Shown piece after piece: positions 1 through 64,000 of a stretch of 64,000 bases of DNA. The stretch's first letter is position 1. Each line of letters begins with the position of its first letter. The position numbers were made by a program, and so were the translations under genes. Under the pieces are notes generated by a model. The model was not told where the DNA came from. It ran no database searches and saw nothing but the letters and a program-made list of their open reading frames with translations. This DNA comes from Micromonospora sp. WMMD1155 (GTDB taxonomy: Bacteria; Actinomycetota; Actinomycetes; Mycobacteriales; Micromonosporaceae). The stretch is taken from assembly GCF_029581275.1 (NCBI RefSeq), contig NZ_CP120742.1, positions 532,501-596,500 of the forward strand, in the 5' to 3' direction.

Positions 1-39
1 TGGTCAGCCCTCTCCGACGCCTCGGCCCTCCGACGCCTC

Positions 40-73
40 GCCCCTCGATCACGTGGTTGCGTGGTCGAGGGGC
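40..73. terminator. GC-rich hairpin, probable terminator
   Basis: A 14-bp inverted repeat (40-53 with 60-73, one mismatch) closes over a 6-nt loop. No U tract follows, which is common in high-GC actinobacteria. It would end transcription of a gene lying to the left of the window. Confidence 0.5.
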
Positions 74-117
74 CGCGTGGCCGGGGCCGAGTGGTCCACG
101 GGGGTGGCGGGCCCTGT

Positions 118-214
118 GGAGCTGATGTCGTAAACGAATCGCAGTGTGTTCGTCGGTTTGGTCGCGGTTCATCGCGGGGTGATCGCCGGTTGATGTCGCA
201 GACGATTCAGCTCC
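118..214. repeat. 97-bp element with 8-bp inverted ends and internal direct repeat
   Basis: The ends GGAGCTGA (118-125) and TCAGCTCC (207-214) are perfect inverted repeats. Inside them TGATGTCG occurs twice in the same direction, at 123-130 and 191-198, each followed by a similar ACGAATC/ACGATTC block. The layout suggests a small dispersed element, but only one copy is in this window, so membership of a family is inference. Confidence 0.35.
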
Positions 215-320
215 ATACGGCGGCCGCAGCGACCCCGGGGGGCGAAGGCGACCAGTGGGGCGGGCGGGTGAAATCGGCTCGCGTGCTCGCGGGGTTCGGG
301 GCGATGATCTCGGGGTGAAG

Positions 321-1202
321 ATGCACGCGGATCAGGTCGACGTGGCGGTGGACGTGGTCGCCGCGCTGGTGGCCGAGCAGTTTCCCCGGTGGCGGGGTCT
401 GCCGCTGCGTCCACTCGCCTCGACCGGCACGGTGAACGCCCTGTTCCGGCTCGGCACGGAGATCGTGCTGCGCTTTCCCCTGCGGCCCAGCGCCGATCCG
501 GCAGTGCGCGCCGAGCTCGAACGGGAGCAGGAGCACGCGAGGATGCTCGCCACGCGTCTACCGGTCGCCGTGCCCGAACCGCTCGGCCTCGGCGGCCCGG
601 GCGGGGGTTACCCCGGACCGTGGACGGTGTACCGCTGGATCGCCGGCGAGCCGATCCACCCCGGCCGGATCGACGACCTGGACGGCTTCGCGCGTGACCT
701 GGCCGGCGTCGTGACCGCCCTGCGGACAATCGACACCGACGGTTGGGTCTGGTACGGGTCGGGTCGGGGTGGCCCGCTGGCCACGCAGGACGCCGGGGTG
801 CGGATGGCCCTCTCCGTCAGCGGCGCGCTCACCGACACCGCTCGGCTGACCCAGGTGTGGGACCGCTGCCGCGACGTCCCGCGCCACGACACCGACGGGT
901 GGATCCACGCTGACCTGATGCCGGGCAACCTATTGGTCCGGGACGGTCGACTGGCTGCCGTCATCGACCTGGAGACGGTCACGGTGGGCGACCCGGCGGT
1001 GGACCTGATGCCGGCGTGGAACTTGTTCGACGCCGGGTCACGGGAGACGTACCGGCGGGCGTTGGACGTGGACGACGCGACCTGGGAGCGCGGGCGCGGC
1101 TGGGCGCTGGGGCAGGCGATCAACGCGCTTCCGTACTACGTCCAGACAAATCCGGTGATGGCCGCGATCGCCCGGCGCACACTGCGGGCCGTACTCGAGT
1201 AG
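321..1202 (+). CDS. Aminoglycoside phosphotransferase-family kinase
   Basis: This 293-residue protein has the APH/choline-kinase fold. The catalytic loop HADLMPGN is at residues 196-203 (H196, D198, N203) and the metal-binding aspartate is at 216 in VIDLE. Residues around 38-52 form the first nucleotide-binding strands. The start at 321 follows GGGGTGAAG; an upstream in-frame start at 255 would add 22 residues unlike the family. Such kinases phosphorylate aminoglycosides, macrolides, homoserine or other small alcohols, and the substrate cannot be read from the sequence. Nothing nearby suggests an antibiotic cluster, so a resistance role is only a possibility. Confidence 0.85.
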   Translation: MHADQVDVAVDVVAALVAEQFPRWRGLPLRPLASTGTVNALFRLGTEIVLRFPLRPSADPAVRAELEREQEHARMLATRLPVAVPEPLGLGGPGGGYPGPWTVYRWIAGEPIHPGRIDDLDGFARDLAGVVTALRTIDTDGWVWYGSGRGGPLATQDAGVRMALSVSGALTDTARLTQVWDRCRDVPRHDTDGWIHADLMPGNLLVRDGRLAAVIDLETVTVGDPAVDLMPAWNLFDAGSRETYRRALDVDDATWERGRGWALGQAINALPYYVQTNPVMAAIARRTLRAVLE

Positions 1203-1212
1203 GCCCGTCGCG

Positions 1213-1218
1213 TACCGT
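1213..1218 (+). promoter_or_regulatory. -10 element, leaderless promoter of the 1226 gene
   Basis: TACCGT lies 7 nt before the GTG at 1226 and no Shine-Dalgarno sequence is present. This layout recurs at five other genes in the window and suggests a leaderless mRNA. Confidence 0.5.
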
Positions 1219-1225
1219 CGACGCC

Positions 1226-1651
1226 GTGAGTGAGCCCGACGGCCGGACGTGGCGGGACCAGCAGCGGCAGGCGGTGCGCGCGCACGCCGACGCCGACGCG
1301 CGGCGGCGGGCCGTCGAGCAGGCCGAGGCGGCGAAGCTGGTGGCCTGGTTCGTGGCCGAGGCCACCCGGCGCGGGCTGCCTCCCACCCGCCTGGTCGCGC
1401 GCGGTTACGACGGCCGTGGGCGCTACCGGACCAGGCTGACCGGGTGGTACGTCGACCGGGCCGAGACCCGGGCGGTGGATGTGGACGGCCGGTTCCACCT
1501 GTTGAACGTCTCGGGCGGCCTGCGGGCCCGCCTGTTCGGCGTCGATCCGCAGCCCAGCCCGGCGCCGTTGGTCGTCGGGGCGGGTGGCCGCGACGGAGAG
1601 TCGATCCCGTTGCGGACGCTGCTCAGCCGCCTGTTAGACGACGAGGCTTGA
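1226..1651 (+). CDS. Small conserved protein of unknown function
   Basis: The protein has 141 residues, and the GTG start sits 23 bases after the kinase gene. An N-terminal helix rich in Ala, Arg and Glu (about 10-45) carries AKLVAWFVAEATRRG and is followed by a compact region with GRYRTRLTGWYVDR and VDVDGRFHLLNV, which looks like a small beta-rich domain. No catalytic motif, signal peptide or membrane segment is visible. The composition matches neighbouring genes, so it is unlikely to be recently acquired. I do not recognise a named family. Confidence 0.75.
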   Translation: MSEPDGRTWRDQQRQAVRAHADADARRRAVEQAEAAKLVAWFVAEATRRGLPPTRLVARGYDGRGRYRTRLTGWYVDRAETRAVDVDGRFHLLNVSGGLRARLFGVDPQPSPAPLVVGAGGRDGESIPLRTLLSRLLDDEA

Positions 1652-2038
1652 CAGGCCCCACCAACGGGTCCACCGCACTGCGCGGGTGAGTAGCTCGGCC
1701 AGGACGATCAGGCCGCCGGCGGGCGGCCACCCCTGGATCCGCCCCGCCCTGCACGAGTGCCTGGGTGGTCCTGGGACCAGGGCTGCCGAACTGCCTCGAC
1801 GGCAGTGAAGGCACTTGGCGCTGCGCGCTGCACACCGAATATGGGTAACAGTCGTTTGTCCATAGTAGCGACCTCATATGATTGATTCATCCCGGTATGA
1901 CCGGTTCAACCCGAAGGTTCGAGTGGTGAATCTCGTACACATTGAAGAGAATCCTCGGCGCGTGGCGGGCAGCACCCGACCGGGGACGGCACCCTTCAGC
2001 GTCACCCGCACCCGCCTCGACCCGGCCGGAACCGCAGC
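1652..2038. other. Intergenic region before the polysaccharide cluster
   Basis: No gene is supported here. From about 1840 to 1950 base composition drops to nearly balanced, unlike the GC-rich surroundings, which is typical of a promoter and leader region. A promoter for the polysaccharide genes probably lies here, but no clear -35/-10 pair stands out. The long untranslated stretch before 2039 could hold a regulatory leader. Confidence 0.5.
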
Positions 2039-3076
2039 ATGACGAGCCTTCCGCTCGCCGGAGGCATCCTGCTCGCGCTCGTGGTCGGCAGCCTGCTGCA
2101 GCCATTGATCCTTCGCCTACTGAGAGCGGCCGCCGTTCTCGACGTACCGTCCGAGCGTTCCTCGCACAGCACACCGATCCCGCGGGGCGGTGGCGTGGGC
2201 GTCGCCGTGGCGGCAGGGCTCGCACTCGTGCTGAACGAGCACGCGCGATCCATCGCCGTACCGCTGCTCTTCTTCGGGGCGATCGGGCTTTTGGAAGACC
2301 TCCGGGGTGCGCCGATCCGCCTCCGTCTGCTCCTGCAGTTGCTCGCCGGCGTGGCCACGGGGCTGGTCCTGGTGCCCGGCGGGCAGGCGACGTCCGTCCA
2401 CGTGCTTCTCGTCCTCGCGCTGGCCACGTGGCTTGCCGCGTACGTAAACGCCTTCAACTTCATGGACGGCATCAACGGCATCTCGGCCGTGCACGCGATC
2501 CTCGGCGGAGCGGTGTACGCGGTGCTCGGCGTACTCATGGACCTTCCGCTCCTCACCGCGGCCGGCACCCTGATCGCCGCCGCGTCCCTGACGTTCCTGC
2601 CCTGGAACGCCTGGGTCGCCAAGGTCTTCCTCGGTGATGTCGGGTCGTACGCCCTGGGCGGCGCGCTCAGCACGATCGCCGCGTACGCCATCGTTCGCGG
2701 CACGCCGCCGGAGGCAGCCGCGGCGCCACTGGCCCTTTATCTCGCCGACACGGGTTGGACGCTCCTGCGCCGCATCAGCAAGGGCGAAGCCTGGTATCGC
2801 CCCCACCGGAACCATGCCTATCAGCGACTGACGGACGCCGGGTGGTCACATCAGCGGGTCACCGTGGTCACCGCCGTGACCGGGGCAGCCGTGGCCGGCT
2901 GCCTGGTCGCCGCGTCCTTCAACGGACCGCTCGCCCGCGCCGCGCTGGATGCCACGGCCCTCGCCATACTCGCCGCCTACCTCGCTGCCCCCGCCTGGCT
3001 CGCCGTTCAGCGGGCCAAGCCATCGCCAGAAGGAAGAACGATCCATGCCAGAACTGTCAGCTCAACTAGCCGGTGA
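2039..3076 (+). CDS. Polyprenyl-phosphate sugar-1-phosphate transferase (WecA/WbpL/MraY family)
   Basis: This 345-residue multi-pass membrane protein should transfer a HexNAc-1-phosphate from a UDP-sugar to undecaprenyl phosphate, starting the repeat unit on the inner membrane face. Family motifs appear in order: DVPSERSSHSTPIPRGGG (35-52), the acidic pair in GLLEDL (83-88), NAFNFMDGINGISAVH (137-152), FLGDVGS (197-203) and a later RPHRNHAYQRL loop like the HIHH region of WecA and WbpL. That last loop resembles WbpL-type enzymes more than MraY. The next gene starts inside its 3' end (32-bp overlap), so the two are translationally coupled. The partner reductase suggests QuiNAc or FucNAc as the first sugar. 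Confidence 0.88.
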   Translation: MTSLPLAGGILLALVVGSLLQPLILRLLRAAAVLDVPSERSSHSTPIPRGGGVGVAVAAGLALVLNEHARSIAVPLLFFGAIGLLEDLRGAPIRLRLLLQLLAGVATGLVLVPGGQATSVHVLLVLALATWLAAYVNAFNFMDGINGISAVHAILGGAVYAVLGVLMDLPLLTAAGTLIAAASLTFLPWNAWVAKVFLGDVGSYALGGALSTIAAYAIVRGTPPEAAAAPLALYLADTGWTLLRRISKGEAWYRPHRNHAYQRLTDAGWSHQRVTVVTAVTGAAVAGCLVAASFNGPLARAALDATALAILAAYLAAPAWLAVQRAKPSPEGRTIHARTVSSTSR

Positions 3077-4145
3077 GCCGACCGGCCCCGGGGACCGGCC
3101 GGTGAAGAAGGTCGCGGTGCTGGGCAGCAGCGGCTTCGTCGGCCGCGCGGTTGTCGCCGAGCTGCGCAGCAGGGAGGCCGAGGTTCACCTCGTCTCCGCA
3201 CCGCGCCTGTCGTGGCCAGTAACCGAGTCACTCCGGAGCAATTCGGTGCCGGCGGATCTCCAGCGGAACGTCGTCGACGCCCTCGCCGCGCAGCTCGACG
3301 GCGCTCACGTCGTGATCAACACGGCCGGGCTGCCGAACGGATCCGCACCGGACAGCGCGGAGCTGTACGGAGGAAACGCGCTGCTGCCCACCCTCGTCGC
3401 CCGAGCCAGCGCCCTGGTCAACGCCGACCGGCTGGTCCACGTCAGCTCGGCGGCAGCGCAGGGAGCGATGGATCTCGACGAGACATCGCGGACGATGCCC
3501 TTCTCGCCGTACTCCCGCTCGAAGGCGGTCGGCGAACGCCTGCTGCAGCGCGAGGACTGCATCGACACGGTCATCTACCGGTCGACCTGGGTCCACGACG
3601 TTGCTCGGCCGAATACCCGGGCGCTCATCCGGCTCGCACAGTCGCGGATGAGCTGCGTCGCCGGGGACGGCACCGCGCCGACACCTCAGGTCCTCATCGA
3701 CGACGTCGCCGCGGCAATCACCCACCTCGGGCTCGTCGACGGCCCGGTGCCGCCCATCGTGCTCCAGCCCCACAACGGGATGACGACAGGGCTGCTGCTG
3801 CGCCTGCTCGGTGGCCGCGAGCCACTGCACCTCCCACCACTGATGGCGCGGTATGCGACGCGCTGCGTCACCGCGTACGGGCGGACGAGTCTGACCGCCA
3901 ATGCACACGCCCGTCGGGTGGACATGCTGCTGTTCGGCAAGCGGCAGACGCCGGGCTGGCTGGCCGAACAAGGGCTGGTGCCCAGACTGCGCCCCGAGGC
4001 GTGGGAGCGGCTGAGAACGGCCGGCGCCCACCCGACATCCGCATCGACGCCGAACGTCGAAGCTGTGGCGCGGCCACGAACAGGTGACCCGCAACCGGTC
4101 GAGACGAGCGGAGTGGACGCGGCCCACCGGTTCCTGACGAAGTAG
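3045..4145 (+). CDS. NAD-dependent sugar epimerase/reductase, WbpV-like
   Basis: A 366-residue extended short-chain dehydrogenase. The Rossmann motif VLGSSGFVG is at about 18-26, and the catalytic YxxxK is in PYSRSKAVGE near residue 160. ATG 3045 is preceded by AGAAGGAAG and overlaps the preceding transferase gene. In Pseudomonas a WbpV reductase acts with a WbpM dehydratase to make UDP-QuiNAc for a WbpL transferase; all three types occur here within 6 kb, so reduction of a UDP-4-keto-6-deoxy-HexNAc is the favoured role. That reaction is inferred from context. The last 40 residues are Pro/Thr-rich and probably disordered. Confidence 0.78.
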   Translation: MPELSAQLAGEPTGPGDRPVKKVAVLGSSGFVGRAVVAELRSREAEVHLVSAPRLSWPVTESLRSNSVPADLQRNVVDALAAQLDGAHVVINTAGLPNGSAPDSAELYGGNALLPTLVARASALVNADRLVHVSSAAAQGAMDLDETSRTMPFSPYSRSKAVGERLLQREDCIDTVIYRSTWVHDVARPNTRALIRLAQSRMSCVAGDGTAPTPQVLIDDVAAAITHLGLVDGPVPPIVLQPHNGMTTGLLLRLLGGREPLHLPPLMARYATRCVTAYGRTSLTANAHARRVDMLLFGKRQTPGWLAEQGLVPRLRPEAWERLRTAGAHPTSASTPNVEAVARPRTGDPQPVETSGVDAAHRFLTK

Positions 4146-4171
4146 CTCCGCACCTAACAGGAAGGCTCTCC

Positions 4172-4249
4172 ATGACTCTCGCCCCCGTGTCAGGCTCGAC
4201 TGGCCTGATCGGTTCCTTGGCTGCTCCGGCTGCGGTGACAGCGCGGTGA
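4172..4249 (+). CDS. 25-residue leader peptide ORF coupled to the WbuB-like gene
   Basis: ATG 4172 is preceded by AACAGGAAGG, a good ribosome binding site, and the frame reads 25 codons to TGA 4247-4249. The following glycosyltransferase begins at GTG 4246, so stop and start share GTGA. That downstream GTG has no convincing ribosome binding site of its own, so coupling through this small ORF is the simplest explanation. The peptide is small and hydrophobic (Ala, Gly, Leu, Val), with no attenuator-like run of one amino acid. It may be only a translational entry point. It is too short for routine gene finders. Confidence 0.5.
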   Translation: MTLAPVSGSTGLIGSLAAPAAVTAR

Positions 4250-5496
4250 GAATCGGGATCATCACCCAGTGGTACGACCCGGAGGGGGGCTCCGCCGTCC
4301 TCCCGGGAATCATCAGCCGATCGCTCGTCGCACTCGGCCACGAGGTGCACGTGCTCACCGGCTTCCCCAACTATCCCTCCGGTCGACTGTCTCCGGGCTA
4401 CCGCGTGCGCCCGTACCGGTTCGAGATGATGAACGGCGTCTCGGTGCACCGGGTGCCGCTGGTGCCCAGCCACGACCGGTCGGCTGTCGGACGAGCTGCC
4501 AACTATCTCAGCTTCGCGGCCTCCGCGGCGGCCCGGCTGGACCTACTCCGCAAGGTCGACGTGTGGCTCGTCTACTCGTCACCGGCGACGGTGACGCTGC
4601 CCGCGATGATGGCCCGCCGGTTGCACGGACGCCCGTACGTGATCCTCATGGAGGACCTCTGGCCGGACACCCTGGCGGAGAGCGACTACGTCCGTCCCGG
4701 ACGCCGCACCGACCTGATCGTCCGGATGCTCAACCGGTTCTGCGACGCGGCGCACCGGGGCGCATCATCGGTGGCCGTCACCGCCCCCGGCATGGCCGAC
4801 ATCCTGACCAGCCGCGGAGTTCCTCGGGACAAGATCTCGGTCGTCTACAACTGGGTCGACGAGCGTCTCTTCCGCCCGCGGACACCTGATCCGCAGTTGA
4901 TGGCAACCCTCGGGCTGGAGGGTTTCGTCGTCATGTACGCCGGGAGCATGGGCAACCTCCAAGGGCTCGATGTCGCCGTCGACGCGCTGGAGCATCTCGC
5001 CGACATCCCGGACCTGAGGCTCGTATTCGCCGGCAGTGGCGTTGAAGAACGACGGCTTCGCGAGTCTGCCGCACGGTACGCCCCCGGCCGGGTGGTCTTC
5101 CTCGGCCAGCAGCCGATCGAGCGGATGGTCGAACTGATGCCACTCGGGGACGTCCAGTTGATCTCCCTTCGCGACCAGCCCTTCCTCCGGTCGATCATGC
5201 CCAGCAAGGTGCAGAGCACCCTGGCGTGCGGACGTCCCATCGTGGCCGCCCTGGCGGGCGATGCGGCCCGGCTCGTCGACGAGTCCGGTGCCGGATTCGT
5301 CGCTCCTCCCGGTGACCCCTACGCACTCGCCGACGCGATCCGTCGGATGTACGAGTTGGGCGCCGAGAAACGTGAAGAGCTGGGCCGCAGCGGACGGCAG
5401 TTCTACCTGGAACGGCTCTCGGAGCGGGTCGGCAGCGTTGCGCTGGCCCGGCACCTGGAAAAGGCGGTCCAAGACCAGGTTCCGGCCGCTCGCTGA
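4246..5496 (+). CDS. GT4 glycosyltransferase, WbuB-like (probable L-FucNAc transferase)
   Basis: A 416-residue GT-B enzyme. The N-terminal domain opens with RIGIITQWYDPEGG and has the WbuB-style HEVHVLTGFPNYPSG segment. The C-terminal donor domain has VMYAGSMGNLQGLD (about 227-240), FAGSG and the late SKVQSTLACGRPIVA acidic loop region. In E. coli O26 wbuB follows fnlA-fnlB-fnlC, which make UDP-L-FucNAc; the same pathway (capE-capF-capG) lies 2.3 kb downstream here, so addition of L-FucNAc to the lipid-linked primer is likely. GTG 4246 is chosen because it aligns with the family N-terminus and is coupled to the small upstream ORF. Confidence 0.85.
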   Translation: MRIGIITQWYDPEGGSAVLPGIISRSLVALGHEVHVLTGFPNYPSGRLSPGYRVRPYRFEMMNGVSVHRVPLVPSHDRSAVGRAANYLSFAASAAARLDLLRKVDVWLVYSSPATVTLPAMMARRLHGRPYVILMEDLWPDTLAESDYVRPGRRTDLIVRMLNRFCDAAHRGASSVAVTAPGMADILTSRGVPRDKISVVYNWVDERLFRPRTPDPQLMATLGLEGFVVMYAGSMGNLQGLDVAVDALEHLADIPDLRLVFAGSGVEERRLRESAARYAPGRVVFLGQQPIERMVELMPLGDVQLISLRDQPFLRSIMPSKVQSTLACGRPIVAALAGDAARLVDESGAGFVAPPGDPYALADAIRRMYELGAEKREELGRSGRQFYLERLSERVGSVALARHLEKAVQDQVPAAR

Positions 5497-5735
5497 CCAC
5501 TGCCGTAGGCGGCAGCTCAGGTGGTGGCAGCGGTGAACGGAGCCGGTTGGCGGCGGCCTTGAGCCGGACAGCAGCCCGACGCTCTGGGCGGCCGACAGGA
5601 TAGCCGGATCTTAAGCTCAGATAACCCGAAAACGGCCAATAATGCTGCTTCAACCTGTAACAAGGACAAGGAGCCACAAAAGCCCCTTCTGCCGGGCGGC
5701 GGAAGCAGTCGTTAGTCGGGACAGGGAGCCAGTAC
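5497..5735. other. Intergenic region with small hairpin and AT-richer leader
   Basis: A 6-bp hairpin with a 4-nt loop (5500-5515) follows the preceding stop codon closely and may be a weak terminator. From about 5600 to 5680 the sequence is much less GC-rich than its surroundings and probably carries a promoter for the 5736 gene. No clear -35/-10 pair can be fixed by eye. Confidence 0.4.
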
Positions 5736-7610
5736 ATGCCCCAGGACACGGAGCACACGGACCGTTCGGACCAGCGGACCCGACGGGCCAGGGCTCGCCG
5801 GCGCGCCGTCGGATTTCTCGCGGCCGACACCACTGCTTGGGTCGGCGGTCTGGTCGCGGCCGTCTGGACCCGATTCGAGTTCCAGCTCCCTCCGGGCCAA
5901 CTCGGTCGAGCCGCAGCGATCGGAATGGCTGCGGCGATCATGCACGTGGCGGTGGCCGCGTTGCGCCGCCTCTACTCCGGACGACACCCGCTGGGCAGCC
6001 TCCAGGAGGTCCAGGGCGTCGCCGGCACGACCCTCACCACGGCCGGCATCGTGCTGCTCGGCCTGCTGCCGTCCAGCGACCGGCCGGTTCCGGCGAGCAC
6101 CCCGATGGTCGGCGGTGCGCTCGCCCTGCTGCTCATGCTCGGCACCCGGTTCGCGTACCGGCACCGACGTGACCTCGCCATGCGCCCCGATGTCCGGTCG
6201 TCGACTCCGGTGTTGCTGTTCGGGATGGGCGACGCGGGTCAAGGACTGCTCCGGGCCATGCTCAGCGACCCGCGCGGCCGGTACCTGCCGGTCGGCGCGC
6301 TGGACGACGACCCGGACAAGCGTGACCTGCGCATCGGCCGGGTACGCGTGCTGGGCGGTCGCAACGATGTCGTCGCCTCGGTCCGGCGTACCGGTGCCAC
6401 CACCGTCATCTTCTCGGTGGCCAACGCGGACGCCGCGCTGATCCGCCAGATCCGCGAGGCCACCCTCGATGCCGGCGCGGTCTTCAAGGTGCTGCCCCCG
6501 GTGCGGGACCTGGTCGACCACCGAATCACCGTCACCGACGTCCGGGACGTGCAGGTCAGCGACCTGCTCGGCCGCCGGCAGGTGGTCGGCGACCTGCCGC
6601 TGAGCACCAACAGCCTGACCGGCCGACGGGTCCTGGTGACCGGCGCCGGCGGGTCGATCGGATCCGAGCTCTGCCGTCAGGTGATGAAGGCTAACCCGGG
6701 TGAGCTGATGATGCTGGATCGGGACGAGTCGGCCCTGCACGGCCTGCAGATGTCCCTCGCCGGACGGGCCATGCTGGACGGCCCCGAGCTGCTCCTCGCC
6801 GACCTGCGCGACGACGAGGGCATCCGGCGGATCATCCGAGAACGCCGCCCTGAGATCATCTTTCATGCGGCGGCGCTCAAACACCTGACCCTGCTGCAGC
6901 GGCACCCGGGCGAGGCGGTCAAGACCAACGTCTGGGGCACCCTGTCGGTGCTGGATGCCTGCCAGGATGTGGCGAAGTTCGTCAACATCTCCACCGACAA
7001 GGCAGCCAACCCGATCAGCGTCCTCGGCTACTCGAAGCGCATCACCGAACAGTTGACCGCGCACGCCGCCTCCCGATTCCCGGGCACGTTCCTCAGCGTT
7101 CGCTTCGGCAACGTGCTGAGCAGCCGCGGCTCGGTGGTGACGGCCTTCCAGCGGCAGATCGAGGACGGGAAGCCGCTGACCGTCACCCACCCGGACGTCA
7201 CCCGCTATCTGATGACCATTCAAGAGGCCGTCCACCTGGTACTCCAGGCCGCCGAGATCGGCCGAGACGGCGAAGCGCTGGTGCTCGACATGGGCGAACC
7301 GGTACGGATCGTCGACCTGGCGCGTCAGATGGCCGAGCAGGCCGCCAGCTCCGTGCCCATCGTCTACACCGGACTGCGGCCCGGCGAGAAGCTGCACGAG
7401 AACCTGTTCGGGATCGGTGAGGTCGACACCCGACCGTTCCATCCCCTGGTTTCCCACGTGGCCGTGCCGGCGCTCGACCCGATGGAGGTGAGAGGGCTCG
7501 ACCCGTACGACGATTCGGCGAAGATCGTCGAGCACCTCGCGCTGCTCTGCGCCCAGCCGGTCGGCCCGGTGGTGAAGGGCCTGCGGGGCGTACCCCTCCA
7601 GTCGCACTGA
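5736..7610 (+). CDS. Membrane-anchored UDP-HexNAc 4,6-dehydratase (WbpM/PglF/CapD family)
   Basis: A 624-residue protein with about four N-terminal membrane helices (25-140), a first Rossmann-like domain around VLLFGMGDAGQG (159-170), and the catalytic SDR domain with VTGAGGSIGSE (301-311). The active-site region NISTDKAANPISVLGYSKR holds the Asp/Lys and Tyr/Lys pairs of this family. It should convert UDP-GlcNAc to the 4-keto-6-deoxy sugar at the inner membrane. Length and order match full-length WbpM. The start follows ACAGGGAG. With the 3045 reductase it would give UDP-QuiNAc; it is distinct from the soluble CapE encoded at 10071. Confidence 0.88.
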   Translation: MPQDTEHTDRSDQRTRRARARRRAVGFLAADTTAWVGGLVAAVWTRFEFQLPPGQLGRAAAIGMAAAIMHVAVAALRRLYSGRHPLGSLQEVQGVAGTTLTTAGIVLLGLLPSSDRPVPASTPMVGGALALLLMLGTRFAYRHRRDLAMRPDVRSSTPVLLFGMGDAGQGLLRAMLSDPRGRYLPVGALDDDPDKRDLRIGRVRVLGGRNDVVASVRRTGATTVIFSVANADAALIRQIREATLDAGAVFKVLPPVRDLVDHRITVTDVRDVQVSDLLGRRQVVGDLPLSTNSLTGRRVLVTGAGGSIGSELCRQVMKANPGELMMLDRDESALHGLQMSLAGRAMLDGPELLLADLRDDEGIRRIIRERRPEIIFHAAALKHLTLLQRHPGEAVKTNVWGTLSVLDACQDVAKFVNISTDKAANPISVLGYSKRITEQLTAHAASRFPGTFLSVRFGNVLSSRGSVVTAFQRQIEDGKPLTVTHPDVTRYLMTIQEAVHLVLQAAEIGRDGEALVLDMGEPVRIVDLARQMAEQAASSVPIVYTGLRPGEKLHENLFGIGEVDTRPFHPLVSHVAVPALDPMEVRGLDPYDDSAKIVEHLALLCAQPVGPVVKGLRGVPLQSH

Positions 7611-7641
7611 TTTGATCGACCCCGCCGCCACGGCGGGGCTG

Positions 7642-7674
7642 AACGGGGTGACGCCACGCAGGCGTCACCCCGTT
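7642..7674 (+). terminator. Strong hairpin terminator after the WbpM-like gene
   Basis: A perfect 14-bp inverted repeat (7642-7655 with 7661-7674) closes over a 5-nt loop, 31 nt after the stop codon at 7610. The base after it is mixed rather than T-rich. It sits between convergent genes, so it may work in both directions. Confidence 0.8.
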
Positions 7675-7764
7675 CCGTTCGCCCGCAGACGCGTCCCGCT
7701 GTCCCGGTGCACCGGTGCGCGAGGCCCCAGGGCCGGGAGTCCGGCACGGGCCAGGCACACAGAG

Positions 7765-7806
7765 ACCAGGGCTGGCGATCACGGGTCCGTGATTGCCAGC
7801 CCTGGT
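7765..7806 (-). terminator. Hairpin terminator after the capEFG operon
   Basis: An inverted repeat with arms of about 18 bp (one mismatch) spans 7765-7806, only 10 nt beyond the stop of the minus-strand 2-epimerase gene. With the hairpin at 7642 it forms a double barrier between convergent transcripts. Confidence 0.75.
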
Positions 7807-7816
7807 GCCGAGCTGG

Positions 7817-8941
7817 TCAGCGGCGGATGCCCGCCCAGTCGTGGTGCCGGCGCACGGTGGAGAGGATGAAATCCACCACCCGTCGGGAGGTGTCGGGCAC
7901 CTGGTAGTCGACCGGGCAGGGCACGCCCTGCGCGGCGACCTGCGCCACCGTCACCTCGACCGCCTCGACCACGCCCTGCGGGTCGAGACCGGTCATGATG
8001 ATGCCGCCCGCGTCGAGCGCCTCGGGGCGTTCGATCGACTCCCGCAGCGTCACCGCGGGGAAGTTGAGGATGGCGGCCTCCTCGCTGATCGTCCCGCTGT
8101 CCGACAGGGTGCAAAACGCCTTGGTCTGCAGGTGGACGTAGTCGAGCAGGCCGAACGGGTCGTGGAAGGCGATGCCGTCCAGTGCGGTGGCGTCCGGGGC
8201 CAGCGCCTCCAGCCGCTTACGGGTGCGCGGGTGGGTGGAGACCAGCACCGGGAAGCCCCACCGGTCGCGCACCGCGACCAGACAGTCCAACAACCGCTGG
8301 AGCCGCTCAGGGCGGTCCACGTTCTCCTCCCGGTGCGCGCTGACCAGGAAGTACCGATCCCGGTCGAGTTCCAGCTGCCGCAGGATGGTCGAGTTGGCGA
8401 TCGGTGTCCGGTAGTGCTCCAGCACCTCCCGCATGGGCGAGCCGGTGTGCAGGATCCGGCGGGGGTGCAGGCCCTCGGCGAGCAGGTTGCGCCGGGCGTG
8501 TTCGGTGTAGACGAGGTTGAAGTCGGCCACGTGGTCGACCAGGCGCCGGTTGGTCTCCTCCGGCACGTTCAGGTCGAAGCACCGGTTGCCGGCCTCCATG
8601 TGGTAGACCGGCACCCGCATCCGGCGGGCCATCAGTGCGGCGATGCAACTGTTGGTGTCACCGAGCACCAGCAGCGCGTCGGGCTGCTCCTCGGCGATCA
8701 CCGCCTCCATGCCGACGAGGACCCCGCCGAGGACCCGCCCCAGCGATGACGTGTCGACGCGGAGGAACCGGTCGGGTTCCCGCATGCACAATTCTTTGAA
8801 GAACACGTCCGACAGGGCGGTGTCCCAATTCTGGCCGGTGTGCACCAGCGTGTGTTCCACCGTGTCGTCGAGTCGAGCGATCACCCGGGAGAGCCTGATG
8901 ATCTCGGGTCGGGTGCCGACCACGGTCATGATCCGGGTCAT
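7817..8941 (-). CDS. capG: UDP-N-acetyl-L-talosamine/FucNAc 2-epimerase (CapG/FnlC/WbjD)
   Basis: A 374-residue member of the WecB-type non-hydrolysing 2-epimerases. The N-terminus MTRIMTVVGTRPEIIRLS, the VLGDTNS segment, the HMEAGNRCFDLNVPEETNR block and SDSGTISEEA are all in place. In the CapEFG/FnlABC route this enzyme performs the last step, giving UDP-N-acetyl-L-fucosamine. ATG 8941 overlaps the stop of the preceding gene (ATGA), so the three genes form one coupled operon read leftwards from 11111. The longer frame upstream only runs into the neighbouring gene. Soluble and cytoplasmic. Confidence 0.9.
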   Translation of the reverse strand: MTRIMTVVGTRPEIIRLSRVIARLDDTVEHTLVHTGQNWDTALSDVFFKELCMREPDRFLRVDTSSLGRVLGGVLVGMEAVIAEEQPDALLVLGDTNSCIAALMARRMRVPVYHMEAGNRCFDLNVPEETNRRLVDHVADFNLVYTEHARRNLLAEGLHPRRILHTGSPMREVLEHYRTPIANSTILRQLELDRDRYFLVSAHREENVDRPERLQRLLDCLVAVRDRWGFPVLVSTHPRTRKRLEALAPDATALDGIAFHDPFGLLDYVHLQTKAFCTLSDSGTISEEAAILNFPAVTLRESIERPEALDAGGIIMTGLDPQGVVEAVEVTVAQVAAQGVPCPVDYQVPDTSRRVVDFILSTVRRHHDWAGIRR

Positions 8942-10077
8942 GCCCGTCCTCTCTCTGCTGCCAGCAGCGGCTCCGACCGGGCCGCCTCCACCGGTTCGGC
9001 CCAGGTGTCCGGCCGGTCCGGGTCGAAGAGTTCGTTGGTCCAGAACATCGTCACCAGTTCGTCCGCACCGGTGTTCACCAACTTGTGCACCCACATGGTG
9101 GGCATGTCGATGAGTGCAGGCTCGGCGCCGCTCACCGGAAACCGCAGCACCTCTGAGTCGCCGACCCGGCGCAGGCTGATCTCGGCCGAGCCACGCAACA
9201 CCACGAACCGCTCCACCTTCGCTAGGTGGAAGTGCTCTCCCCGGGTGATCCCGGGACGGGTGGTGGAGCAGAACGTCTGCCCCGCACCACCGTGTGCCTT
9301 GACCGTCTCGACCAGTTCACCACGGGCATCGGTCCGCCGGGGCAGCGTGATCGGGTAGTGCGCCGGGAAGCAGTGCGACCGGTAGGTATTGAACAGCCGC
9401 ACGTCGTGCCAGCTCGACAGGGACGGGATCTCCCCGGTCCGGTACGTCGCGGCCATCCCGGTGAGCCGGTCCGCCAGAGCCTGGACGCCGATGCGCAGCG
9501 CTGGCATCGCCGGATCCCACGATCCACCGTCGGAAACCCCGATGAGCCGGGCGGCGGCGTCGGTGACGTGCACCAGGCTCAATTCGCGGTCGCCGTCTAC
9601 CTCAGGCCGCCCACCCTCGGCGAGCAGCCGGCAGAAGGTCGCCACCGCCGAGTTGTAGTACGGCCGGCCGTGCTCGCCGTACAGGTTCGGCAGCAACACG
9701 TCGTCGAGGTCGACCCCGGTGTCCGCCAGCACCCGCGCCGCGGCGGCCTTGGCGTCGCCGTACGGTGTGCCGTTGCCGGCCTGCACCGAGTTGGCGTAGA
9801 CCACCCGCGCCGGCGGGTCCGCGCAGTGCTTGAGCCCGTCGGCGAGCTGGGTGGCGAGTTGGATGTTGCCAGCGGCGACGTCGGCCGGATCGCCACGGTT
9901 GACACCGGCCAGGTGCAGCAGGCGATCGTGACCGGCGATCTTCGCCGCGATCACCCCGGGGTCGGCCAGGTCGGAGCGGTTGAGCATGGTCGGCTCCGGC
10001 CACCCCAGCGCGCGCAGCAGCACCCGGACGTGCCAGCCGAGGAACCCGCCGCCGCCGGTGACGGCGAGCCTCAGCAC
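8938..10077 (-). CDS. capF: CapF/FnlB/WbjC: bifunctional SDR reductase with C-terminal cupin
   Basis: A 379-residue two-domain enzyme. Residues 1-245 form the SDR domain, opening with LAVTGGGGFLGWHV; residues 255-365 form a cupin with PGITRGEHFHLAKVERFVV, whose histidines bind a metal in CapF. The cupin handles C-3 epimerisation and the SDR domain the C-4 reduction that together give UDP-N-acetyl-L-talosamine. GTG 10077 overlaps the upstream capE stop by 7 nt. The full domain set is present and no damage is seen. Confidence 0.9.
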   Translation of the reverse strand: MLRLAVTGGGGFLGWHVRVLLRALGWPEPTMLNRSDLADPGVIAAKIAGHDRLLHLAGVNRGDPADVAAGNIQLATQLADGLKHCADPPARVVYANSVQAGNGTPYGDAKAAAARVLADTGVDLDDVLLPNLYGEHGRPYYNSAVATFCRLLAEGGRPEVDGDRELSLVHVTDAAARLIGVSDGGSWDPAMPALRIGVQALADRLTGMAATYRTGEIPSLSSWHDVRLFNTYRSHCFPAHYPITLPRRTDARGELVETVKAHGGAGQTFCSTTRPGITRGEHFHLAKVERFVVLRGSAEISLRRVGDSEVLRFPVSGAEPALIDMPTMWVHKLVNTGADELVTMFWTNELFDPDRPDTWAEPVEAARSEPLLAAERGRA

Positions 10078-11111
10078 GCCAACACCGGATCCCGCAGGGC
10101 CAGCTCCGCCCGCACCTCAGGCAGCGTCTTCAGCAATTCGACGATCTCGGGTACGCCGAGCTGCGGCGCGTTCGACGAGTTGAAGTCCTCGGTCAGCCCA
10201 TCGCCGAACTCGCCCTCGGAGACGTAGAGCGAGTAGTTGAGGTCGCGGCCGTCCAGCGGCACCCGGAGGAAGTCCCCGAAGTCCTCGGCCTGGACGAGTT
10301 CCTCCCGACTGGCCAGCGTCTCGGCCTGCTTCTCGCCGTGCCGGATGCCGATCACGTCGAGCTTCGCGGGCACGTCGAAGAGCTGGCACACCGCCTCGGC
10401 CAGGTCGCCGACGGTGCAGGCCGCGGCCTTACGAATGAAGATGTCACCGGCGCGGGCGTTCTGGAACGCGTGCTCGACCAGTTCGACGGAATCAGCCAGC
10501 GACATCACGAACCGGGTCATCCCCGGGTCGGTCACGGTAGGCGCCCGACCGGCCTTGATCTGCTCGATGAAGAGCGGGATCACCGACCCGCGCGAGTACA
10601 TGACATTGCCGTAGCGCACGCAGGACACGGTGGTGGCGCTGTTCGGGTTGTTGCGGGCGTGCGCCTGGATGACCTTCTCCATCATCGCCTTGCTCATGCC
10701 CATCGCGTTCACCGGGTAGACGGCCTTGTCGGTGCTGAGCGCCACCACCGAGCCGACACCGTTGCGTTCGGCGGCCTCGACGACATTGCTGCTGCCCAAA
10801 ACGTTCGTCCGTACTGCCTCAAGCGGAAAGAACTCGCACGACGGCACCTGCTTGAGCGCGGCCGCGTGAAAGATGTAGTCGATGCCCCGGCTGGCCTTGA
10901 GCACCGAGTCGTAGTCCCGGATGTCCCCGACGTAGTAGCGGACCCGCTCGTCGCCGAGTTGCCGACGCATCGCGTCCTGCTTGGCCTCGTCTCGGCTGAG
11001 CACCCGGACCTCGCCGACGCCCCGGGCGAGCAGCCGGCGAACCATGGTCTGGCCGAAGGAACCAGTGCCGCCGGTGATGAGCACGCGGCGGTCGGTGGTC
11101 GAGATAGTCAC
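10071..11111 (-). CDS. capE: CapE/FnlA/WbjB: UDP-GlcNAc 4,6-dehydratase/5-epimerase
   Basis: A 346-residue soluble SDR. It has LITGGTGSFGQTMVRRLL near the N-terminus, AALKQVPSCE and the family active-site block STDKAVYPVNAMGMSKAMMEK with the Met/Lys catalytic pair. It begins UDP-L-FucNAc synthesis from UDP-GlcNAc and leads the capE-capF-capG operon. GTG 11111 is preferred because GGGGA lies just upstream; a longer frame to 11231 adds a Cys/Arg-rich stretch that does not look coded. The promoter should lie in the 294-bp gap shared with the divergent 11406 gene. Confidence 0.9.
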   Translation of the reverse strand: MTISTTDRRVLITGGTGSFGQTMVRRLLARGVGEVRVLSRDEAKQDAMRRQLGDERVRYYVGDIRDYDSVLKASRGIDYIFHAAALKQVPSCEFFPLEAVRTNVLGSSNVVEAAERNGVGSVVALSTDKAVYPVNAMGMSKAMMEKVIQAHARNNPNSATTVSCVRYGNVMYSRGSVIPLFIEQIKAGRAPTVTDPGMTRFVMSLADSVELVEHAFQNARAGDIFIRKAAACTVGDLAEAVCQLFDVPAKLDVIGIRHGEKQAETLASREELVQAEDFGDFLRVPLDGRDLNYSLYVSEGEFGDGLTEDFNSSNAPQLGVPEIVELLKTLPEVRAELALRDPVLAC

Positions 11112-11405
11112 AGTTGATTCCCCGTCTCGTCTAGGCAGGTCGCGCCGCCGAACGCCTCGTCCTGGGGTAGGTGCGCATGTCAGACAACGATCAGGAGATG
11201 CCCCAGGAAACGATGACATAGGGCGATACACCGGCCAGTCGAATCTTGCCGAGCCAACAGCACGTCGATGCCGACCATCCGGCCGAATTTCGGCCCGGAT
11301 TCGACGAAACCGACCAGATCGCTACGTACGAATTGCTATACAGGCCATCGAAGCAGGACGAAGGGTCGACCGGCTGGTGGACATCGATGCGGGGGCAATG
11401 ATCGA
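11112..11405. other. Divergent promoter region between capE and the polymerase-like gene
   Basis: No gene is seen. The centre is richer in A and T than its flanks. TATACA at 11337-11342 is a possible -10 element for the rightward gene but lacks a good -35 partner at 17 nt. Regulation of the two divergent operons should be sought here. Confidence 0.4.
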
Positions 11406-12872
11406 ATGACGGTGTCGGCAGCAGCACTGAAAGCCCACGACCTGACGTCGTCTCCCGTGCCGCACGTTGGGGCGCCGCCACCGTTCCACCGGACGGCACG
11501 GGCCTGGTTGCCACTCTTGCTCTCCGCCGGATGGATGCTCGGCACCTTCGGCCTCTTCTGGACCGGGGCGTTGGCGCAGCAGGTGCCCGATCCAGGTCAG
11601 CTCTGCCGCTTCGTCCTCGCCGCCACCGCCGCGTTCGCCGCCGGCTATGCGGTCAGCATCCGGTCCCGCCGGCCGCCTGTCGTCGAGACTGCCGCCGTCT
11701 CCCGCCGCCAACGCTCGGTCTGGGTGCAGCGACTGGTCGTCGCCGGTGGGCTCTATTACATCGTTCTCGGCGTGGCGCTGCTCGGCGAGTACGGGGCCAC
11801 CGGGCCGGCCGACATCATGGCCAGCCTCCACGATCCGGCCGGGGCGTACGCCAACAAGTTCGCCGTGTACCAAGCCCAGCAGGACAGCGGGCGAACCAAC
11901 CTCGCGATTCAGGTCCTGACGCTGCTCGGCGTGCTCGGCACCGTGCTCGTTCCGGTGCTTGTCATTCACTGGCGGTGGCTCAGCATGGGGGTGCGTCTCG
12001 TCGGGGTCACCGGAGTCTGCACCTACTCGCTCTTCTTCCTCTACATCGGAACACTGAAGGGCCTCGGCGACTTCGTGTTGATGATCGCGGCCGGGCTCGT
12101 CATCGGCTGGGCACGGGAGGGTGATCCGGCCCGCCGACGAGCTCGCCGCCGACGGGCCACCGTGGTGGCGGCGGTCGTCGGCGTGCTCTTCTGCGGCTAC
12201 ATGGTGAACAACCAGGCCGATCGAGCTGCCTTGTTCGGCACACAGGACCGCGTCCGCGCCAGCCCAGTCGTAGAACGATACGTCGGACCACACCTGGCAG
12301 GTGGCGTTGCCGCACTGGTGCACTACCCGACACACGGCTACCTCGGCCTGGCCTACAACCTGGGGACGCCGTTCACCTGGTCACGGGGGTTGGGGAGTAC
12401 GCCCGCGCTTGCCTCCTACGCCAGCCAGTACCTGGACATCGACAGCAGTCGTCACCCGACGTATCCGCAACGCACCGAGGAGCGAACCGGTTGGCCCGCC
12501 GGGCTGAACTGGGCCACCATCTACCCCTGGCTCGCCTCCGATCTCACCTTCCCCGGCACCATCTTCTTCATGGCTCTGCTGGGGTGCCTGTTCGCCCGGA
12601 TGTGGCGCACATCGGTCGTGTCCCAGCGGATCCTGCCCAGCGCAATCTTCGTGCAGTTGGTGATCCTCGTTGGTTACATTCCCGCGAACAACCAACTCGG
12701 CATGTCCCGACCAGGGATGATCGGTCTCATCACCCTCCTCGTGCTGTACCTGATATCCACCGTTGCCCGACGCTACCAACGGAGGACGCCGACGTGGCTC
12801 AATCAGCATCGGCACGAGCCCGGCCATCGCCGACCGGAGTGGGCACCAACGGGGCGGTTCCCGCGCAACTGA
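11406..12872 (+). CDS. Multi-pass membrane protein, probable polysaccharide repeat-unit polymerase (Wzy-like)
   Basis: A 488-residue integral membrane protein with about ten hydrophobic segments and a large loop near 295-365 containing YPTHGYLGLAYNLGTPF, as seen in oligosaccharide repeat-unit polymerases. It should join lipid-linked repeats on the outer membrane face. ATG 11406 sits near a GGGGGCAA stretch. The next gene starts 79 nt before this one ends. Wzy proteins share little sequence, so the call rests on topology and position beside the flippase and glycosyltransferases. The tail after residue 465 is charged and probably cytoplasmic. Confidence 0.7.
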   Translation: MTVSAAALKAHDLTSSPVPHVGAPPPFHRTARAWLPLLLSAGWMLGTFGLFWTGALAQQVPDPGQLCRFVLAATAAFAAGYAVSIRSRRPPVVETAAVSRRQRSVWVQRLVVAGGLYYIVLGVALLGEYGATGPADIMASLHDPAGAYANKFAVYQAQQDSGRTNLAIQVLTLLGVLGTVLVPVLVIHWRWLSMGVRLVGVTGVCTYSLFFLYIGTLKGLGDFVLMIAAGLVIGWAREGDPARRRARRRRATVVAAVVGVLFCGYMVNNQADRAALFGTQDRVRASPVVERYVGPHLAGGVAALVHYPTHGYLGLAYNLGTPFTWSRGLGSTPALASYASQYLDIDSSRHPTYPQRTEERTGWPAGLNWATIYPWLASDLTFPGTIFFMALLGCLFARMWRTSVVSQRILPSAIFVQLVILVGYIPANNQLGMSRPGMIGLITLLVLYLISTVARRYQRRTPTWLNQHRHEPGHRRPEWAPTGRFPRN

Positions 12873-14152
12873 GTCCGGCCGAGGCCGTCCCCCACGGCGG
12901 CCAGTGGCTCGGCCAGTTGAGCATCGCGCCACTCTGCCTGGTCGCCGGACTGGCGCCGCTCGACCCACAACTCGCGTACCAGTACGGCCTCTGGCTCGCC
13001 GGGCTAGCGTTGCTGATCAACGGCCGGGTGCCCCGGGTCGGGGCGGTCGACGTCTTGGCCGTACTGCTCGGCGCTTGGGTCACCAGCACGTCCATCTGGA
13101 CGCGCGACCCGGCCGCCACCGCGATCGCTGTTCGCGTTTGGTGGACGGTGATCCTGGTCTTTCTCGCGGCTCGACACGTGATCCATACGCGGCCGCGGCT
13201 GCTCCTGATCGCGCTCGCGTTCCTGGTGGGCTCGACGTGGGCGGGGGTCAAGATGATCCTCGTGGGAGACGAGAACCAGATCCCCGGCCTACGGGTCGGG
13301 ATTGAGGGCGTCGGGGTCAACTACACGGCGTACTCCCTGTCCACCGGAGTCGTCGTTGGCCTGCTACTACTGGTCGCCGTTCGCAACCGGCTGGCCCGGA
13401 TCGCGCTTCTGCTGACCGCCCCGATCCTTCTCTACGCCACCGTCCTCACCGGCACACGTGCCAGCCTGGTGGCCCTCGCCGCCGTCGCCCTCTATCTGCT
13501 CCTGGACGGCGCTATCAAGCAGGCCTGGGTCCTGGCGGCTGCGGTCTCGCTGGTCCTCCTATTCGTGGTGCCCTTCGGCGACCTGAGCCAGTTCCGGCCG
13601 GAGTGGTTGGAGCATGCCTTCTCCCGCCCGCTGGACGATCTCTCCGGCCGATTGGCCGTCTGGCCCATCGCGGAGGCGTCCTTCTGGAAGTCACCGATGC
13701 TGGGCATCGGGGTGGGCGCCTTTCCGAGCACAAACCCCTACTTCGGTATCGGCGCCCACTCTCTGATGCTCACCCTCGGCAATGACATCGGCCTGGTGGG
13801 GATCGCGATGTTCGTGGCCCTGGTCAGCTGCGTGCTCCGCGATGCCGCACCGACCGACGGACGGCGGCACCGGATGCTCGTCGGGGCGCTCATCGTGGTC
13901 TCGACGCCGATCTGGCTCAGCGGGCACTGGGAGACCTCGCCGGCGGTATGGTCGGTCCTGGCCATCTGGTCCCGTCTTCCGCTGGCGCTGGTCAACCCAC
14001 GGCCGACACGGCGGCACCGACGCGCGTACCGCGGCTCACCGTTCGTCGCCTCCGTTGGCGCGGGCCCCGGAGGCCGCCAGGCGCAACGCCTGCACCTCGC
14101 CGCCGGCAGTCACGTCCGACTCGATCGGTCGCCTCGACACCGCCTTCAGTGA
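12794..14152 (+). CDS. O-antigen ligase/polymerase-family membrane protein (Wzy_C type)
   Basis: A 452-residue protein with about ten membrane helices. The TGTRASLVALAAVALYLLLDG block, a large outside loop (SGRLAVWPIAEASFW, IGVGAFPSTNP) and GAHSLMLTLGNDIGLVG match the O-antigen ligase/Wzy_C family. GTG 12794 follows CGGAGGACGCC and overlaps the preceding gene by 79 nt. Two such proteins side by side suggest one polymerase and one ligase or second polymerase. The last 39 codons (14036-14152) lie over the antisense 3' end of the flippase gene; this Arg/His-rich tail may be read-through past an eroded natural stop. Confidence 0.75.
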   Translation: MAQSASARARPSPTGVGTNGAVPAQLSPAEAVPHGGQWLGQLSIAPLCLVAGLAPLDPQLAYQYGLWLAGLALLINGRVPRVGAVDVLAVLLGAWVTSTSIWTRDPAATAIAVRVWWTVILVFLAARHVIHTRPRLLLIALAFLVGSTWAGVKMILVGDENQIPGLRVGIEGVGVNYTAYSLSTGVVVGLLLLVAVRNRLARIALLLTAPILLYATVLTGTRASLVALAAVALYLLLDGAIKQAWVLAAAVSLVLLFVVPFGDLSQFRPEWLEHAFSRPLDDLSGRLAVWPIAEASFWKSPMLGIGVGAFPSTNPYFGIGAHSLMLTLGNDIGLVGIAMFVALVSCVLRDAAPTDGRRHRMLVGALIVVSTPIWLSGHWETSPAVWSVLAIWSRLPLALVNPRPTRRHRRAYRGSPFVASVGAGPGGRQAQRLHLAAGSHVRLDRSPRHRLQ

Positions 14153-15469
14153 CCGGCGGTAGCCGACAACGGCCGACGGCAGGACGGTCACGCCGTACGA
14201 CACAGCCGAGGCGACGGCGATGCCGGAGAGTCCAATGCGGCCGGCAAGGTAGACCTTGAGCGGCACCGCGACGACGAAGCACGCCAGCCACCCGAAGAGT
14301 TGGGGGCGAAGTAGCCCGATGCTGTTCTGGACCATGAACATCGGCGACGCGACGCCGACCAACGCGGTATGCGTAGCGAGCGCGACCAACAGCAGGGTCG
14401 GCGCGTGCGCCAGCTCCGCCGACCGGATCCAGAGTCGGAATAAGTCGTTGCCGAAGAACACCAGGGCCACCCCGGGCAGGGTCACCACCCCGGCGCACAG
14501 GTACGACATGCGACGGGTGTTGCGCTGGACCCAAGTGACGTCGCCGCGTACCAACGCCTCACCGTTGGCCGGCCAGAGGGGCAGACCGACCAGCGTGATG
14601 AAGAGCGCGAGCACGCCGAAGATCCGCAGCACCACCGCGTAGTTCGCGGCCTCGGTCAGTCCGAGCACCCGGCCCACCAGGAACCCGTCCATGTTGAGCA
14701 CGACGGAGCTGAGTACGGCAACGACGAAAAACCGGAGCCCCAGCCGGAGCAACCCTCGTGCGGTCGGTATTCGTACATGCTGCGGTCGCGGCCGCAGCTT
14801 GGGGTTCTGCCAGCCGAAGTAGCAGATCGTGTTGGCCGCGTTCATCACTGGCACGGAGAGCACCGCCGCCGCGATCAGCAGGACCGGCTGCACCCCGACG
14901 ACGACGCCGCAGACCACAAGCGCCGCCGAGATCAGGCTGCCACCGGCCTGCCACAGGTTGCTCTGCGCCACCTCCTGGTACGCGTACTGCACGCGTTGGA
15001 TCAGCGCCAGCGGGATGTTCAACAGGAACGACCCGAAGCAGAGCAGGGCCACCGCCCGCGCGTCGCCGGCCACCTCGGGATCGGTGACGTTCAGCACGGC
15101 TGGCCACGGGACCAGCGCAACGGTCGCGGTCAGCACCGCGAGCAGCACCGCGGCGAGGCACCCGAGCAGGGCGTAGGCGCTCGCGATTTCCCGAGCCGCA
15201 GCGGTGCGGTCGCCGGCCGCTTGCAGCCGGGCGAGTCGGGTCAGCAGCCCGTTGCCGAGGCCGAAGTCGGCGAAGAGCGCCATGCTGGTCAGCGAGGTGA
15301 CCGCCATCCACATGCCGTAGCGCTCAGCACCGAGGTAACCAAACGCGAGCGGTGTGATCAACAACGGTGCGACCAGCCCGACGGCCTTGCCGCCGAGCGA
15401 GGATGTGATGCCGGCGATCAGCGCACGGCTGCGGACGCGCCGGGCCTCCCGATGGTGTGCCTCGTTCAC
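14036..15469 (-). CDS. Wzx-type lipid-linked oligosaccharide flippase (MATE/PST family)
   Basis: A 477-residue protein with 12-14 predicted membrane helices. The N-terminus IAGITSSLGGKAVGLVAPLL and the FGYLGAERYGMWMAVTSL segment are typical of polysaccharide transporters. It should move the undecaprenyl-linked repeat across the membrane for external polymerisation. GTG 15469 lies 12 nt after the upstream epimerase stop, so it is co-transcribed with 15482-18937. Its last 117 bp overlap the convergent ligase-like gene. Codon use supports this strand in the overlap up to about the RRSLKAV segment. Confidence 0.85.
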   Translation of the reverse strand: MNEAHHREARRVRSRALIAGITSSLGGKAVGLVAPLLITPLAFGYLGAERYGMWMAVTSLTSMALFADFGLGNGLLTRLARLQAAGDRTAAAREIASAYALLGCLAAVLLAVLTATVALVPWPAVLNVTDPEVAGDARAVALLCFGSFLLNIPLALIQRVQYAYQEVAQSNLWQAGGSLISAALVVCGVVVGVQPVLLIAAAVLSVPVMNAANTICYFGWQNPKLRPRPQHVRIPTARGLLRLGLRFFVVAVLSSVVLNMDGFLVGRVLGLTEAANYAVVLRIFGVLALFITLVGLPLWPANGEALVRGDVTWVQRNTRRMSYLCAGVVTLPGVALVFFGNDLFRLWIRSAELAHAPTLLLVALATHTALVGVASPMFMVQNSIGLLRPQLFGWLACFVVAVPLKVYLAGRIGLSGIAVASAVSYGVTVLPSAVVGYRRSLKAVSRRPIESDVTAGGEVQALRLAASGARANGGDER

Positions 15470-15481
15470 CCGGACGGGCCG

Positions 15482-16426
15482 TTACTGACCGGCCAGCACA
15501 CGCCCGGACATCCAGGCCACGGTCTGCTCCAGACCGGCCCGCAGCGGGGTCGGCCGCACCGTCGGGAAGAGTTCACGCAGTCGGTCGCTGTTGGCCTGTG
15601 AGTCCCGGACGTCGCCCGGTCGGGCCGGCGCGTGAACCACGTCCAACCGTCGCCCCATGATCTCCTCCAACTCGGCGATCAGCTCAAGCAGGGAGACACG
15701 GGCCCCGAAGGCGAGGTTGACCACGTCCGTCACGCCGACCCGGCGGAGCACCGCGTCGACGAGAGTGTCGGTGACCGAGCCGACATAGGTGAAGTCTCGG
15801 GTCTGTCGGCCGTCGCCGTGCACCTGTAGCGGCTGTCCGGCGAGGGCCGCGCTGACGAACCGGGGCACCACTGCGGCGTACGCGTGGTGAGCGGCCTGCC
15901 GAGGACCGAAGACGTTGAAAAAGCGGAACGGCAGCACCTGCATGCCGTAGCAGGCGGCGTACGCGATCGTGTACGCCTCGGCGGCGAGCTTCGACACGGC
16001 GTATGGGCTGACCGGTACCGGCCGCAGCCCTTCCTGTCGGGGCAGCACCGGGTTCGCGCCGTAGACCGAGGAAGACGAGGCGACAATCACCTGCCCGACG
16101 TCATGTCGGCGGGCCGCCTCCAGCACGCTCAGCGTCCCAGTCGCGTTCGCGTGGTGGCTCGGCAGTGGCCGGTCGACCGATCGGGGCACGGAACCAAGCG
16201 CGCCCAGGTGCACGACACTGGCGGCGCCAGCGACAGCCTCGTCGAGCAGGTCGGGGTCAAGGATCGTGCCGCGCAGCAGCGGGACGGGCAAGCCGTCCAG
16301 GTTCTCCAGTAGCCCGGTGGAAAGGTCGTCGACCGCGACGACCGAGGTAATGCCCGGCTCCGCCAGCAGCGCCCGGACCAGGTTGGCTCCGATGAACCCG
16401 GCACCACCCGTCACCACTACCTTCAT
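15482..16426 (-). CDS. UDP-sugar 4-epimerase-like NAD-dependent epimerase/dehydratase
   Basis: A 314-residue extended SDR with VVTGGAGFIGANLVRALL at residues 4-21, SSSSVYG around 120, YAVSKLAAE holding the catalytic Tyr/Lys, and FFNVFGPRQ. This pattern fits UDP-glucose or UDP-GlcNAc 4-epimerases (GalE, WbpP type). It would supply a galacto-configured sugar for the polymer. ATG 16426 puts the Rossmann motif at the N-terminus as in the family; the longer frame to 16480 adds 18 atypical residues. The exact substrate cannot be told from sequence. Confidence 0.82.
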   Translation of the reverse strand: MKVVVTGGAGFIGANLVRALLAEPGITSVVAVDDLSTGLLENLDGLPVPLLRGTILDPDLLDEAVAGAASVVHLGALGSVPRSVDRPLPSHHANATGTLSVLEAARRHDVGQVIVASSSSVYGANPVLPRQEGLRPVPVSPYAVSKLAAEAYTIAYAACYGMQVLPFRFFNVFGPRQAAHHAYAAVVPRFVSAALAGQPLQVHGDGRQTRDFTYVGSVTDTLVDAVLRRVGVTDVVNLAFGARVSLLELIAELEEIMGRRLDVVHAPARPGDVRDSQANSDRLRELFPTVRPTPLRAGLEQTVAWMSGRVLAGQ

Positions 16427-16508
16427 GCCCGCCCGCCCCGTCGTCGGTGCGACGGCCCGATGGCCGGCGCGACTAACCACAAGGTCAACGAAGAGAGCAC
16501 ACCATCGG

Positions 16509-17792
16509 TCACGGTAGCGGGACGGTCGATGGTCGGTCAGCGGTAGTCGGGGTTCCGCCGCGCTGCCCCACGACAGGACCGCAGCCGCGTCCGGTCAACG
16601 ACACGAGGAAGTCGCGCATCCGCCGCCCCTGGGCCACCGGCCCTCGGGTCCGGTGGACGAACTCCCGCGCCGCCACGCCGCGCCGCGATACCTCCTCCGG
16701 CGGCAGCGCCAACGCGCGGGCGAGGGCGGCCCGGAGCCCGACCACCGTGTCCGGGGTGGCGATCTCGAGGTGCGGTAGGTAGTCGGCGGGAATGCCCGGT
16801 AGCCGTGTACTGACCACGGGCGGGCCAGCCGACAGGTACTCGATTGTCTTGGACGGGAAGGAGTAGCGGACGAATTCCTCCTCGACGGGGCGGGGGTTGA
16901 TCAGCACGGCGGCCCGCGCCAGGCGCCCCGCGAGCACCGCACGGTCGAGCAGCTCCGGTGGGGCGATCCTTGAATCGTCGGCAGCCTGCTCCCGCAACCA
17001 CCGGGTCAGCTCCCCCCGGCCGAAGAGCACCAGCCGCAGATTCGGGTCGGGGAGCCCGCGGAACGCCTCGACCAGTCGGTCCACCCCGTACGCGCGGGTG
17101 AGGCCGCCGGCATACACCACCTCGCGAGTCCCGGGGGTGGGCGCATCCTGAGCGGACGCTGTGGCTGGCGGATGGAAGATCCCCTCCATGACCAGGTGGG
17201 GTCGCCCGGGCGCGAAGTCGTCGGCCAGCGGCCGGGTCAACGCGATGACTCCGGCACACCGGCGTAGCGCGGCCCGGACCAGGGCGACATCGAGCCGGCG
17301 CAGCAACCGCACCAGCCGACCGTCGGTCGGCAGGGCGAGACCGGGCGGGTCGGTGAGCACCGGCACCACCAGCACCCCGCGACGCCGGGACAGCGTCACG
17401 GCGGCCCACAGAAACGGCGTGTGCACGCCATGCACCAGCAGTACATCGCCGGTCCGAAGGTTACGAGCCAGCCGACAGCGGGCGCTGACGAAGCGGGTCA
17501 CATGCTTCAGGCCGAGCAGGTTGACGAAGCCCAGCAGTTGGCCGTCCACTCCGTCCTGGTGGAAGCCTCCGCCGCGGAACAACAGGCGATCGTTGCCTGG
17601 CCAGCTGGAGACCGGCACGGCGGAGAATAGCCGCACACGGCAGTCGGCCGCCCGCGCTGCGGCGACCAGCCCCCAGGCGAAAGCGTGCGTCTGCGTGGCG
17701 TGGGCGCGGTCCCGCGCCATCGCGTCGGCGAGGATGCTGTCCGGCACGGTGAAGCCGAGCAGGGCGACTTCGAGATCGTCGGCGGAGCTCAC
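16509..17792 (-). CDS. GT4-like glycosyltransferase
   Basis: A 427-residue GT-B fold enzyme. The C-terminal half has VVYAGGLTRAYGVDRLVEAF (about 210-230), LVLFGRGEL, and EEFVRYSFPSKTIEYLSAGPPVVS carrying the donor-binding Glu region of GT4 enzymes. The N-terminal acceptor domain is less conserved. GTG 17792 lies 2 nt after the stop of the next gene upstream, so both are translated from one mRNA. Donor and linkage are unknown. The C-terminal 30 residues after RMRDFLVSL look disordered. Confidence 0.8.
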   Translation of the reverse strand: MSSADDLEVALLGFTVPDSILADAMARDRAHATQTHAFAWGLVAAARAADCRVRLFSAVPVSSWPGNDRLLFRGGGFHQDGVDGQLLGFVNLLGLKHVTRFVSARCRLARNLRTGDVLLVHGVHTPFLWAAVTLSRRRGVLVVPVLTDPPGLALPTDGRLVRLLRRLDVALVRAALRRCAGVIALTRPLADDFAPGRPHLVMEGIFHPPATASAQDAPTPGTREVVYAGGLTRAYGVDRLVEAFRGLPDPNLRLVLFGRGELTRWLREQAADDSRIAPPELLDRAVLAGRLARAAVLINPRPVEEEFVRYSFPSKTIEYLSAGPPVVSTRLPGIPADYLPHLEIATPDTVVGLRAALARALALPPEEVSRRGVAAREFVHRTRGPVAQGRRMRDFLVSLTGRGCGPVVGQRGGTPTTADRPSTVPLP

Positions 17793-17794
17793 TG

Positions 17795-18937
17795 CTACGC
17801 CGCCAGGATCTGACGGTAGACCGCGTCCAGGCGGTCGAGCATGGCGTCGAGGCTGTACCGGTCGCGAACCCGGCGGTACGCCCGGTCGGCGAGGTCGGCG
17901 CGAGTGGTCGAGCTGTTCAACAGGGGTGCGATCGCGGCGGCGAGCGCCCCCGGGTCAGCGGCAGGTACGAGCAGGCCGGCGCCGTCGCGGAGAACCTCCA
18001 CGTTCCCGCCAACCGCGCTCGCCACCACGGGTAGCCGCTGGGCCATCGCCTCCAGCAACGCGTTCGAGAGGTTCTCGTGCAGCGTTGGGAAGACGAACAG
18101 GTCGGCGGCGGCGAGCAACTCCGGGACGTCGGCCCGGGCACCGAGCAGCCGCACGTCGAGCGAGCCCGGGCTGGCGGCGTCGGCAGCGGCATGCAACGCC
18201 GTCGCGATCGCCGGAGCATCCGGCCCGTCGCCCACCACCAGCAGCACGTGGCGGCCACCGCCGACGGGCAGCCGGCGGAGCGCGTCGGCGAGCACGCCGT
18301 ATCCCTTCTCCCAGGTCATCCTGCCTACCGTGATCATCACGACGTCATCGGCCTGCAGGTCGAGAGCCGCCCGGACCTGTTCACGCGGCCCGGGGTGCTC
18401 CGGCACCAGCACTCCATTTGGGATGACCCCCACGAACCGGTCGCGGCAGCCCGTCAGGAAGTCCCGTCCGGCCGCGTACTCGCAGACCGTCGCCACGTGG
18501 GTGGCAGCCCGCAGCGTCATCGGCTCGGCGCCGTGCACGAGCAGGCGACGGCGCAGTGATCGACCACCGCGATGCAGGTCGCGGACAGTGCCGTGGACCG
18601 TGACCAAGATTCGTGGACAGCCGGCCAGCCGGGCAGCGAGCACTCCGAGGAAGCCCTCGTTCTGCAGGCCGCGTACGTGGACCAGGTCCGGCCGGATCCG
18701 GCGGAGCAGGGACACCCAGCCGCGAAGCAGTGACCTGTCGATCGCACCGTTACCTCGGTCCTGGTGCATCCGCACGAAGTCGTACTCGTTGGCGAGCCGG
18801 GAGGCGAGGACCCGTTCGAGAACGGTCAGCGGACCGTTGGCCCCGGGGCGCCCCGCCGAATGTTGGACGACGACAGGCCGGGTCCGTACACGAGGCGGCG
18901 GGTCTTGATAGCCGACAACGGCGAGGTTCTGCTCCAC
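17795..18937 (-). CDS. GT4 family glycosyltransferase
   Basis: A 380-residue GT-B enzyme with clear GT4 motifs: ITVGRMTWEKGYGVLADAL near 205, LLVVGDGPD, RADVPELLAAADLFVFPTLHENLSNALLEAMAQ with the late E-x7-E region, and VASAVGGNVEV. GTG 18937 is chosen because GGAG lies 6 nt upstream; the frame extends to 18985 without family support. It leads the leftward operon 18937-14036 (two transferases, epimerase, flippase) and is divergent from the 19050 gene. Soluble or peripherally membrane-bound. Confidence 0.85.
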   Translation of the reverse strand: MEQNLAVVGYQDPPPRVRTRPVVVQHSAGRPGANGPLTVLERVLASRLANEYDFVRMHQDRGNGAIDRSLLRGWVSLLRRIRPDLVHVRGLQNEGFLGVLAARLAGCPRILVTVHGTVRDLHRGGRSLRRRLLVHGAEPMTLRAATHVATVCEYAAGRDFLTGCRDRFVGVIPNGVLVPEHPGPREQVRAALDLQADDVVMITVGRMTWEKGYGVLADALRRLPVGGGRHVLLVVGDGPDAPAIATALHAAADAASPGSLDVRLLGARADVPELLAAADLFVFPTLHENLSNALLEAMAQRLPVVASAVGGNVEVLRDGAGLLVPAADPGALAAAIAPLLNSSTTRADLADRAYRRVRDRYSLDAMLDRLDAVYRQILAA

Positions 18938-19049
18938 GAAAACTCCACTTCGACGCGGGCGGCACAGATGCCGGCGGGTGGGCATCGGTGACCTAGACTA
19001 GCCGGGCAATTGTCAATGAAAGCCGTAATTCACTCGGACGAGGTGGACT
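18938..19049. promoter_or_regulatory. Short divergent promoter region
   Basis: This 112-bp gap separates two divergent glycosyltransferase genes. The part 18990-19035 is the AT-richest stretch nearby, includes TAGACT and CAATTGTCAATG, and probably holds both promoters. Individual elements cannot be fixed by eye. Confidence 0.4.
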
Positions 19050-20357
19050 ATGCCCCAGCCATCGGCGGGTGGGAGTCGACCCGCACCGGTCGGTCCTGAT
19101 GCCCCGCGCCTTCTCGCCCTCGCGGCTTACCGGTTTCCGCACGGCGACGCGATGTCCAACCGGCTGCTGCACCTGGTCCGCTCGGCGACCCCACCGGGCG
19201 GCAGCGTCATCGTGGTCAACGATTGGCCCGCCGACGGGACCCGGCCGCCGACCCAGCTGGCGCTGCCGGCCGAGGTGCAGGTCTTGACCCTGGCCGGCGC
19301 GCGAATGGGCAAGCTGGCCCGCTGGTGGCACCGGCAGTGGCGGCCGCTGCGGGTGCTCGCGGCGCTACGTCGGGCTGGCATCGACCGGCGTCAGCTGAGC
19401 GCGATCTGCCTGCCGCTCGGGCTGTGGAACCTCACCACCTGGGCCGTGCTCCGACTCGCGGTACGCCGCCCGGTGACGGTCGACATAGTGGAGCGGCACG
19501 ACCCCCAGCAGTTTGGCCGAGGACGACTCACCCCCTATTTCATTCGCCACCGGTGGGGCATGTTCCTCGCGCTCCGGCTGGCCGACCGGATCATCGCCAT
19601 CTCCAGCGCGCTGCACCACGATTTCGCCTACCGTCGGCCGACCCTGCTGGTCCCACCCCAGGTCGACCGCGCCGCGTACGAACCACCCGCGCCGCCCTCG
19701 CTCGACGACGGCGTCCGCCTGCTCTATGCCGGCACCGCCAGCGCGAAGGACCTGCTCTCCGTGGTGGCGGAGGGGATCCGCCGGCTACCCGAGGCGCCGC
19801 GGAGCCGGGTGCGGTTGACCATTGCCGGCATGACCCGCGACCAGGCCATTAGCAGCTCCGATCTGGACAGCTCCAGCCTGGACGGTCTTGACGAACAGGT
19901 GACCTTCCTGGGCCGGGTGCCGCGCGAGCAGGTCCTCGCCGAGCTGCGGCGCGCACACTTCTCGATCCTGGTCCGGCCCGACGTCGGCTACTCCCGGGCG
20001 GGCTTCCCCTCCAAAGTGCCGGAGAGTCTGGCCGCCGGGTGTCCCGTGCTGCTGAACCACACCTCCGACCTCGCGCGCTACGTCACCGACGGCCGAGAGG
20101 GGTTGGTGCTCCCCTGTCCGACCCCTGAGGATGTCCGGACGGCCCTGCTGCGGGCGCTCACGATGGATGACGAGGGGTGGCGACGGATGAGCCACTGCGC
20201 CCGCGAGCGGGCCGACGACTTCGACTATCGGGTGTGGACCCCGGTCGTAAGTGCCTTCGTCATCGGCGGTGGCGACGCCGCGGCGCGCGGCTCCGGCATG
20301 GAGAGCGCAGCGAGCTCCGCCAACTCGTCGGCGGTCAGTCGGCGTTCCGGCGGGTAG
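19050..20357 (+). CDS. Glycosyltransferase, GT4-like
   Basis: A 435-residue protein. The donor-side half has RLLYAGTASAKDLLSVVAEG, FLGRVPREQVLAELRRAHFSI and SRAGFPSKVPESLAAGCPVLLN, the last being the GT4 acidic-loop region. The N-terminal half is more divergent. ATG 19050 follows GAGGTGG. It is transcribed away from the main transferase operon but clearly belongs to the cluster. Its final 44 codons overlap the antisense 3' end of the acyltransferase gene, and that tail (Ser, Ala, Gly-rich) has no family equivalent, so the functional protein probably ends near WTPVVSAFV. Confidence 0.78.
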   Translation: MPQPSAGGSRPAPVGPDAPRLLALAAYRFPHGDAMSNRLLHLVRSATPPGGSVIVVNDWPADGTRPPTQLALPAEVQVLTLAGARMGKLARWWHRQWRPLRVLAALRRAGIDRRQLSAICLPLGLWNLTTWAVLRLAVRRPVTVDIVERHDPQQFGRGRLTPYFIRHRWGMFLALRLADRIIAISSALHHDFAYRRPTLLVPPQVDRAAYEPPAPPSLDDGVRLLYAGTASAKDLLSVVAEGIRRLPEAPRSRVRLTIAGMTRDQAISSSDLDSSSLDGLDEQVTFLGRVPREQVLAELRRAHFSILVRPDVGYSRAGFPSKVPESLAAGCPVLLNHTSDLARYVTDGREGLVLPCPTPEDVRTALLRALTMDDEGWRRMSHCARERADDFDYRVWTPVVSAFVIGGGDAAARGSGMESAASSANSSAVSRRSGG

Positions 20358-20935
20358 AGCTGCTGTTCGTGCGAGACGATCGTCTCCACCGGCCAGCGCA
20401 ACCGGATCACTCGGGCCGGGTTGCCGGCGGCCACCGCGTAGGGCGGTACCGGACGGGTCACCACGGCGCCCGCCCCGATCACCGCGCCCCGACCGATCGT
20501 CACCCCGTGCAGGATGACGGCACGGGTGCCCACCCACACGTCGTCGCCAATCGTCACCCCCCGATCGAGGGCCCCGTCGGTAGGACACTTCTCGACGGCG
20601 ATCATCGGCACGCCGACGCGGTCGATCCGGTGGTTGCCACCCCGGATGGTCACCTCGGGTCCGAACATGACGTTGTCACCGAGCTTGATCCGGGATCGAG
20701 CCGCCATGAGAACCGGACGGTAGCCGAGATCGACGTTGCGGCCGACCTCGATCGTCTCGTAGGTGTAGACGCCGTCCGGGTCAAAGGTGAAGTTGTCCCC
20801 GTGGGCGGCGAAGCGGCCGACGCTCGCCACACCCCGGACGGCTCTGCCAGCCCGCGTGCCGTTGACCCAGACCAGATTCAGCAGGCGGGCGATCCGCACG
20901 ATCACGCGCCCCGGGCCGCGCGACGAGACCCGCAT
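20225..20935 (-). CDS. Left-handed beta-helix (hexapeptide) O-acyltransferase
   Basis: A 236-residue protein. Residues 60-170 show hexapeptide-repeat turns such as IKLGDNVMFGPEVTI, VTIGDDVWVGTRAVI and VTIGRGAVIGAGAVV, ending in the family closing motif PPYAVAAGNPARVI. Catalytic His is expected in GGNHRID. Such enzymes acetylate a sugar hydroxyl or amine, using acetyl-CoA. Here the likely target is the polysaccharide repeat or a sugar precursor. The C-terminal 40 residues lie outside the helix and are partly antisense to the 19050 gene. ATG 20935 is used though its ribosome binding site is weak. Confidence 0.82.
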   Translation of the reverse strand: MRVSSRGPGRVIVRIARLLNLVWVNGTRAGRAVRGVASVGRFAAHGDNFTFDPDGVYTYETIEVGRNVDLGYRPVLMAARSRIKLGDNVMFGPEVTIRGGNHRIDRVGVPMIAVEKCPTDGALDRGVTIGDDVWVGTRAVILHGVTIGRGAVIGAGAVVTRPVPPYAVAAGNPARVIRLRWPVETIVSHEQQLYPPERRLTADELAELAALSMPEPRAAASPPPMTKALTTGVHTR

Positions 20936-21268
20936 CAGGCGTCACACCACCCCGCGCCGACCGTGCACCGCTGAGCCAGACCGAAGATCCGACGCATCGA
21001 CAACTCTCCCCATCAACCTTCGTCACCACCGCTGCGGACATGAGCGAGCGTACGTGCGAATTGCCGCTTCAAGGCCGAAATGCCCAATTGCGCTGCGCGA
21101 TATCGCCAGGCGCCGGACAGGACACAGCACCCCGCTCAACGCCACCCGGCCATCACGCGAGGGCGTTGCGTCGACACGGTCAGCAACCTCTCGCCCATCG
21201 ACCGATTGACAGCGATCACCCTCCACCAGAAGGCTCGCGCCTACAGGTCCTTCACCCAAGGAGGCGCG
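20936..21268. other. Intergenic region upstream of the carboxypeptidase
   Basis: No gene is supported. Around 21055-21100 a GCGAATTGC/GCCCAATTGCG imperfect inverted pair occurs and could be a regulator site. The sequence ends in an AAGGAGG ribosome binding site for the 21269 gene. Promoters for both divergent genes should lie here. Confidence 0.4.
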
Positions 21269-24200
21269 ATGAGACCGAGACGACTGGCGATCGCCAGCGT
21301 GGTCACCCTGCTCGGCGCACTGGCGTTGACCCCGCCGGCGAGCGCGAAGCCACCGTCCGAACCGGGCGCCCGCGACGGCCTGGAGGTCTACGTCGGAACG
21401 GTCGACGCGAAACAGCGGGACCAGCTGCGCGCGGCGGGGGTCGACCTCGGCCACGACGCGAAGACGGACTCGTCCGGCAAGACGACAGTCGAGACGGTGC
21501 TCAGCCGCCGGCAGGCGAAGCGGCTGACCGACCAGGGCGTCCCGTTGTCGGTGAAGAAGGTGCGCGGCAAGGACGCGTCGCAGGCGCTGCGGGAGCAGGC
21601 GGCGGCGGGCTGGACGGCGTTCCGGCCCTACGGGGAGCCGGGCGGTCTGCGCGACGAACTGAACGCCACGGCGGCCCGCTATCCCAAGCTGACCAAGGTG
21701 GAGACGATCGGCCGCACCCAGCAGGGTCAGCCGATCGTCGCCGTGAAGGTCACGAAGAACGCGCGGACCGTCGCCGACGGGAAGCGGCCCGCCGTGCTCT
21801 ACGCCGGCGCGCAGCACGCCCGCGAGTGGATCACACCGGAGATGACCCGCCGGTTGATGCACCACGTCCTGGACAGCTACGGCACCGACCAGGAGATCAC
21901 GAAACTCCTGGACACGACCGAGCTGTGGTTCCTGCCGGTGGCCAACCCGGACGGTTACGACTTCACCTTCACCCCCGGCAACCGGCTGTGGCGCAAGAAC
22001 CTGCGGGACAACAACGGCGACGGACAGATCACCTCCGGCGACGGCGTGGACCTCAACCGCAACTTCAGCTACAAGTGGGGGTACGACAACGAGGGCTCGT
22101 CACCGGAGACGAACAGCGAGACCTACCGGGGCCCGGGCCCCAACTCGGAGCCGGAGACCAAGGCCCTGGACCAGCTGTTCAAGCGGGTCGGGTTCGAGTT
22201 CTTCGTCAACTACCACTCGGCGGCCGAGCTGCTGCTCTACGGCCTCGGCTGGCAGGTCAGCACTCCCACCCCGGATGACGAGATCTACAAGGCGATGGCC
22301 GGGGACGACGCGCACCCGGCGGTGCCCGGTTACGACCCGGACATCTCCGCCGAGCTGTACACCACCAACGGTGACACCGACAGCCACGCCACCGTCCGGT
22401 ACGGCACGCTGGGCTTCACCCCGGAGATGTCCACCTGTGAGGCCGCCTCGGCGGTCGACCCGGACGACGAGTGGCGCCCGGAGGACTGCGTCAGCGGCTT
22501 CATCTTCCCCGACGACGAGACGTTGATCGCCGGCGAGGTGAACAAGAATCTGCCGTTCGCGCTGGCCGTGGCCAAGTCGGCGGCGGACCCGGACGAGCCC
22601 GTCTCGGTGGTCGGACGGAGCACCCCGGACTTCGTGGTGGACTCCTTCGACACGTCGTACGGGCGCACCCAGCAGGTCGCCGCGATCACCAGGCGGGCGC
22701 TGAAGAACGTGAAGATGCACTACACGGTCAACGGCGGGCGACCGAAGACCGTCGCGGTCCGCGAGTGGCGCGGCGGCGAGCGGTACGGCGGCACACACGA
22801 CGACTACTACGCGGAGTTGCGTGGCACGGTCGGCGGCACGAAACCGGGCGACCGGGTGGAGGTCTGGTTCACCGGCAACAAACCCCGGACCGGGGTGGTC
22901 GCCAGCGACCACTTCACCTACCGGGTGCACACCGACGTCGGCGGAGACGTGCTGATCCTCGCCGCGGAGGACGTCACCGGCCTCAGCCCGGCGCAGACCG
23001 GCACCACCGCGAAGTACGCCGACGAGGTCGCGGCGTCGCTGAGCGCCGCCGGGCGCAGCAGCGACGTGTACGACTTCGACGCGATGGGCCGCACGGCGCC
23101 GCACCCGCTCGGGGTGCTGTCGCACTACACGGCCGTGGTGTGGGAGACCGGCGACGACATCATCATGCGCTCCCCCGGCCAGGTCGCCGGCACCGCGGCC
23201 AAGGCCGCGCTGGAGACCGAGCTGGCCGTCCGGGACTACCTCAACGAGGGTGGCAAGCTCCTGGTCAGCGGCCAGTACGCGTTGTTCGCCCAGGGCGCCA
23301 ACGGCTCGTACGTCTACCACCCGGACGCGCCGCCGGAGTGCACCGACGCCGACGACCCCACCTGCCTGCCGCTGCTGAACGACTTCCAGCAGTACTGGTT
23401 GGGGGCGCACACCTACGTCAGTGACGGCGGCACCTCGCCGGAGGGAGAGCCGTTCCCGGTCGCCGGCCGCGACGACGCGTTCACCGGTTTCGCGGGGCAG
23501 CTCAACGCGGACGGCTCGGCGCAGAATCAGGGGCACACCGCGTCGTTCCTGACCACGTCGAGTTTCCTGCCGCCGGACGAGTTCCCGCAGTTCGCCAGCT
23601 CCGCGCCGGTGGGCTGGACCCGACCGGGTGGCGCGCCGTTCGACCCGCGTACGGGTGAGTGGTATCTGCACAGCGGGCAGGCCGACGAGTCGTACAAGCG
23701 GCTCACCCGCACTGTGGACCTCAGCGGGGCGACCAGCGGAGAGTTGCGCTTCTTCACCTCCTATGAGATCGAGCAGAACTGGGACTTCCTCTTCGTCGAG
23801 GCGCACGAGGTCGGCAGCGACGACTGGACCACCCTGCCGGACGTCAACGGCAAGACCAGCTCGGTCACCGGGGAGAGCTGCGCCTCGGGTTGGGACGAGC
23901 TGCACCCGTTCATCGCCCACTACCAAGGGCCCGGGTGCTCCCCCACCGGAAGCACCGGAAGCTGGAACGCGGCGACCGGGACGTCGAGCGGCTGGAAGGA
24001 GTTCGTCGTCGACCTGACCCCGTACGCCGGCAAGCAGGTCGAGGTGTCGATCACGTACGCCTCGGACTGGGGCTCCCAGGGCCTCGGCGTCTTCCTGGAC
24101 GACACCCGGGTGGTGGTCGACGGGTCGACCGTGGCGGAGACCTCGTTCGAGTCCGCCGACCTGGGCGGTTGGACGGTGGCCGGGCCTCCGGACGGCTCCG

Positions 24201-24373
24201 GTGGCAACGCCAACGACTGGTCACGCAGCCAGCAGGCGTTCGAGGAGGGCTCGGTGGTGGTCACCGGGGACACCGTGTACCTGGGCTTCGGGTTGGAGGG
24301 TCTCCCTCCGGCGGCCCGCGATGACCTGGTCGCCCGGTCGTTGACCCACCTCACCGGTCAACCCCGCCCCTGA
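21269..24373 (+). CDS. Secreted M14 zinc carboxypeptidase with C-terminal adhesive/CUB-like domains
   Basis: A 1034-residue exported peptidase. A signal peptide spans 1-26 (cut after PASA). The M14 domain covers about 115-490, with zinc ligands H183 and E186 in QHAREW, H316 in NYHSAAE, and catalytic E386 in FTPEMS. The remainder has an immune-inhibitor-A-like region with SYEIEQNWDFLFVEA and later GLGVFLDDTRVVVDG, probably beta-sandwich domains. It cleaves C-terminal residues from extracellular peptides. ATG 21269 has an ideal AAGGAGG site; the frame extends upstream without a signal sequence. It is unlinked in function to the glycan genes and probably scavenges nutrients. Confidence 0.9.
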   Translation: MRPRRLAIASVVTLLGALALTPPASAKPPSEPGARDGLEVYVGTVDAKQRDQLRAAGVDLGHDAKTDSSGKTTVETVLSRRQAKRLTDQGVPLSVKKVRGKDASQALREQAAAGWTAFRPYGEPGGLRDELNATAARYPKLTKVETIGRTQQGQPIVAVKVTKNARTVADGKRPAVLYAGAQHAREWITPEMTRRLMHHVLDSYGTDQEITKLLDTTELWFLPVANPDGYDFTFTPGNRLWRKNLRDNNGDGQITSGDGVDLNRNFSYKWGYDNEGSSPETNSETYRGPGPNSEPETKALDQLFKRVGFEFFVNYHSAAELLLYGLGWQVSTPTPDDEIYKAMAGDDAHPAVPGYDPDISAELYTTNGDTDSHATVRYGTLGFTPEMSTCEAASAVDPDDEWRPEDCVSGFIFPDDETLIAGEVNKNLPFALAVAKSAADPDEPVSVVGRSTPDFVVDSFDTSYGRTQQVAAITRRALKNVKMHYTVNGGRPKTVAVREWRGGERYGGTHDDYYAELRGTVGGTKPGDRVEVWFTGNKPRTGVVASDHFTYRVHTDVGGDVLILAAEDVTGLSPAQTGTTAKYADEVAASLSAAGRSSDVYDFDAMGRTAPHPLGVLSHYTAVVWETGDDIIMRSPGQVAGTAAKAALETELAVRDYLNEGGKLLVSGQYALFAQGANGSYVYHPDAPPECTDADDPTCLPLLNDFQQYWLGAHTYVSDGGTSPEGEPFPVAGRDDAFTGFAGQLNADGSAQNQGHTASFLTTSSFLPPDEFPQFASSAPVGWTRPGGAPFDPRTGEWYLHSGQADESYKRLTRTVDLSGATSGELRFFTSYEIEQNWDFLFVEAHEVGSDDWTTLPDVNGKTSSVTGESCASGWDELHPFIAHYQGPGCSPTGSTGSWNAATGTSSGWKEFVVDLTPYAGKQVEVSITYASDWGSQGLGVFLDDTRVVVDGSTVAETSFESADLGGWTVAGPPDGSGGNANDWSRSQQAFEEGSVVVTGDTVYLGFGLEGLPPAARDDLVARSLTHLTGQPRP

Positions 24374-24381
24374 CGGCGGGG

Positions 24382-24417
24382 AGGTGCGCCGGCGGTCCGT
24401 GGGCCGTCGGCGCACCT
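24382..24417 (+). terminator. Hairpin after the carboxypeptidase gene
   Basis: A 14-bp inverted repeat (24382-24395 with 24404-24417, one G-U pair) begins 9 nt after the stop codon. It is GC-rich without a U tract. A second hairpin with the same arm sequence follows at 24439-24474. Confidence 0.65.
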
Positions 24418-24466
24418 CGGGCGTACGCCGCATGGGCCGCCGGCGCACCTTCGGCGTACGGCGGGT
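24401..24466. repeat. Tandem 33-bp repeat, two copies
   Basis: Positions 24401-24433 and 24434-24466 are two copies of a 33-bp unit that differ at about six positions. Each contains GGCGCACCT and GGCGTACG blocks, which also pair with one another as inverted repeats. The array fills most of the gap between the carboxypeptidase and NAD kinase genes and may have arisen by duplication of a terminator hairpin. Confidence 0.6.
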
Positions 24467-24497
24467 GCGCCGGCCACCGATGTGATGAGCTGTACGG

Positions 24498-25430
24498 GTG
24501 TCGGGGCTGGGACTTGTGCTGCACCCCACCCGGGATGTCACCGAGGTGGTCGAAATCATCGAACGGTGGGCCACCCGCCACCACAAGACGCTGTTCGTGC
24601 GCGAGGAGGACCAGCACCGCGTCCCGTCCAGCGTCGAACCGGTGCCGGACGGCGAGGTCGCCAGCCGCGCCGACGCGTTGATCAGCATCGGCGGCGACGG
24701 CACCATGCTGGGCGCGCTGCGCTCCGCCGTCCGCGACCCGAAGCCGGTGCTCGGCGTACACCTGGGTCGGCTGGGTTTCCTTGTCGAGGTCGAGCCGCCG
24801 GAGTTGCCCGACGCGCTGAGCCGACTGCTGTCGAAGGACTTCACCGTCGAATCGCACGCCTGCCTCGCCTGCGACGTGTGCGGTGACGACGTCGTGGCGT
24901 TCAACGACATCGCCCTGGTCCGCCAGCCGGGCGCCGGCTTCGTCAGCGTCACGCTCGCCATCGACGGCCAGCAGTACGGCTACTACCGCAGCGACGCCGT
25001 GGTGGTCAGCACCCCGATCGGTTCGACGGCGTACAGCTACGCGGCCGGTGGTCCACTGATCTCCCCGGCGGCGGACTCGGTCGTGATCACGCCGGCGGCG
25101 CCGATGGCCGGCATCTCCCGGGCGGTCGTGCTCTCACCGGACGAGAAGATCCGGTTGGAGCTACAGCCCAACTCGTCGCCGGTCGTCGTGGAGATGGACG
25201 GGTTGGTGTTCCGCGACGCGGCGACGGAGGGGGCGGTGGACATCTCGTACCGCCGCGACGCCGGTCTGGTGGTCCGCTTCGACCCGTTGCGCTACCAGGA
25301 GCGCAACCAGTTGAAGATGACGCTGCTCGACCTGCCGTTCCTGCCCGAGCAGCTCCGCGAACTGCTCCCCGAAGAGCTACGCCGACGCAGCCAGGAACTC
25401 CCCCCACCCGCCGACCCCCCACCCTGCTGA
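24498..25430 (+). CDS. nadK: NAD kinase
   Basis: A 310-residue ATP/polyphosphate-NAD kinase. The GGDGT motif is at 65-69, followed by GVHLGRLGFLVEV, the FNDIALVR segment and STPIGSTAYSYAAGGP of the C-terminal domain. It phosphorylates NAD to NADP in the cytoplasm. GTG 24498 has no strong ribosome binding site. The C-terminus carries a Pro-rich tail after ELLPEEL. In many actinobacteria nadK sits beside recN and a TlyA-type gene; neither is present here, so the locus has been rearranged. Confidence 0.93.
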   Translation: MSGLGLVLHPTRDVTEVVEIIERWATRHHKTLFVREEDQHRVPSSVEPVPDGEVASRADALISIGGDGTMLGALRSAVRDPKPVLGVHLGRLGFLVEVEPPELPDALSRLLSKDFTVESHACLACDVCGDDVVAFNDIALVRQPGAGFVSVTLAIDGQQYGYYRSDAVVVSTPIGSTAYSYAAGGPLISPAADSVVITPAAPMAGISRAVVLSPDEKIRLELQPNSSPVVVEMDGLVFRDAATEGAVDISYRRDAGLVVRFDPLRYQERNQLKMTLLDLPFLPEQLRELLPEELRRRSQELPPPADPPPC

Positions 25431-25480
25431 CCCACCCCACCCCTGCGCTGCCCGGCCCCGCTTCGCCGCGCCACTGCGGT

Positions 25481-25537
25481 TGATCAAGAGGTTTGCGTCA
25501 CGACACGCCGGTGGGCATGACGCAAACCTCTTGATCA
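25481..25537. repeat. Perfect 20-bp-arm hairpin (element B1)
   Basis: Arms 25481-25500 and 25518-25537 are perfect inverted repeats starting TGATCAAGAG, with a 17-nt loop opening CGACACGCCGG. That 11-mer recurs exactly in the loop of element B2 at 31540-31550. The element lies between convergent nadK and pgm and could double as a terminator. GGCGCGG simple repeats (25541-25570) follow it. Confidence 0.8.
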
Positions 25538-25593
25538 CCGAGGCGCGGAGGCGCGGGAGGCGCGGAGGCGACGGCGCCGGGCGCTCGTCACCG

Positions 25594-25669
25594 AGATCCG
25601 CGCAACATCGGGGATCCTGCTGCCTGCGACAGCCGGGAGGCAGCAGGATCGGGGAAGTTGCGCGGATCT
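25594..25669. repeat. Dispersed double-arm hairpin, family A copy 1
   Basis: The outer arm AGATCCGCGCAAC (25594-25606) pairs perfectly with 25657-25669. A 6/6 internal loop follows, then a 13-bp inner arm GATCCTGCTGCCT pairing with 25638-25650, and a 12-nt apical loop. The outer arm and the TGCTGCCT part recur at 32064 and 63862. It lies 57 bp after element B1. Confidence 0.85.
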
Positions 25670-25726
25670 TGGGCGCCGCGGGATGGCCGGGCACACCCGG
25701 GCGTGGGCACCGCCGGACGCAGGGGG

Positions 25727-27370
25727 TCAGGCCTGGGTCAGGGCCTGGTCTACCAGGTTCTTGGCCTCTTCCTGGATCTTCTTCAGGTGGTCGGGGCCCT
25801 GGAAGGACTCGGCGTAGATCTTGTAGACGTCCTCCGTGCCGGAGGGCCTCGCGGCGAACCAGCCGGACTCGGTGCTGACCTTCAGCCCGCCGATGGGCGC
25901 GCCGTTGCCGGGTGCCGTCGTCAGCGTCGCGGTGATCGGCTCACCGGCCAGCTCGGTGGCGGTCACCTGCTCCGGGGAGAGCTTGCCGAGCACCGCCTTC
26001 TGCTCTCGGCTGGCCGGGGCGTCGATCCGGGCGTACGCGGGGGCGCCGAAGCGCTCGGCCAGCTCCGCCCAGTGTTCGCTCGGGCTGCGCCCGGTGGTGG
26101 CCAGGATCTCCGAGGCGAGCAGGCAGAGCAGGATGCCGTCCTTGTCGGTGGTCCAGGTGGAGCCGTCGCGGCGCAGGAACGACGCCCCGGCGCTCTCCTC
26201 ACCGCCGAAGCCGACCGCCCCGTCGAGCAGGCCGGGCACGAACCACTTGAAGCCGACCGGCACCTCCAGCAGCGGTCGGCCCAGGTCCGCGGCGACCCGG
26301 TCGATCATCGACGAGGAGACCAGCGTCTTGCCCACGGCGGCGGCCGGACCCCATTCGGTACGGGTACGGAACAGGTGACCGATCGCCACCGCCAGGAAGT
26401 GGTTGGGGTTCATCAGGCCGGCGTCCGGGGTGACGATGCCGTGCCGGTCGGCGTCCGCGTCGTTGCCGGTGGAGATCTGGTAATCCGCACGGGCGGCGAT
26501 CAGCGACGCCATGGCGTTCGGCGAGGAGCAGTCCATCCGGATCTTGCCGTCGCCGTCCAGGGTCATGAACCGCCAGGTCGGGTCGACCGTCGGGTTGACC
26601 ACGGTCAGGTCGAGTCGGTGCCGCTCGGCGATCTCGCCCCAGTACGCCACGCTCGCCCCACCGAGCGGGTCCGCTCCGATCCGCACCCCGGCGTCGCGGA
26701 TCGCGTCGATGTCGATCGCCGCGGGCAGGTCGTCGACGTAGTGGGCGAGGAAGTCGTACTCCCCGGTGGTGTCGGCGGCCCGAGCCCGCGCGTAGGTGAT
26801 CCGGCGGACCTCCTTGAGCCCGGCGGCCAGGATCGCGTTGGCGCGGTCCTGGATCCACCGGGTCACGTCGGTGTCGGCCGGCCCGCCGTTGGTGGGGTTG
26901 TACTTGAAGCCGCCGTCGTCTGGCGGGTTGTGCGACGGGGTGATCACGATGCCGTCGGCGAGCCCGCTGGTCCGCCCCCGGTTGTGGGTGAGGATCGCGT
27001 GCGACAGCGCCGGCGTCGGGGTGTAGCCGTCGCGGCTGTCCACCAACACGGTGACCCCGTTGGCGGCGAGCACCTCCAGCGCGTCCACGGCGGCCGGGGC
27101 GGAGAGCGCGTGGGTGTCGCGGGCGAGGAACAGCGGGCCGTCGAGGCCCTGCTCCCGCCGGTAGTCGCAGAGCGCCTGGGTGACCGCCAGGATGTGGTCG
27201 GAGTTGAACGCGTTGCGCAGGCTGGAGCCGCGGTGGCCGGAGGTGCCGAAGGAGACCTGCTGCGCCGGGTCCGAGGGATCCGGGTGTTCGGCGTAGTAGG
27301 CGGTGACCAGGCGCGGCACGTCGACCAGGTCGGCGGGCTCGGCGGGCCGGCCGGCACGGGGGTGGGTCAC
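25727..27370 (-). CDS. pgm: Phosphoglucomutase (alpha-D-glucose phosphate-specific)
   Basis: A 547-residue enzyme that interconverts glucose 6-phosphate and glucose 1-phosphate. It has [17 protein letters not shown] near residue 42, the phosphoserine loop [16 protein letters not shown], the metal loop DADADRHG, and a late [19 protein letters not shown] phosphate-binding motif. GTG 27370 follows GGAGGATCC. It lies 31 bp downstream of glgC on the same strand, so the pair supplies ADP-glucose for the alpha-glucan genes. Length and motifs are typical and the gene is intact. Confidence 0.95.
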
Positions 27371-27401
27371 TGCGGGATCCTCCTCGGGAAGTACGGGCCG
27401 G

Positions 27402-28634
27402 TCACGGCTCGACCTTCTGGCCCTTGCCGATCACCACGATGCCGTTGTCGGAGACGGTGTAGCGCTGCCGGTCCTTCTCCAGGTCGACGCCGATCTCGAC
27501 GCCCTCCGGGACGAACACGTTCTTGTCCAGGATGGCCCGCCGGACCACCGCGTGCCGGCCGATCTCCACACCCTCCATCAGCACCGAGCCCTCGACGTGC
27601 GCCCAGGAGTGCACCCGCACCTTCGGCGACACGATCGAGTTCTCCACCAGCGAACCGGAGATGACCACGCCCGGGGAGACCATCGAGCCGACCGCGCGGC
27701 CGACCCGCTCACCCCACTGGTGGACGAACTTCGCCGGCGGCCACGGCGGCTGCTCGGTGTAGATCGGCCAGTCGAAGTTGTACATGTTGAAGACCGGGTG
27801 CACGTTGATCAGATCCATGTGCGCGTCGTAGAACGAGTCGAGCGTCCCCACGTCGCGCCAGTAGCCGCGATCCCGGTCGGTGCTGCCCGGCACCTCGTTG
27901 TCGCGGAAGTCGTAGACGTTCGCCTCACCCCGCTCGACGAGCATCGGGATGATGCTGCCGCCCATGTCGTGCTTGCTGGTCTTGTCCTCCGCGTCGCGCT
28001 CGACCGCCTCGCAGAGGGCGCGGGTGGTGAAGACGTAGTTGCCCATCGAGGCGTAGATCTCGTCCGGCGCGTCGGGCAGACCGACCGCGTCGGTCGGCTT
28101 CTCGCGGAACGCCCGGATGCGCTTGCCGTCCTCGCCGACCTCGATGACGCCGAACTGGTCGGCCATCGACAGCGGCTGGCGGATGCCGGCGACGGTCACC
28201 GCGGCGCCGGAGGCGATGTGGTCCTCCACCATCTGCCGGGGGTCCATCCGGTAGATGTGGTCGGCGCCGAAGACGATCACGTAGTCGGGCTGCTCGTCGT
28301 TGATGAGGTTGAAGCTCTGGTAGATGGCGTCGGCCGAGCCGGCGAACCACCACGGGCCGCGACGCTGCTGCGCGGGCACCGGGGTCACGTAGTTGCCGAG
28401 CAGCGTGGACATCCGCCAGGTCTTGGTGATGTGCCGGTCGAGGGAGTGGGACTTGTACTGGGTCAACACGACGATCTTGAGATAGCCGGCGTTGGCCAGG
28501 TTGGAGAGGACGAAGTCGACCATGCGGTACATCCCGCCGAACGGGACGGCCGGCTTGGCCCGGTCCGTGGTGAGTGGCATCAGGCGCTTGCCCTCCCCAC
28601 CCGCCAGGACGATCGCGAGCACCTTGGCAGCCAT
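27402..28634 (-). CDS. glgC: Glucose-1-phosphate adenylyltransferase
   Basis: A 410-residue ADP-glucose pyrophosphorylase. The N-terminal nucleotidyltransferase opens with [16 protein letters not shown], followed by [21 protein letters not shown] and [10 protein letters not shown]. The C-terminal part has the left-handed helix regulatory domain with [11 protein letters not shown]. It makes ADP-glucose, the committed sugar donor for alpha-glucan. It is divergent from the GT4 glycogen/maltose-phosphate synthase, with 72 bp between them, and is read into pgm. A TAGCGT element 6 nt before ATG suggests a leaderless transcript. Confidence 0.96.
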
Positions 28635-28640
28635 GCCCCG

Positions 28641-28646
28641 ACGCTA
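28641..28646 (-). promoter_or_regulatory. -10 element of glgC (leaderless)
   Basis: On the minus strand TAGCGT is followed by a G-rich 6-nt spacer and the glgC ATG at 28634. No Shine-Dalgarno sequence fits in this space. Confidence 0.55.
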
Positions 28647-28692
28647 TCCACCCGCGTCGCACTTCACCACTCGTACGGGGAGTCTTCTGCAC

Positions 28693-28698
28693 TAGGGT
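28693..28698 (+). promoter_or_regulatory. -10 element of the glgA/glgM gene (leaderless)
   Basis: TAGGGT lies 8 nt before ATG 28707 with a G-rich spacer, mirroring the arrangement at glgC and glgE. Confidence 0.55.
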
Positions 28699-28706
28699 GC
28701 GGGGTC

Positions 28707-29912
28707 ATGACGGAACCCACCCCGCTGCGCGTCGATCTGCTCACCCGCGAGTACCCGCCGGAGGTCTACGGCGGGGCGGGCGTGCACGTCGAGTACCTGG
28801 CCCGGGAGTTGCGCCGCCGCACCGACGTCCGGGTGCACTGCTTCGGCCGACCGCGCACCGAGCCGGGCGTCACCGCGTACCCCGAACCGCCCGGCCTGAC
28901 CGGCGCGAACGCCGCGCTGCGGACGATGGGCGTCGACCTGGAGATGGCCGCCGGAACGGCGGGCACCGACGTGGTGCACAGCCACACCTGGTACGCGAAC
29001 CTGGCCGGACACACCGCGAAACTGCTGCACGGGGTGCCGCACGTGGTGACCGCGCACAGCCTGGAGCCGCTGCGGCCGTGGAAGGCCGAGCAGCTCGGTG
29101 GCGGGTACGCACTCTCGTCCTGGATCGAGCGGACCGCGATGGAGGCCGCCGACGCGGTGATCGCCGTGAGCAAGGGGATGCGGACCGACGTGCTGACGGC
29201 CTACCCGCAGATCGATCCGTCGAGGGTCCGGGTGGTCTACAACGGCATCGACACCGTGCAGTACGCCCCGGACCACGACACCGACGTGCTCGACCGACTC
29301 GGCATCGACCCGTCCCGTCCCAGCGTGGTCTATGTGGGAAGGATCACCCGACAGAAGGGGCTGCCGTACCTGCTGCGGGCCGCCCGGGAGTTGCCGGCGG
29401 ACACGCAGCTCGTGCTGCTCGCCGGGGCGCCGGACACGGCGGAGATCGCCGCCGAGGTGGAGGATCTGGTCGCGGAGTTGCGGGCCAACCGTTCCGGTGT
29501 GGTCTGGGTGGCCGAGATGCTGCCCAAGCCCGAGGTGATCCAGGTGCTCACCCACGCGACGGTCTTCGTCTGCCCGTCAGTGTACGAGCCGATGGGCATC
29601 GTCAACCTGGAGGCGATGGCCTGCGAGACGGCGGTGGTGGCCACCGCCACCGGCGGCATCCCGGAGGTCGTGGCCGGCGACGAGACGGGCCTGCTGGTGC
29701 CCATCGAGCAGGCCACCGACGGGTCCGGCACCCCCCTGGCCCCGGAGAGGTTCGTGGCCGACCTGGCGGCGGCGATCAACACGCTGCTCGCCGACCCGGC
29801 GCGTACCGAACGGTTCGGCCTGGCCGGTCGCCGGCGCGCGGTCGAGCACTTCTCCTGGGACAGCATCGCGCGGCAGACCCTGGAGGTGTACCGGGCAGTC
29901 GGCGCGGGCTGA
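28707..29912 (+). CDS. glgA: GT4 glycogen synthase / maltose-1-phosphate synthase (GlgA/GlgM)
   Basis: A 401-residue GT-B enzyme. The N-terminus has TREYPPEVYGGAGVHVEYLAREL; the donor half has VYVGRITRQKGLPYLLRAA and PSVYEPMGIVNLEAMACETAVVA. The size and GT4 type match mycobacterial GlgM, which joins ADP-glucose and glucose 1-phosphate to maltose 1-phosphate, rather than the ~480-residue GT5 GlgA of enterobacteria. Presence of glgE and glgB 2.3 kb away supports that role. Many databases call it glgA. ATG 28707 follows the glgC start by 72 bp in the opposite direction; the very long upstream frame is antisense to glgC. Confidence 0.92.
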   Translation: MTEPTPLRVDLLTREYPPEVYGGAGVHVEYLARELRRRTDVRVHCFGRPRTEPGVTAYPEPPGLTGANAALRTMGVDLEMAAGTAGTDVVHSHTWYANLAGHTAKLLHGVPHVVTAHSLEPLRPWKAEQLGGGYALSSWIERTAMEAADAVIAVSKGMRTDVLTAYPQIDPSRVRVVYNGIDTVQYAPDHDTDVLDRLGIDPSRPSVVYVGRITRQKGLPYLLRAARELPADTQLVLLAGAPDTAEIAAEVEDLVAELRANRSGVVWVAEMLPKPEVIQVLTHATVFVCPSVYEPMGIVNLEAMACETAVVATATGGIPEVVAGDETGLLVPIEQATDGSGTPLAPERFVADLAAAINTLLADPARTERFGLAGRRRAVEHFSWDSIARQTLEVYRAVGAG

Positions 29913-31077
29913 GGGAGACAGCGTCAGGCGACGTGCAGGGCAGCGGCGAGCTGGGCCAGTTCAGCCGGCGCGTCGCATTCCGCGACACGACGGCGACCAG
30001 GTTCCGTACCGCCGGTCGGTGGCGCACCTCACTCGGGGCGGCGCGTTCTGCGGCGAGCAGCGTCCGTCCCGCCCGGGGAAGGTCACCAGCCCGGGCGTGG
30101 GCGCGGGCCACGTCGAGGAGGTACGCGGCCCGGTGCTCGGGCGGCAGCAACCGCCACCCGTCGCCGGCTACCAGCCGCTCGTGCCGGGCGGTCGCCGTGG
30201 TGACGTCGCCCAGCGCCGCCTCGGCGACCACCCGGGCCGCGTCAACCGCCGCGACGCCGAGTTCGCGGCCCCTCTCCGGCACGACCTCCCGGGCGATGTC
30301 AGCGGCGCGGTCGAGGGACTGACGGGCGACCCGTTCGTCTCCCAGGCCGGCCGCCGCGAGGGCGGCCTGGAGGAGCAGCGTTCCGCGCAGCGACGAGCCG
30401 GCCGACGTGCCACCGGGCGCGCCGAAGCGGTCAGCGGCGACGAGCGCGGCATCCAGAGCCGACCGCCGTCGACCGCGGGAGCGCAGCGCCTGACACAGCG
30501 CCACGGTGGCAACGGCGGCCAGCCGGGGATCGCCTTCAGCGACGGACATCCCCCGGTCGGCGGCCAGCCAGGCCAACTCCCCCTGGTCGACCTTCACCAG
30601 CACCGGGGCGATGAGCGAATACACCGACACCAGCAGCGCACCCGTCCCGCCGGGGCGAGCGGCGTGCGCTTCGCGGACGGCGTCGTGCAGGTCGGGCAGC
30701 AGAGCCAGCAAGGCCGGGTACCGGGCATGCCGATAGCGTTGCTCGGCGTGCGCCAACCGGCCTCGCAGATCCTCGGCCGTCGGCGCTCGGGTCGCGTCCG
30801 GCGGGTGGTAGCGGGCCAGCACCGCGCGGACCCCCTCCACCCCGGCGACCGCCGGAGTCGGCCGCACGGGCCGCGTGGCCAGCAGGACCTCCACGTCGAT
30901 GCGGAGGGTCTCGGCGATCTCCCGAAGGTTGGACACCCGCTCCAGACGGCGTACCCCACGCTCGACCTTGTCCACCCAACTCTTCGACTTGCCGAGCCGG
31001 TCGGCGAACTGCTGCTGCGTCATGTTCCGCCGGACCCGCCACTGCGCGACCCGGCGACCGACCGGCAGCTCGTTCAC
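29776..31077 (-). CDS. XRE-family regulator with TPR-like C-terminus; probable 3' frameshift
   Basis: The N-terminal helix-turn-helix (about 8-62) has VAQWRVRRNMTQQQFADRLG and KSWVDKVERGVRRL. The remaining 310 residues are Ala/Leu-rich helices like the TPR region of Streptomyces-type XRE regulators. The open frame runs to 29776, overlapping glgA antisense by 137 bp, with an implausible Pro/Arg tail. Near 29985 a one-base shift would give a family-like ending, VAECDAPAELAQLAAALHVA, stopping at 29924, 11 bp past glgA. I infer a frameshift mutation or sequencing error. GTG 31077 is the likely start. It is co-directional with the small membrane protein upstream. Confidence 0.7.
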   Translation of the reverse strand: MNELPVGRRVAQWRVRRNMTQQQFADRLGKSKSWVDKVERGVRRLERVSNLREIAETLRIDVEVLLATRPVRPTPAVAGVEGVRAVLARYHPPDATRAPTAEDLRGRLAHAEQRYRHARYPALLALLPDLHDAVREAHAARPGGTGALLVSVYSLIAPVLVKVDQGELAWLAADRGMSVAEGDPRLAAVATVALCQALRSRGRRRSALDAALVAADRFGAPGGTSAGSSLRGTLLLQAALAAAGLGDERVARQSLDRAADIAREVVPERGRELGVAAVDAARVVAEAALGDVTTATARHERLVAGDGWRLLPPEHRAAYLLDVARAHARAGDLPRAGRTLLAAERAAPSEVRHRPAVRNLVAVVSRNATRRLNWPSSPLPCTSPDAVSLSPRRLPGTPPGSAARCCPRRSARPRAGDRPGRTVRYAPGRRAAC

Positions 31078-31093
31078 CGCCGGCCCGTCGCGC

Positions 31094-31291
31094 TCACCGC
31101 GCGACCCCCACCACAACCAGCAGGAGTACGACCACAGCGATCACGATGCCGTAGGCGTACTGGTGCCGGGTGAGCGGCGCCCGCGTCGGCCGAGCCGGAC
31201 CGAGCACCCGATCCCCGTCCGGTTGCGGAGGCCGCGCCCCCACAATCGGGTACACGGGCGGCAGCGGCCCATCCGGCAGACGCTCGTCCAA
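31094..31291 (-). CDS. 65-residue single-pass membrane protein
   Basis: TTG 31291 is preceded by GAGGAGG at ideal spacing. The protein has a Pro/Arg-rich hydrophilic N-terminal half (DERLPDGPLPPVYPIVG) and a C-terminal helix, YAYGIVIAVVVLLLVVVG, so it is probably tail-anchored with the N-terminus inside. The XRE regulator starts 16 nt further on, which suggests one operon and perhaps a membrane-linked control of the regulator. The long frame extending to 31573 is not supported upstream of the TTG. Function unknown. Confidence 0.6.
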   Translation of the reverse strand: MDERLPDGPLPPVYPIVGARPPQPDGDRVLGPARPTRAPLTRHQYAYGIVIAVVVLLLVVVGVAR

Positions 31292-31400
31292 CTGTGCCTC
31301 CTCGCGGCGCGACGAAGTGGTGGGAGATGCAGGTCGGGCGGGGAGCCGTTGCGTTTCCTCCGCCCGGCCGCTCGGGACGCTCCGCTGCTGACGAAGAGGA

Positions 31401-31493
31401 TCCCTGTCGCACTTGCGGATTCTGGAGGAGCGGGGCTGGATCGTCACCCGGCAGGGCAAGGGGTCGTTCGTGGCGCCGAACCCGCCCGCCTGA
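31401..31493 (+). pseudogene. GntR-family regulator remnant (3' end only)
   Basis: One frame reads SLSHLRILEERGWIVTRQGK followed by GSFVAPNPPA and a stop at 31491. This is the end of a GntR winged helix (recognition helix, wing RQGKGSFVA). No start or upstream half of the domain exists in any frame, so only the last 30 codons survive. It is followed after 23 bp by hairpin B2. The remnant points to deletion or rearrangement in this pocket. Confidence 0.6.
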
Positions 31494-31730
31494 GCCCGAG
31501 CACAACTTCGCTGTCTTGATCGTTGGCGGCTGAGCAGTGCGACACGCCGGGCGCGGTGCTGCTGAGGCGCCAACGATCATCGGCCGCCCGAATGCCACCA
31601 CAGGGCCGTGCTCCGGGAACTGCCCACCTGGCCCGTCCGCGTGATGCCCGACGGCTTGATCCACTCGACTTAGAGGAAACCGCGGCATCGAACGCGCAGT
31701 GATGCCGCGGTTTCCTGTAACGCGAGTGGA
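31494..31730. other. Gene-free pocket with two hairpins
   Basis: Apart from hairpins B2 (31517-31580) and B3 (31655-31735) no coding signal is present. It lies between a GntR remnant and a truncated antitoxin and looks like a site of repeated rearrangement. Confidence 0.5.
31517..31580. repeat. Long hairpin (element B2)
   Basis: TGATCGTTGGCG (31517-31528) pairs perfectly with 31569-31580, and a further 8-bp helix with one mismatch continues inward. The loop contains CGACACGCCGG (31540-31550), identical to the loop of B1 at 25501-25511 although the arms differ. Confidence 0.75.
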
Positions 31731-31735
31731 TCAAG
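31655..31735. repeat. Long double-arm hairpin (element B3)
   Basis: The outer arm CTTGATCCACTCG (31655-31667) pairs with 31723-31735. After a 6/6 internal loop, a perfect 16-bp inner arm (31674-31689 with 31701-31716) closes over 11 nt. The geometry matches family A (13, 6, 13-16, loop) although the arm sequence differs. Its right arm supplies the TGA stop of the AbrB-type gene. Confidence 0.8.
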
Positions 31736-31949
31736 GCGAGAGCGGCCGGTCAGGGGGCGGCCAGATGCCACTAACCCGACCGCGCATGTGTCGGACGAGC
31801 CGCTCCCCACGGGTGTCGGCACCGTGCACGCGCACGATGCGGAGGGCCCCACCGTCCTCGACCACATCGACCTCGTCGCCCTCGTGCAGGTTGTATCGCG
31901 CCCGAAGAGCTGCCGGGATGGTCACCTGGCCCTTGCTGTTCAATCGCAT
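31731..31949 (-). CDS. AbrB/VapB-type antitoxin, C-terminally altered
   Basis: The 72-residue frame has a SpoVT/AbrB DNA-binding domain at 1-45 (MRLNSKGQVTIPAALRARYN and DEVDVVEDG). ATG 31949 follows CGGAGG. In VapB-like relatives a toxin-binding tail follows; here it breaks after RGERLVRHMRGR into a Pro-rich end, and the stop codon comes from hairpin B3. No PIN-domain toxin gene lies next to it. I infer an orphan antitoxin that lost its partner when the hairpin region formed. DNA binding may persist. Confidence 0.65.
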   Translation of the reverse strand: MRLNSKGQVTIPAALRARYNLHEGDEVDVVEDGGALRIVRVHGADTRGERLVRHMRGRVSGIWPPPDRPLSP

Positions 31950-32063
31950 GCTCTGGACCTCCGTCACGTAATACCAGCGATACGTGACATGTTTCGGTGC
32001 GGGACCTCCGTGCCGGCCCGCCACCATCCGCGAACGCGGCCGTGATCCGCCCGTTCCCCGTGA

Positions 32064-32139
32064 AGATCCGCACAACGTCACCGAAACTGCTGCCTCAAAG
32101 CTCGCTGAGGCAGCAGTTTCACCGAAAGTGCGCGGATCG
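32064..32139. repeat. Dispersed double-arm hairpin, family A copy 2
   Basis: AGATCCGCACAAC at 32064-32076 pairs with 32127-32139 with some mismatches, and the inner arm GAAACTGCTGCCTCA pairs perfectly across an 8-nt loop. The outer arm and TGCTGCCT are shared with copies at 25594 and 63862. It lies in the divergent gap between the AbrB-type gene and glgE. Confidence 0.8.
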
Positions 32140-32206
32140 TGGCGCGCATCCCCAGAGGGCGGGGCGGACCGGCGGGCTTGGCCGCGCGCGAACGGATCTC
32201 GCGCAG

Positions 32207-32212
32207 TAGGTT
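32207..32212 (+). promoter_or_regulatory. -10 element of glgE (leaderless)
   Basis: TAGGTT is followed by a G-rich 6-nt spacer and GTG 32219. The same arrangement precedes glgC and glgA. Confidence 0.55.
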
Positions 32213-32218
32213 GGCGGG

Positions 32219-34401
32219 GTGACTGGACGGTTCCCGATCGAAGACGTCTCCCCCGTCGTCTCGTGCGGGCGGTACCCGGCCAAGGCGGTGGTCGACGAGC
32301 CGGTTCCGGTGTCGGCACGCGCCTACCGGGAGGGGCACGACGCGCTCGGCTGCACCGTGGTGTGGACCGGCCCGGACGGCACGGTCCGGCCGTTCACCCG
32401 GATGCGCCCCGGCGAGCCGGGCCAGGACCGCTGGCACGCCACCATCACGCCGGACGCCGTCGGCGAGTGGACGTTCTCCGTCGAGGCGTTCCAGGACCCG
32501 TACCTGACCTGGCAGAACGCGGTGACCAAGAAGATCGCCGCCGGGCAGGGCGCGGCCGACCTGGCCAACGACCTGGCCGAGGGCGCGCGGGTGCTCGCCG
32601 CCGCCCGGGACCTGGTGCCGGCCGCCGACCGACCCCGGGTCGCCGACGCGCTCACCGCGCTCGTCGAGACCGACCTGCCGCTGCCGCAGCGGGTCGGCCC
32701 GGCGCTCGCCCTGGCCGACCTGCTCTGGGAGCACCCGGTGCGAGAGTTGGTGACCGCCGGTGAGACGTACTCGATCTGGGTCGACCGCAAGCGGGCGCTC
32801 TTCTCCGCCTGGTACGAGTTCTTCCCCCGCTCGGAGGGGGCCGTGGGCGGCCGGTCCGGCACGTTCGCGACGGCCACCGACCGGCTGCCGGGGGTGGCCG
32901 CGATGGGCTTCGACGTGCTCTACCTGCCGCCGATCCACCCGATCGGCCGGGTCAACCGCAAGGGCCGCAACAACGCGCTCACCGCCGGGCCGACCGACGT
33001 GGGCTCGCCGTGGGCGATCGGCGCCGCCGAGGGCGGCCACGACACCATCCACCCCGACCTGGGTACGCCGGCGGACTTCCGGGCCTTCGTCCAGGCGGCT
33101 GCGGCGCAGGGCCTGGAGGTGGCGATGGACCTGGCGTTGCAGTGCGCGCCGGACCACCCCTGGGTGACGGAGCACCCGGAGTGGTTCACCACCCGGGCCG
33201 ACGGCAGCATCGCGTACGCGGAGAATCCGCCGAAGAAGTACCAGGACATCTACCCGGTCAACTTCGACAACGACCCGGAGGGCATCCGGGCCGAGGTGTT
33301 GCGGGTGGTGCTGCACTGGGTCGGCGAGGGCATCCGGATCTTCCGGGTGGACAACCCGCACACCAAGCCGTTCGACTTCTGGCACTGGCTGATCGCCGAG
33401 GTCAAGGCGGTCGACCCGGACGTGCTGTTCCTGGCCGAGGCGTTCACCCGCCCGGCGATCATGCACGGTCTCGGCAAGATCGGCTTCACCCAGTCGTACA
33501 CCTATTTCACCTGGCGCACGACGGCCGCGCAGATGCGGGAGTACTGCGAGGAGCTGGTCGAGTCGGCCGACTACATGCGGCCGAACTTCTGGCCCAACAC
33601 GCCGGACATCCTGCACGAGTCGTTGCAGCACGGTGGCCCGCCGATGTTCAAGATCCGGGCGGTGCTGGCCGCGCTGCTCTCCCCCTCCTGGGGCATGTAC
33701 GCCGGTTTCGAGCTGTTCGAGCACGTGGCCCGCCCGGGTGCCGAGGAGTACCTGGACAACGAGAAGTACGAGCTGCGCCCCCGGGACTGGGCCGCCGCCG
33801 AGGCGCAGGGTCGGTCGCTGGCCCCGTTCCTGACCACCCTCAACCGGGTACGCCGGGACAACCCGGCGCTGCACCAGCTGCGCAACCTGCGGTTCCACGA
33901 GATCGACAACCCGGCGTTGCTGTGCTGGTCGAAGCACGACCCGGAGACCGGCAACACGGTCATCGTGGTCTGCTCGTTCGACTCGCGCGAGGTGCAGTGG
34001 GGCAACACGACGCTGGACATGCCGGCGCTGGGCTTCGACTGGCACGAGCGGTTCACGGTGCACGACGAGTTGACCGGCACCAGCTACGACTGGGGTCAAC
34101 GCAACGCGGTACGGCTCGACCCGTACCTGCAACCCGCGCACGTGTTGACGGTGCGCCGCCCGGCCCCGCCGGCCGCGCCGGAACCGGCGGGCACCGAACC
34201 GGCGGACCTCACCGTCGCCGACGTGCCCGACGACCTCTCCGGCGGCACCGCACCGACGGCTCCGGCGCCGACGGCCACCGCACCGACGACCCCGGTGCCG
34301 ACCCCGCCCCGGCGGTCCGGCCCCGTTCCGACCCCTCCGCGCCGGTCGACCGCCCGCCGGTCCGCCCCGGCACCGACCGACGCCGCACCGAAGGACGCCC
34401 G

Positions 34402-34414
<13 letters not shown>
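32219..34414 (+). CDS. glgE: Alpha-1,4-glucan:maltose-1-phosphate maltosyltransferase
   Basis: A 731-residue GH13_3 enzyme that extends alpha-glucan by transferring maltose from maltose 1-phosphate. An N-terminal beta domain (1-100) and helical insert lead to the barrel with [30 protein letters not shown], the nucleophile region [14 protein letters not shown] and the acid region FLAEAFTRP. The canonical body ends near residue 655. After it comes a 75-residue Pro/Thr/Ala/Arg tail with repeated PTPPRRS, unusual for GlgE. glgB begins 13 nt inside its end, so the two are coupled. Confidence 0.95.
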
Positions 34415-36504
<2,090 letters not shown>

Positions 36505-36570
36505 CCATTGTCGTCTGGCTCCGCGCCCTCGACGGGAAGGACCTTACGACGTATCGGTGTGGTCCTGTAC

Positions 36571-36576
36571 TACGTT
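36571..36576 (+). promoter_or_regulatory. -10 element of the nucleotidyltransferase cassette
   Basis: TACGTT lies 6 nt before GTG 36583, and the area 36541-36580 is AT-richer than its surroundings. No ribosome binding site fits, so the cassette is probably read as a leaderless mRNA from its own promoter. Confidence 0.5.
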
Positions 36577-36582
36577 GATGCC

Positions 36583-36975
36583 GTGAGCAATCGCCCTTCG
36601 AAGTACGAGCCGATGACCATGGCGCACCTGGGTCTCCTGCTCGTCGGCGCCGACGACACCAGACGGTGGCGTCTGGTAGCGGAGTTTCTGGAGGAGTACG
36701 GCTGGGAAGCGTCCGAGCATCGTGCTGACCTGCTGATCCAGGAACCTGCGTCGACAGGTGATGATCAGTGGGACGTCTTCCTCGCGGCACTGACGGAGCA
36801 TCTCGCCGCCAGGGACGGGCGCGGCGCACCCGCCTGGGTTGAGACGCGGTCGCTACGGCGGTTCTGGTTTCCCTTCAACACCCGGGCGGCTCGAGTCGAC
36901 GCCGTGGTACACGCGCCCGCGGCGTTCCGGCGACGTGGGGTGTTCATCTCTCCAGAGGAATTGAAGGTCGCGTGA
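36583..36975 (+). CDS. Partner protein of a nucleotidyltransferase cassette (possible antitoxin)
   Basis: A 130-residue acidic protein: a helical N-terminal part with TRRWRLVAEFLEEYGWEASE, then WDVFLAALTEHLA, and a C-terminal RRFWFPFNTRAARVDAVVHA plus PAAFRRRGVFISPEELKVA. No helix-turn-helix is obvious. Its last 4 nt overlap the next gene (GTGA), a typical toxin-antitoxin spacing with the first gene as candidate antitoxin. I recall no named family and treat its role as unknown. Base composition is a little lower in GC than neighbours, which fits a mobile cassette. Confidence 0.65.
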   Translation: MSNRPSKYEPMTMAHLGLLLVGADDTRRWRLVAEFLEEYGWEASEHRADLLIQEPASTGDDQWDVFLAALTEHLAARDGRGAPAWVETRSLRRFWFPFNTRAARVDAVVHAPAAFRRRGVFISPEELKVA

Positions 36976-37502
36976 GTGCCGATGATCCACTGCTGGACCG
37001 TACTGCCATAGAGGACGCCTTCCGCAGGCTCGGTGACCGTCTGGCCAAGCGGGGCGTGATCGCGGACCTGTACATCTTCGGTGGGGCTGCCATGGCGATG
37101 GCCTACGACGCCCGTCGGGCAACCCGGGACATCGACGCCGTGTTTCAGCCGCACGGCATAGTGCTCGACGAGGCGCGGGCAGTCGCGGACGACCTCGGGC
37201 TGCCACAGTGGTGGCTGAACGAGCAGGCAAGCGTGTACGTCGCCGCCGGTGGGGACCCGGAGGCACCGCGAGTCTTCGATCATCCGGGACTGCGGGTCTC
37301 GGCCGCGTCCCCGGAGCATCTGCTCGCCATGAAGGTTCTCGCCGCACGACGTCGGGATGCCGAGGACATCCGATTCCTGGTGGAACACCTGGGCCTGAAC
37401 AGCCCGGAGGAAGTCCTCGGGCTCTGTGCCGAGATCTTCCCCGAGGAAGAGGTTCCGGGCCGGGCGAGACTTGTTCTTGAGGACGTGTTCGAAGGCCGCT
37501 AG
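36972..37502 (+). CDS. Nucleotidyltransferase-fold protein, DUF6036/AbiEii-like (possible toxin)
   Basis: A 176-residue protein with a Pol-beta-type motif: FGGAAMAMAYDARRATRDID at about 36-55, where the GG and the D-x-D region (RDIDAVF) match minimal nucleotidyltransferases. A conserved second half has EHLLAMKVLAARRRDAEDI and PEEVLGLCAEIFP, as in DUF6036/AbiEii-like enzymes. Such proteins act as toxins by adding nucleotides to tRNA or other targets in type IV systems. GTG 36972 overlaps the first gene. The pair lies between glgB and an antisense phosphatase, unrelated to either. Confidence 0.75.
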   Translation: MSADDPLLDRTAIEDAFRRLGDRLAKRGVIADLYIFGGAAMAMAYDARRATRDIDAVFQPHGIVLDEARAVADDLGLPQWWLNEQASVYVAAGGDPEAPRVFDHPGLRVSAASPEHLLAMKVLAARRRDAEDIRFLVEHLGLNSPEEVLGLCAEIFPEEEVPGRARLVLEDVFEGR

Positions 37503-37519
37503 GTCGGCGGTAGTCGGAC

Positions 37520-38560
37520 TCAGACCAGGCCGGCGTCGCGCAGCAACTGCCAGAGGCCGGCGCCGTCCGGGGCGGAGAGCCACTTCTGCCCCACCGGCCC
37601 GGACGACGGGCGTCCGGCCGGGGCGGGCAGGGTGCCGGCCAGCACCGACTGCGTCGGGGAGAGGCGGCGGATCGCCACCCCGGCGACGTTCTCCGGATGG
37701 GCGGCGGCGAACTCCCGGTAGATCTCCTGGTCGTGCTGGCCGTCGTCGCCGACGAGCAGCCAGCGCACGTCGGGGAACTCCTTGGCCAGCCGGGCCAGGG
37801 TGGACCGCTTGTGTTCCATGCCGCTGCGGAACCACCGGTCGGCGGTCGGGCCCCAGTCGGTGAGCAGCAGCGGCCCGGCCGGGTAGAGGTGCCGGGACAG
37901 GAAGCGGGTCAGGGTGGGTGCCACGTTCCACGCGCCGGTGGAGAGGTAGAAGACCGGCGCGCCGGGATGCGCGGTGACCAGCCGCTCGTAGAGCACCGCC
38001 ATGCCGGGCACGGCGGCTCGGGCGTGTTCGTCGAGCACGAACGTGTTCCAGGCGGCGAGCAGCGGCCGGGGCAGCGCGGTGACCATCACCGTGTCGTCGA
38101 TGTCGGAGAGGATGCCGAACTTGACGTCCGGGTCGAGGATGCGCACCGGCGCGTCGACGGGTTCGGCGTCCGGGACGCTGAGTCGGACGGTGCCCCAGCC
38201 GGGTGGCAGGTCGGCCTCGACGAGTGTGTCGACGAAGCCGCTGCGGTCGGCCTGGGTCTCGTGCCGCACCCCGCCGGCCTCGATGGTCACCGTGACGTGC
38301 TTGTTGGGCAGCGTGGTGAAGCTGCGCCAGCCGCGGACCTTGTCCAGCCGACCCCGCTGGCGGGTGTCCGGACGCCCCAGCAGCACCCGGCACATCACCC
38401 GCACCCAGCCCGGAGCGCCGTAGCCGGTGTACGCGACGATGTTGACCCGCCAGCCGGTGCGCCGCAGCCGACGCTCGACGAGCTGGTGAACGGCGTCCTC
38501 GATCCGCGCAGCCCGGTGCAGGTTCGGAACGGCCAGCTGGCCGGCGGGAGTGGGTGGCAC
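37520..38560 (-). CDS. APP1-type phosphatidate phosphatase domain protein (DUF2183)
   Basis: A 346-residue HAD-like phosphatase. The catalytic motif GILSDIDDTVM (around residue 143) gives the DxDxT signature; VFYLSTGAWN and later WLLVGDDGQHD complete the set. The N-terminal segment IEDAVHQLVERRLRRTGW and VAYTGYGAPGWVRVM are typical. Relatives dephosphorylate phosphatidate in yeast; bacterial substrates are unknown. GTG 38560 is preferred over 38653 because the N-terminus then matches relatives and AGGG precedes it. Probably a soluble cytoplasmic protein. It is convergent with the nucleotidyltransferase cassette. Confidence 0.85.
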   Translation of the reverse strand: MPPTPAGQLAVPNLHRAARIEDAVHQLVERRLRRTGWRVNIVAYTGYGAPGWVRVMCRVLLGRPDTRQRGRLDKVRGWRSFTTLPNKHVTVTIEAGGVRHETQADRSGFVDTLVEADLPPGWGTVRLSVPDAEPVDAPVRILDPDVKFGILSDIDDTVMVTALPRPLLAAWNTFVLDEHARAAVPGMAVLYERLVTAHPGAPVFYLSTGAWNVAPTLTRFLSRHLYPAGPLLLTDWGPTADRWFRSGMEHKRSTLARLAKEFPDVRWLLVGDDGQHDQEIYREFAAAHPENVAGVAIRRLSPTQSVLAGTLPAPAGRPSSGPVGQKWLSAPDGAGLWQLLRDAGLV

Positions 38561-38684
38561 GCGCCAACCCTGCCACACGGCGACAGCCACGGCCACGCGA
38601 GTGACCTCCGACTGCGCCGATCCACCGCGGCGGCCCGGCCGAACGTGAAACACTCCGGTCGGGACGACGACGGGGGCGTTGGTC

Positions 38685-40301
38685 GTGTCGCAAGCAGAGC
38701 AACACCGTGGGCGACGGCGCCCGCGACTCGACCGGCCGGCGCTCGTCGCGCTGCTGTTCGGGCTGGCCGGTGTGCTCTACCGGCTGGTCCTGACGCTGTT
38801 CACGGTGCCGGTGTCGAACAGCGACGAGGCGACGTTCGGCCTGGCCGCGCTACACATCGGGCAGGGCCGGGAACGCCCGGTGTTCCTCTACGGCCAGCAC
38901 TACATGGGAATGGTGGAGTCGTACCTGGCCGCTCCCCTGGTGGCGCTGGCCGGGCCGAGCTGGCCGGTGCTGCGGCTGCCGATGCTCGCGCTGTACGCGC
39001 TGTTCCTCTATCTGATCCACCGGTTGACCCGCCGGATCTGCGCACCCTGGTTCGCCACCTTCGTGGTGGGTCTGCTCGTGCTCGGCGGCGAGCGGGTGGT
39101 GCGCGACCAGCTCACCGTGGTCGGCGGCCGGCCCGAGGTTAAGCCGGCGGTGCTGGTGATGCTGCTGATCACGGTGGGGTTGGCCGCCGGCACGATCCAC
39201 CGCCGACGGCTCGCGGTCGCGGCGTTCGGTCTGCTCGTCGGGGTGGCCCTCTGGTCGGACTGGCTGATCCTGCCGTACCTGGCGGTGGCCGGGCTGACCC
39301 TGGTGTGGGCGGTGCGGCGGGAACTGCTCGGCTGGTCCGGTCTGCTGCTGGTGGCGGGGGTCGCCGTCGGCGTGGCGCCGATGATCGTGGACAACCTGCG
39401 GGCCGGGCCCGGTGACGACTCGCTGTCGGTGTTCCGGGAGATCAGCACCAAGACCGGTCCGCTGCCGCCCTGGTCCGACCGGATTCGCGGCGGCCTGCTG
39501 GAGGGGGTGCCGCTGGCGCACGGGCTCTGCCCGGTGGACGGCTGCGGTCGGTGGCAACAGTGGTTCGGGGTGCTGTACCCGGTGCTGCTGGTGGTCGGCG
39601 CGGTGTTCGCGGTGCTCGCGTACCGCCGGGCGGCCCGACCGCGCGGGCAGCGGGTCGGGCCGGTCGTGCAGCTCGCGCTCGTCGTCGGTGCCGCGTTGAC
39701 ACTGCTGTCGTACGTACGCAGCCCGCTCGCCGCGACCAGCCCGCTGGACAACGCCCGTTACCTGTCGGTGCTGCAGCTGTCGCTGCCGGCGGTGCTCTGG
39801 CCGCTCTGGGTGGTGGCGGTGGCCTGCTGGCGGGGCACCGCCGGCGCGCTCGGGCGGCTCACCGGGGCGCTGTCCACCGCCGTGTTGGCCGCCCTGACCG
39901 CGATCGCGCTGCTGGTCACCGTGCTCTTCGCGGCCACCGGCACCGCGGCGTCCCGGACCGAGGAGGCCCAGGCCCGGGAGTTGGCCGCCGCGTTGCGCGC
40001 CGACGGCCCCCACCAGGTGTACGGGGACTACTGGACCTGCAACCGGTTGATCTTCAACACCGACGAGGCGGTGGTCTGCGGGGTGCTCGACGGCGACCTG
40101 TCCCCCGGGCAGAACCGCTACCTGCCGTACTGGCGGCTGGTCGGGCGGGCCGAACGGCCGGGCTACGTGACGGAAGTCGACTCGCCGATGGATCGGCGGC
40201 TGCGTCGACTTCTCGCCGACCGGGCCGACGCCGCGCCGGTACGCGAGATCGGTGGCTATCGCGTGTACCACCCCGACACCCCGGTGCGACCCTGGCGGTA
40301 G
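38685..40301 (+). CDS. GT-C membrane glycosyltransferase-like protein
   Basis: A 538-residue multi-pass protein with about 11 helices. The first outside loop carries PVSNSDEATFGLAALHIGQG and FLYGQHYMGMVESYL, where the acidic pair is the metal or base motif of GT39/GT-C enzymes that use polyprenyl-phosphate sugars. The C-terminus (about 430-538) is a soluble domain with GDYWTCNRLIFNTDEAVVCG. It likely glycosylates a wall polymer or protein on the outer face. GTG 38685 is used; TTG 38679 would add two residues. The gene is divergent from the APP1-type gene. Confidence 0.75.
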   Translation: MSQAEQHRGRRRPRLDRPALVALLFGLAGVLYRLVLTLFTVPVSNSDEATFGLAALHIGQGRERPVFLYGQHYMGMVESYLAAPLVALAGPSWPVLRLPMLALYALFLYLIHRLTRRICAPWFATFVVGLLVLGGERVVRDQLTVVGGRPEVKPAVLVMLLITVGLAAGTIHRRRLAVAAFGLLVGVALWSDWLILPYLAVAGLTLVWAVRRELLGWSGLLLVAGVAVGVAPMIVDNLRAGPGDDSLSVFREISTKTGPLPPWSDRIRGGLLEGVPLAHGLCPVDGCGRWQQWFGVLYPVLLVVGAVFAVLAYRRAARPRGQRVGPVVQLALVVGAALTLLSYVRSPLAATSPLDNARYLSVLQLSLPAVLWPLWVVAVACWRGTAGALGRLTGALSTAVLAALTAIALLVTVLFAATGTAASRTEEAQARELAAALRADGPHQVYGDYWTCNRLIFNTDEAVVCGVLDGDLSPGQNRYLPYWRLVGRAERPGYVTEVDSPMDRRLRRLLADRADAAPVREIGGYRVYHPDTPVRPWR

Positions 40302-40354
40302 TGGCGGGTCGTACGCTGGCCGGGCCGTCGCCGTTGCACCCGTCGAGGAGACCC

Positions 40355-41152
40355 ATGCTCATCCTGCTGCCGCCCTCCGAGGGGAAGGCCGACGCCGGCA
40401 CCGGACGGCGCTGGTCCCCGGACCGGGTGTCGCTGCCCGAGCTGAACCCGGCCCGGGAGCGGGTGCTGGACGCGCTGGTGACACTCTGCGCCGGGCCGGA
40501 CGCCGAAGCCGCGCGGTCGGCGCTCGGGCTCAGCGAGGGCCAGCGGGGTGAGCTGCGCCGCAACGCCCGACTGCGGGAGGCGGCCACCGCCCCGGCCGAA
40601 CGGCTCTACACCGGTGTGCTCTACGAGGCGTTGGACCTGGCCTCGCTGCCGGCCGCGGCGCAGCGGGCGGCCCGCCGGTCGATCATGATCAGTTCCGGGT
40701 TGTGGGGCGTGGTGCGGCTGGCCGACCGGCTCCCCCCGTACCGCTGCCCGATCGGCGCCCGCCTGCCGGACGTGGGGGCGTTGTCGACGTACTGGCGCAG
40801 GGAGCTGACGCCGGTGCTGGACGCCGCCGCCGGCAACGGCCCGGTGCTGGACCTGCGCTCCGGGGCGTACGCGGCCACCTGGACGCCGCGCGGGAAGCTG
40901 GCCGAGCGAACCGTCACCGTGCGCGTGCTGCACGAGCGTGAGGTCGACGGGGTGCCGGTCCGCTCGGTGGTCAGCCACTTCAACAAGGCGACCAAGGGGC
41001 GTCTCGTCCGCGACCTGCTCGTCGCCGGCGTCCGCCCGCGCACCGCCGACGAGCTGATCGGCACGCTCGGCGAGTTGAAGCACACAGTCGTGGAGCAGGC
41101 CACCGCGCCGGGTCACGTACGGCAGGTGGACCTGGTGGTCACCGACCTCTGA
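40355..41152 (+). CDS. yaaA: Peroxide stress protein YaaA family (DUF328)
   Basis: A 265-residue protein with the family opening MLILLPPSEGKADAG, the YTGVLYEALDLASLP segment, ISSGLWGVVRLADRLPPYR and the end block SHFNKATKGRLVRDLL. In E. coli YaaA reduces DNA and protein damage under hydrogen peroxide by limiting free iron. ATG 40355 follows CGAGGAG. It probably shares a transcript with the preceding membrane gene (53-bp gap). Soluble; intact. Confidence 0.92.
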   Translation: MLILLPPSEGKADAGTGRRWSPDRVSLPELNPARERVLDALVTLCAGPDAEAARSALGLSEGQRGELRRNARLREAATAPAERLYTGVLYEALDLASLPAAAQRAARRSIMISSGLWGVVRLADRLPPYRCPIGARLPDVGALSTYWRRELTPVLDAAAGNGPVLDLRSGAYAATWTPRGKLAERTVTVRVLHEREVDGVPVRSVVSHFNKATKGRLVRDLLVAGVRPRTADELIGTLGELKHTVVEQATAPGHVRQVDLVVTDL

Positions 41153-41258
41153 CCGGTCGGCAGCCGCAAGATTTGCTCAAGGCTGGGCCGGAGCAGTTCC
41201 GTAACGGGGGCGCAGGGGCCACGGTAGGGGCACCCAGACTCCGACGAGGGAGCCTCCG

Positions 41259-41969
41259 TTGACCCCCGAACCCGCAGTGCTCGACCGGCCCCGCCCTCCG
41301 GCGCCGCCGTCTCCGTTGGACTGGCTGACCCTGGGCGACGCGTTCGAGGCCGCCTGCCTGCTGCGCTGCACGCCACCCCCGACCGCCGCCCGGCCGACCA
41401 CGGCCCGGCCGGCGCACACCCCGGGGGTGGAGTTCAACCGGGAGGACGCGGCGCAACGGATGCGGCAACTGCTCGCCCGGCTGGACGTCCCGGTCACCCA
41501 CGAGGTCGCCGTCGGCGGTCTGCGCCGCCGTTACGAGCTGCACCGACTCTGGGTTCCGCAGGAGCACCAGGACGCGTACACCCGGGTGTTGGACGCGGGC
41601 TGGTGGCAGGGGCGGCGTGAGCTGCTCGGCGGGCCGCTGCCCGGGGCCTCGCCGGCGCGCCGACGGTTGGTGAACCGGCTCGCGGCGGCGGCCTGGCGTT
41701 CGGCGCTGCTGGCCGCCGGGCGGCACGTCCGCCGGCACATCCTCGGCGTGCGGCTCACCGACCGCGAGCTGGCCGCGGTGCTGATCCGCGGTGCCGCGGT
41801 GCTTGACGTCCCGGCCCGGCTCCGCCCCGGCACCGGCTGCTTCCTGGTCAGCGTGGCCGACGGCCCGGACCGGGCACGGATCCTGAGCAGCGCGGCGCTG
41901 GAGCCGGCGCGCGGTCCCGCGATGGCGGCGGGCACCGTGGCGCCGCCGGCACGTCGTCCGGCCTCCTGA
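41259..41969 (+). CDS. Conserved protein of unknown function
   Basis: A 236-residue protein starting at TTG 41259 after GAGGGAG. Residues 20-35 (DWLTLGDAFEAACLLRC) and 60-110 (EDAAQRMRQLLARLDVPVTH, GLRRRYELHRLWVP) look folded; the C-terminus is Ala/Pro-rich. A helical segment (RRRLVNRLAAAAWRSALLAA) may contact a partner. No signal peptide or membrane span is evident. I do not recognise the family. Confidence 0.7.
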   Translation: MTPEPAVLDRPRPPAPPSPLDWLTLGDAFEAACLLRCTPPPTAARPTTARPAHTPGVEFNREDAAQRMRQLLARLDVPVTHEVAVGGLRRRYELHRLWVPQEHQDAYTRVLDAGWWQGRRELLGGPLPGASPARRRLVNRLAAAAWRSALLAAGRHVRRHILGVRLTDRELAAVLIRGAAVLDVPARLRPGTGCFLVSVADGPDRARILSSAALEPARGPAMAAGTVAPPARRPAS

Positions 41970-42049
41970 TCGAGGCGCCGGCCACACTGGGCCGGCACGG
42001 CCCGCCAAGGGGCTTGCGCGTACCGGTGCGACGGCGCACAGTGCAGCGG

Positions 42050-43009
42050 GTGAGTCGTACCTCGTCCAGCCGGCCCGGTCGCCACCGCGCGCGGTCGGCG
42101 GCCCTGTTGACGGTGCTGCTGACCGCGACGCTCGCGACCGGCTGCCGGGACGCCCCGACCGAGACGACGACGATCCGGATCGCCACCGGCAGCCCCACCG
42201 CCGTCTACTACGCGTTCGGTCAGTCCCTGGCGGCCATCCTCAACCGGGAACTCGGCGACGTACGGGCCAGCGTGGTGATCACCGCCGCCTCGGCGGAGAA
42301 CGTGCAGCTGGTCGGCTCGGGGGCGGCCGAGCTGGGCTTCACCCAGGCCGACGTGCTGCCCACGACCACGGCGGGGAATCCCTCCGTCGCGGCCATCGCC
42401 CGGGTGTACGACGATCAGCTGCACCTGGTCACCACGGGCGGCGGTCCGGTACGCACCGTCGACGACCTGCGGGGCCGTCGCGTCTCCGTCGGCGCACCCG
42501 GGTCGGGCACCGAGATCACCGCGACCCGGCTGCTGGAGGTGGCCCGCCTCGGCGGCGACGAGGTGCGTCGGGAACGGCTCGGGCTGGACGACTCGGTGGC
42601 GGCGCTTCGTTCCGGGCGGATCGACGCGTTCTTCTTCTCCGGCGGGTTGCCGGTACGGGGTATCGAGGAGTTGGCCTGGCGCAGCGCCACCCGGATCGTG
42701 GACCTCAGCGAGTGGACCGAGCCGCTGCGCGACCGCTACGGCCAGGTCTACGTCTCCCGGGACATCCCCCGCTCGGTGTACGGGGTGGACGCGGTGACCA
42801 CCGTCGCCGACCCGAACTACCTCATCGTCCGGGCCGACCTGCCCGAACGGTTGGTCCGGGAGGTGACCAGGTTGTTGATGGAACGCCGGGCCGAACTGGC
42901 CGCCGCGCATCCGGCGGCGGGTCGGATGAGCCCCCGCTCGGCGATCGTCACCGCGCCGCTGTCGCTGCACCCCGGGGCCGCCGACTGGTACCGCGCGGCC
43001 AAACCCTGA
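42050..43009 (+). CDS. TAXI-family solute-binding lipoprotein
   Basis: A 319-residue protein with a lipoprotein signal ending in LATGC (Cys 32). The mature part has TIRIATGSPTAVYYAFGQSLA, SAENVQLVGSGAAELGFTQA and GAPGSGTEITATRLLE, the TAXI (TRAP-associated) periplasmic-binding pattern. No TRAP membrane subunits are adjacent. It is convergent with a sensor kinase and regulator, suggesting it presents a ligand to the sensor rather than to a transporter. TTG 42014 is an alternative start. Acts outside the membrane. Confidence 0.85.
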   Translation: MSRTSSSRPGRHRARSAALLTVLLTATLATGCRDAPTETTTIRIATGSPTAVYYAFGQSLAAILNRELGDVRASVVITAASAENVQLVGSGAAELGFTQADVLPTTTAGNPSVAAIARVYDDQLHLVTTGGGPVRTVDDLRGRRVSVGAPGSGTEITATRLLEVARLGGDEVRRERLGLDDSVAALRSGRIDAFFFSGGLPVRGIEELAWRSATRIVDLSEWTEPLRDRYGQVYVSRDIPRSVYGVDAVTTVADPNYLIVRADLPERLVREVTRLLMERRAELAAAHPAAGRMSPRSAIVTAPLSLHPGAADWYRAAKP

Positions 43010-43019
43010 CGGCCCGCCG

Positions 43020-44453
43020 TCACGCCGGGGTGGGCCGCAGGTCGGCGGTCGACTCGGCGTCCAGGGGCTCCACCGACGGGTCGGGCTCCGCAGCCGGGAA
43101 CCACAGGGCGGCGACCAGCCCTCGCGACTCCCCCGGGCGCATGGTGAGCCGCCCGTCGGAGGCGTCCACCAGCACGGCGGCGATGGTGAGCCCCAACCCC
43201 GCGCCGTCGACGTTCTGGGCGTCCGGCGCTCGCCAGAACCGTTCGGTCGCCTGGCCGAGCTGACTCTCGGTCATGCCCGGCCCGGAGTCCCGCACCTCCA
43301 GCGCCACCCCGTCGTCGCGGCGGGCCACCGTCACCGTCACCGCCCCGCCGGCCCCGCTGAACTTCACCGCGTTGTCGATCAACGCGTCCAGCGCCTGGTC
43401 GACGGCGGTGGGCACGGTCTGGGCGTACGCCGGGGCATCGGTCGTGGCCAACCGCAACGCGACCGAACGGTGCCGGGCCAGCGGCGCCCACGCGGCCACC
43501 CGGGACGCGGCCACGGCGGCGGCGTCCACGGTGACCCGCTCGTTCTCCTCCCGTTCGGCCCGGGCGAGGGTGAGCAGGGCGTCGAGCACCAACGCCAACC
43601 GGTCGGTCTCCTCCAGGGCCAGCCGGTGCTCGGACCGGCCGTCCGGGTCGGTGAGGCTGGGTCCCAGCTCCTCCACCCGCAGCCGGAGCGCGGTGAGCGG
43701 GTTGCGCAGTTGGTGGCTGGCGTGCGCGACGAAGGCGCGCTGCCGGTCCATCACGTCGGAGACCACGTCGGCCATGTGGTTGAAACTGGTCGCCAGGCGG
43801 CGTAGCTCCGGCGGGCCAAGGCGGTGCTGGACCCGGGCGCCCCGGTCGCCCTCGGCGATCTCGTGGGTCACCGCGTCCAGCTCGGTGACCGGGCGCAGCA
43901 CCCAGCCGGCCAACCCGAACGCGGTGAGCACGCAGGCCAGCACGGCGAGCAGACCGGCCAGGGTGAGCAGCAGCCACCACGCGGCGACAGCCCGGCGGAT
44001 CGGGTCGGACGGCGTCACGATCACCACCGCGCCGAGCACCTCACCGCCGTCGTTGATCGGCGCGGCCACCACCACCGGGCCGGTCGTCCAGGGCCACACC
44101 GACTCGGGCGCGCTGGTCTGCTGCCCGGACAGCGCGACGTCCAGAACCGCCGCCGTCCCCGGGTCGGGTTGCCACCTCGGCGACGCGACGGGGGTGCTCC
44201 GGTCCCGGTCGACGACCGCGACGCCGATCGCGTACAGGTCGTCGTAGCTGGTCAGCTCGGACTCGATCGGGCCCGGCCCACCGTCGCGTAACGCCGGCCC
44301 GGCCAGCGAGGCGAACCGGGTGGCGTCGGCGAGCCGGTCGGCACGGACCCGTTCGGTCTCCCGGCTGGCCATGGTGGCGGCCAGCGGTGTCTCCAACGCG
44401 ATGAGGACGAGCACCATCAGCAGCAGGTAGCTGATCACCAGTCGGCGGCGCAC
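43020..44453 (-). CDS. HAMP-containing sensor histidine kinase
   Basis: A 477-residue kinase: helix at about 5-27, an outside domain 28-155, helix 157-182, HAMP 183-240, HisKA with phospho-His 247 in AHASHQLRNP, and HATPase with DNAVKFSGAGG, DSGPGM and GAGLGLTIA. GTG 44453 is 9 nt after the response regulator stop. It should autophosphorylate and pass phosphate to the regulator upstream. The adjacent orphan TAXI lipoprotein, ending 10 bp away on the other strand, is the obvious candidate ligand carrier. Confidence 0.92.
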   Translation of the reverse strand: MRRRLVISYLLLMVLVLIALETPLAATMASRETERVRADRLADATRFASLAGPALRDGGPGPIESELTSYDDLYAIGVAVVDRDRSTPVASPRWQPDPGTAAVLDVALSGQQTSAPESVWPWTTGPVVVAAPINDGGEVLGAVVIVTPSDPIRRAVAAWWLLLTLAGLLAVLACVLTAFGLAGWVLRPVTELDAVTHEIAEGDRGARVQHRLGPPELRRLATSFNHMADVVSDVMDRQRAFVAHASHQLRNPLTALRLRVEELGPSLTDPDGRSEHRLALEETDRLALVLDALLTLARAEREENERVTVDAAAVAASRVAAWAPLARHRSVALRLATTDAPAYAQTVPTAVDQALDALIDNAVKFSGAGGAVTVTVARRDDGVALEVRDSGPGMTESQLGQATERFWRAPDAQNVDGAGLGLTIAAVLVDASDGRLTMRPGESRGLVAALWFPAAEPDPSVEPLDAESTADLRPTPA

Positions 44454-44462
44454 GTCAGCCCC

Positions 44463-45119
44463 TCACGCGTCACGCAGGCGGTAGCCGACGCCGCGGACGG
44501 TCTCCACCAGGCGCGCGTCGCCGAGCTTGCCGCGCAGCGACCCGACGTGCACCTCGACGGTGTGCCGGTCGGCCCAGGTGGTGCCCCACGCGTCGAGCAG
44601 GATCCGATCGCGGGGCACCGCCACCCCGGGCTGGCGGGCCAGCGAGAGCAGCACGTCGAACTCCTTGCGGGTCAACGTGACGGCGCGGCCGTCCACGGTC
44701 ACCGTCCGGGCGGCCACGTCGATGCGTACCGGCCCGGCCTCGATGAGGTGCCGCTCCGGCGCGGCGTTCGCGGCCCGACGCAGCACCGCCTCGATCCGGG
44801 CCTGCAACTCCACCATCGAGAACGGCTTGACGACGTAGTCGTCCGCGCCCAGGCGCAGACCCAGCACCCGATCCCGTTCCTCGCCCCGCGCGGTCACCGC
44901 GATGATGCCGAGCTGGCTGCTGCGGCGGCGCAGCTCCCGGCACAGGTCGGTGCCGTCCCCGTCGGGCAGGGTCAGATCGAGCAGCACCAGGTCGCACGGT
45001 GCTGCGGAGAGCGCGGCCGCGACGGTGGCCGCGTGCTCGACCTCGTACCCACGGCGGGTCAGGGCGGAGGAGAGCGCACCGGCGACCCGGCGGTCGTCCT
45101 CCACCAGCAGGATCCGCAC
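44463..45119 (-). CDS. OmpR-family response regulator
   Basis: A 218-residue regulator. The receiver has acidic pocket E7-D8-D9, phospho-acceptor D48 (VLLDLTLPDG) and K98 (VVKPF). The C-terminal winged helix has VTLTRKEFDVLLSLA, VEVHVGSLRGKLG and VRGVGYRL. GTG 45119 follows CGGAGG; the TTG at 45140 is not supported. It is the first gene of a two-gene operon with the kinase. Binding sites were not found by eye. Confidence 0.93.
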   Translation of the reverse strand: MRILLVEDDRRVAGALSSALTRRGYEVEHAATVAAALSAAPCDLVLLDLTLPDGDGTDLCRELRRRSSQLGIIAVTARGEERDRVLGLRLGADDYVVKPFSMVELQARIEAVLRRAANAAPERHLIEAGPVRIDVAARTVTVDGRAVTLTRKEFDVLLSLARQPGVAVPRDRILLDAWGTTWADRHTVEVHVGSLRGKLGDARLVETVRGVGYRLRDA

Positions 45120-45206
45120 CCGTGCCTCCGTCCGTCGCAACGCCGTTCTGCGAATGGTGGCAGAAGCGTGCGCGAAGCGGGAGGCCGCCTACCTCGGGTG
45201 TTACGG

Positions 45207-45518
45207 CTAGAGGCCGAAGACGTCGTCGGCGGTGGCGTCCCGGACGCCGTCGGTGAAGCCGCGGAAGCCCGGATCCTCGTGGCTGGCCGGCACACTCGTG
45301 ACGGTGACGCCGCCGGCCTGGGTGACCGCGTCGACCAGGGGCGGAAAGTCGATCTCGGCGTCCTCGAAGGCGTCGTCGTCCGCCTCGGCCAGGTTGATCA
45401 CGTGCTGGACGTCGTCGGACGGAGTGTCCGGATCCTCGGCCCACTCGCCACCGGCCCGGTAGCACTCGTCGTACAGCGCGCGCTGGCTGTCGGTCCAGTC
45501 GTCGTCGTAGCTCTGCAT
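45207..45518 (-). CDS. Acidic small protein of unknown function
   Basis: A 103-residue strongly acidic protein (YDDDWTDSQRALYDECYRAG, EADDDAFEDAEIDFPP). ATG 45518 follows GGAGGGGATGG. Tandem Asp/Glu stretches and one Cys suggest a small soluble protein; no family is recognised. It sits alone between the two-component operon and the divergent DUF952 gene. Confidence 0.7.
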   Translation of the reverse strand: MQSYDDDWTDSQRALYDECYRAGGEWAEDPDTPSDDVQHVINLAEADDDAFEDAEIDFPPLVDAVTQAGGVTVTSVPASHEDPGFRGFTDGVRDATADDVFGL

Positions 45519-45618
45519 CGCCCATCCCCTCCGCGGCCTTGACCTGAGCATGCCCGGCGGGGGGCGACGAGCGCGGCGGTACCGACGAAACCGGCGCGGT
45601 GCGCCCGGGACAGCGCCG

Positions 45619-45624
45619 TAGGCT
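45619..45624 (+). promoter_or_regulatory. -10 element of the DUF952 gene (leaderless)
   Basis: TAGGCT is followed by a 6-nt spacer and GTG 45631, with no ribosome binding site. Confidence 0.5.
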
Positions 45625-45630
45625 GCCGAG

Positions 45631-45969
45631 GTGATCTACAAACTGCTGTCCAGCACCGAATGGGACGACGCCCTGGCCGCCGGGGCCTTCACCGGCTCCG
45701 CGGTGGACCGGCAGGACGGTTTCATCCACCTCTCCGGCGGCGACCAGGTGGTGGAGACGGCGCGCCGGCACTTCGCCGGCGTGACCGGGTTGACCCTGCT
45801 GAGCGTCGCGGAGGACCGGTTGGGCGACACCCTGCGGTGGGAGCCGTCCCGCGGCGGGGACCTCTTCCCGCACCTGTACGGTCCGCTGCCGGTCGCCGCG
45901 GTGGTGGCGGCGCAGGCGTTGCCGGCGGACACCCCGGTCGCCGAGGCGGTGGCCGCCCTGCTGGGCTGA
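45631..45969 (+). CDS. DUF952 family protein
   Basis: A 112-residue protein with the family features IYKLLSSTEWDDALAAGAF, DRQDGFIHLSGGDQVVETA and FPHLYGPLPVAAV. DUF952 proteins resemble the glutathione-S-transferase C-terminal-like or ADP-ribosyl-binding small folds and have no settled function. GTG 45631 appears to be the first base region of a leaderless mRNA. Soluble and cytoplasmic. Confidence 0.85.
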   Translation: MIYKLLSSTEWDDALAAGAFTGSAVDRQDGFIHLSGGDQVVETARRHFAGVTGLTLLSVAEDRLGDTLRWEPSRGGDLFPHLYGPLPVAAVVAAQALPADTPVAEAVAALLG

Positions 45970-46026
45970 CCCGGCCGCGCCCGGCCCGAGAGTGTCGGGC
46001 CGGGCGCGCGGTGCCATTCGTGCCGG

Positions 46027-47784
46027 TCAGCGGCAGAGGCGGCTGATCTCCTCCTGGAACCGGTCCATCGGGTTCGCTTCGGCGGGGCCGAGCAGGTAGG
46101 TCTTCAGGTCCCGGCGGGCCTCGGTCATCGGGTCGTCACCGGCCCGGGTCACCGAGACGATCTTCTCCAACTCGCCGCAGTCCTTGGAGAGCAGGTACGC
46201 GGCACGCGCCGTCGGGTACTCCCGGCGGAACTCGTCCTCGGACAGCCCGGCCGGGTTGGCCACCACGTACGGGCGCTGGCTCTGCACGAAGTCGGAGACC
46301 ACACTGGACACGTCGCTGATCAGCAGGTCGGTCTGGTTGAAGCAGTCGAACAGTGCGGGCGTACGACCGGTGACCACCAGGTGCGCGGTGCCGTCCAGGG
46401 TGGACGCGTCCGCGTCGCCGCCGGCGGCGCGGATGGCCGCCACGACCCGCTCGTGCACGGCCCGGGCCGCGGTCGACCGCGAGCCGGTGAGCGGGTGCGG
46501 CTTGTAGATCAGCCGCAGTCGGGGGCTCGTGGCCAGCAGGCCCTTGACGATCCGCTCACCCATCAGCACCAGCGAGGTGTGGTACGGGTCGTCGTCGAGC
46601 CAACCCTCCCAGGTGGGGGCGTAGAGCACGGTGAACGGCCGGTCCACCGACTCGGCGCCGAAGGTGTGCACCCCGGCGAGCTGCGGGCGGCCGATCTCCA
46701 CGATGTCCGAGTCGAGCACCCCCACACCGGCCCGGGCGTACCGCTCCCGGCCGGCCAGGCCGGCCACCCAGACCTCGTCGTACACCTTGCTGTAAGGGTT
46801 GACGCTGGCCTGCTTGTCGCTGTCACCGTGCCCGACGAAGACGTGCTTCGTGGTGGGCTCGCGCAGCATGTGGATGTTCGCGCCGACGTTCGCGGCGTAG
46901 AGCGCCGCGCGGATGCCGGTGAGGTCGAGGTTCATGAAGTCGACCCCCGCCGGTACGCAGATCACCGGCAGCCGGGTGTCGGCCAACTCCTGGAACGCCT
47001 CCCGGCTGCGCATCAGCACCACCGCGCGCTGCTGGAGCGCCTCGACCGGGGCGAGCCACATGTTGGCCTGGTAGACGTCCTTGGCGGGTCCGGCGAAGTA
47101 GAGCGCGACCTCGGGTCGGTAGGTGTCCATCCAACGCTGGACGGCGGGCAGGAGCGGCGCCTGCGGCGCACCTCGGCCCCGCAGCCAGGTCAGCGCGACG
47201 GTGGCGGCCACCGCACCGGTCGCGACGACCCCCACCGTGCCGGCGGAGAAGAACGGGGTGGCGTCGTGCTGCACCGCGGCGGCCACGGCGGCCGGCACCA
47301 GCAACAGGTTGAGCAGGGGCATCCGTTCGCCGGTGACCGCCGTCGCCCAGGCCGGCGGTCGGGGGGCCGAGCGCAGCGGTCCCAACTCGATGTTGCGCAC
47401 CAGGGCGGACATCGGGTTACGGCGCTCGATCAGGACGGAGAGCGCGCCGGCGAAGACGGATGCGACCCACACCACGGCCGGCAGCACCAACAGCAGGGTC
47501 AGCTCACCGCCGCTGAGCCGCACCTCGGCGACGACGAGCAACACGGCCGCGAGATCCCGGGTCAGCTGCCGGTACGACCAGTGCAGACCCGCCTTCTCCA
47601 GCAGCACGTGCGATGCCGGAGACCAGCGGGCGAGGAAGAAGTCGCCGAAGACTGCGGCCAGCCCGGCGACCGCGAACAGCGCGACCCAGCCCAGTGCGCC
47701 GCCGACGAGCATGACCAGGTAGGCCAGCACCAGCAGCGCCGCGCTGGCGGCCACTCCGATCCGACCTGACAACGTGCCGAACAA
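46027..47784 (-). CDS. CDP-glycerol/CDP-ribitol polyolphosphotransferase (TagF/TarL family)
   Basis: A 585-residue protein. About six N-terminal hydrophobic segments (10-215) precede the transferase domain, which has VGHGDSDKQASVNPYSKVYD, VLYAPTWEGW, LIYKPHPLTG and DLLISDVSSVVSDF. These match teichoic acid polymerases of the TagF/TagB/TarL family, which transfer polyol phosphate from a CDP-donor. TTG 47784 follows GGGAG. With the CDP-ribitol gene at 52927 it probably builds poly(ribitol phosphate), though glycerol is possible. The membrane-embedded N-terminus is unlike the soluble Bacillus enzymes. Confidence 0.87.
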   Translation of the reverse strand: MFGTLSGRIGVAASAALLVLAYLVMLVGGALGWVALFAVAGLAAVFGDFFLARWSPASHVLLEKAGLHWSYRQLTRDLAAVLLVVAEVRLSGGELTLLLVLPAVVWVASVFAGALSVLIERRNPMSALVRNIELGPLRSAPRPPAWATAVTGERMPLLNLLLVPAAVAAAVQHDATPFFSAGTVGVVATGAVAATVALTWLRGRGAPQAPLLPAVQRWMDTYRPEVALYFAGPAKDVYQANMWLAPVEALQQRAVVLMRSREAFQELADTRLPVICVPAGVDFMNLDLTGIRAALYAANVGANIHMLREPTTKHVFVGHGDSDKQASVNPYSKVYDEVWVAGLAGRERYARAGVGVLDSDIVEIGRPQLAGVHTFGAESVDRPFTVLYAPTWEGWLDDDPYHTSLVLMGERIVKGLLATSPRLRLIYKPHPLTGSRSTAARAVHERVVAAIRAAGGDADASTLDGTAHLVVTGRTPALFDCFNQTDLLISDVSSVVSDFVQSQRPYVVANPAGLSEDEFRREYPTARAAYLLSKDCGELEKIVSVTRAGDDPMTEARRDLKTYLLGPAEANPMDRFQEEISRLCR

Positions 47785-47926
47785 GCGAGTTCGCTCCCTA
47801 CGATCTTCGTATCGGGCTGGGCTCGGGCCGTCGCGCGCACCGGGAGCCGAGACTGAGGCGCCTGGTGGGCGCTCGTCACGTCACGCCGGCGCGGGGCCGA
47901 CGGACGTGACTGCGACCTTAACGCGA

Positions 47927-47992
47927 ACGGGCGCGGTGGTATCGAGCGGGTATCCGAGCAGCATTCCGGTCAAACCCCTGCACCGCGCCCGT
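47927..47992 (-). terminator. Hairpin following the DUF6077-like gene
   Basis: A perfect 12-bp inverted repeat (47927-47938 with 47981-47992) spans a 42-nt loop, only 3 nt after the minus-strand stop at 47995. The loop is long for a simple terminator. Confidence 0.45.
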
Positions 47993-47994
47993 CC

Positions 47995-50130
47995 TCAGGA
48001 TCCGCCGGTCGCCGCGCCGGGGGCGCCGACGCGGTAGCAGACCATGGCACCCGGCGCCTTGCGCGACGCGAACTCCTCCAGCCCGAGGGCGGGGGCGGCG
48101 GCGGCGACGGCGGGGTTGCCCTTCCACGCGCACACCATGCCCACGCCCACCCGGTCCATCGCCGCGGCGACGTCGGGAATGGACACCGGCTGCCCGTCAG
48201 GGGTCACGGTCTGCCCGTCGGCGAACGTCGCGAGCAGCAGCCGGTCGGTGGCGAACTGCGTCTGCGGGCCGTAGTCGGTGAGGTACAGGTCGCGCGGCAG
48301 CACCACCCGGACCTCCGTGGTGACCTCCGGGAGCGACCGCATGACCGAGGACGGGGCGAGCACCAGGCCAGCGGGGCGGTCCAGTTTCTTGATCCAGAAG
48401 GAGGCGGCCTTGCGGTTGGGCGGCATCCGCCAGGTCGGGCTGGTCTCGACCGCCTTACCGCCGTACCACATCGGCTTGCCCTCGGTGTAGAAGGCGAACA
48501 CCAGCAGCAGCGGCAGGACGACGGCGAGGACCCCGTTCGCCCGGGCCGGCACGGGCAGGCGGATGACCGCGAGGAGGCCGACCAACGCGGGGACCGGCAG
48601 GATCCACGGCACCCGCCAGAGCACCGCCGTCAGACCGCTCAGGTCACCACCGAGTTTCAACACGCCGGGCACCATCAGGACCGTCACCGCCAGCGCGGCG
48701 CCGACGGCGAGCTGCTGTGGCACGCCACGGCGGAGCAGGAGGGGGGACAACCAGACGGCCAGCCCACCGATGAGACCGAGGAGGCCGAGCCACAGGGTCA
48801 GCTCGTAGATGGTCCGCAGCGGCAGCAGCGGCGCGTACGTCGCCGCGGCCTCCTCCACGCCACCGCGCAGCACCTGGACGAGCACGCCGGACAGCAGCGG
48901 ATAGGCCGAGGCGGCCAGGAAGCACACGACGGCTTCCCGCACCCGCCGGGTGGCCAGCAGCGCCACCCCGGCCGCCCCGGCGAGCAGCGGCAGGAGGAAC
49001 ACGGCGGTGGTGGTGTAGCCGACGCCGGCGACGGAGAGCAACGTGAGCAGGACCAGCGCTCGCCGGGAGCGGTGCTCCAGGTAGTCGGTGAGGTAGACCC
49101 AGGCGAGGGGGATCAGCGCGTGCAGGAAGACGCTCTTGCCCTGGCTGAGCCGGGGCAGGTGGTAGGTGTTCAGGGCGTCGGCGTAGTACGCCACGAGCAG
49201 GATGTAGGCCGCCGCCACGAGGAACACGACGAGCGGGCGACGCGGGGCCCAGCGCTGCGCGAGACGCCACAGGGCGAGGACCGCGAAGACGGCCAGCACC
49301 GGCAGCAGGAGGTACCAGAGCACCGACGCGGCGTGCACGTGCAGCGCCCGGGCCAGCGCTCCGACGAACACCTCGAACGACGGCAGCGGCGGGTTCGCCG
49401 AACCACCCGGCAACACACCCTCGGTGAACAGGAAGTCCTTGAACGGGATGGTGTCCCGCTCGGCCACCCACACCGACTTGCCGACGTAGAAGACGTCGTC
49501 GAGGGACACCCGGTTGAGCAGCGTGCCGAAGTACGCGGCGGCCAGGGCGACGACGAGGACCACGTACCCCTGCAGCGGGGTCGTCGCCCGGACGGGCTCG
49601 GCGGTGACCGCGCCGGTCGGCCTGCCGGCCCGGGACAGCACCAGCCAGGCGGAGACCACCGAGACCAGGCCGAGCACGGCAGCCAGCCACCAGCTCAACG
49701 ACCCCTTGCCGAAGGCGGCGAAGACCGCGGCTCCGACGGCGGCGGCCACCGGCACCGCGTACCGACGCAGCAGCGACGCGCGGTCGGCGGGGGCCTCGGC
49801 CGGAGCGGTCACCGTCTCGTCGTCGGACGACGGTGGGGACACGTCGCGACGACGGAGCCGCCAGGCCACGTACGCCGCGACCGGTTGCAGGACGACCCAG
49901 ACCAGGAAGATGACCGACGGACGCAGGTTGAGGCCGAGGTTGAGGTGGTACAGCAGCGTCCAGATGGCGAAGCTGACCACCGCCGCGTCGGTGAACACGA
50001 CGGGCGACCCCGCCACCGCGGCGTTGACCCGCCCGATCAGACCACGCCGGCTGCCACCGCCGGGTCGGGCACCGGGGTTCCTCTGGTCGGCTGGCGCTGG
50101 CGTCGCAACAGCGTCTTCGACTTGCGTCAC
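47995..50130 (-). CDS. Large multi-pass membrane protein (DUF6077-like)
   Basis: A 711-residue protein with about 14 membrane helices. Notable parts are VVSFAIWTLLYHLNLGLNLRP, a first outside loop with NRVSLDDVFYVGKSVWVAERD and a C-terminal soluble domain with KAASFWIKKLDRPAGLVLAP. The Asp pair in the first loop recalls GT-C transferases. I place it tentatively in DUF6077. Its position beside a polyol polymerase suggests a role in decorating or assembling the wall polymer. It may be co-transcribed with the 46027 gene. Confidence 0.6.
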   Translation of the reverse strand: MTQVEDAVATPAPADQRNPGARPGGGSRRGLIGRVNAAVAGSPVVFTDAAVVSFAIWTLLYHLNLGLNLRPSVIFLVWVVLQPVAAYVAWRLRRRDVSPPSSDDETVTAPAEAPADRASLLRRYAVPVAAAVGAAVFAAFGKGSLSWWLAAVLGLVSVVSAWLVLSRAGRPTGAVTAEPVRATTPLQGYVVLVVALAAAYFGTLLNRVSLDDVFYVGKSVWVAERDTIPFKDFLFTEGVLPGGSANPPLPSFEVFVGALARALHVHAASVLWYLLLPVLAVFAVLALWRLAQRWAPRRPLVVFLVAAAYILLVAYYADALNTYHLPRLSQGKSVFLHALIPLAWVYLTDYLEHRSRRALVLLTLLSVAGVGYTTTAVFLLPLLAGAAGVALLATRRVREAVVCFLAASAYPLLSGVLVQVLRGGVEEAAATYAPLLPLRTIYELTLWLGLLGLIGGLAVWLSPLLLRRGVPQQLAVGAALAVTVLMVPGVLKLGGDLSGLTAVLWRVPWILPVPALVGLLAVIRLPVPARANGVLAVVLPLLLVFAFYTEGKPMWYGGKAVETSPTWRMPPNRKAASFWIKKLDRPAGLVLAPSSVMRSLPEVTTEVRVVLPRDLYLTDYGPQTQFATDRLLLATFADGQTVTPDGQPVSIPDVAAAMDRVGVGMVCAWKGNPAVAAAAPALGLEEFASRKAPGAMVCYRVGAPGAATGGS

Positions 50131-50269
50131 GGGGCGTCCTTGTCGTCCGGCGGCGAAATGAGGGCGAAAAGCGGATGTCTGATCGATGACAGCCGGGTGC
50201 CAAGGGGGCAGCCTAGCGGAATCGGACAGGCGGACCGATCCTGCGGGCGACCGAGTGTCGGAGACCTGG

Positions 50270-50908
50270 TCAACCCGGGATCGGGGCCGACCGGGGGCGC
50301 GGCAGGGCGCTGTCGGCGCCGAGCCCGGCGGCCACGGCTTCGACCAGGTCGTCGAGGTACCTGTCGGTGAGCGGGAGTCGGGCGATGGCGAGCCGCCAGT
50401 AGAGCGGGCCGACGATCAGGTCGACCGCCGCGTCCGGGTCGGTGTCGGCGGGCAGTTCGCCGCGCTGCACCGCACGGGTGACCAGCCGCCCGCCGATCTC
50501 CTGTTGGCGTGCGTGCAGCACCCGACGCAGGGTCTCGTCGATGCTCGGGTTGCGCGCGGCCTCGGCCAGCAGGTCCGGGATGATCTGCGACGCCAGCGGG
50601 TGCCGCAGCGCGTGCGCCACCGCCTGGAACAGCAGGGCGAGGTCACCGCGCAGGGTGCCGGTGTCCAGCGCCGGCAACTTGCCGTGGGCCGCCGCGGCGA
50701 CGATCTCCAGCACCAGGTCGAGCTTCGAACTCCACCGCCGGTAGATCGCCGTCTTGCTGACGCCGGCCCGCCGGGCCACCGCCTCGATGGAGAGCCGGCC
50801 GTAGCCGACGGCCGCGAGCTCCTGCATCAGCGCGCGCCGGATCGCCGCGGTGATCTCGTCGCGCAGCACCGCCGCTCCGGCCGGGGCCCGCCTCTTCTCG
50901 GTCGTCAT
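50270..50908 (-). CDS. TetR-family transcriptional repressor
   Basis: A 212-residue regulator with an N-terminal helix-turn-helix: AVGYGRLSIEAVARRAGVSK and TAIYRRWSSKLDLVLEIV. The C-terminal ligand domain has PLASQIIPDLLAEAARNP. It is divergent from the ABC exporter at 51087 and should control it and itself. An inverted repeat at 50945-50967 in the shared gap is the likely operator. ATG 50908 is the start. Confidence 0.9.
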   Translation of the reverse strand: MTTEKRRAPAGAAVLRDEITAAIRRALMQELAAVGYGRLSIEAVARRAGVSKTAIYRRWSSKLDLVLEIVAAAAHGKLPALDTGTLRGDLALLFQAVAHALRHPLASQIIPDLLAEAARNPSIDETLRRVLHARQQEIGGRLVTRAVQRGELPADTDPDAAVDLIVGPLYWRLAIARLPLTDRYLDDLVEAVAAGLGADSALPRPRSAPIPG

Positions 50909-50944
50909 CCAGGGCTCTTATCGCAGGTCACGCGGACCAGCGTA

Positions 50945-50967
50945 ACGCAACGACGATACGGTTGCGT
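50945..50967. promoter_or_regulatory. Candidate TetR operator
   Basis: ACGCAAC (50945-50951) and GTTGCGT (50961-50967) form a perfect 7-bp inverted repeat with a 9-nt spacer. It lies 37 nt upstream of the TetR start, in the gap shared with the exporter genes. A -10-like TAGGAT for the exporter lies at 51031-51036. Confidence 0.5.
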
Positions 50968-51086
50968 CCCGACGTGTTTCGGACTACTGTCCACGCAGCG
51001 ACGAGGCGGCGCCCCGCGCACATCTCCCACTAGGATCCCATCGTCGCGAGCCACCCCGTCTGCACAGAGATCGGAGCGCCATTTCC

Positions 51087-51980
51087 ATGGCCACCACCGC
51101 GCTGGTCGACCCCGACACGGGCCTGACCCAGGCGCAGCTGGCCGCTCGACACGGGCTACGGGTCGCCGGTGAGCGCCCCAGCATCGTCGAGTACAGCCGC
51201 CGACTATGGGCGTACCGGCACTTCATCGCCTCGTACGCCAACGCCAAGCTGGTCGCCTCGTACAGCAATGCCAAGCTGGGTCAGCTCTGGCAGGTGCTCA
51301 CACCGCTCACCAACGCGGCGGTCTACTACCTGATCTTCGGGGTGGTGCTGGCACAGGCCGAGATCCCGAACTACATCGCCTACCTGACCACCGGGCTGTT
51401 CATCTTCAACTTCACCCAGAGCGCGGTCCTGGCCGGCACCCAGTCGATCAGCAGCAACCTGGGGCTGATCCGGGCGCTGCACTTCCCCCGGGCCAGCCTG
51501 CCGCTGTCCACCACGTTGACGCAGTTCCAGCAACTGCTGGCCTCGATGGTGGTGCTGATCGGCATCGTGCTGGTCACCGGCGAGCCGATCACGCTGGAGT
51601 GGTTGCTGCTGGTGCCGGCCCTGTTCCTGCAGGCGGTGTTCAACGCCGGTGTGGTGCTGCTGGTGGCCCGGATGGGCTCCAAGGCGAGCGACCTCAAGCA
51701 GGTCATGCCGTTCGTCCTGCGCACCTGGATGTACGGCTCCGGCGTCCTCTACAGCGTCAGCCTCTTCGAGCGGCTGCCCGCCTGGGCGACGACCCTCGTG
51801 CAGTACAACCCGATGCTGGTCTACATCGAGCTGGCGCGGTACACGCTGCTCGAGGAGGCGCCGCTGCTCAACGACTCGTTGACGCAGCTCTGGCTGGTCG
51901 GCGCCGGGTGGGCGCTGGTCGCCGGGATCGGCGGTTTCATCTACTTCTGGCGCGGCGAACAGGAGTACGGCCGTGGTTGA
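51087..51980 (+). CDS. ABC-2 permease of a teichoic acid/polysaccharide exporter (TagG-like)
   Basis: A 297-residue protein with six helices, typical of Wzm/TagG permeases. The N-terminal amphipathic part AYRHFIASYANAKLVASYSN and AKLGQLWQVLTPLTNAAVYY match the family. It moves the lipid-linked polymer across the membrane with the ATPase next to it, whose start overlaps by 8 nt. The exporter is the only polymer ABC system in the window, so it should export the product of the polyolphosphotransferases. Confidence 0.9.
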   Translation: MATTALVDPDTGLTQAQLAARHGLRVAGERPSIVEYSRRLWAYRHFIASYANAKLVASYSNAKLGQLWQVLTPLTNAAVYYLIFGVVLAQAEIPNYIAYLTTGLFIFNFTQSAVLAGTQSISSNLGLIRALHFPRASLPLSTTLTQFQQLLASMVVLIGIVLVTGEPITLEWLLLVPALFLQAVFNAGVVLLVARMGSKASDLKQVMPFVLRTWMYGSGVLYSVSLFERLPAWATTLVQYNPMLVYIELARYTLLEEAPLLNDSLTQLWLVGAGWALVAGIGGFIYFWRGEQEYGRG

Positions 51981-52791
51981 GCACTTCGACACGCCCATCG
52001 AGGCGACCGCGACGATGACCCCGACGCAGGAGCGCATCCCGACCGTCGTCGTGGACGACGCGCACATCATCTACCGGGTCCACCAGGGCGCCGGCGGTGG
52101 CACCACGCCGGTGGCCGCGCTACGTCGGCTGGTCAAGCGCACCTCCGCGCCGAACATCCGGGAGGTGCACGCGGTCAAGGGGATCTCCTTCACGGCGTAC
52201 CGGGGCGAGGCGATCGGGCTGATCGGCACCAACGGCTCCGGCAAGTCCACCATCCTGCGGGCCATCGCCGGCCTGCTGCCGGTCAACCGGGGCGCGATCT
52301 ACACCCAGGGGCAGCCGTCCCTGCTGGGCGTGAACGCCGCCCTGCTCAACGACCTCTCCGGCGAACGCAACGTCACCCTCGGCTGCCTGGCCATGGGCAT
52401 GCATCCGGACGACGTCGCCCGGCAGGCCGAGGGGATCATCGAGTTCTCCGGGATCAACGAGCGGGGCGACTTCGCCAGCCTGCCGATGCGGACGTACTCG
52501 TCCGGCATGGCGGCCCGGCTGCGGTTCTCCATCGCCGCGGCCAAGAAGCACGACGTGTTGCTCATCGACGAGGCGCTCGCCACCGGTGACAAGGGCTTCC
52601 GCAAGCGCAGCGAGCAGCGGGTGCGGGAGTTGCGCGCGGACGCGGGCACGGTGTTCCTGGTCAGCCACCAGCTCTCGTCAGTACGGGACACCTGCGAGCG
52701 GACGATCTGGCTGGAATCGGGCGTCCTGCGGATGGATGGCCCCACCGACGAGGTCGTCCGGGCCTACGAGGCGTACGCGAACAGCAAGTAA
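51973..52791 (+). CDS. ABC ATPase of the exporter (TagH/Wzt-like)
   Basis: A 272-residue nucleotide-binding subunit. Walker A is GTNGSGKSTIL (about 82-92), the signature is SSGMAARLRF, Walker B is DVLLIDEAL, and the switch His is in LVSHQLS. The N-terminal extension with VHAVKGISFTAYRGEAIGLI is typical of TagH/Wzt. No C-terminal carbohydrate-binding domain is present, as in short TagH types. GTG 51973 overlaps the permease gene. It is followed by a hairpin terminator. Confidence 0.92.
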   Translation: MVEHFDTPIEATATMTPTQERIPTVVVDDAHIIYRVHQGAGGGTTPVAALRRLVKRTSAPNIREVHAVKGISFTAYRGEAIGLIGTNGSGKSTILRAIAGLLPVNRGAIYTQGQPSLLGVNAALLNDLSGERNVTLGCLAMGMHPDDVARQAEGIIEFSGINERGDFASLPMRTYSSGMAARLRFSIAAAKKHDVLLIDEALATGDKGFRKRSEQRVRELRADAGTVFLVSHQLSSVRDTCERTIWLESGVLRMDGPTDEVVRAYEAYANSK

Positions 52792-52816
52792 CACCTCCGG
52801 CATCGACACGACGCCA

Positions 52817-52852
52817 CGGACCGCGTCGCCCGCGTTGGGGCGGCGCGGTCCG
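52817..52852 (+). terminator. Hairpin terminator after the exporter operon
   Basis: A 15-bp inverted repeat (52817-52831 with 52838-52852, one G-U pair) closes over 6 nt, 25 nt after the ATPase stop. It separates the exporter from the CDP-ribitol gene, which therefore needs its own promoter in 52853-52926. Confidence 0.7.
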
Positions 52853-52926
52853 CGCGTTAAGGTTCATCCCGTCGCCGCTCGGGCGGAACTTTCCGTTAAC
52901 GCATCCCTGAGAGTGAGGATCCGGCA

Positions 52927-54444
52927 ATGACGCAGGACCAGACCACTGGCCCGGACGCCGCAGCGGAGACCCCGACGCCATGGCGGCCCTCGCGGACGGT
53001 GGCCGTGGTTCTGGCCGGCGGCACCGGAACGCGGTTGGGCCTGGGCATCCCGAAGCAGCTGCTGAAGATCGCCGGCAAGCCGATCATCGAGCACACCCTG
53101 GCGGTCTTCGAGGCCGCGCCCGAGATCGACGAGATCATCGTGCTGATGGCGTCCGGTCACGTGGACGACGCCCAGCAGATCGTCGAGAAGGCCGGCCTGC
53201 GCAAGGTCACCAAGGTGATCGAGGGCGGTGACACCCGCAACGCCACCACCCGGATCGCGCTGGACGCGGTCGGCCCGGAAGACTGCAACATCCTCTTCCA
53301 CGACGCGGTGCGCCCGCTGCTCAGCGGCCGGATCGTGCGCGAGTGCGTCAACGCCCTCTGGACCTACGACGCCGTGGACGTGGCCATCCCGTCCGCGGAC
53401 ACGATCATCCAGGTGGACGACAACGACTGCATCACCGACATCCCGGTGCGGTCCCGGCTGCGCCGGGGCCAGACCCCGCAGGCGTTCCGCTCCCCCACCA
53501 TCCGTGCGGCGTACCGGATCGCCGAGGGCGACCCGAACTTCGCCGCCACCGACGACTGCGGCGTGGTGCTGCGCTACCTGCCCGGCACCCCGATCAAGGT
53601 GATCGACGGTTCGGACGAGAACATCAAGGTCACCCACCCGGTCGACGTGCACCTGGCCGACAAGCTCTTCCAGCTCGCGGCGGCACAGGCACCCCGGCTG
53701 ACCGACCACCGCAGCTACAGCGAGGAGCTGACCGGCCGCACCATCGTGGTGTTCGGCGGCAGCTACGGCATCGGCCACGAGTTGACCGGGCTGGCCCGAC
53801 GCTTCGGCGCTCAGGTCTTCCCGTTCAGCCGTTCCAGCACCGGCACCCACGTGGAGCGGGCCGAGGACGTCGAGGCCGCGCTGACGACCGCGTTCGAGGC
53901 CACCGGCCGGATCGACCACGTGGTGGTCACCGCCGGGATCCTGGAGCGGGGCGAACTCGCCGAGATGGACGAGGAGACCATGGACCGGGTGCTCCAGGTC
54001 AACTTCGTCGGCCCGGTGACCATCGCCCGCCAGGCGCTGCCCTATCTGCAGCAGACCAAGGGCCAACTGCTGCTGTACACCTCCAGCTCCTACACCCGTG
54101 GGCGGGCCCGCTACGCGCTCTACTCGGCCACCAAGGCCGCCCTGGTCAACCTGACCCAGGCGCTCGCCGACGAGTGGGCCGACGTCGGCGTACGCGTCAA
54201 CTGCATCAACCCGGAGCGGACCGCCACCCCGATGCGGACGCGGGCCTTCGGCGAGGAGCCGGAGCACACGCTGCTCGCCGCGGAGGCCGTCGCCCAGTCG
54301 TCCCTGGACGTGCTGATCTCCGACCTGACCGGCCAGGTGATCGACGTACGCCGGGCGCCCGGTGACGCGGGCACGCCGAGCGTGCCGACGCAGGGCGGGC
54401 CGGGTCAGGTCGAGACGGCGGCCGACGCGGCGTCGGCCAACTGA
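52927..54444 (+). CDS. Fused ribitol-5-phosphate cytidylyltransferase and SDR reductase (Bcs1/TarI-TarJ type)
   Basis: A 505-residue two-domain enzyme. Residues 22-250 form an IspD/TarI cytidylyltransferase (VVLAGGTGTRLGLGIPKQLL, FHDAVRPLLS, RRGQTPQAFR, TDDCG). Residues 275-475 form an SDR domain with FGGSYGIGHELTG, SSSYTRGRARYALYSATKAA giving Ser-Tyr-Lys. Such fusions reduce ribulose 5-phosphate and activate ribitol 5-phosphate to CDP-ribitol, as Bcs1 does in Haemophilus. It lies between the exporter and a polyol polymerase, so it feeds the wall teichoic acid. The last 20 residues are disordered. Confidence 0.87.
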   Translation: MTQDQTTGPDAAAETPTPWRPSRTVAVVLAGGTGTRLGLGIPKQLLKIAGKPIIEHTLAVFEAAPEIDEIIVLMASGHVDDAQQIVEKAGLRKVTKVIEGGDTRNATTRIALDAVGPEDCNILFHDAVRPLLSGRIVRECVNALWTYDAVDVAIPSADTIIQVDDNDCITDIPVRSRLRRGQTPQAFRSPTIRAAYRIAEGDPNFAATDDCGVVLRYLPGTPIKVIDGSDENIKVTHPVDVHLADKLFQLAAAQAPRLTDHRSYSEELTGRTIVVFGGSYGIGHELTGLARRFGAQVFPFSRSSTGTHVERAEDVEAALTTAFEATGRIDHVVVTAGILERGELAEMDEETMDRVLQVNFVGPVTIARQALPYLQQTKGQLLLYTSSSYTRGRARYALYSATKAALVNLTQALADEWADVGVRVNCINPERTATPMRTRAFGEEPEHTLLAAEAVAQSSLDVLISDLTGQVIDVRRAPGDAGTPSVPTQGGPGQVETAADAASAN

Positions 54445-54477
54445 CGCCCACGCCTGCGGAACCACGAACGGAGCGAC

Positions 54478-56148
54478 ATGCGCGGCGACCTGGTCCGAAA
54501 GTTGGCTGCCCGCTGCCTGAGCACCGGCTTGGCCGTGCTGGCCTTCGTCGTGCTGGCGCTCACCGACGCCACCGGCTGGGGCCTGGCGGTGGCCGTCGCG
54601 GCAGTGGTCGCGGCGGCCGCGGAGCAGCGCGTCCGGCCCGGCGCCGACCTCGTCGCGGAGACGACGCTGATCGCCGCCGCCGTCCTGGTGGGTTACTGGC
54701 GGCGGCTGGACGACGGGTTCGACGTGGCGCTGGTCGCCACCGCACTGGTCCTGCTGGGGCTGGTGCTGCTGGTGGGGCCCCTGCGGACCGCCGGCAACCT
54801 GGAGATCCGGGCGGCGAACCTGCCGGTTCGCGCCTGGACGCCGGTGGTCGCCGACCAGCTCGGCACCGCGCTGCTCGGGCTGCTCGCCGTGGTGGCCGTC
54901 GCCGCCGCGCTGACAGTGCCGGCCGTGGTGCCACTGCTCGCCAGCCTGCTGGTCGGTGCGGGTGCCGGGGCGGTCGGGCTGGACCTGGCCCGGCGGCGGT
55001 TCCGGCCGGGCGCCGGCGGTGGGGCGGTGGGCCGCGCGCTGCGTCGGCACCAGCCGGAGTTCGTGCTCTACTTCTCGGCCCCGCCCGGTTCGGAATACCA
55101 GGTCACCATGTGGCTGCCGTACCTGCAGCGGATCGGCCGCCCGTTCCTGGTCATGCTGCGCGAGCCGGAGTTCCTCGCCCCGGTCGCCGCGGCCACCGAC
55201 GCCCCGGTGGTCTACTGCCCGACCCTGCGGGCCATGGACGAGGCGCTGGTGCCGAGCGTGCGGGCGGCGTTCTACGTCAACCACGGGGCGAAGAACAGCC
55301 ACTGCATCCGTTTCACCCAGCTCACCCACGTCCAGTTGCACCACGGCGACAGCGACAAGGCGCCGAGCGCCAACCCGGTGTCCGGGATCTTCGACCGGAT
55401 CTTCGTGGCCGGTCCGGCCGCGATCGACAGATACGCCCGCGCCGGGGTGCGGATCCCCGCCGAGAAGTTCGTGGTGGTCGGCCGCCCGCAGGTCGAGTCG
55501 ATCCAGGTACGCCCGGAGCCCGCGCGGGGTCTGGCCCACCCCACCGTGCTCTACACCCCCACCTGGACCGGGCACCACGCCGACGCCGACTACTGCTCCC
55601 TGCCGGTGGCCGAGCGGTTGCTGCGTTCGCTGCTGGAACGCGGCGCGACGGTGATCCTGCGGGCGCACCCGTACACGACGCAGAACCCGTCGTCGGCACG
55701 CCAGTTGGGCCGGCTGACCGAGCTGCTGGCCGCCGACCGGGCCCGCACCGGCCGGCAGCACGTGTTCGGCGCGGCGGCCCGGGAGCTGAGCCTCACCGAG
55801 TGCGTCAACTCCTCCGACGCCCTGGTCTCCGACGTGTCCGGGGTGATCTCCGACTACCTCTACTCCGGCAAGCCGTACGCGGTGACCGACATGGGCGGCG
55901 CGGGCGACCGGTTCGTGGAACGCTTCCCGCTGGCCGGTTCGGGTTACGTGCTGCGCGGAGACATGTCCAACCTGGACGGTGTGCTGACCGACCTGCTGGA
56001 CACCGACCCGCTGGCCGAGGCCCGCTGGGCCACCCGCCGCCGCTACCTGGGCGACTTCCCCGCCGAGTCGTACGCCGAGGCGTTCCTGACCGCCGCCCGC
56101 CGGGAGCTGGCACCGACGCCGGAACTGGCCGCGCCCACACCGGTGTAG
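54478..56148 (+). CDS. Second CDP-polyol phosphotransferase (TagF/TarL family)
   Basis: A 556-residue paralogue of the 46027 product. The hydrophobic N-terminal third (10-190) is followed by YVNHGAKNSHCIRFTQL, LHHGDSDKAPSANPVSGIFD, VLYTPTWTGHHADADY, ILRAHPYTTQNP and ALVSDVSGVISDYLYS. Two such enzymes allow a primase and a polymerase division, as with TarK/TarL or TagB/TagF. ATG 54478 lies 33 bp after the CDP-ribitol gene, so they form one operon. Membrane-associated. Confidence 0.87.
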   Translation: MRGDLVRKLAARCLSTGLAVLAFVVLALTDATGWGLAVAVAAVVAAAAEQRVRPGADLVAETTLIAAAVLVGYWRRLDDGFDVALVATALVLLGLVLLVGPLRTAGNLEIRAANLPVRAWTPVVADQLGTALLGLLAVVAVAAALTVPAVVPLLASLLVGAGAGAVGLDLARRRFRPGAGGGAVGRALRRHQPEFVLYFSAPPGSEYQVTMWLPYLQRIGRPFLVMLREPEFLAPVAAATDAPVVYCPTLRAMDEALVPSVRAAFYVNHGAKNSHCIRFTQLTHVQLHHGDSDKAPSANPVSGIFDRIFVAGPAAIDRYARAGVRIPAEKFVVVGRPQVESIQVRPEPARGLAHPTVLYTPTWTGHHADADYCSLPVAERLLRSLLERGATVILRAHPYTTQNPSSARQLGRLTELLAADRARTGRQHVFGAAARELSLTECVNSSDALVSDVSGVISDYLYSGKPYAVTDMGGAGDRFVERFPLAGSGYVLRGDMSNLDGVLTDLLDTDPLAEARWATRRRYLGDFPAESYAEAFLTAARRELAPTPELAAPTPV

Positions 56149-56152
56149 CTCC

Positions 56153-56899
56153 TCAGCGGTACGGGTCCAGCAGCGCCAGCACGGCCGCCGGGTCCTGCAC
56201 GTGCGCGTTGTGGCCGAGACCGGGCAGCGTGGCGACCGGCACCCCGTACTCCTTGAGCTGTTCGTCGGTGACCATCGGGTCGTGCTCGCCGCGCGCCAGC
56301 ACGACCGGCACGTCGGTCGCCGCCAGCAGCGCGGTCAGGTCGGGCTCTCCCACGGCGAACGCGGTCGGGTCCATGGCGAGGCGCCACCGACCGTCGACCT
56401 GACGCAGCCCGGCGTCCACCACCGGATCGTCCGGCGGGACCAGACCGGCCAGGCCGGACACCCGCAGGTAGCGGCGTGCCGCCTCGGCGCGGGTGGCGAA
56501 CCAGCTCACCGGCCGCGCGGCGAGGTCGGCCGCGCGGGTCAGCTCGTCGGGTGACCAGACGGCCTTGATGCCCAGGCCCACCACCGCGTCCACCGGTGCC
56601 CCGGCGGCGCGGGCGGCCAACGCGAGGCCGACCACCCCGCCCAGCGAGTGTCCGAGCACCACGAGCCGGTCGCCGGGCGCCAGGCCGCGCGCCACCCGGT
56701 CGGCGAACCCCGCGAAGGTGTACGACGGCAGCGGCTCCGCCCAACCGTGACCGGCCAGATCCGGTGCCAGCCACCGTCCCGCCCAGCGCTGCTCCAGCAA
56801 CGGCGCCCACGGCAACCAGACGTCCCCGGTCGTGCCCATCCCGTGCAGGAGCAGCAGGACCCGCCCACGACCGGCTTGACCACCCCATTCATCCACCAC
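56153..56899 (-). CDS. Alpha/beta hydrolase
   Basis: A 248-residue serine hydrolase. The oxyanion segment LLLHGMGTTGDVW (15-28), nucleophile S85 in VLGHSLGGVV, acid in ARGEHDPMV (about 206) and H in GLGHNAHV (about 230) are all present. The substrate is unknown; an ester or lactone is likely. It is convergent with the 54478 gene with only 4 bp between stops. GTG 56899 or the adjacent GTG can start it. Confidence 0.88.
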   Translation of the reverse strand: MVDEWGGQAGRGRVLLLLHGMGTTGDVWLPWAPLLEQRWAGRWLAPDLAGHGWAEPLPSYTFAGFADRVARGLAPGDRLVVLGHSLGGVVGLALAARAAGAPVDAVVGLGIKAVWSPDELTRAADLAARPVSWFATRAEAARRYLRVSGLAGLVPPDDPVVDAGLRQVDGRWRLAMDPTAFAVGEPDLTALLAATDVPVVLARGEHDPMVTDEQLKEYGVPVATLPGLGHNAHVQDPAAVLALLDPYR

Positions 56900-57033
56900 G
56901 GCCGCAGTCTCCCACGGTTCTCGGCCGGGTACGAGAGTCGTCGCCTCCGCCGGACACCGACGGCACCGACGAGAACGCCGCGGGCGTCGGCCCCTTGTGG
57001 GGGACGACGCCCGCGGCGGTCAGCGTGCCCGGG

Positions 57034-57870
57034 TCAGGCGGAGTAGCCCCGGCTGGCGATCCAGTTGGCCAGGTCGATCGTGGTGATCCAGTACGACGGG
57101 TCGGCGGCGTTGGCCGAGTCGGCGATCCGCACGGTACGGCCGTTGTCCTGGTAACCCACGACGGCGATGTAGTGCCCGCCGCCGTAGGAGTGCCAGCCGC
57201 CGTCGGTGTCGACGGCGTCGCCGACGACGTTCGCGACCACGCCGCGGCCGTCGGTGATGGCCTCGACGACGTCGGCCTGGAGCCGGTCCATCTGGGCCGG
57301 GCTGGGGGCCCCGGCGAACATCCGGGTCCGGTACGGGGAACCCTTCACCTCGGCGTTGAGCACCCGGGTGGTGTCCTCAGCCGAGTTGGTGCCCATCTCG
57401 GTGGTGCCCAACTCCGCGCCGAGCTCCTCCTGGGTGCGGTCGATCCCGGCGGCGCTGAGGGCGTTACGGGTGGCCGCCGGACCGCAGTTGTAGTACGTGT
57501 TCTGCGCCTCGTAGTCGTAGTCCAGCACCTTGGTCGCGGGCGGCTTCGGCGGCGTCGGCTTACGGGTGAGGTCGGGGTTGCTCTTGGCCTTGGCCGCCGG
57601 CGACGCGGCGCTGGTGGCCGGGGCGGCGGTGGTCGGCGCGGCGCCGGCCGACGGGGATTCCGCGCGCACCTCACCACGGGAGGCGGCGACGTCGCTGCGC
57701 ATCTCGGCGACGGTGGTCGCGGTGCGCCGGCCGGCGGGGGCGTCGTCGGCGGTGGTGAGCAGGGCGCCGGTGGTGGTGGCGATGGCCAGGGCCGCAGCGG
57801 AGGCGGCGACGATCTGGTACGGGCGCTCGGTGGCGAAACGGCGGAGCTGACGCTGCAGGGTGTGCTTCAC
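57034..57870 (-). CDS. Secreted C39-like cysteine peptidase
   Basis: A 278-residue exported protein. An N-terminal signal or anchor (about 17-40) is followed by an Ala/Pro/Thr-rich linker to residue 115 and a papain-like C39 domain with C129 in NTYYNCGPAATRNAL and H233 in GGHYIAVVGYQDNG plus D251. Such domains often act on peptides at the wall. GTG 57870 follows GGAGG. The mRNA leader contains a c-di-AMP riboswitch, which in actinobacteria usually controls wall hydrolases and related proteins. The function is therefore probably linked to wall remodelling. Confidence 0.83.
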   Translation of the reverse strand: MKHTLQRQLRRFATERPYQIVAASAAALAIATTTGALLTTADDAPAGRRTATTVAEMRSDVAASRGEVRAESPSAGAAPTTAAPATSAASPAAKAKSNPDLTRKPTPPKPPATKVLDYDYEAQNTYYNCGPAATRNALSAAGIDRTQEELGAELGTTEMGTNSAEDTTRVLNAEVKGSPYRTRMFAGAPSPAQMDRLQADVVEAITDGRGVVANVVGDAVDTDGGWHSYGGGHYIAVVGYQDNGRTVRIADSANAADPSYWITTIDLANWIASRGYSA

Positions 57871-58109
57871 GGGGTCCTCCACGGATCGGGGGGAGAGCGG
57901 CACACCGGCGCCCGAACCGGTGTCCGGGCAGGCGTCGACGCGCGGACCGTGGTCCGCGGATGGTGAACCGCTCAGGGGAACGCCCGGCGCGGCCGGGCGG
58001 TTGGGCGATGACCCGGGGGTCAGCTCACCGTCACTGGACGGATGAGCGGGGGCACCGCTGCGCCGTGGAGGCGAGGGAACAACCAAGGGGTGGAAAGGTG
58101 CTGCACGAG
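57871..58109 (-). other. Leader between riboswitch and C39-like gene
   Basis: This 239-nt untranslated stretch lies between the riboswitch core and GTG 57870. It should contain the expression platform; GC-rich hairpins are possible but I could not fix an anti-terminator pair by eye. No ORF in it has family support. Confidence 0.45.
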
Positions 58110-58206
58110 GATGGAACTCCTTCCGACACCGCCTACCGGGTTAGCTGACGGATTCGGGCGGGAAGATCGCCCTACCGCGGGCCATTGCTCGCGGATTCAC
58201 CCCGGA
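58110..58206 (-). ncRNA. c-di-AMP riboswitch (ydaO-yuaA motif)
   Basis: Read on the minus strand, the conserved core is present in order: GGGGTGAATCC (58203-58193), a GCGAGC/GCCCGCGG helix, TAGGGCG with CGCCCGAATCCG, CAGCTAACCCGGTAGGCG and GGAAGGAG (58124-58117). This pattern is the ydaO motif as found before actinobacterial wall-hydrolase and rpf genes. It lies 240 nt upstream of the C39-like gene. By analogy, high c-di-AMP should lower expression. Confidence 0.83.
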
Positions 58207-58541
58207 CTTACTGATGGGTCCCCGGTTCGTTGATCACGATTGAGCGGGTCGGCGCGGCGTCGCCTTCTGCGATCGGTTACCGCACCGGACGGGACGACAG
58301 TACTGGCCCGTCCGCACCCCTGCCAAGCCAGCTTCACCTGCGTAAACCCGAAATGGCGAGGCAATTTCTGCGCGTATTGCCGATGACGTGACTCGATGGG
58401 ACAAGCGGTTGCGGTGACGCCTGGGGGCGACAACCGGACAGGCCGCCAACTATGCGACCGGATTCGCCGGAAGAATCGCGCCGATCGCGCCGGACGCCCG
58501 ATTCCCGGTCGGCGTGAGCCGGCTCACGTCACGGATCGGGC
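58207..58541. other. Intergenic region upstream of the riboswitch
   Basis: No gene is supported. It should contain the promoter of the riboswitch transcript, and TACTGT at about 58299 on the minus strand is a candidate -10 element. Short palindromes near 58475-58525 follow the end of the 58542 gene and may act as its terminator. Confidence 0.4.
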
Positions 58542-59312
58542 TCAACTCGCCCGGGCCGGCCGCCAGCGTGCCACGACCGCGGGTCGGAACGCGCCGGTCA
58601 CCGCCCGCCGCGCGGGTAGCGGGTCGGTTCGCAGCCGGACCGCCGCCGCCCCGGCCTCCGTGGCGAGGACCCGTGCCGAGTCGGCAGCCAGTTCGGCGTC
58701 CCGCCAGGCGGCCCGTTCCCGGGCCGAGGCGGCCTGGTAGTCGGCCAGCCTCGCGTCCCGGATCGTCCGGCTGAGCAGCACCTCCTGCTCGACCGGGTGC
58801 CGCCGGGGATCCCAGCCGCGCCGATGCGCGAACACGTCGCCGAGCTGCGCCATGGTCAGGTCGCCCCGCCAGTACGCCGCCATCGCCGCGCGATGCAGGT
58901 AGCGCTCCCGGGCGGCGTACTCGGCCGGGGTATGGGGGGTGTGCGGGGTGGGCAGCGCCCCGGCACCCGCGAAGCGACGGGCGGCGGTGTCCGCCTCGTC
59001 GTAGGCGGCCCAGGACCGCTCCATCTCCTCCTGAGCGGTCAGCCAGGCGGCACGCCGCCGCTGCGCGGTCCTGGCCGCGCCGGCCGCGGCGACCGCCACC
59101 TCCTCGGCGTACCGACGCCGGTCGGCGGCCTCGGCGGCGGCCACCTCCCGAGCGGTGGGGGCGGTCGAGGGCGGATCGTCCGCGGGCCGGTCCCGGTCGG
59201 GGCGGGCCACCAGCAGGGCGAGTACGCCGAGGGCCAGCAGGAACAGCGTCGACCAGATGGCGGCGGCCTGCGGCACCTCGGTCACGAACTGGTAGAAGAC
59301 AGCGGTCTCCAT
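58542..59312 (-). CDS. Membrane-anchored helical protein of unknown function
   Basis: A 256-residue protein. One helix at about 15-38 (IWSTLFLLALGVLALLVARP) anchors it; the rest is a long Ala/Arg/Glu-rich helical region (REVAAAEAADRRRYAEEVAV and AAWLTAQEEMERSWAAYDEA) with coiled-coil character. ATG 59312 follows GAGGTGCC. No catalytic motif is visible. It may be a structural or scaffold protein. Function unknown. Confidence 0.65.
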   Translation of the reverse strand: METAVFYQFVTEVPQAAAIWSTLFLLALGVLALLVARPDRDRPADDPPSTAPTAREVAAAEAADRRRYAEEVAVAAAGAARTAQRRRAAWLTAQEEMERSWAAYDEADTAARRFAGAGALPTPHTPHTPAEYAARERYLHRAAMAAYWRGDLTMAQLGDVFAHRRGWDPRRHPVEQEVLLSRTIRDARLADYQAASARERAAWRDAELAADSARVLATEAGAAAVRLRTDPLPARRAVTGAFRPAVVARWRPARAS

Positions 59313-59444
59313 GGTCGGCACCTCGGGCAGAGAGCGATGCGATGGGGAGCCGCACCGGCCACCGGGCCACGGCGGAGCACGGGCCGGTGGGGCGCGGAGC
59401 TGGTGGATCGACAGGCGCGGCGGCGGGACGCTCGTCCCGGTGAC

Positions 59445-59831
59445 TCAGCGCCCGGGCGGGGCTCGGGGTGCCCGGCTGCTCGGGGCGTGGCCGAGGGGCA
59501 GCCGGTCGGACCCGGCCACGCCCACCGGCAGCGGGCCGGTCGTGACAGCGACCTGCTCAGCGGGCGGCGCTGGTTGCGGGTCGACCGACCACGCCGAGGA
59601 GGTGTCCTCGACGGGCTGCTCGGTCACCGCCCGCGCCTCGTGCACGCCCTCCTGCGTGGAGGTGGACGAGCAGGTCGCCGGGAGCGTGCCGGGGGCGAAC
59701 GACTGTGGCACGGCGGCCGAGGCCGGGCCCGCGCCGAGCGCCAGAGCCGCGACGACGGCGAGGCTGGTCAGCACCCGCGTCGCCCAGCGCGCCACCCACC
59801 ACAGCGGACAGGTGAGCGCGACCGGAAGCAC
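59445..59831 (-). CDS. Small secreted protein of unknown function
   Basis: A 128-residue protein with a signal peptide (TRVLTSLAVVAALALGAGPA, cut after ASA). The mature part is Pro/Ser/Thr-rich and low in structure. One Cys is present. The ribosome binding site is poor, so the start is uncertain. It could be a small wall-associated protein, or the frame may be chance. Confidence 0.45.
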   Translation of the reverse strand: MLPVALTCPLWWVARWATRVLTSLAVVAALALGAGPASAAVPQSFAPGTLPATCSSTSTQEGVHEARAVTEQPVEDTSSAWSVDPQPAPPAEQVAVTTGPLPVGVAGSDRLPLGHAPSSRAPRAPPGR

Positions 59832-59925
59832 GAGCCCACGCTACCGCCGTACCGGCCTCGGCGCACCGACCACGGGCGTGTCGTCCAGCGCCGCGCCGAA
59901 CCCCCGCTGAGCAGGGTGGACGGTG

Positions 59926-61107
59926 TCAGCGCGAGTCGACGTACGGTGATCGGTCGTTGGTCTGCTCGCCGCCGGCGGCGGCGTCGGGGCCGCCCGCGCG
60001 TTGTCGGGGGACGGTCGTCGGACGGGCCGGGCGGCGCGGTGCGAGTCGACGCATCATCGGCGTCTCGACGAAGCGGTGCAGCAGCCCGGCGAGAACCAGG
60101 TTCACCACCAGGAAGCCGAGCACCACGACCGGACCGCGCCAGCCCGTGAACCCGGTCCCCCAGTCGCCGCTCAACCGCAGCACGCTCGTCATCACCAGGA
60201 CGTGCACCAGGTAGAAGGCGAAGGAGACCTCCCCGAGCCAGACCAGCGGCCGGGACCGCCACGGCGACCGCTTGTCCCGCACGTCGGCGTCCGCGGCGGC
60301 GGTGATCACCAACAGGTACGCGACAGCGAGCAGCGTGGTCCACAACTCCGCGCGGATCCACTGGGCGGCCGCCACCCAGGTGGCCACGAAGACCAGGCTG
60401 GCGACGGTCAGCCCCGGGCCGCGCCAGAGACCCCGGCGCATCAACTCGGCCGCGACCGCGCCCAACCAGAACTCCAGCGACCGTACCGGCGGGAAGATCT
60501 GGGTGAACCACCACCGGCTCACCTCCGGCACCAACTGCTGGGCCGGCCAGAGCGCGAGGATCAGCAGCGGCAGCGCGACGATCAGCACCCAGAGCAGCTT
60601 CGGGCCGGCCCGGCGCAGCAGCGGCAGCGCCAGCGGCAGGCACAGATAGAAGAAGAACTCGCAGGAGAGCGACCAGCTCACCGTGTTGACGCTGTAGAAC
60701 CAGCCCATCCGGGGATCCCACGCCTGCAACAGCAGCAGGTTCTCCAACGCCACCGCCGGCAGGACCGGGTCGGCGAACCACCAGGCGACCAGCAGGGCCG
60801 CACCCCACAGCACCAGATGGTTCGGGTAGATCTTGGCGACTCGACGCCGCCAGAAGGTGCGCCGGGAGTCGCCGACGCGGGCCGACCAGACCAGCACGAA
60901 ACCGCTGAGGATGAAGAAGAACTGCACCCCGGACAGGCCGAGGGTGAACAGCGCGTCCACAACCGCCTGGTAGTCCGGCTCGGCGATGATCCGCATGGTG
61001 CCGGCGTGGAAGCCGAAGACCAGCAACGCGGCGATCCACCGCAGGCCGGTCAGCGAGGGCAGCCGGGCGGGCACGGCGGCGGTCGACACCGCGGCGGCGC
61101 TGGTCAT
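59926..61107 (-). CDS. Acyltransferase 3 family membrane protein (OafA-like)
   Basis: A 393-residue protein with about ten helices. It has LPSLTGLRWIAALLVFGFHA, GVQFFFILSGFVLVWS, FWRRRVAKIYPNHLVLW and later LVWLGEVSFAFYLVHVLV, the acyltransferase 3 pattern with catalytic His in the FHAG segment. Such proteins O-acetylate exported sugars or polymers. Here the wall polymer is the natural target. ATG 61107 is used. Confidence 0.87.
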   Translation of the reverse strand: MTSAAAVSTAAVPARLPSLTGLRWIAALLVFGFHAGTMRIIAEPDYQAVVDALFTLGLSGVQFFFILSGFVLVWSARVGDSRRTFWRRRVAKIYPNHLVLWGAALLVAWWFADPVLPAVALENLLLLQAWDPRMGWFYSVNTVSWSLSCEFFFYLCLPLALPLLRRAGPKLLWVLIVALPLLILALWPAQQLVPEVSRWWFTQIFPPVRSLEFWLGAVAAELMRRGLWRGPGLTVASLVFVATWVAAAQWIRAELWTTLLAVAYLLVITAAADADVRDKRSPWRSRPLVWLGEVSFAFYLVHVLVMTSVLRLSGDWGTGFTGWRGPVVVLGFLVVNLVLAGLLHRFVETPMMRRLAPRRPARPTTVPRQRAGGPDAAAGGEQTNDRSPYVDSR

Positions 61108-61399
61108 GCCGGGATCCCGAAGCTCGGCACTGTCACCAGCACGTCCGTATCCTCCTCGGCGGGGCGTCGGACGACGCGACGGCGACGCCCGCGACGGCCC
61201 GGCAGGGCCGCACCGAGGCACCCTACCGGGTCACTCTCGGGTGAACCGGACGCGTCCCGCACCGCCTGCCCCGCTACCGGCACGCCGGACCGGTGACCTG
61301 CGGACCAGCCGCCGTTAACCTTCCGCTCGGCGGGAGTTCAGGGACTCCACCATCGGCGGTCACGTCGGGTTCCGGGCCCGGCCACCCGGGTCGTCAAAG
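61108..61399. other. Divergent region upstream of the GT2 gene
   Basis: No gene is supported. GTTAACCTTCCG at 61314-61325 breaks the GC-rich sequence about 75-86 nt before the GT2 start; similar GTTAA motifs occur in front of the polymer genes at 47784 and 52927. It may be a regulator site or a promoter part. Confidence 0.35.
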
Positions 61400-62581
61400 G
61401 TGGCGGACGTGGTCAATGAGCCGACGCACGCACCGCTGCTGAGCATCGTCGTGCCCGTTTACGGCGTCGAGGCGTACCTGTACCAGTGCCTGGAGTCGAT
61501 TCGGGCCGACATCCCGGCGGGCGAGTCGGACGCGGTCGAGATGGTCGCCGTCGACGACGCCTCCCCGGACGGTTGCGGCGACATGCTCCGCTCCTACGCC
61601 ACCGGCCGGGACGGGGTCCGTGTCGTACACCTGAGCAAGAACGTGGGCCTCGGCCTGGCCCGCAACGCCGGGCTGGACGTGGCCACCGGCCGCTACGTCT
61701 GGTTCGTCGACAGCGACGACTGGTTGCCACCGGGCACGATCGCGGCGGTGCTGGACCGGCTGCGCCAACACCAGCCCGACGTGCTGATGCTCGACCACCT
61801 GCGGGTGCACGAGGACGGTCGGCGAGAGGTCGACGCGAGCAGTCACCTGCTGCGCGGCATCACCGGCGTCACCCGCCTGGACGACCAGCCGCAGCTGCTG
61901 CGGGTGCAGCACACCGCCTGGAACAAGGTGGTCCGGCGGGACTTCCTGGACCACCTGGAGCTGCGCTTCTTCCCCGGCTGGTACGAGGACATCCCGTTCA
62001 GCCACCCCCTGCTGATCGGCGCCGAGAAGATCTCCGTGCTGGACCGGGTCTGCTACCTGTACCGGCAGGGTCGGCAGGGCGCGATCACGTCCACCCGCAG
62101 CGGCCGGCACTTCGACGCGTTCGCCCAGTACGAGCGACTGTTCGAGTGGGTCGCCCGCAAGCACCCGGACGAGCGGCTGCAGGCCGAGCTGTTCCAGCTG
62201 ATGATCAACCACTATCTGGTGGTGGTGGGTAACGACGGGCGGCTGCACCCGCACCTGCGGCGGGACTTCTTCCACCGGGCCGCCGAGCACTACCGCCGGT
62301 ACCTGCCCACCGGCGGTCATCCGCTGCCGTCGGGCGTGGCCGGGCTCAAGCACCGCCTCGTCGGGCGCGGCGACTGGCTGGCGTACTCGGCTCTGCGGCA
62401 GGCGCACCGCGTCGCCGGTCGCCTGCGTCGTCCCGGCCCGGCCGGCGGCGTCGACACCGGCACCGGCTCGGTCACCGCCGACGACGACCCGGGCCGAGTG
62501 GCGGACACCGCGACGACGGATGACGGCGAGGCCGTCGCGACCCAGCGGCGCGACGCGCTGGCCGGGAGCCGCCTGCCGTGA
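61400..62581 (+). CDS. GT2 family glycosyltransferase
   Basis: A 393-residue GT-A enzyme. The N-terminal domain has LSIVVPVYGVEAYLYQCLES, VEMVAVDDASPDG (DxD region), NVGLGLARNAGLDVATGRYV and WFVDSDDW. A C-terminal extension (about 240-393) is helical with a low-complexity end after VDTGTGS. It probably adds a sugar to the teichoic acid or its linkage unit. GTG 61400 or GTG 61409 can be the start. It lies between acyltransferase 3 and the PseI-type gene. Confidence 0.85.
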   Translation: MADVVNEPTHAPLLSIVVPVYGVEAYLYQCLESIRADIPAGESDAVEMVAVDDASPDGCGDMLRSYATGRDGVRVVHLSKNVGLGLARNAGLDVATGRYVWFVDSDDWLPPGTIAAVLDRLRQHQPDVLMLDHLRVHEDGRREVDASSHLLRGITGVTRLDDQPQLLRVQHTAWNKVVRRDFLDHLELRFFPGWYEDIPFSHPLLIGAEKISVLDRVCYLYRQGRQGAITSTRSGRHFDAFAQYERLFEWVARKHPDERLQAELFQLMINHYLVVVGNDGRLHPHLRRDFFHRAAEHYRRYLPTGGHPLPSGVAGLKHRLVGRGDWLAYSALRQAHRVAGRLRRPGPAGGVDTGTGSVTADDDPGRVADTATTDDGEAVATQRRDALAGSRLP

Positions 62582-62714
62582 CCGTCCCCACCGCACCACA
62601 CGCCGGGGGCCGGGTCGGCTCCCGGCGCCCTGGTTCTCCAGGTCGTCCACCCGCCGGGCGGACGACGACAGCACCACCGCACCCCGGTGCGGGCGTACCC
62701 GAGCAGAGGTCGGA

Positions 62715-63767
62715 ATGACGGCGACAATCAAGATCGGACCGCACGCGGTCGGTGCCGGGGAGCGACCGTTCGTGGTCGCCGAGATGTCCGGCAACCACAA
62801 CGGTGACCTGAACCGGGCACTGGCCATCGTGGACGCGGTGGCCGAGAGCGGGGCGCACGCGCTGAAGCTCCAGACGTACCGCCCGGACACCATCACGATC
62901 GACGTCGACACCCCGGCGTTCCGGATCTCCAACGGGCACGAGTTGTGGGGCGGCGAGAACCTGTACCGCCTCTACGAGCGGGCGCACACCCCGTACGAGT
63001 GGCACGCCCCGATCTTCGAACGGGCCCGCGAGCGCGGTCTGACCGTGTTCTCGTCACCGTTCGACGCGACAGCCGTGGAGCTGCTGGAGTCGTTGGACGC
63101 GCCCGCGTACAAGATCGCTTCTTCGGAGTTGGTCGACCTGCCGCTGATCCGGCTCGTGGCCGGCACGGGCAAGCCGATGGTCATCTCCACGGGCATGGCG
63201 ACGGTCGCCGAGATCGACGCCGCGGTGCGGACCGCCCGGGACGGTGGCGCGGCGGGCATCGTCCTGCTGGCCTGCACCGCGTCCTACCCGGCGCCGCCGG
63301 CCGACAGCAACCTGCGCCGGCTGCCGGTGCTGGCCGGCGCGTTCGACGTGCCGGTGGGTCTCTCCGACCACACGCCGGGCATCGGGGTGGCGGTCGCCTC
63401 GGTGGCGCTCGGCGCCTGCTTCATCGAGAAGCACGTCACGCTGGACCGGGCCGACGGCGGCGTGGACTCGGACTTCTCCCTGAACCCGGCGGAGCTGGCG
63501 GCCCTGGTCGCCGAGTCCGGCCGCGCGTACTCGGCGCTGGGTGGCACCGCGATCGGCCCGACACCGGCCGAGCGGGAGGGGCTTCGGTTCCGCCGTTCGC
63601 TGTTCGTGGTCGAGGACGTACGCGCCGGTGACCCGGTCACCGTCCACAATGTGCGGTCGATCCGACCGGCCGGTGGGCTGGCTCCGGTGGAGATCGACCG
63701 GGTGCTGGGCCGTACCTTCACCACCGACGTCCCCCGCGGCACCCCGCTGAGCTGGGACCTGATCTGA
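62715..63767 (+). CDS. pseI: N-acetylneuraminate/pseudaminate synthase family (PseI-type)
   Basis: A 350-residue enzyme. The NeuB/PseI barrel has VVAEMSGNHNGDLNRALAIV, ALKLQTYRPDTITID, FSSPFDATAVELLE and SDHTPGIGVAVASVALGA. The C-terminal SAF domain (about 290-350) has RRSLFVVEDVRAGDPV. The EMSGNHNG form resembles PseI more than NeuB. It condenses a hexose with phosphoenolpyruvate to give a nonulosonic acid. The rest of the pathway is not in the window and may follow to the right. Teichulosonic acids in actinobacterial walls are a known precedent. Confidence 0.87.
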   Translation: MTATIKIGPHAVGAGERPFVVAEMSGNHNGDLNRALAIVDAVAESGAHALKLQTYRPDTITIDVDTPAFRISNGHELWGGENLYRLYERAHTPYEWHAPIFERARERGLTVFSSPFDATAVELLESLDAPAYKIASSELVDLPLIRLVAGTGKPMVISTGMATVAEIDAAVRTARDGGAAGIVLLACTASYPAPPADSNLRRLPVLAGAFDVPVGLSDHTPGIGVAVASVALGACFIEKHVTLDRADGGVDSDFSLNPAELAALVAESGRAYSALGGTAIGPTPAEREGLRFRRSLFVVEDVRAGDPVTVHNVRSIRPAGGLAPVEIDRVLGRTFTTDVPRGTPLSWDLI

Positions 63768-63861
63768 GCATCGACACGGGGCCGGGCTGAGCAACGGCAG
63801 CCCGGCGCCGTGGGGCCGGGCTGAGCGGCCGGACGCGACGGCGCTGAACGGCCGTTGTCCC

Positions 63862-63942
63862 CAAGATCCGCGCAACATCAGGGATGTTGGTGCCTCCGCC
63901 ACGTGGGAGGCAGCACCATCAGGGAAGTTGCTCGGATCTTGG
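63862..63942. repeat. Dispersed double-arm hairpin, family A copy 3
   Basis: CCAAGATCCGCGCAAC (63862-63877) pairs with GTTGCTCGGATCTTGG (63927-63942) with one mismatch. After an internal loop, an inner arm containing TGCCTCC pairs with GGAGGCA across a short loop. The outer arm matches copies at 25594 and 32064. Confidence 0.82.
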
Positions 63943-63965
63943 CGCGGCGCGGCGCGGCGCGGCGC
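63941..63965. repeat. GGCGC pentanucleotide repeat, five units
   Basis: Five perfect GGCGC units start at the end of hairpin copy 3 and continue as GC-rich near-repeats to 64000. Similar GGCGCGG repeats follow hairpin B1 at 25541-25570. Confidence 0.75.
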
Positions 63966-64000
63966 AGGGCGGGGCCGGGCGGCGCGGCGCAGGGCCGGGC

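Follow-up and report, generated by a model that had tools for sequence, protein, structure and literature searches.

We propose that gene 3' ends in Micromonospora sp. WMMD1155 are furnished with interchangeable hairpins, probably acting in both directions, by a set of REP-like repeats; from sequence comparison, we put the probability of this reading at roughly 0.55. The elements form an extragenic, high-copy superfamily of palindromes, mostly GATC-footed, and they lie between genes, favoring 3' ends and above all convergent pairs. With arms that are unlike from family to family, a GATC foot in most and typical lengths, they are best read as REP-like repeats of actinobacteria.

The window, the whole 64,000-nucleotide stretch that was analyzed, holds six hairpins. 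B1 (25478..25540, + strand; family B, 63 nt) pairs 20 of 20 arm positions (25481-25500 with 25518-25537) around the loop CGACACGCCGG, read on the + strand, and scores 76.8 bits with model R1, in whose alignment it is included. It sits in a convergent slot between an NAD-kinase-like gene (24516-25430, + strand), whose matches fall short of the curated cut-offs, and pgm (25727-27370, - strand). A second hairpin, A1 (25590..25673, hairpin 25594-25669; family A, 84 nt), stands beside it in the same slot and scores 87.6 bits with model R2, again as a member of the alignment; no family A element was found at this slot in the relative G055 (93% mean identity) or in the other relatives' slots that were read. 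B2 (31514..31583, + strand; hairpin 31517-31579) belongs to a subfamily with GATCGTTGGC arms. C1 (31653..31737, hairpin 31655-31735; family C, 85 nt), called B3 in an earlier note on this DNA, extends into the 3' end of a MazE/AbrB-like ORF (31731-31958, - strand; PF04014 match) and scores 82.9 bits with model R3, whose alignment includes it. A2 (32060..32143, hairpin 32065-32138; family A) lies between that ORF and a divergent gene starting at 32219 on the + strand, and reaches 69.8 bits with R2 from outside its alignment. A3 (63860..63943, hairpin 63861-63942; family A), scoring 87.5 bits with R2 as a member of its alignment, occupies a convergent slot; the orthologous slots read in relatives hold families H, I and J or other hairpins.

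All six were found where the earlier note had placed them, and they are not random: their RNA folds, those of GC-rich hairpins, have z scores of -3.4 to -8.9, with none of 200 shuffles as good for any. The arms bear GATC near the tip as described, and the 11-nt loop CGACACGCCGG is indeed identical in B1 (from 25501) and B2 (from 31540), with A1 lacking one base of it.

Abundance was assessed in a 1.664 Mb sample of the 7.34 Mb genome, drawn from bases 1 to 5,895,520, with the final 1.4 Mb outside it and one sample stretch overlapping the window by 1.6 kb. GATC-tipped hairpins numbered 35, against 1 in one Markov-chain control, and a laxer rule gave 91 against a control mean of 13.6. The superfamily comprises 78 sites in the sample, namely B2 and 77 model matches merged by hand, with second-strand matches, those shared between models and weak ones (E about 0.0008 or worse) merged or omitted. 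The B alignment took 29 of 35 B-like sequences, leaving out odd lengths, B2, one gapped and one false sequence; the C alignment took 17 of 19 candidates. Overlap with called genes exceeds 30 bases at none of the 78 sites, as counted with a home-made gene finder that missed two genes in the window; one weak element of G055 lies inside a called ORF.

The earlier note had tied the loop 11-mer to the hairpins. The 11-mer is in excess genome-wide, with 47 occurrences against 23 of the reversed pattern (P = 0.006), but only 4 of the 13 copies in the sample lie in hairpin loops and 9 lie elsewhere; the comparison with 0 of 7 for the reversed pattern (P = 0.25) involves too few copies to count alone. 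A strict arm test at 30 of the 47 loci, which overlooks looser hairpins visible by eye, gave 3 with 13 of 14 bases paired, against 2 of 600 random positions. Among loop 8-mers, CGACACGC, GACACGCC and ACACGCCG tie for the top rank with one unrelated 8-mer, each in six hairpins, and GACACGCG, from the other strand, occurs in five hairpin loops.

B1 and B2 come from different subfamilies, and each has one or more additional copies: the identical 20-nt arms of B1 are dispersed among the window, L091, L127 and L141, and a further B2 copy lies at L140:15584. Subfamilies have typical lengths and near-identical dispersed copies, and where their arms differ, double changes preserve the pairing. Covariation scores exceed those of shuffled alignments for B (0.383 vs 0.138) and C (0.264 vs 0.135), more weakly for A (0.161 vs 0.114). 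The pairing that survives double changes and the many copies across the genome bear out the suggestion of an element maintained for structure. Within the bacterial family, B is found in 27 of 44 (E up to 0.01) and C in 10 of 44 (E up to 0.001), and the B model also finds matches in further families within the order and the class.

The placement of the elements is strongly biased. After three contexts were corrected by hand and 3 of the 78 sites dropped at edges, 75 elements divide into 28 convergent, 37 tandem and 10 divergent, with 12 convergent expected from intergenic length (P = 1.8e-6). In tandem regions, 30 of 37 elements are closer to the upstream stop (P = 0.0002); the four B elements there are too few to relate loop orientation to transcription. 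The ten divergent elements speak against a role in termination, as a terminator makes little sense in such a position. Hairpins at large follow the same order: a repeat or any hairpin scoring at least 12 is present in 83 of 131 convergent regions (those of at least 60 bp), 125 of 471 tandem and 23 of 223 divergent ones, and non-repeat hairpins reach 195, 81 and 26 per 100 kb, respectively, against 3.6 in coding DNA.

Convergent slots in this genome and G055 agree closely in occupancy, with 6 occupied in both, 0 and 1 in a single genome and 38 of 45 empty of elements in both (P = 8.6e-7); that most convergent slots are empty counts against the main reading. Occupants need not match, as 2 of 6 co-occupied convergent slots and 1 of 3 tandem ones hold a different family. 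At three slots, we count at least 14, 6 and 9 state changes among 24, 16 and 20 genomes. Family assignment at slot 1 was visual, and a locus counted only if both genes were present; the 24-tip tree for this slot omits 14 more distant genomes with both genes, whose slots contain no element by eye or hairpin scan. Slots 2 and 3 were each represented by 20 hand-picked regions, of which 6 and 5, respectively, are not tree tips, and at slot 3 the tips G004, G002 and G041 are scored as empty from gap length alone. The 14 changes at slot 1 compare with a shuffled mean of 13.2, that is, no phylogenetic signal, which recombination between strains could also explain; presence alone requires 5 changes against 6.2. 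A hairpin position kept among relatives with its family sometimes swapped suggests interchangeable parts that stop transcription or form a barrier.

How such parts would act is constrained by sequence. None of 38 tandem repeat elements, counted before the three contexts were corrected, has at least four T in the 9 nt past the element, compared with 10 of 99 other tandem hairpins, and a consensus terminator scan of 24000-33000 reported none of the five elements there. Lacking a T-tract, the elements are therefore not classical intrinsic terminators, and that candidate was rejected. A known Rfam structure was likewise rejected for 22000-36000, with no match at the gathering score (A3, at 63861, lies outside that stretch). 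In the sense orientation, G.U pairs outnumber A.C mismatches (82 vs 55, P = 0.036), which fits RNA as the folded molecule; the bias is weak, with 1005:853 in a slid-register control and no single family significant. We infer that the elements are 3'-end hairpins, most likely transcription terminators, often bidirectional, or barriers to 3' exonucleases.

Since any family appears to do, the slot would keep a hairpin rather than a sequence. We propose a model where a new copy inserts into an occupied slot, the two hairpins coexist, as B1 and A1 would at present, and the redundant one is then lost by short-repeat deletion. Two informative sister pairs, G002 vs G165 and G094 vs G113, resemble deletions and are likely deletion derivatives, with the direction unproved. 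The comparison of orthologous loci proposed in the earlier note yielded no clean insertion boundary because intergenic flanks diverge too fast, nor was a footprint with target duplication found at these loci. A Y1 transposase (PF01797; RAYT/IS200-type) is present in 9 of 31 genomes searched; this genome, a single contig that is 100% complete, has no match, and a resident RAYT was rejected as the mover of the repeats here.

A possible, though clearly less probable, view is that the repeats are purely selfish REP-like miniature elements, functionless, spread by some transposase and surviving only where insertion is harmless, at gene 3' ends; coincident slots would then reflect inheritance and a few tolerant landing sites. 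The dispersal of near-identical copies, the patchy presence of B and C between genera and the double occupancy of some slots are all in keeping with this, as is the greater number of family A elements here than in G055 (9 vs 3 and one partial over 400 kb, by labels we assigned). Against it, each of the six occupied convergent slots whose orthologues were mapped is filled in G055 as well, and 6 of 9 empty convergent slots of at least 60 bp here bear another hairpin scoring at least 12. Family H also keeps arms that are 92-98% alike while its loops fall to 53-59%.

BIMEs and gyrase offer a precedent for DNA-level sites of a topology protein, and it is conceivable, if rather unlikely, that the present elements serve a nucleoid or topology protein at the supercoils of convergent transcription, with the GATC foot and the loop core as recognition marks. 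The enrichment between convergent genes would suit such a role, as would the top-ranked loop 8-mers and the GATC carried by 58 of the 78 elements at both feet and by 18 at a single foot, a mark that families F, G, H and I share. The model alignments derive from a GATC-anchored scan, however, and the GATC frequency is therefore partly built in; many arms share little besides the foot, and neither family J nor the hairpins in slot 2 of G082 and G083, which fill the same slot, have it. Neither the GATC foot nor the GACACGC loop core is needed by a terminator; this counts against the main reading and hints at recognition at the DNA or protein level.

Least probable is template switching at quasi-palindromes, which would create and repair palindromes so that arms match without selection. 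The earlier note had entertained such copying, and some observations favor it: alignment cells in B changed on both sides number 95, against 17 on one side and 48 unpaired (cells, not events), one orthologous slot contains loops of both orientations, as inverted arms would allow, and one orthologous A pair has 3 of 10 differences mutually compensating around an identical loop core that is present at none of the other loci examined, so occasional templated correction is possible. As the main cause it fails against typical lengths, subfamilies with dispersed copies and the bias to 3' ends, and de novo palindromes were rejected on the first two grounds. At one slot, moreover, different species (G149, G101 and G055) share a C-C mismatch in their H arms; palindromes are therefore not promptly corrected, and the shared mismatch argues against an automatic correction that is in any case not needed.

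If interchangeable 3'-end hairpins are indeed what these repeats supply, gene-end signals are mobile, exchangeable parts. Probably hundreds of slots in 160 genomes of the genus would form a comparative system for the rate at which one terminator gives way to another with function preserved, and the annotation of 3' ends where U-tract rules fail, in bacteria of high GC content, would benefit. It would also point to the spread of REP-like elements by a new route, without a resident RAYT. We further offer, as a speculation more doubtful than the reading it extends, that actinobacterial gene ends share a pool of mobile hairpin terminators in which selection keeps the hairpin, its filler can turn over at about the pace of speciation, and one machinery recognizing the GATC foot, the GACACGC core or both moves families with unlike arms.

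By title and the start of the abstract, in literature largely outside subscription journals, no description of these elements was found; the main text of PMC12306157 contains none of the words Micromonospora, Streptomyces, GATC or RAYT. REP sequences are extragenic palindromes, dispersed in the genome, whose two hairpin sides show compensatory changes (PMC3116915); they have been proposed to act in termination and to affect mRNA stability (PMC3733652). The present elements resemble REP/REPIN-RAYT systems in these features and in high copy number. They differ in that GTAG and CGTC feet occur in 2 and 21 of 156 feet (2 and 11 in control pieces), so neither tag marks them; their foot is instead a GATC within the paired stem, a word absent from the main text of PMC3733652, their length is 63-85 nt, and no Y1 match accompanies them in this genome. 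Paired uptake sequences often form terminator hairpins (PMC2267715), and those of Neisseria and the Pasteurellaceae likewise are dispersed inverted-pair repeats doubling as terminators; here, by contrast, the repeat unit is the complete hairpin, and one role would be shared by several families whose arms are unlike. In Streptomyces clavuligerus, 55 positions of bidirectional transcript 3' ends have been reported (PMC8269248); the passages of that paper to which we refer mention no repeat family, and its main text contains neither "convergent" nor "palindrom". What our elements have in common with bidirectional terminators is their position between convergent genes.

We find that the six long hairpins singled out in the earlier note (B1, A1, B2, C1, which the note called B3, A2, and the sixth, here A3) are real, folding as RNA far better than shuffled sequences (z -3.4 to -8.9). 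Our analysis demonstrates dispersed copies, kept pairing, placement at gene 3' ends and persistent intergenic slots with exchange of repeat families. The genome of Micromonospora sp. WMMD1155 is one contig of 7,344,427 bases, with the window at bases 532501-596500. We sampled the window and 80 stretches of 20 kb, evenly spaced across the first 5.9 Mb (1.664 Mb in total). This sample holds 35 hairpins tipped with GATC, whereas a Markov control yielded 1. A laxer rule gives 91 against 13.6, with GATC-to-GATC lengths peaking at 55 nt (11) and 74/75 nt (32) and lesser groups at 61 and 69.

Four subfamilies carry the most weight here: B (63 nt including feet; arms TGATCA-GA-GTT), H (77 nt; resembling B, with a bigger loop), A (84 nt; arms AAGATCCGCGCAAC) and C (85 nt; arms TTGATCCACTCGG). 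Covariance models of B, A and C (R1, R2 and R3) kept 77 sites, counted after merging by hand, and 78 with B2, which extrapolates to roughly 340 elements per genome. Of the 78, 58 have GATC within the outermost 14 nt of each arm, 18 have it there in one arm only and 2 in neither. Because the A and C models each find the other's elements, A and C are probably a single architecture of foot, TC-NNN-GA inner bulge and loop-closing TCC/GGA. Loops of both A and B, despite unlike arms, contain GACACGC on either strand, in hairpins assigned to families by eye; CGACACGC occurs in 6 sample hairpins and GACACGCG in 5.

Pairing has been kept. In B, 92.8% of cells are paired (29 elements, 63 columns) and the covariation score is 0.383, against 0.138 when shuffled and 0.022 to 0.102 in slid registers. 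Both sides changed in 12 of 23 pairs, a count not clearly above shuffles (10.6; reached in 69/500); the excess sits in double-changed cells (95 vs 31). Scores for C (17 elements) and A (12) are 0.264 vs 0.135 and 0.161 vs 0.114. All three alignment sets were gathered by a scan anchored on GATC, which partly predetermines its presence in them, and they count related copies repeatedly. H at two orthologous slots (6 and 4 genomes, ungapped) has arms 92% and 98% identical and loops 53% and 59%.

At E ≤ 0.01 the B model matched 51/101 genomes of the family, spread over 27/44 genera. In the order sample (E ≤ 0.001) it matched 53/150 genomes, 37 of them outside the family, and in the class sample (E ≤ 1e-5) 38/197, with 35 of these outside the genus. 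The C model matched 21/101 genomes of the family at E ≤ 0.001, in 10/44 genera. Per-genome match numbers in these searches are lower bounds, and the strict filters also drop weak matches.

Genes were called with a home-made finder and three hand corrections; within the window the finder had overlooked an HTH gene and a MazE/AbrB-like ORF (PF04014; 31731-31958, minus strand), which is flanked by C1 and A2 and whose stop codon C1 overlaps. Among 75 elements away from stretch edges, 28 are convergent, 37 tandem and 10 divergent (P = 1.8e-6 vs intergenic length), and 30 of the 37 tandem ones lie closer to the upstream stop (P = 0.0002). Hairpins in general obey the same rule: regions of at least 60 bp hold a repeat or other hairpin in 83/131 convergent, 125/471 tandem and 23/223 divergent cases. 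No T-tract followed any of 38 repeats examined. On the sense strand G.U mismatches exceed A.C by 82:55 (P = 0.036), a weak sign that the folded molecule is RNA.

Slots persist between relatives. Over 400 kb compared with G055 (blocks >2 kb 84-96% identical, mean 93%), 45 matched convergent pairs comprise 6 occupied in both, 0 in WMMD1155 only, 1 in G055 only and 38 in neither (Fisher 8.6e-7). The corresponding tandem counts are 3, 1, 2 and 150, and 0/51 divergent pairs are occupied in either genome. Families differ at 2 of the 6 co-occupied convergent slots (A in WMMD1155, H in G055) and at one of the 3 tandem ones (A and B, respectively).

Slot 1, which holds B1 and A1, is the convergent gap between pgm (above its curated NCBIfam cut-off; best named protein matches in Micromonospora species, 91% identity) and a NAD-kinase-like gene that we label ppnK, its NCBIfam matches being below curated cut-offs. 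A B element occupies it in 17/24 genomes, WMMD1155 included; by eye these elements fall into three subtypes, and their loops can face either way. Of the seven scored as none, three have another hairpin (G040, G004, G140) and G002 a remnant. On the gene tree of the 24 genomes the state of the slot changed a minimum of 14 times (shuffled mean 13.2) and shows no phylogenetic signal; scored for presence only, it needs 5 changes (shuffled 6.2). The draft assembly of a relative, G042, breaks at this slot, C16 ending at 134,352 just past ppnK and C20 beginning with pgm, and therefore such repeats may lie behind gaps in drafts.

Two further slots (slots 2 and 3) are filled in relatives by H, I (GCGATCTTGCAGTTACTG...), J (GGGGCAGCTCTACAGG...), B or other hairpins, or are empty. 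On 16 and 20 tips their states need a minimum of 6 and 9 changes, respectively, and phylogenetic signal is partly retained (fraction of shuffles with as few changes, 0.017 and 0.039). The sisters G055 and G149 hold H at both where WMMD1155 holds A, and thus A probably took the place of H. B and A together at slot 1 may be an intermediate of such replacement. Comparisons of G002 with G165 and of G094 with G113 look like deletions that took out most of an element.

We propose a model where the hairpin would act on transcripts ending there, from one side or both; any family would serve, and replacement would run as gain, then loss. The earlier note had suggested maintenance for structure or palindrome-generating copying. 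One orthologous A pair with 10 differences, 3 mutually compensating, around an identical loop core found at no other locus examined, fits either templated correction or fast compensation. Against the copying idea, a C-C mismatch in the H arms of slot 2 is common to G149, G101 and G055, and G162 has it at slot 3, which shows that mismatches can survive speciation or travel with a variant. A domain search found, at its sensitivity, no resident Y1 transposase in WMMD1155.

GC-rich tandem arrays, often C-rich on the left and G-rich on the right, border many A elements (L092:8936-9075, L112:18597-18691 and L123:2571-2681, among others). Arrays occur in 15/24 A-only slots vs 49/656 element-free slots (P = 5e-11), in 4/12 B-only slots (P = 0.01) and, not significantly, in 4/27 C-only slots; they may be born of slippage at the hairpin. 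Two further hairpin families are dispersed in the genome, one lacking the GATC foot, with TATACCTGTGAGTCAT arms and a 4-nt loop (L082:2426, L094:5759, L098:13213, L107:4481), the other with GCCCGGC at the arm ends and a 26-nt loop (L069:9212, L087:10448, L109:15595, L125:16843).

Our literature search found no paper describing these elements or family exchange at fixed slots, which is not proof of absence. The component parts are known in kind, as REPs, repeat-derived terminators and bidirectional terminators.
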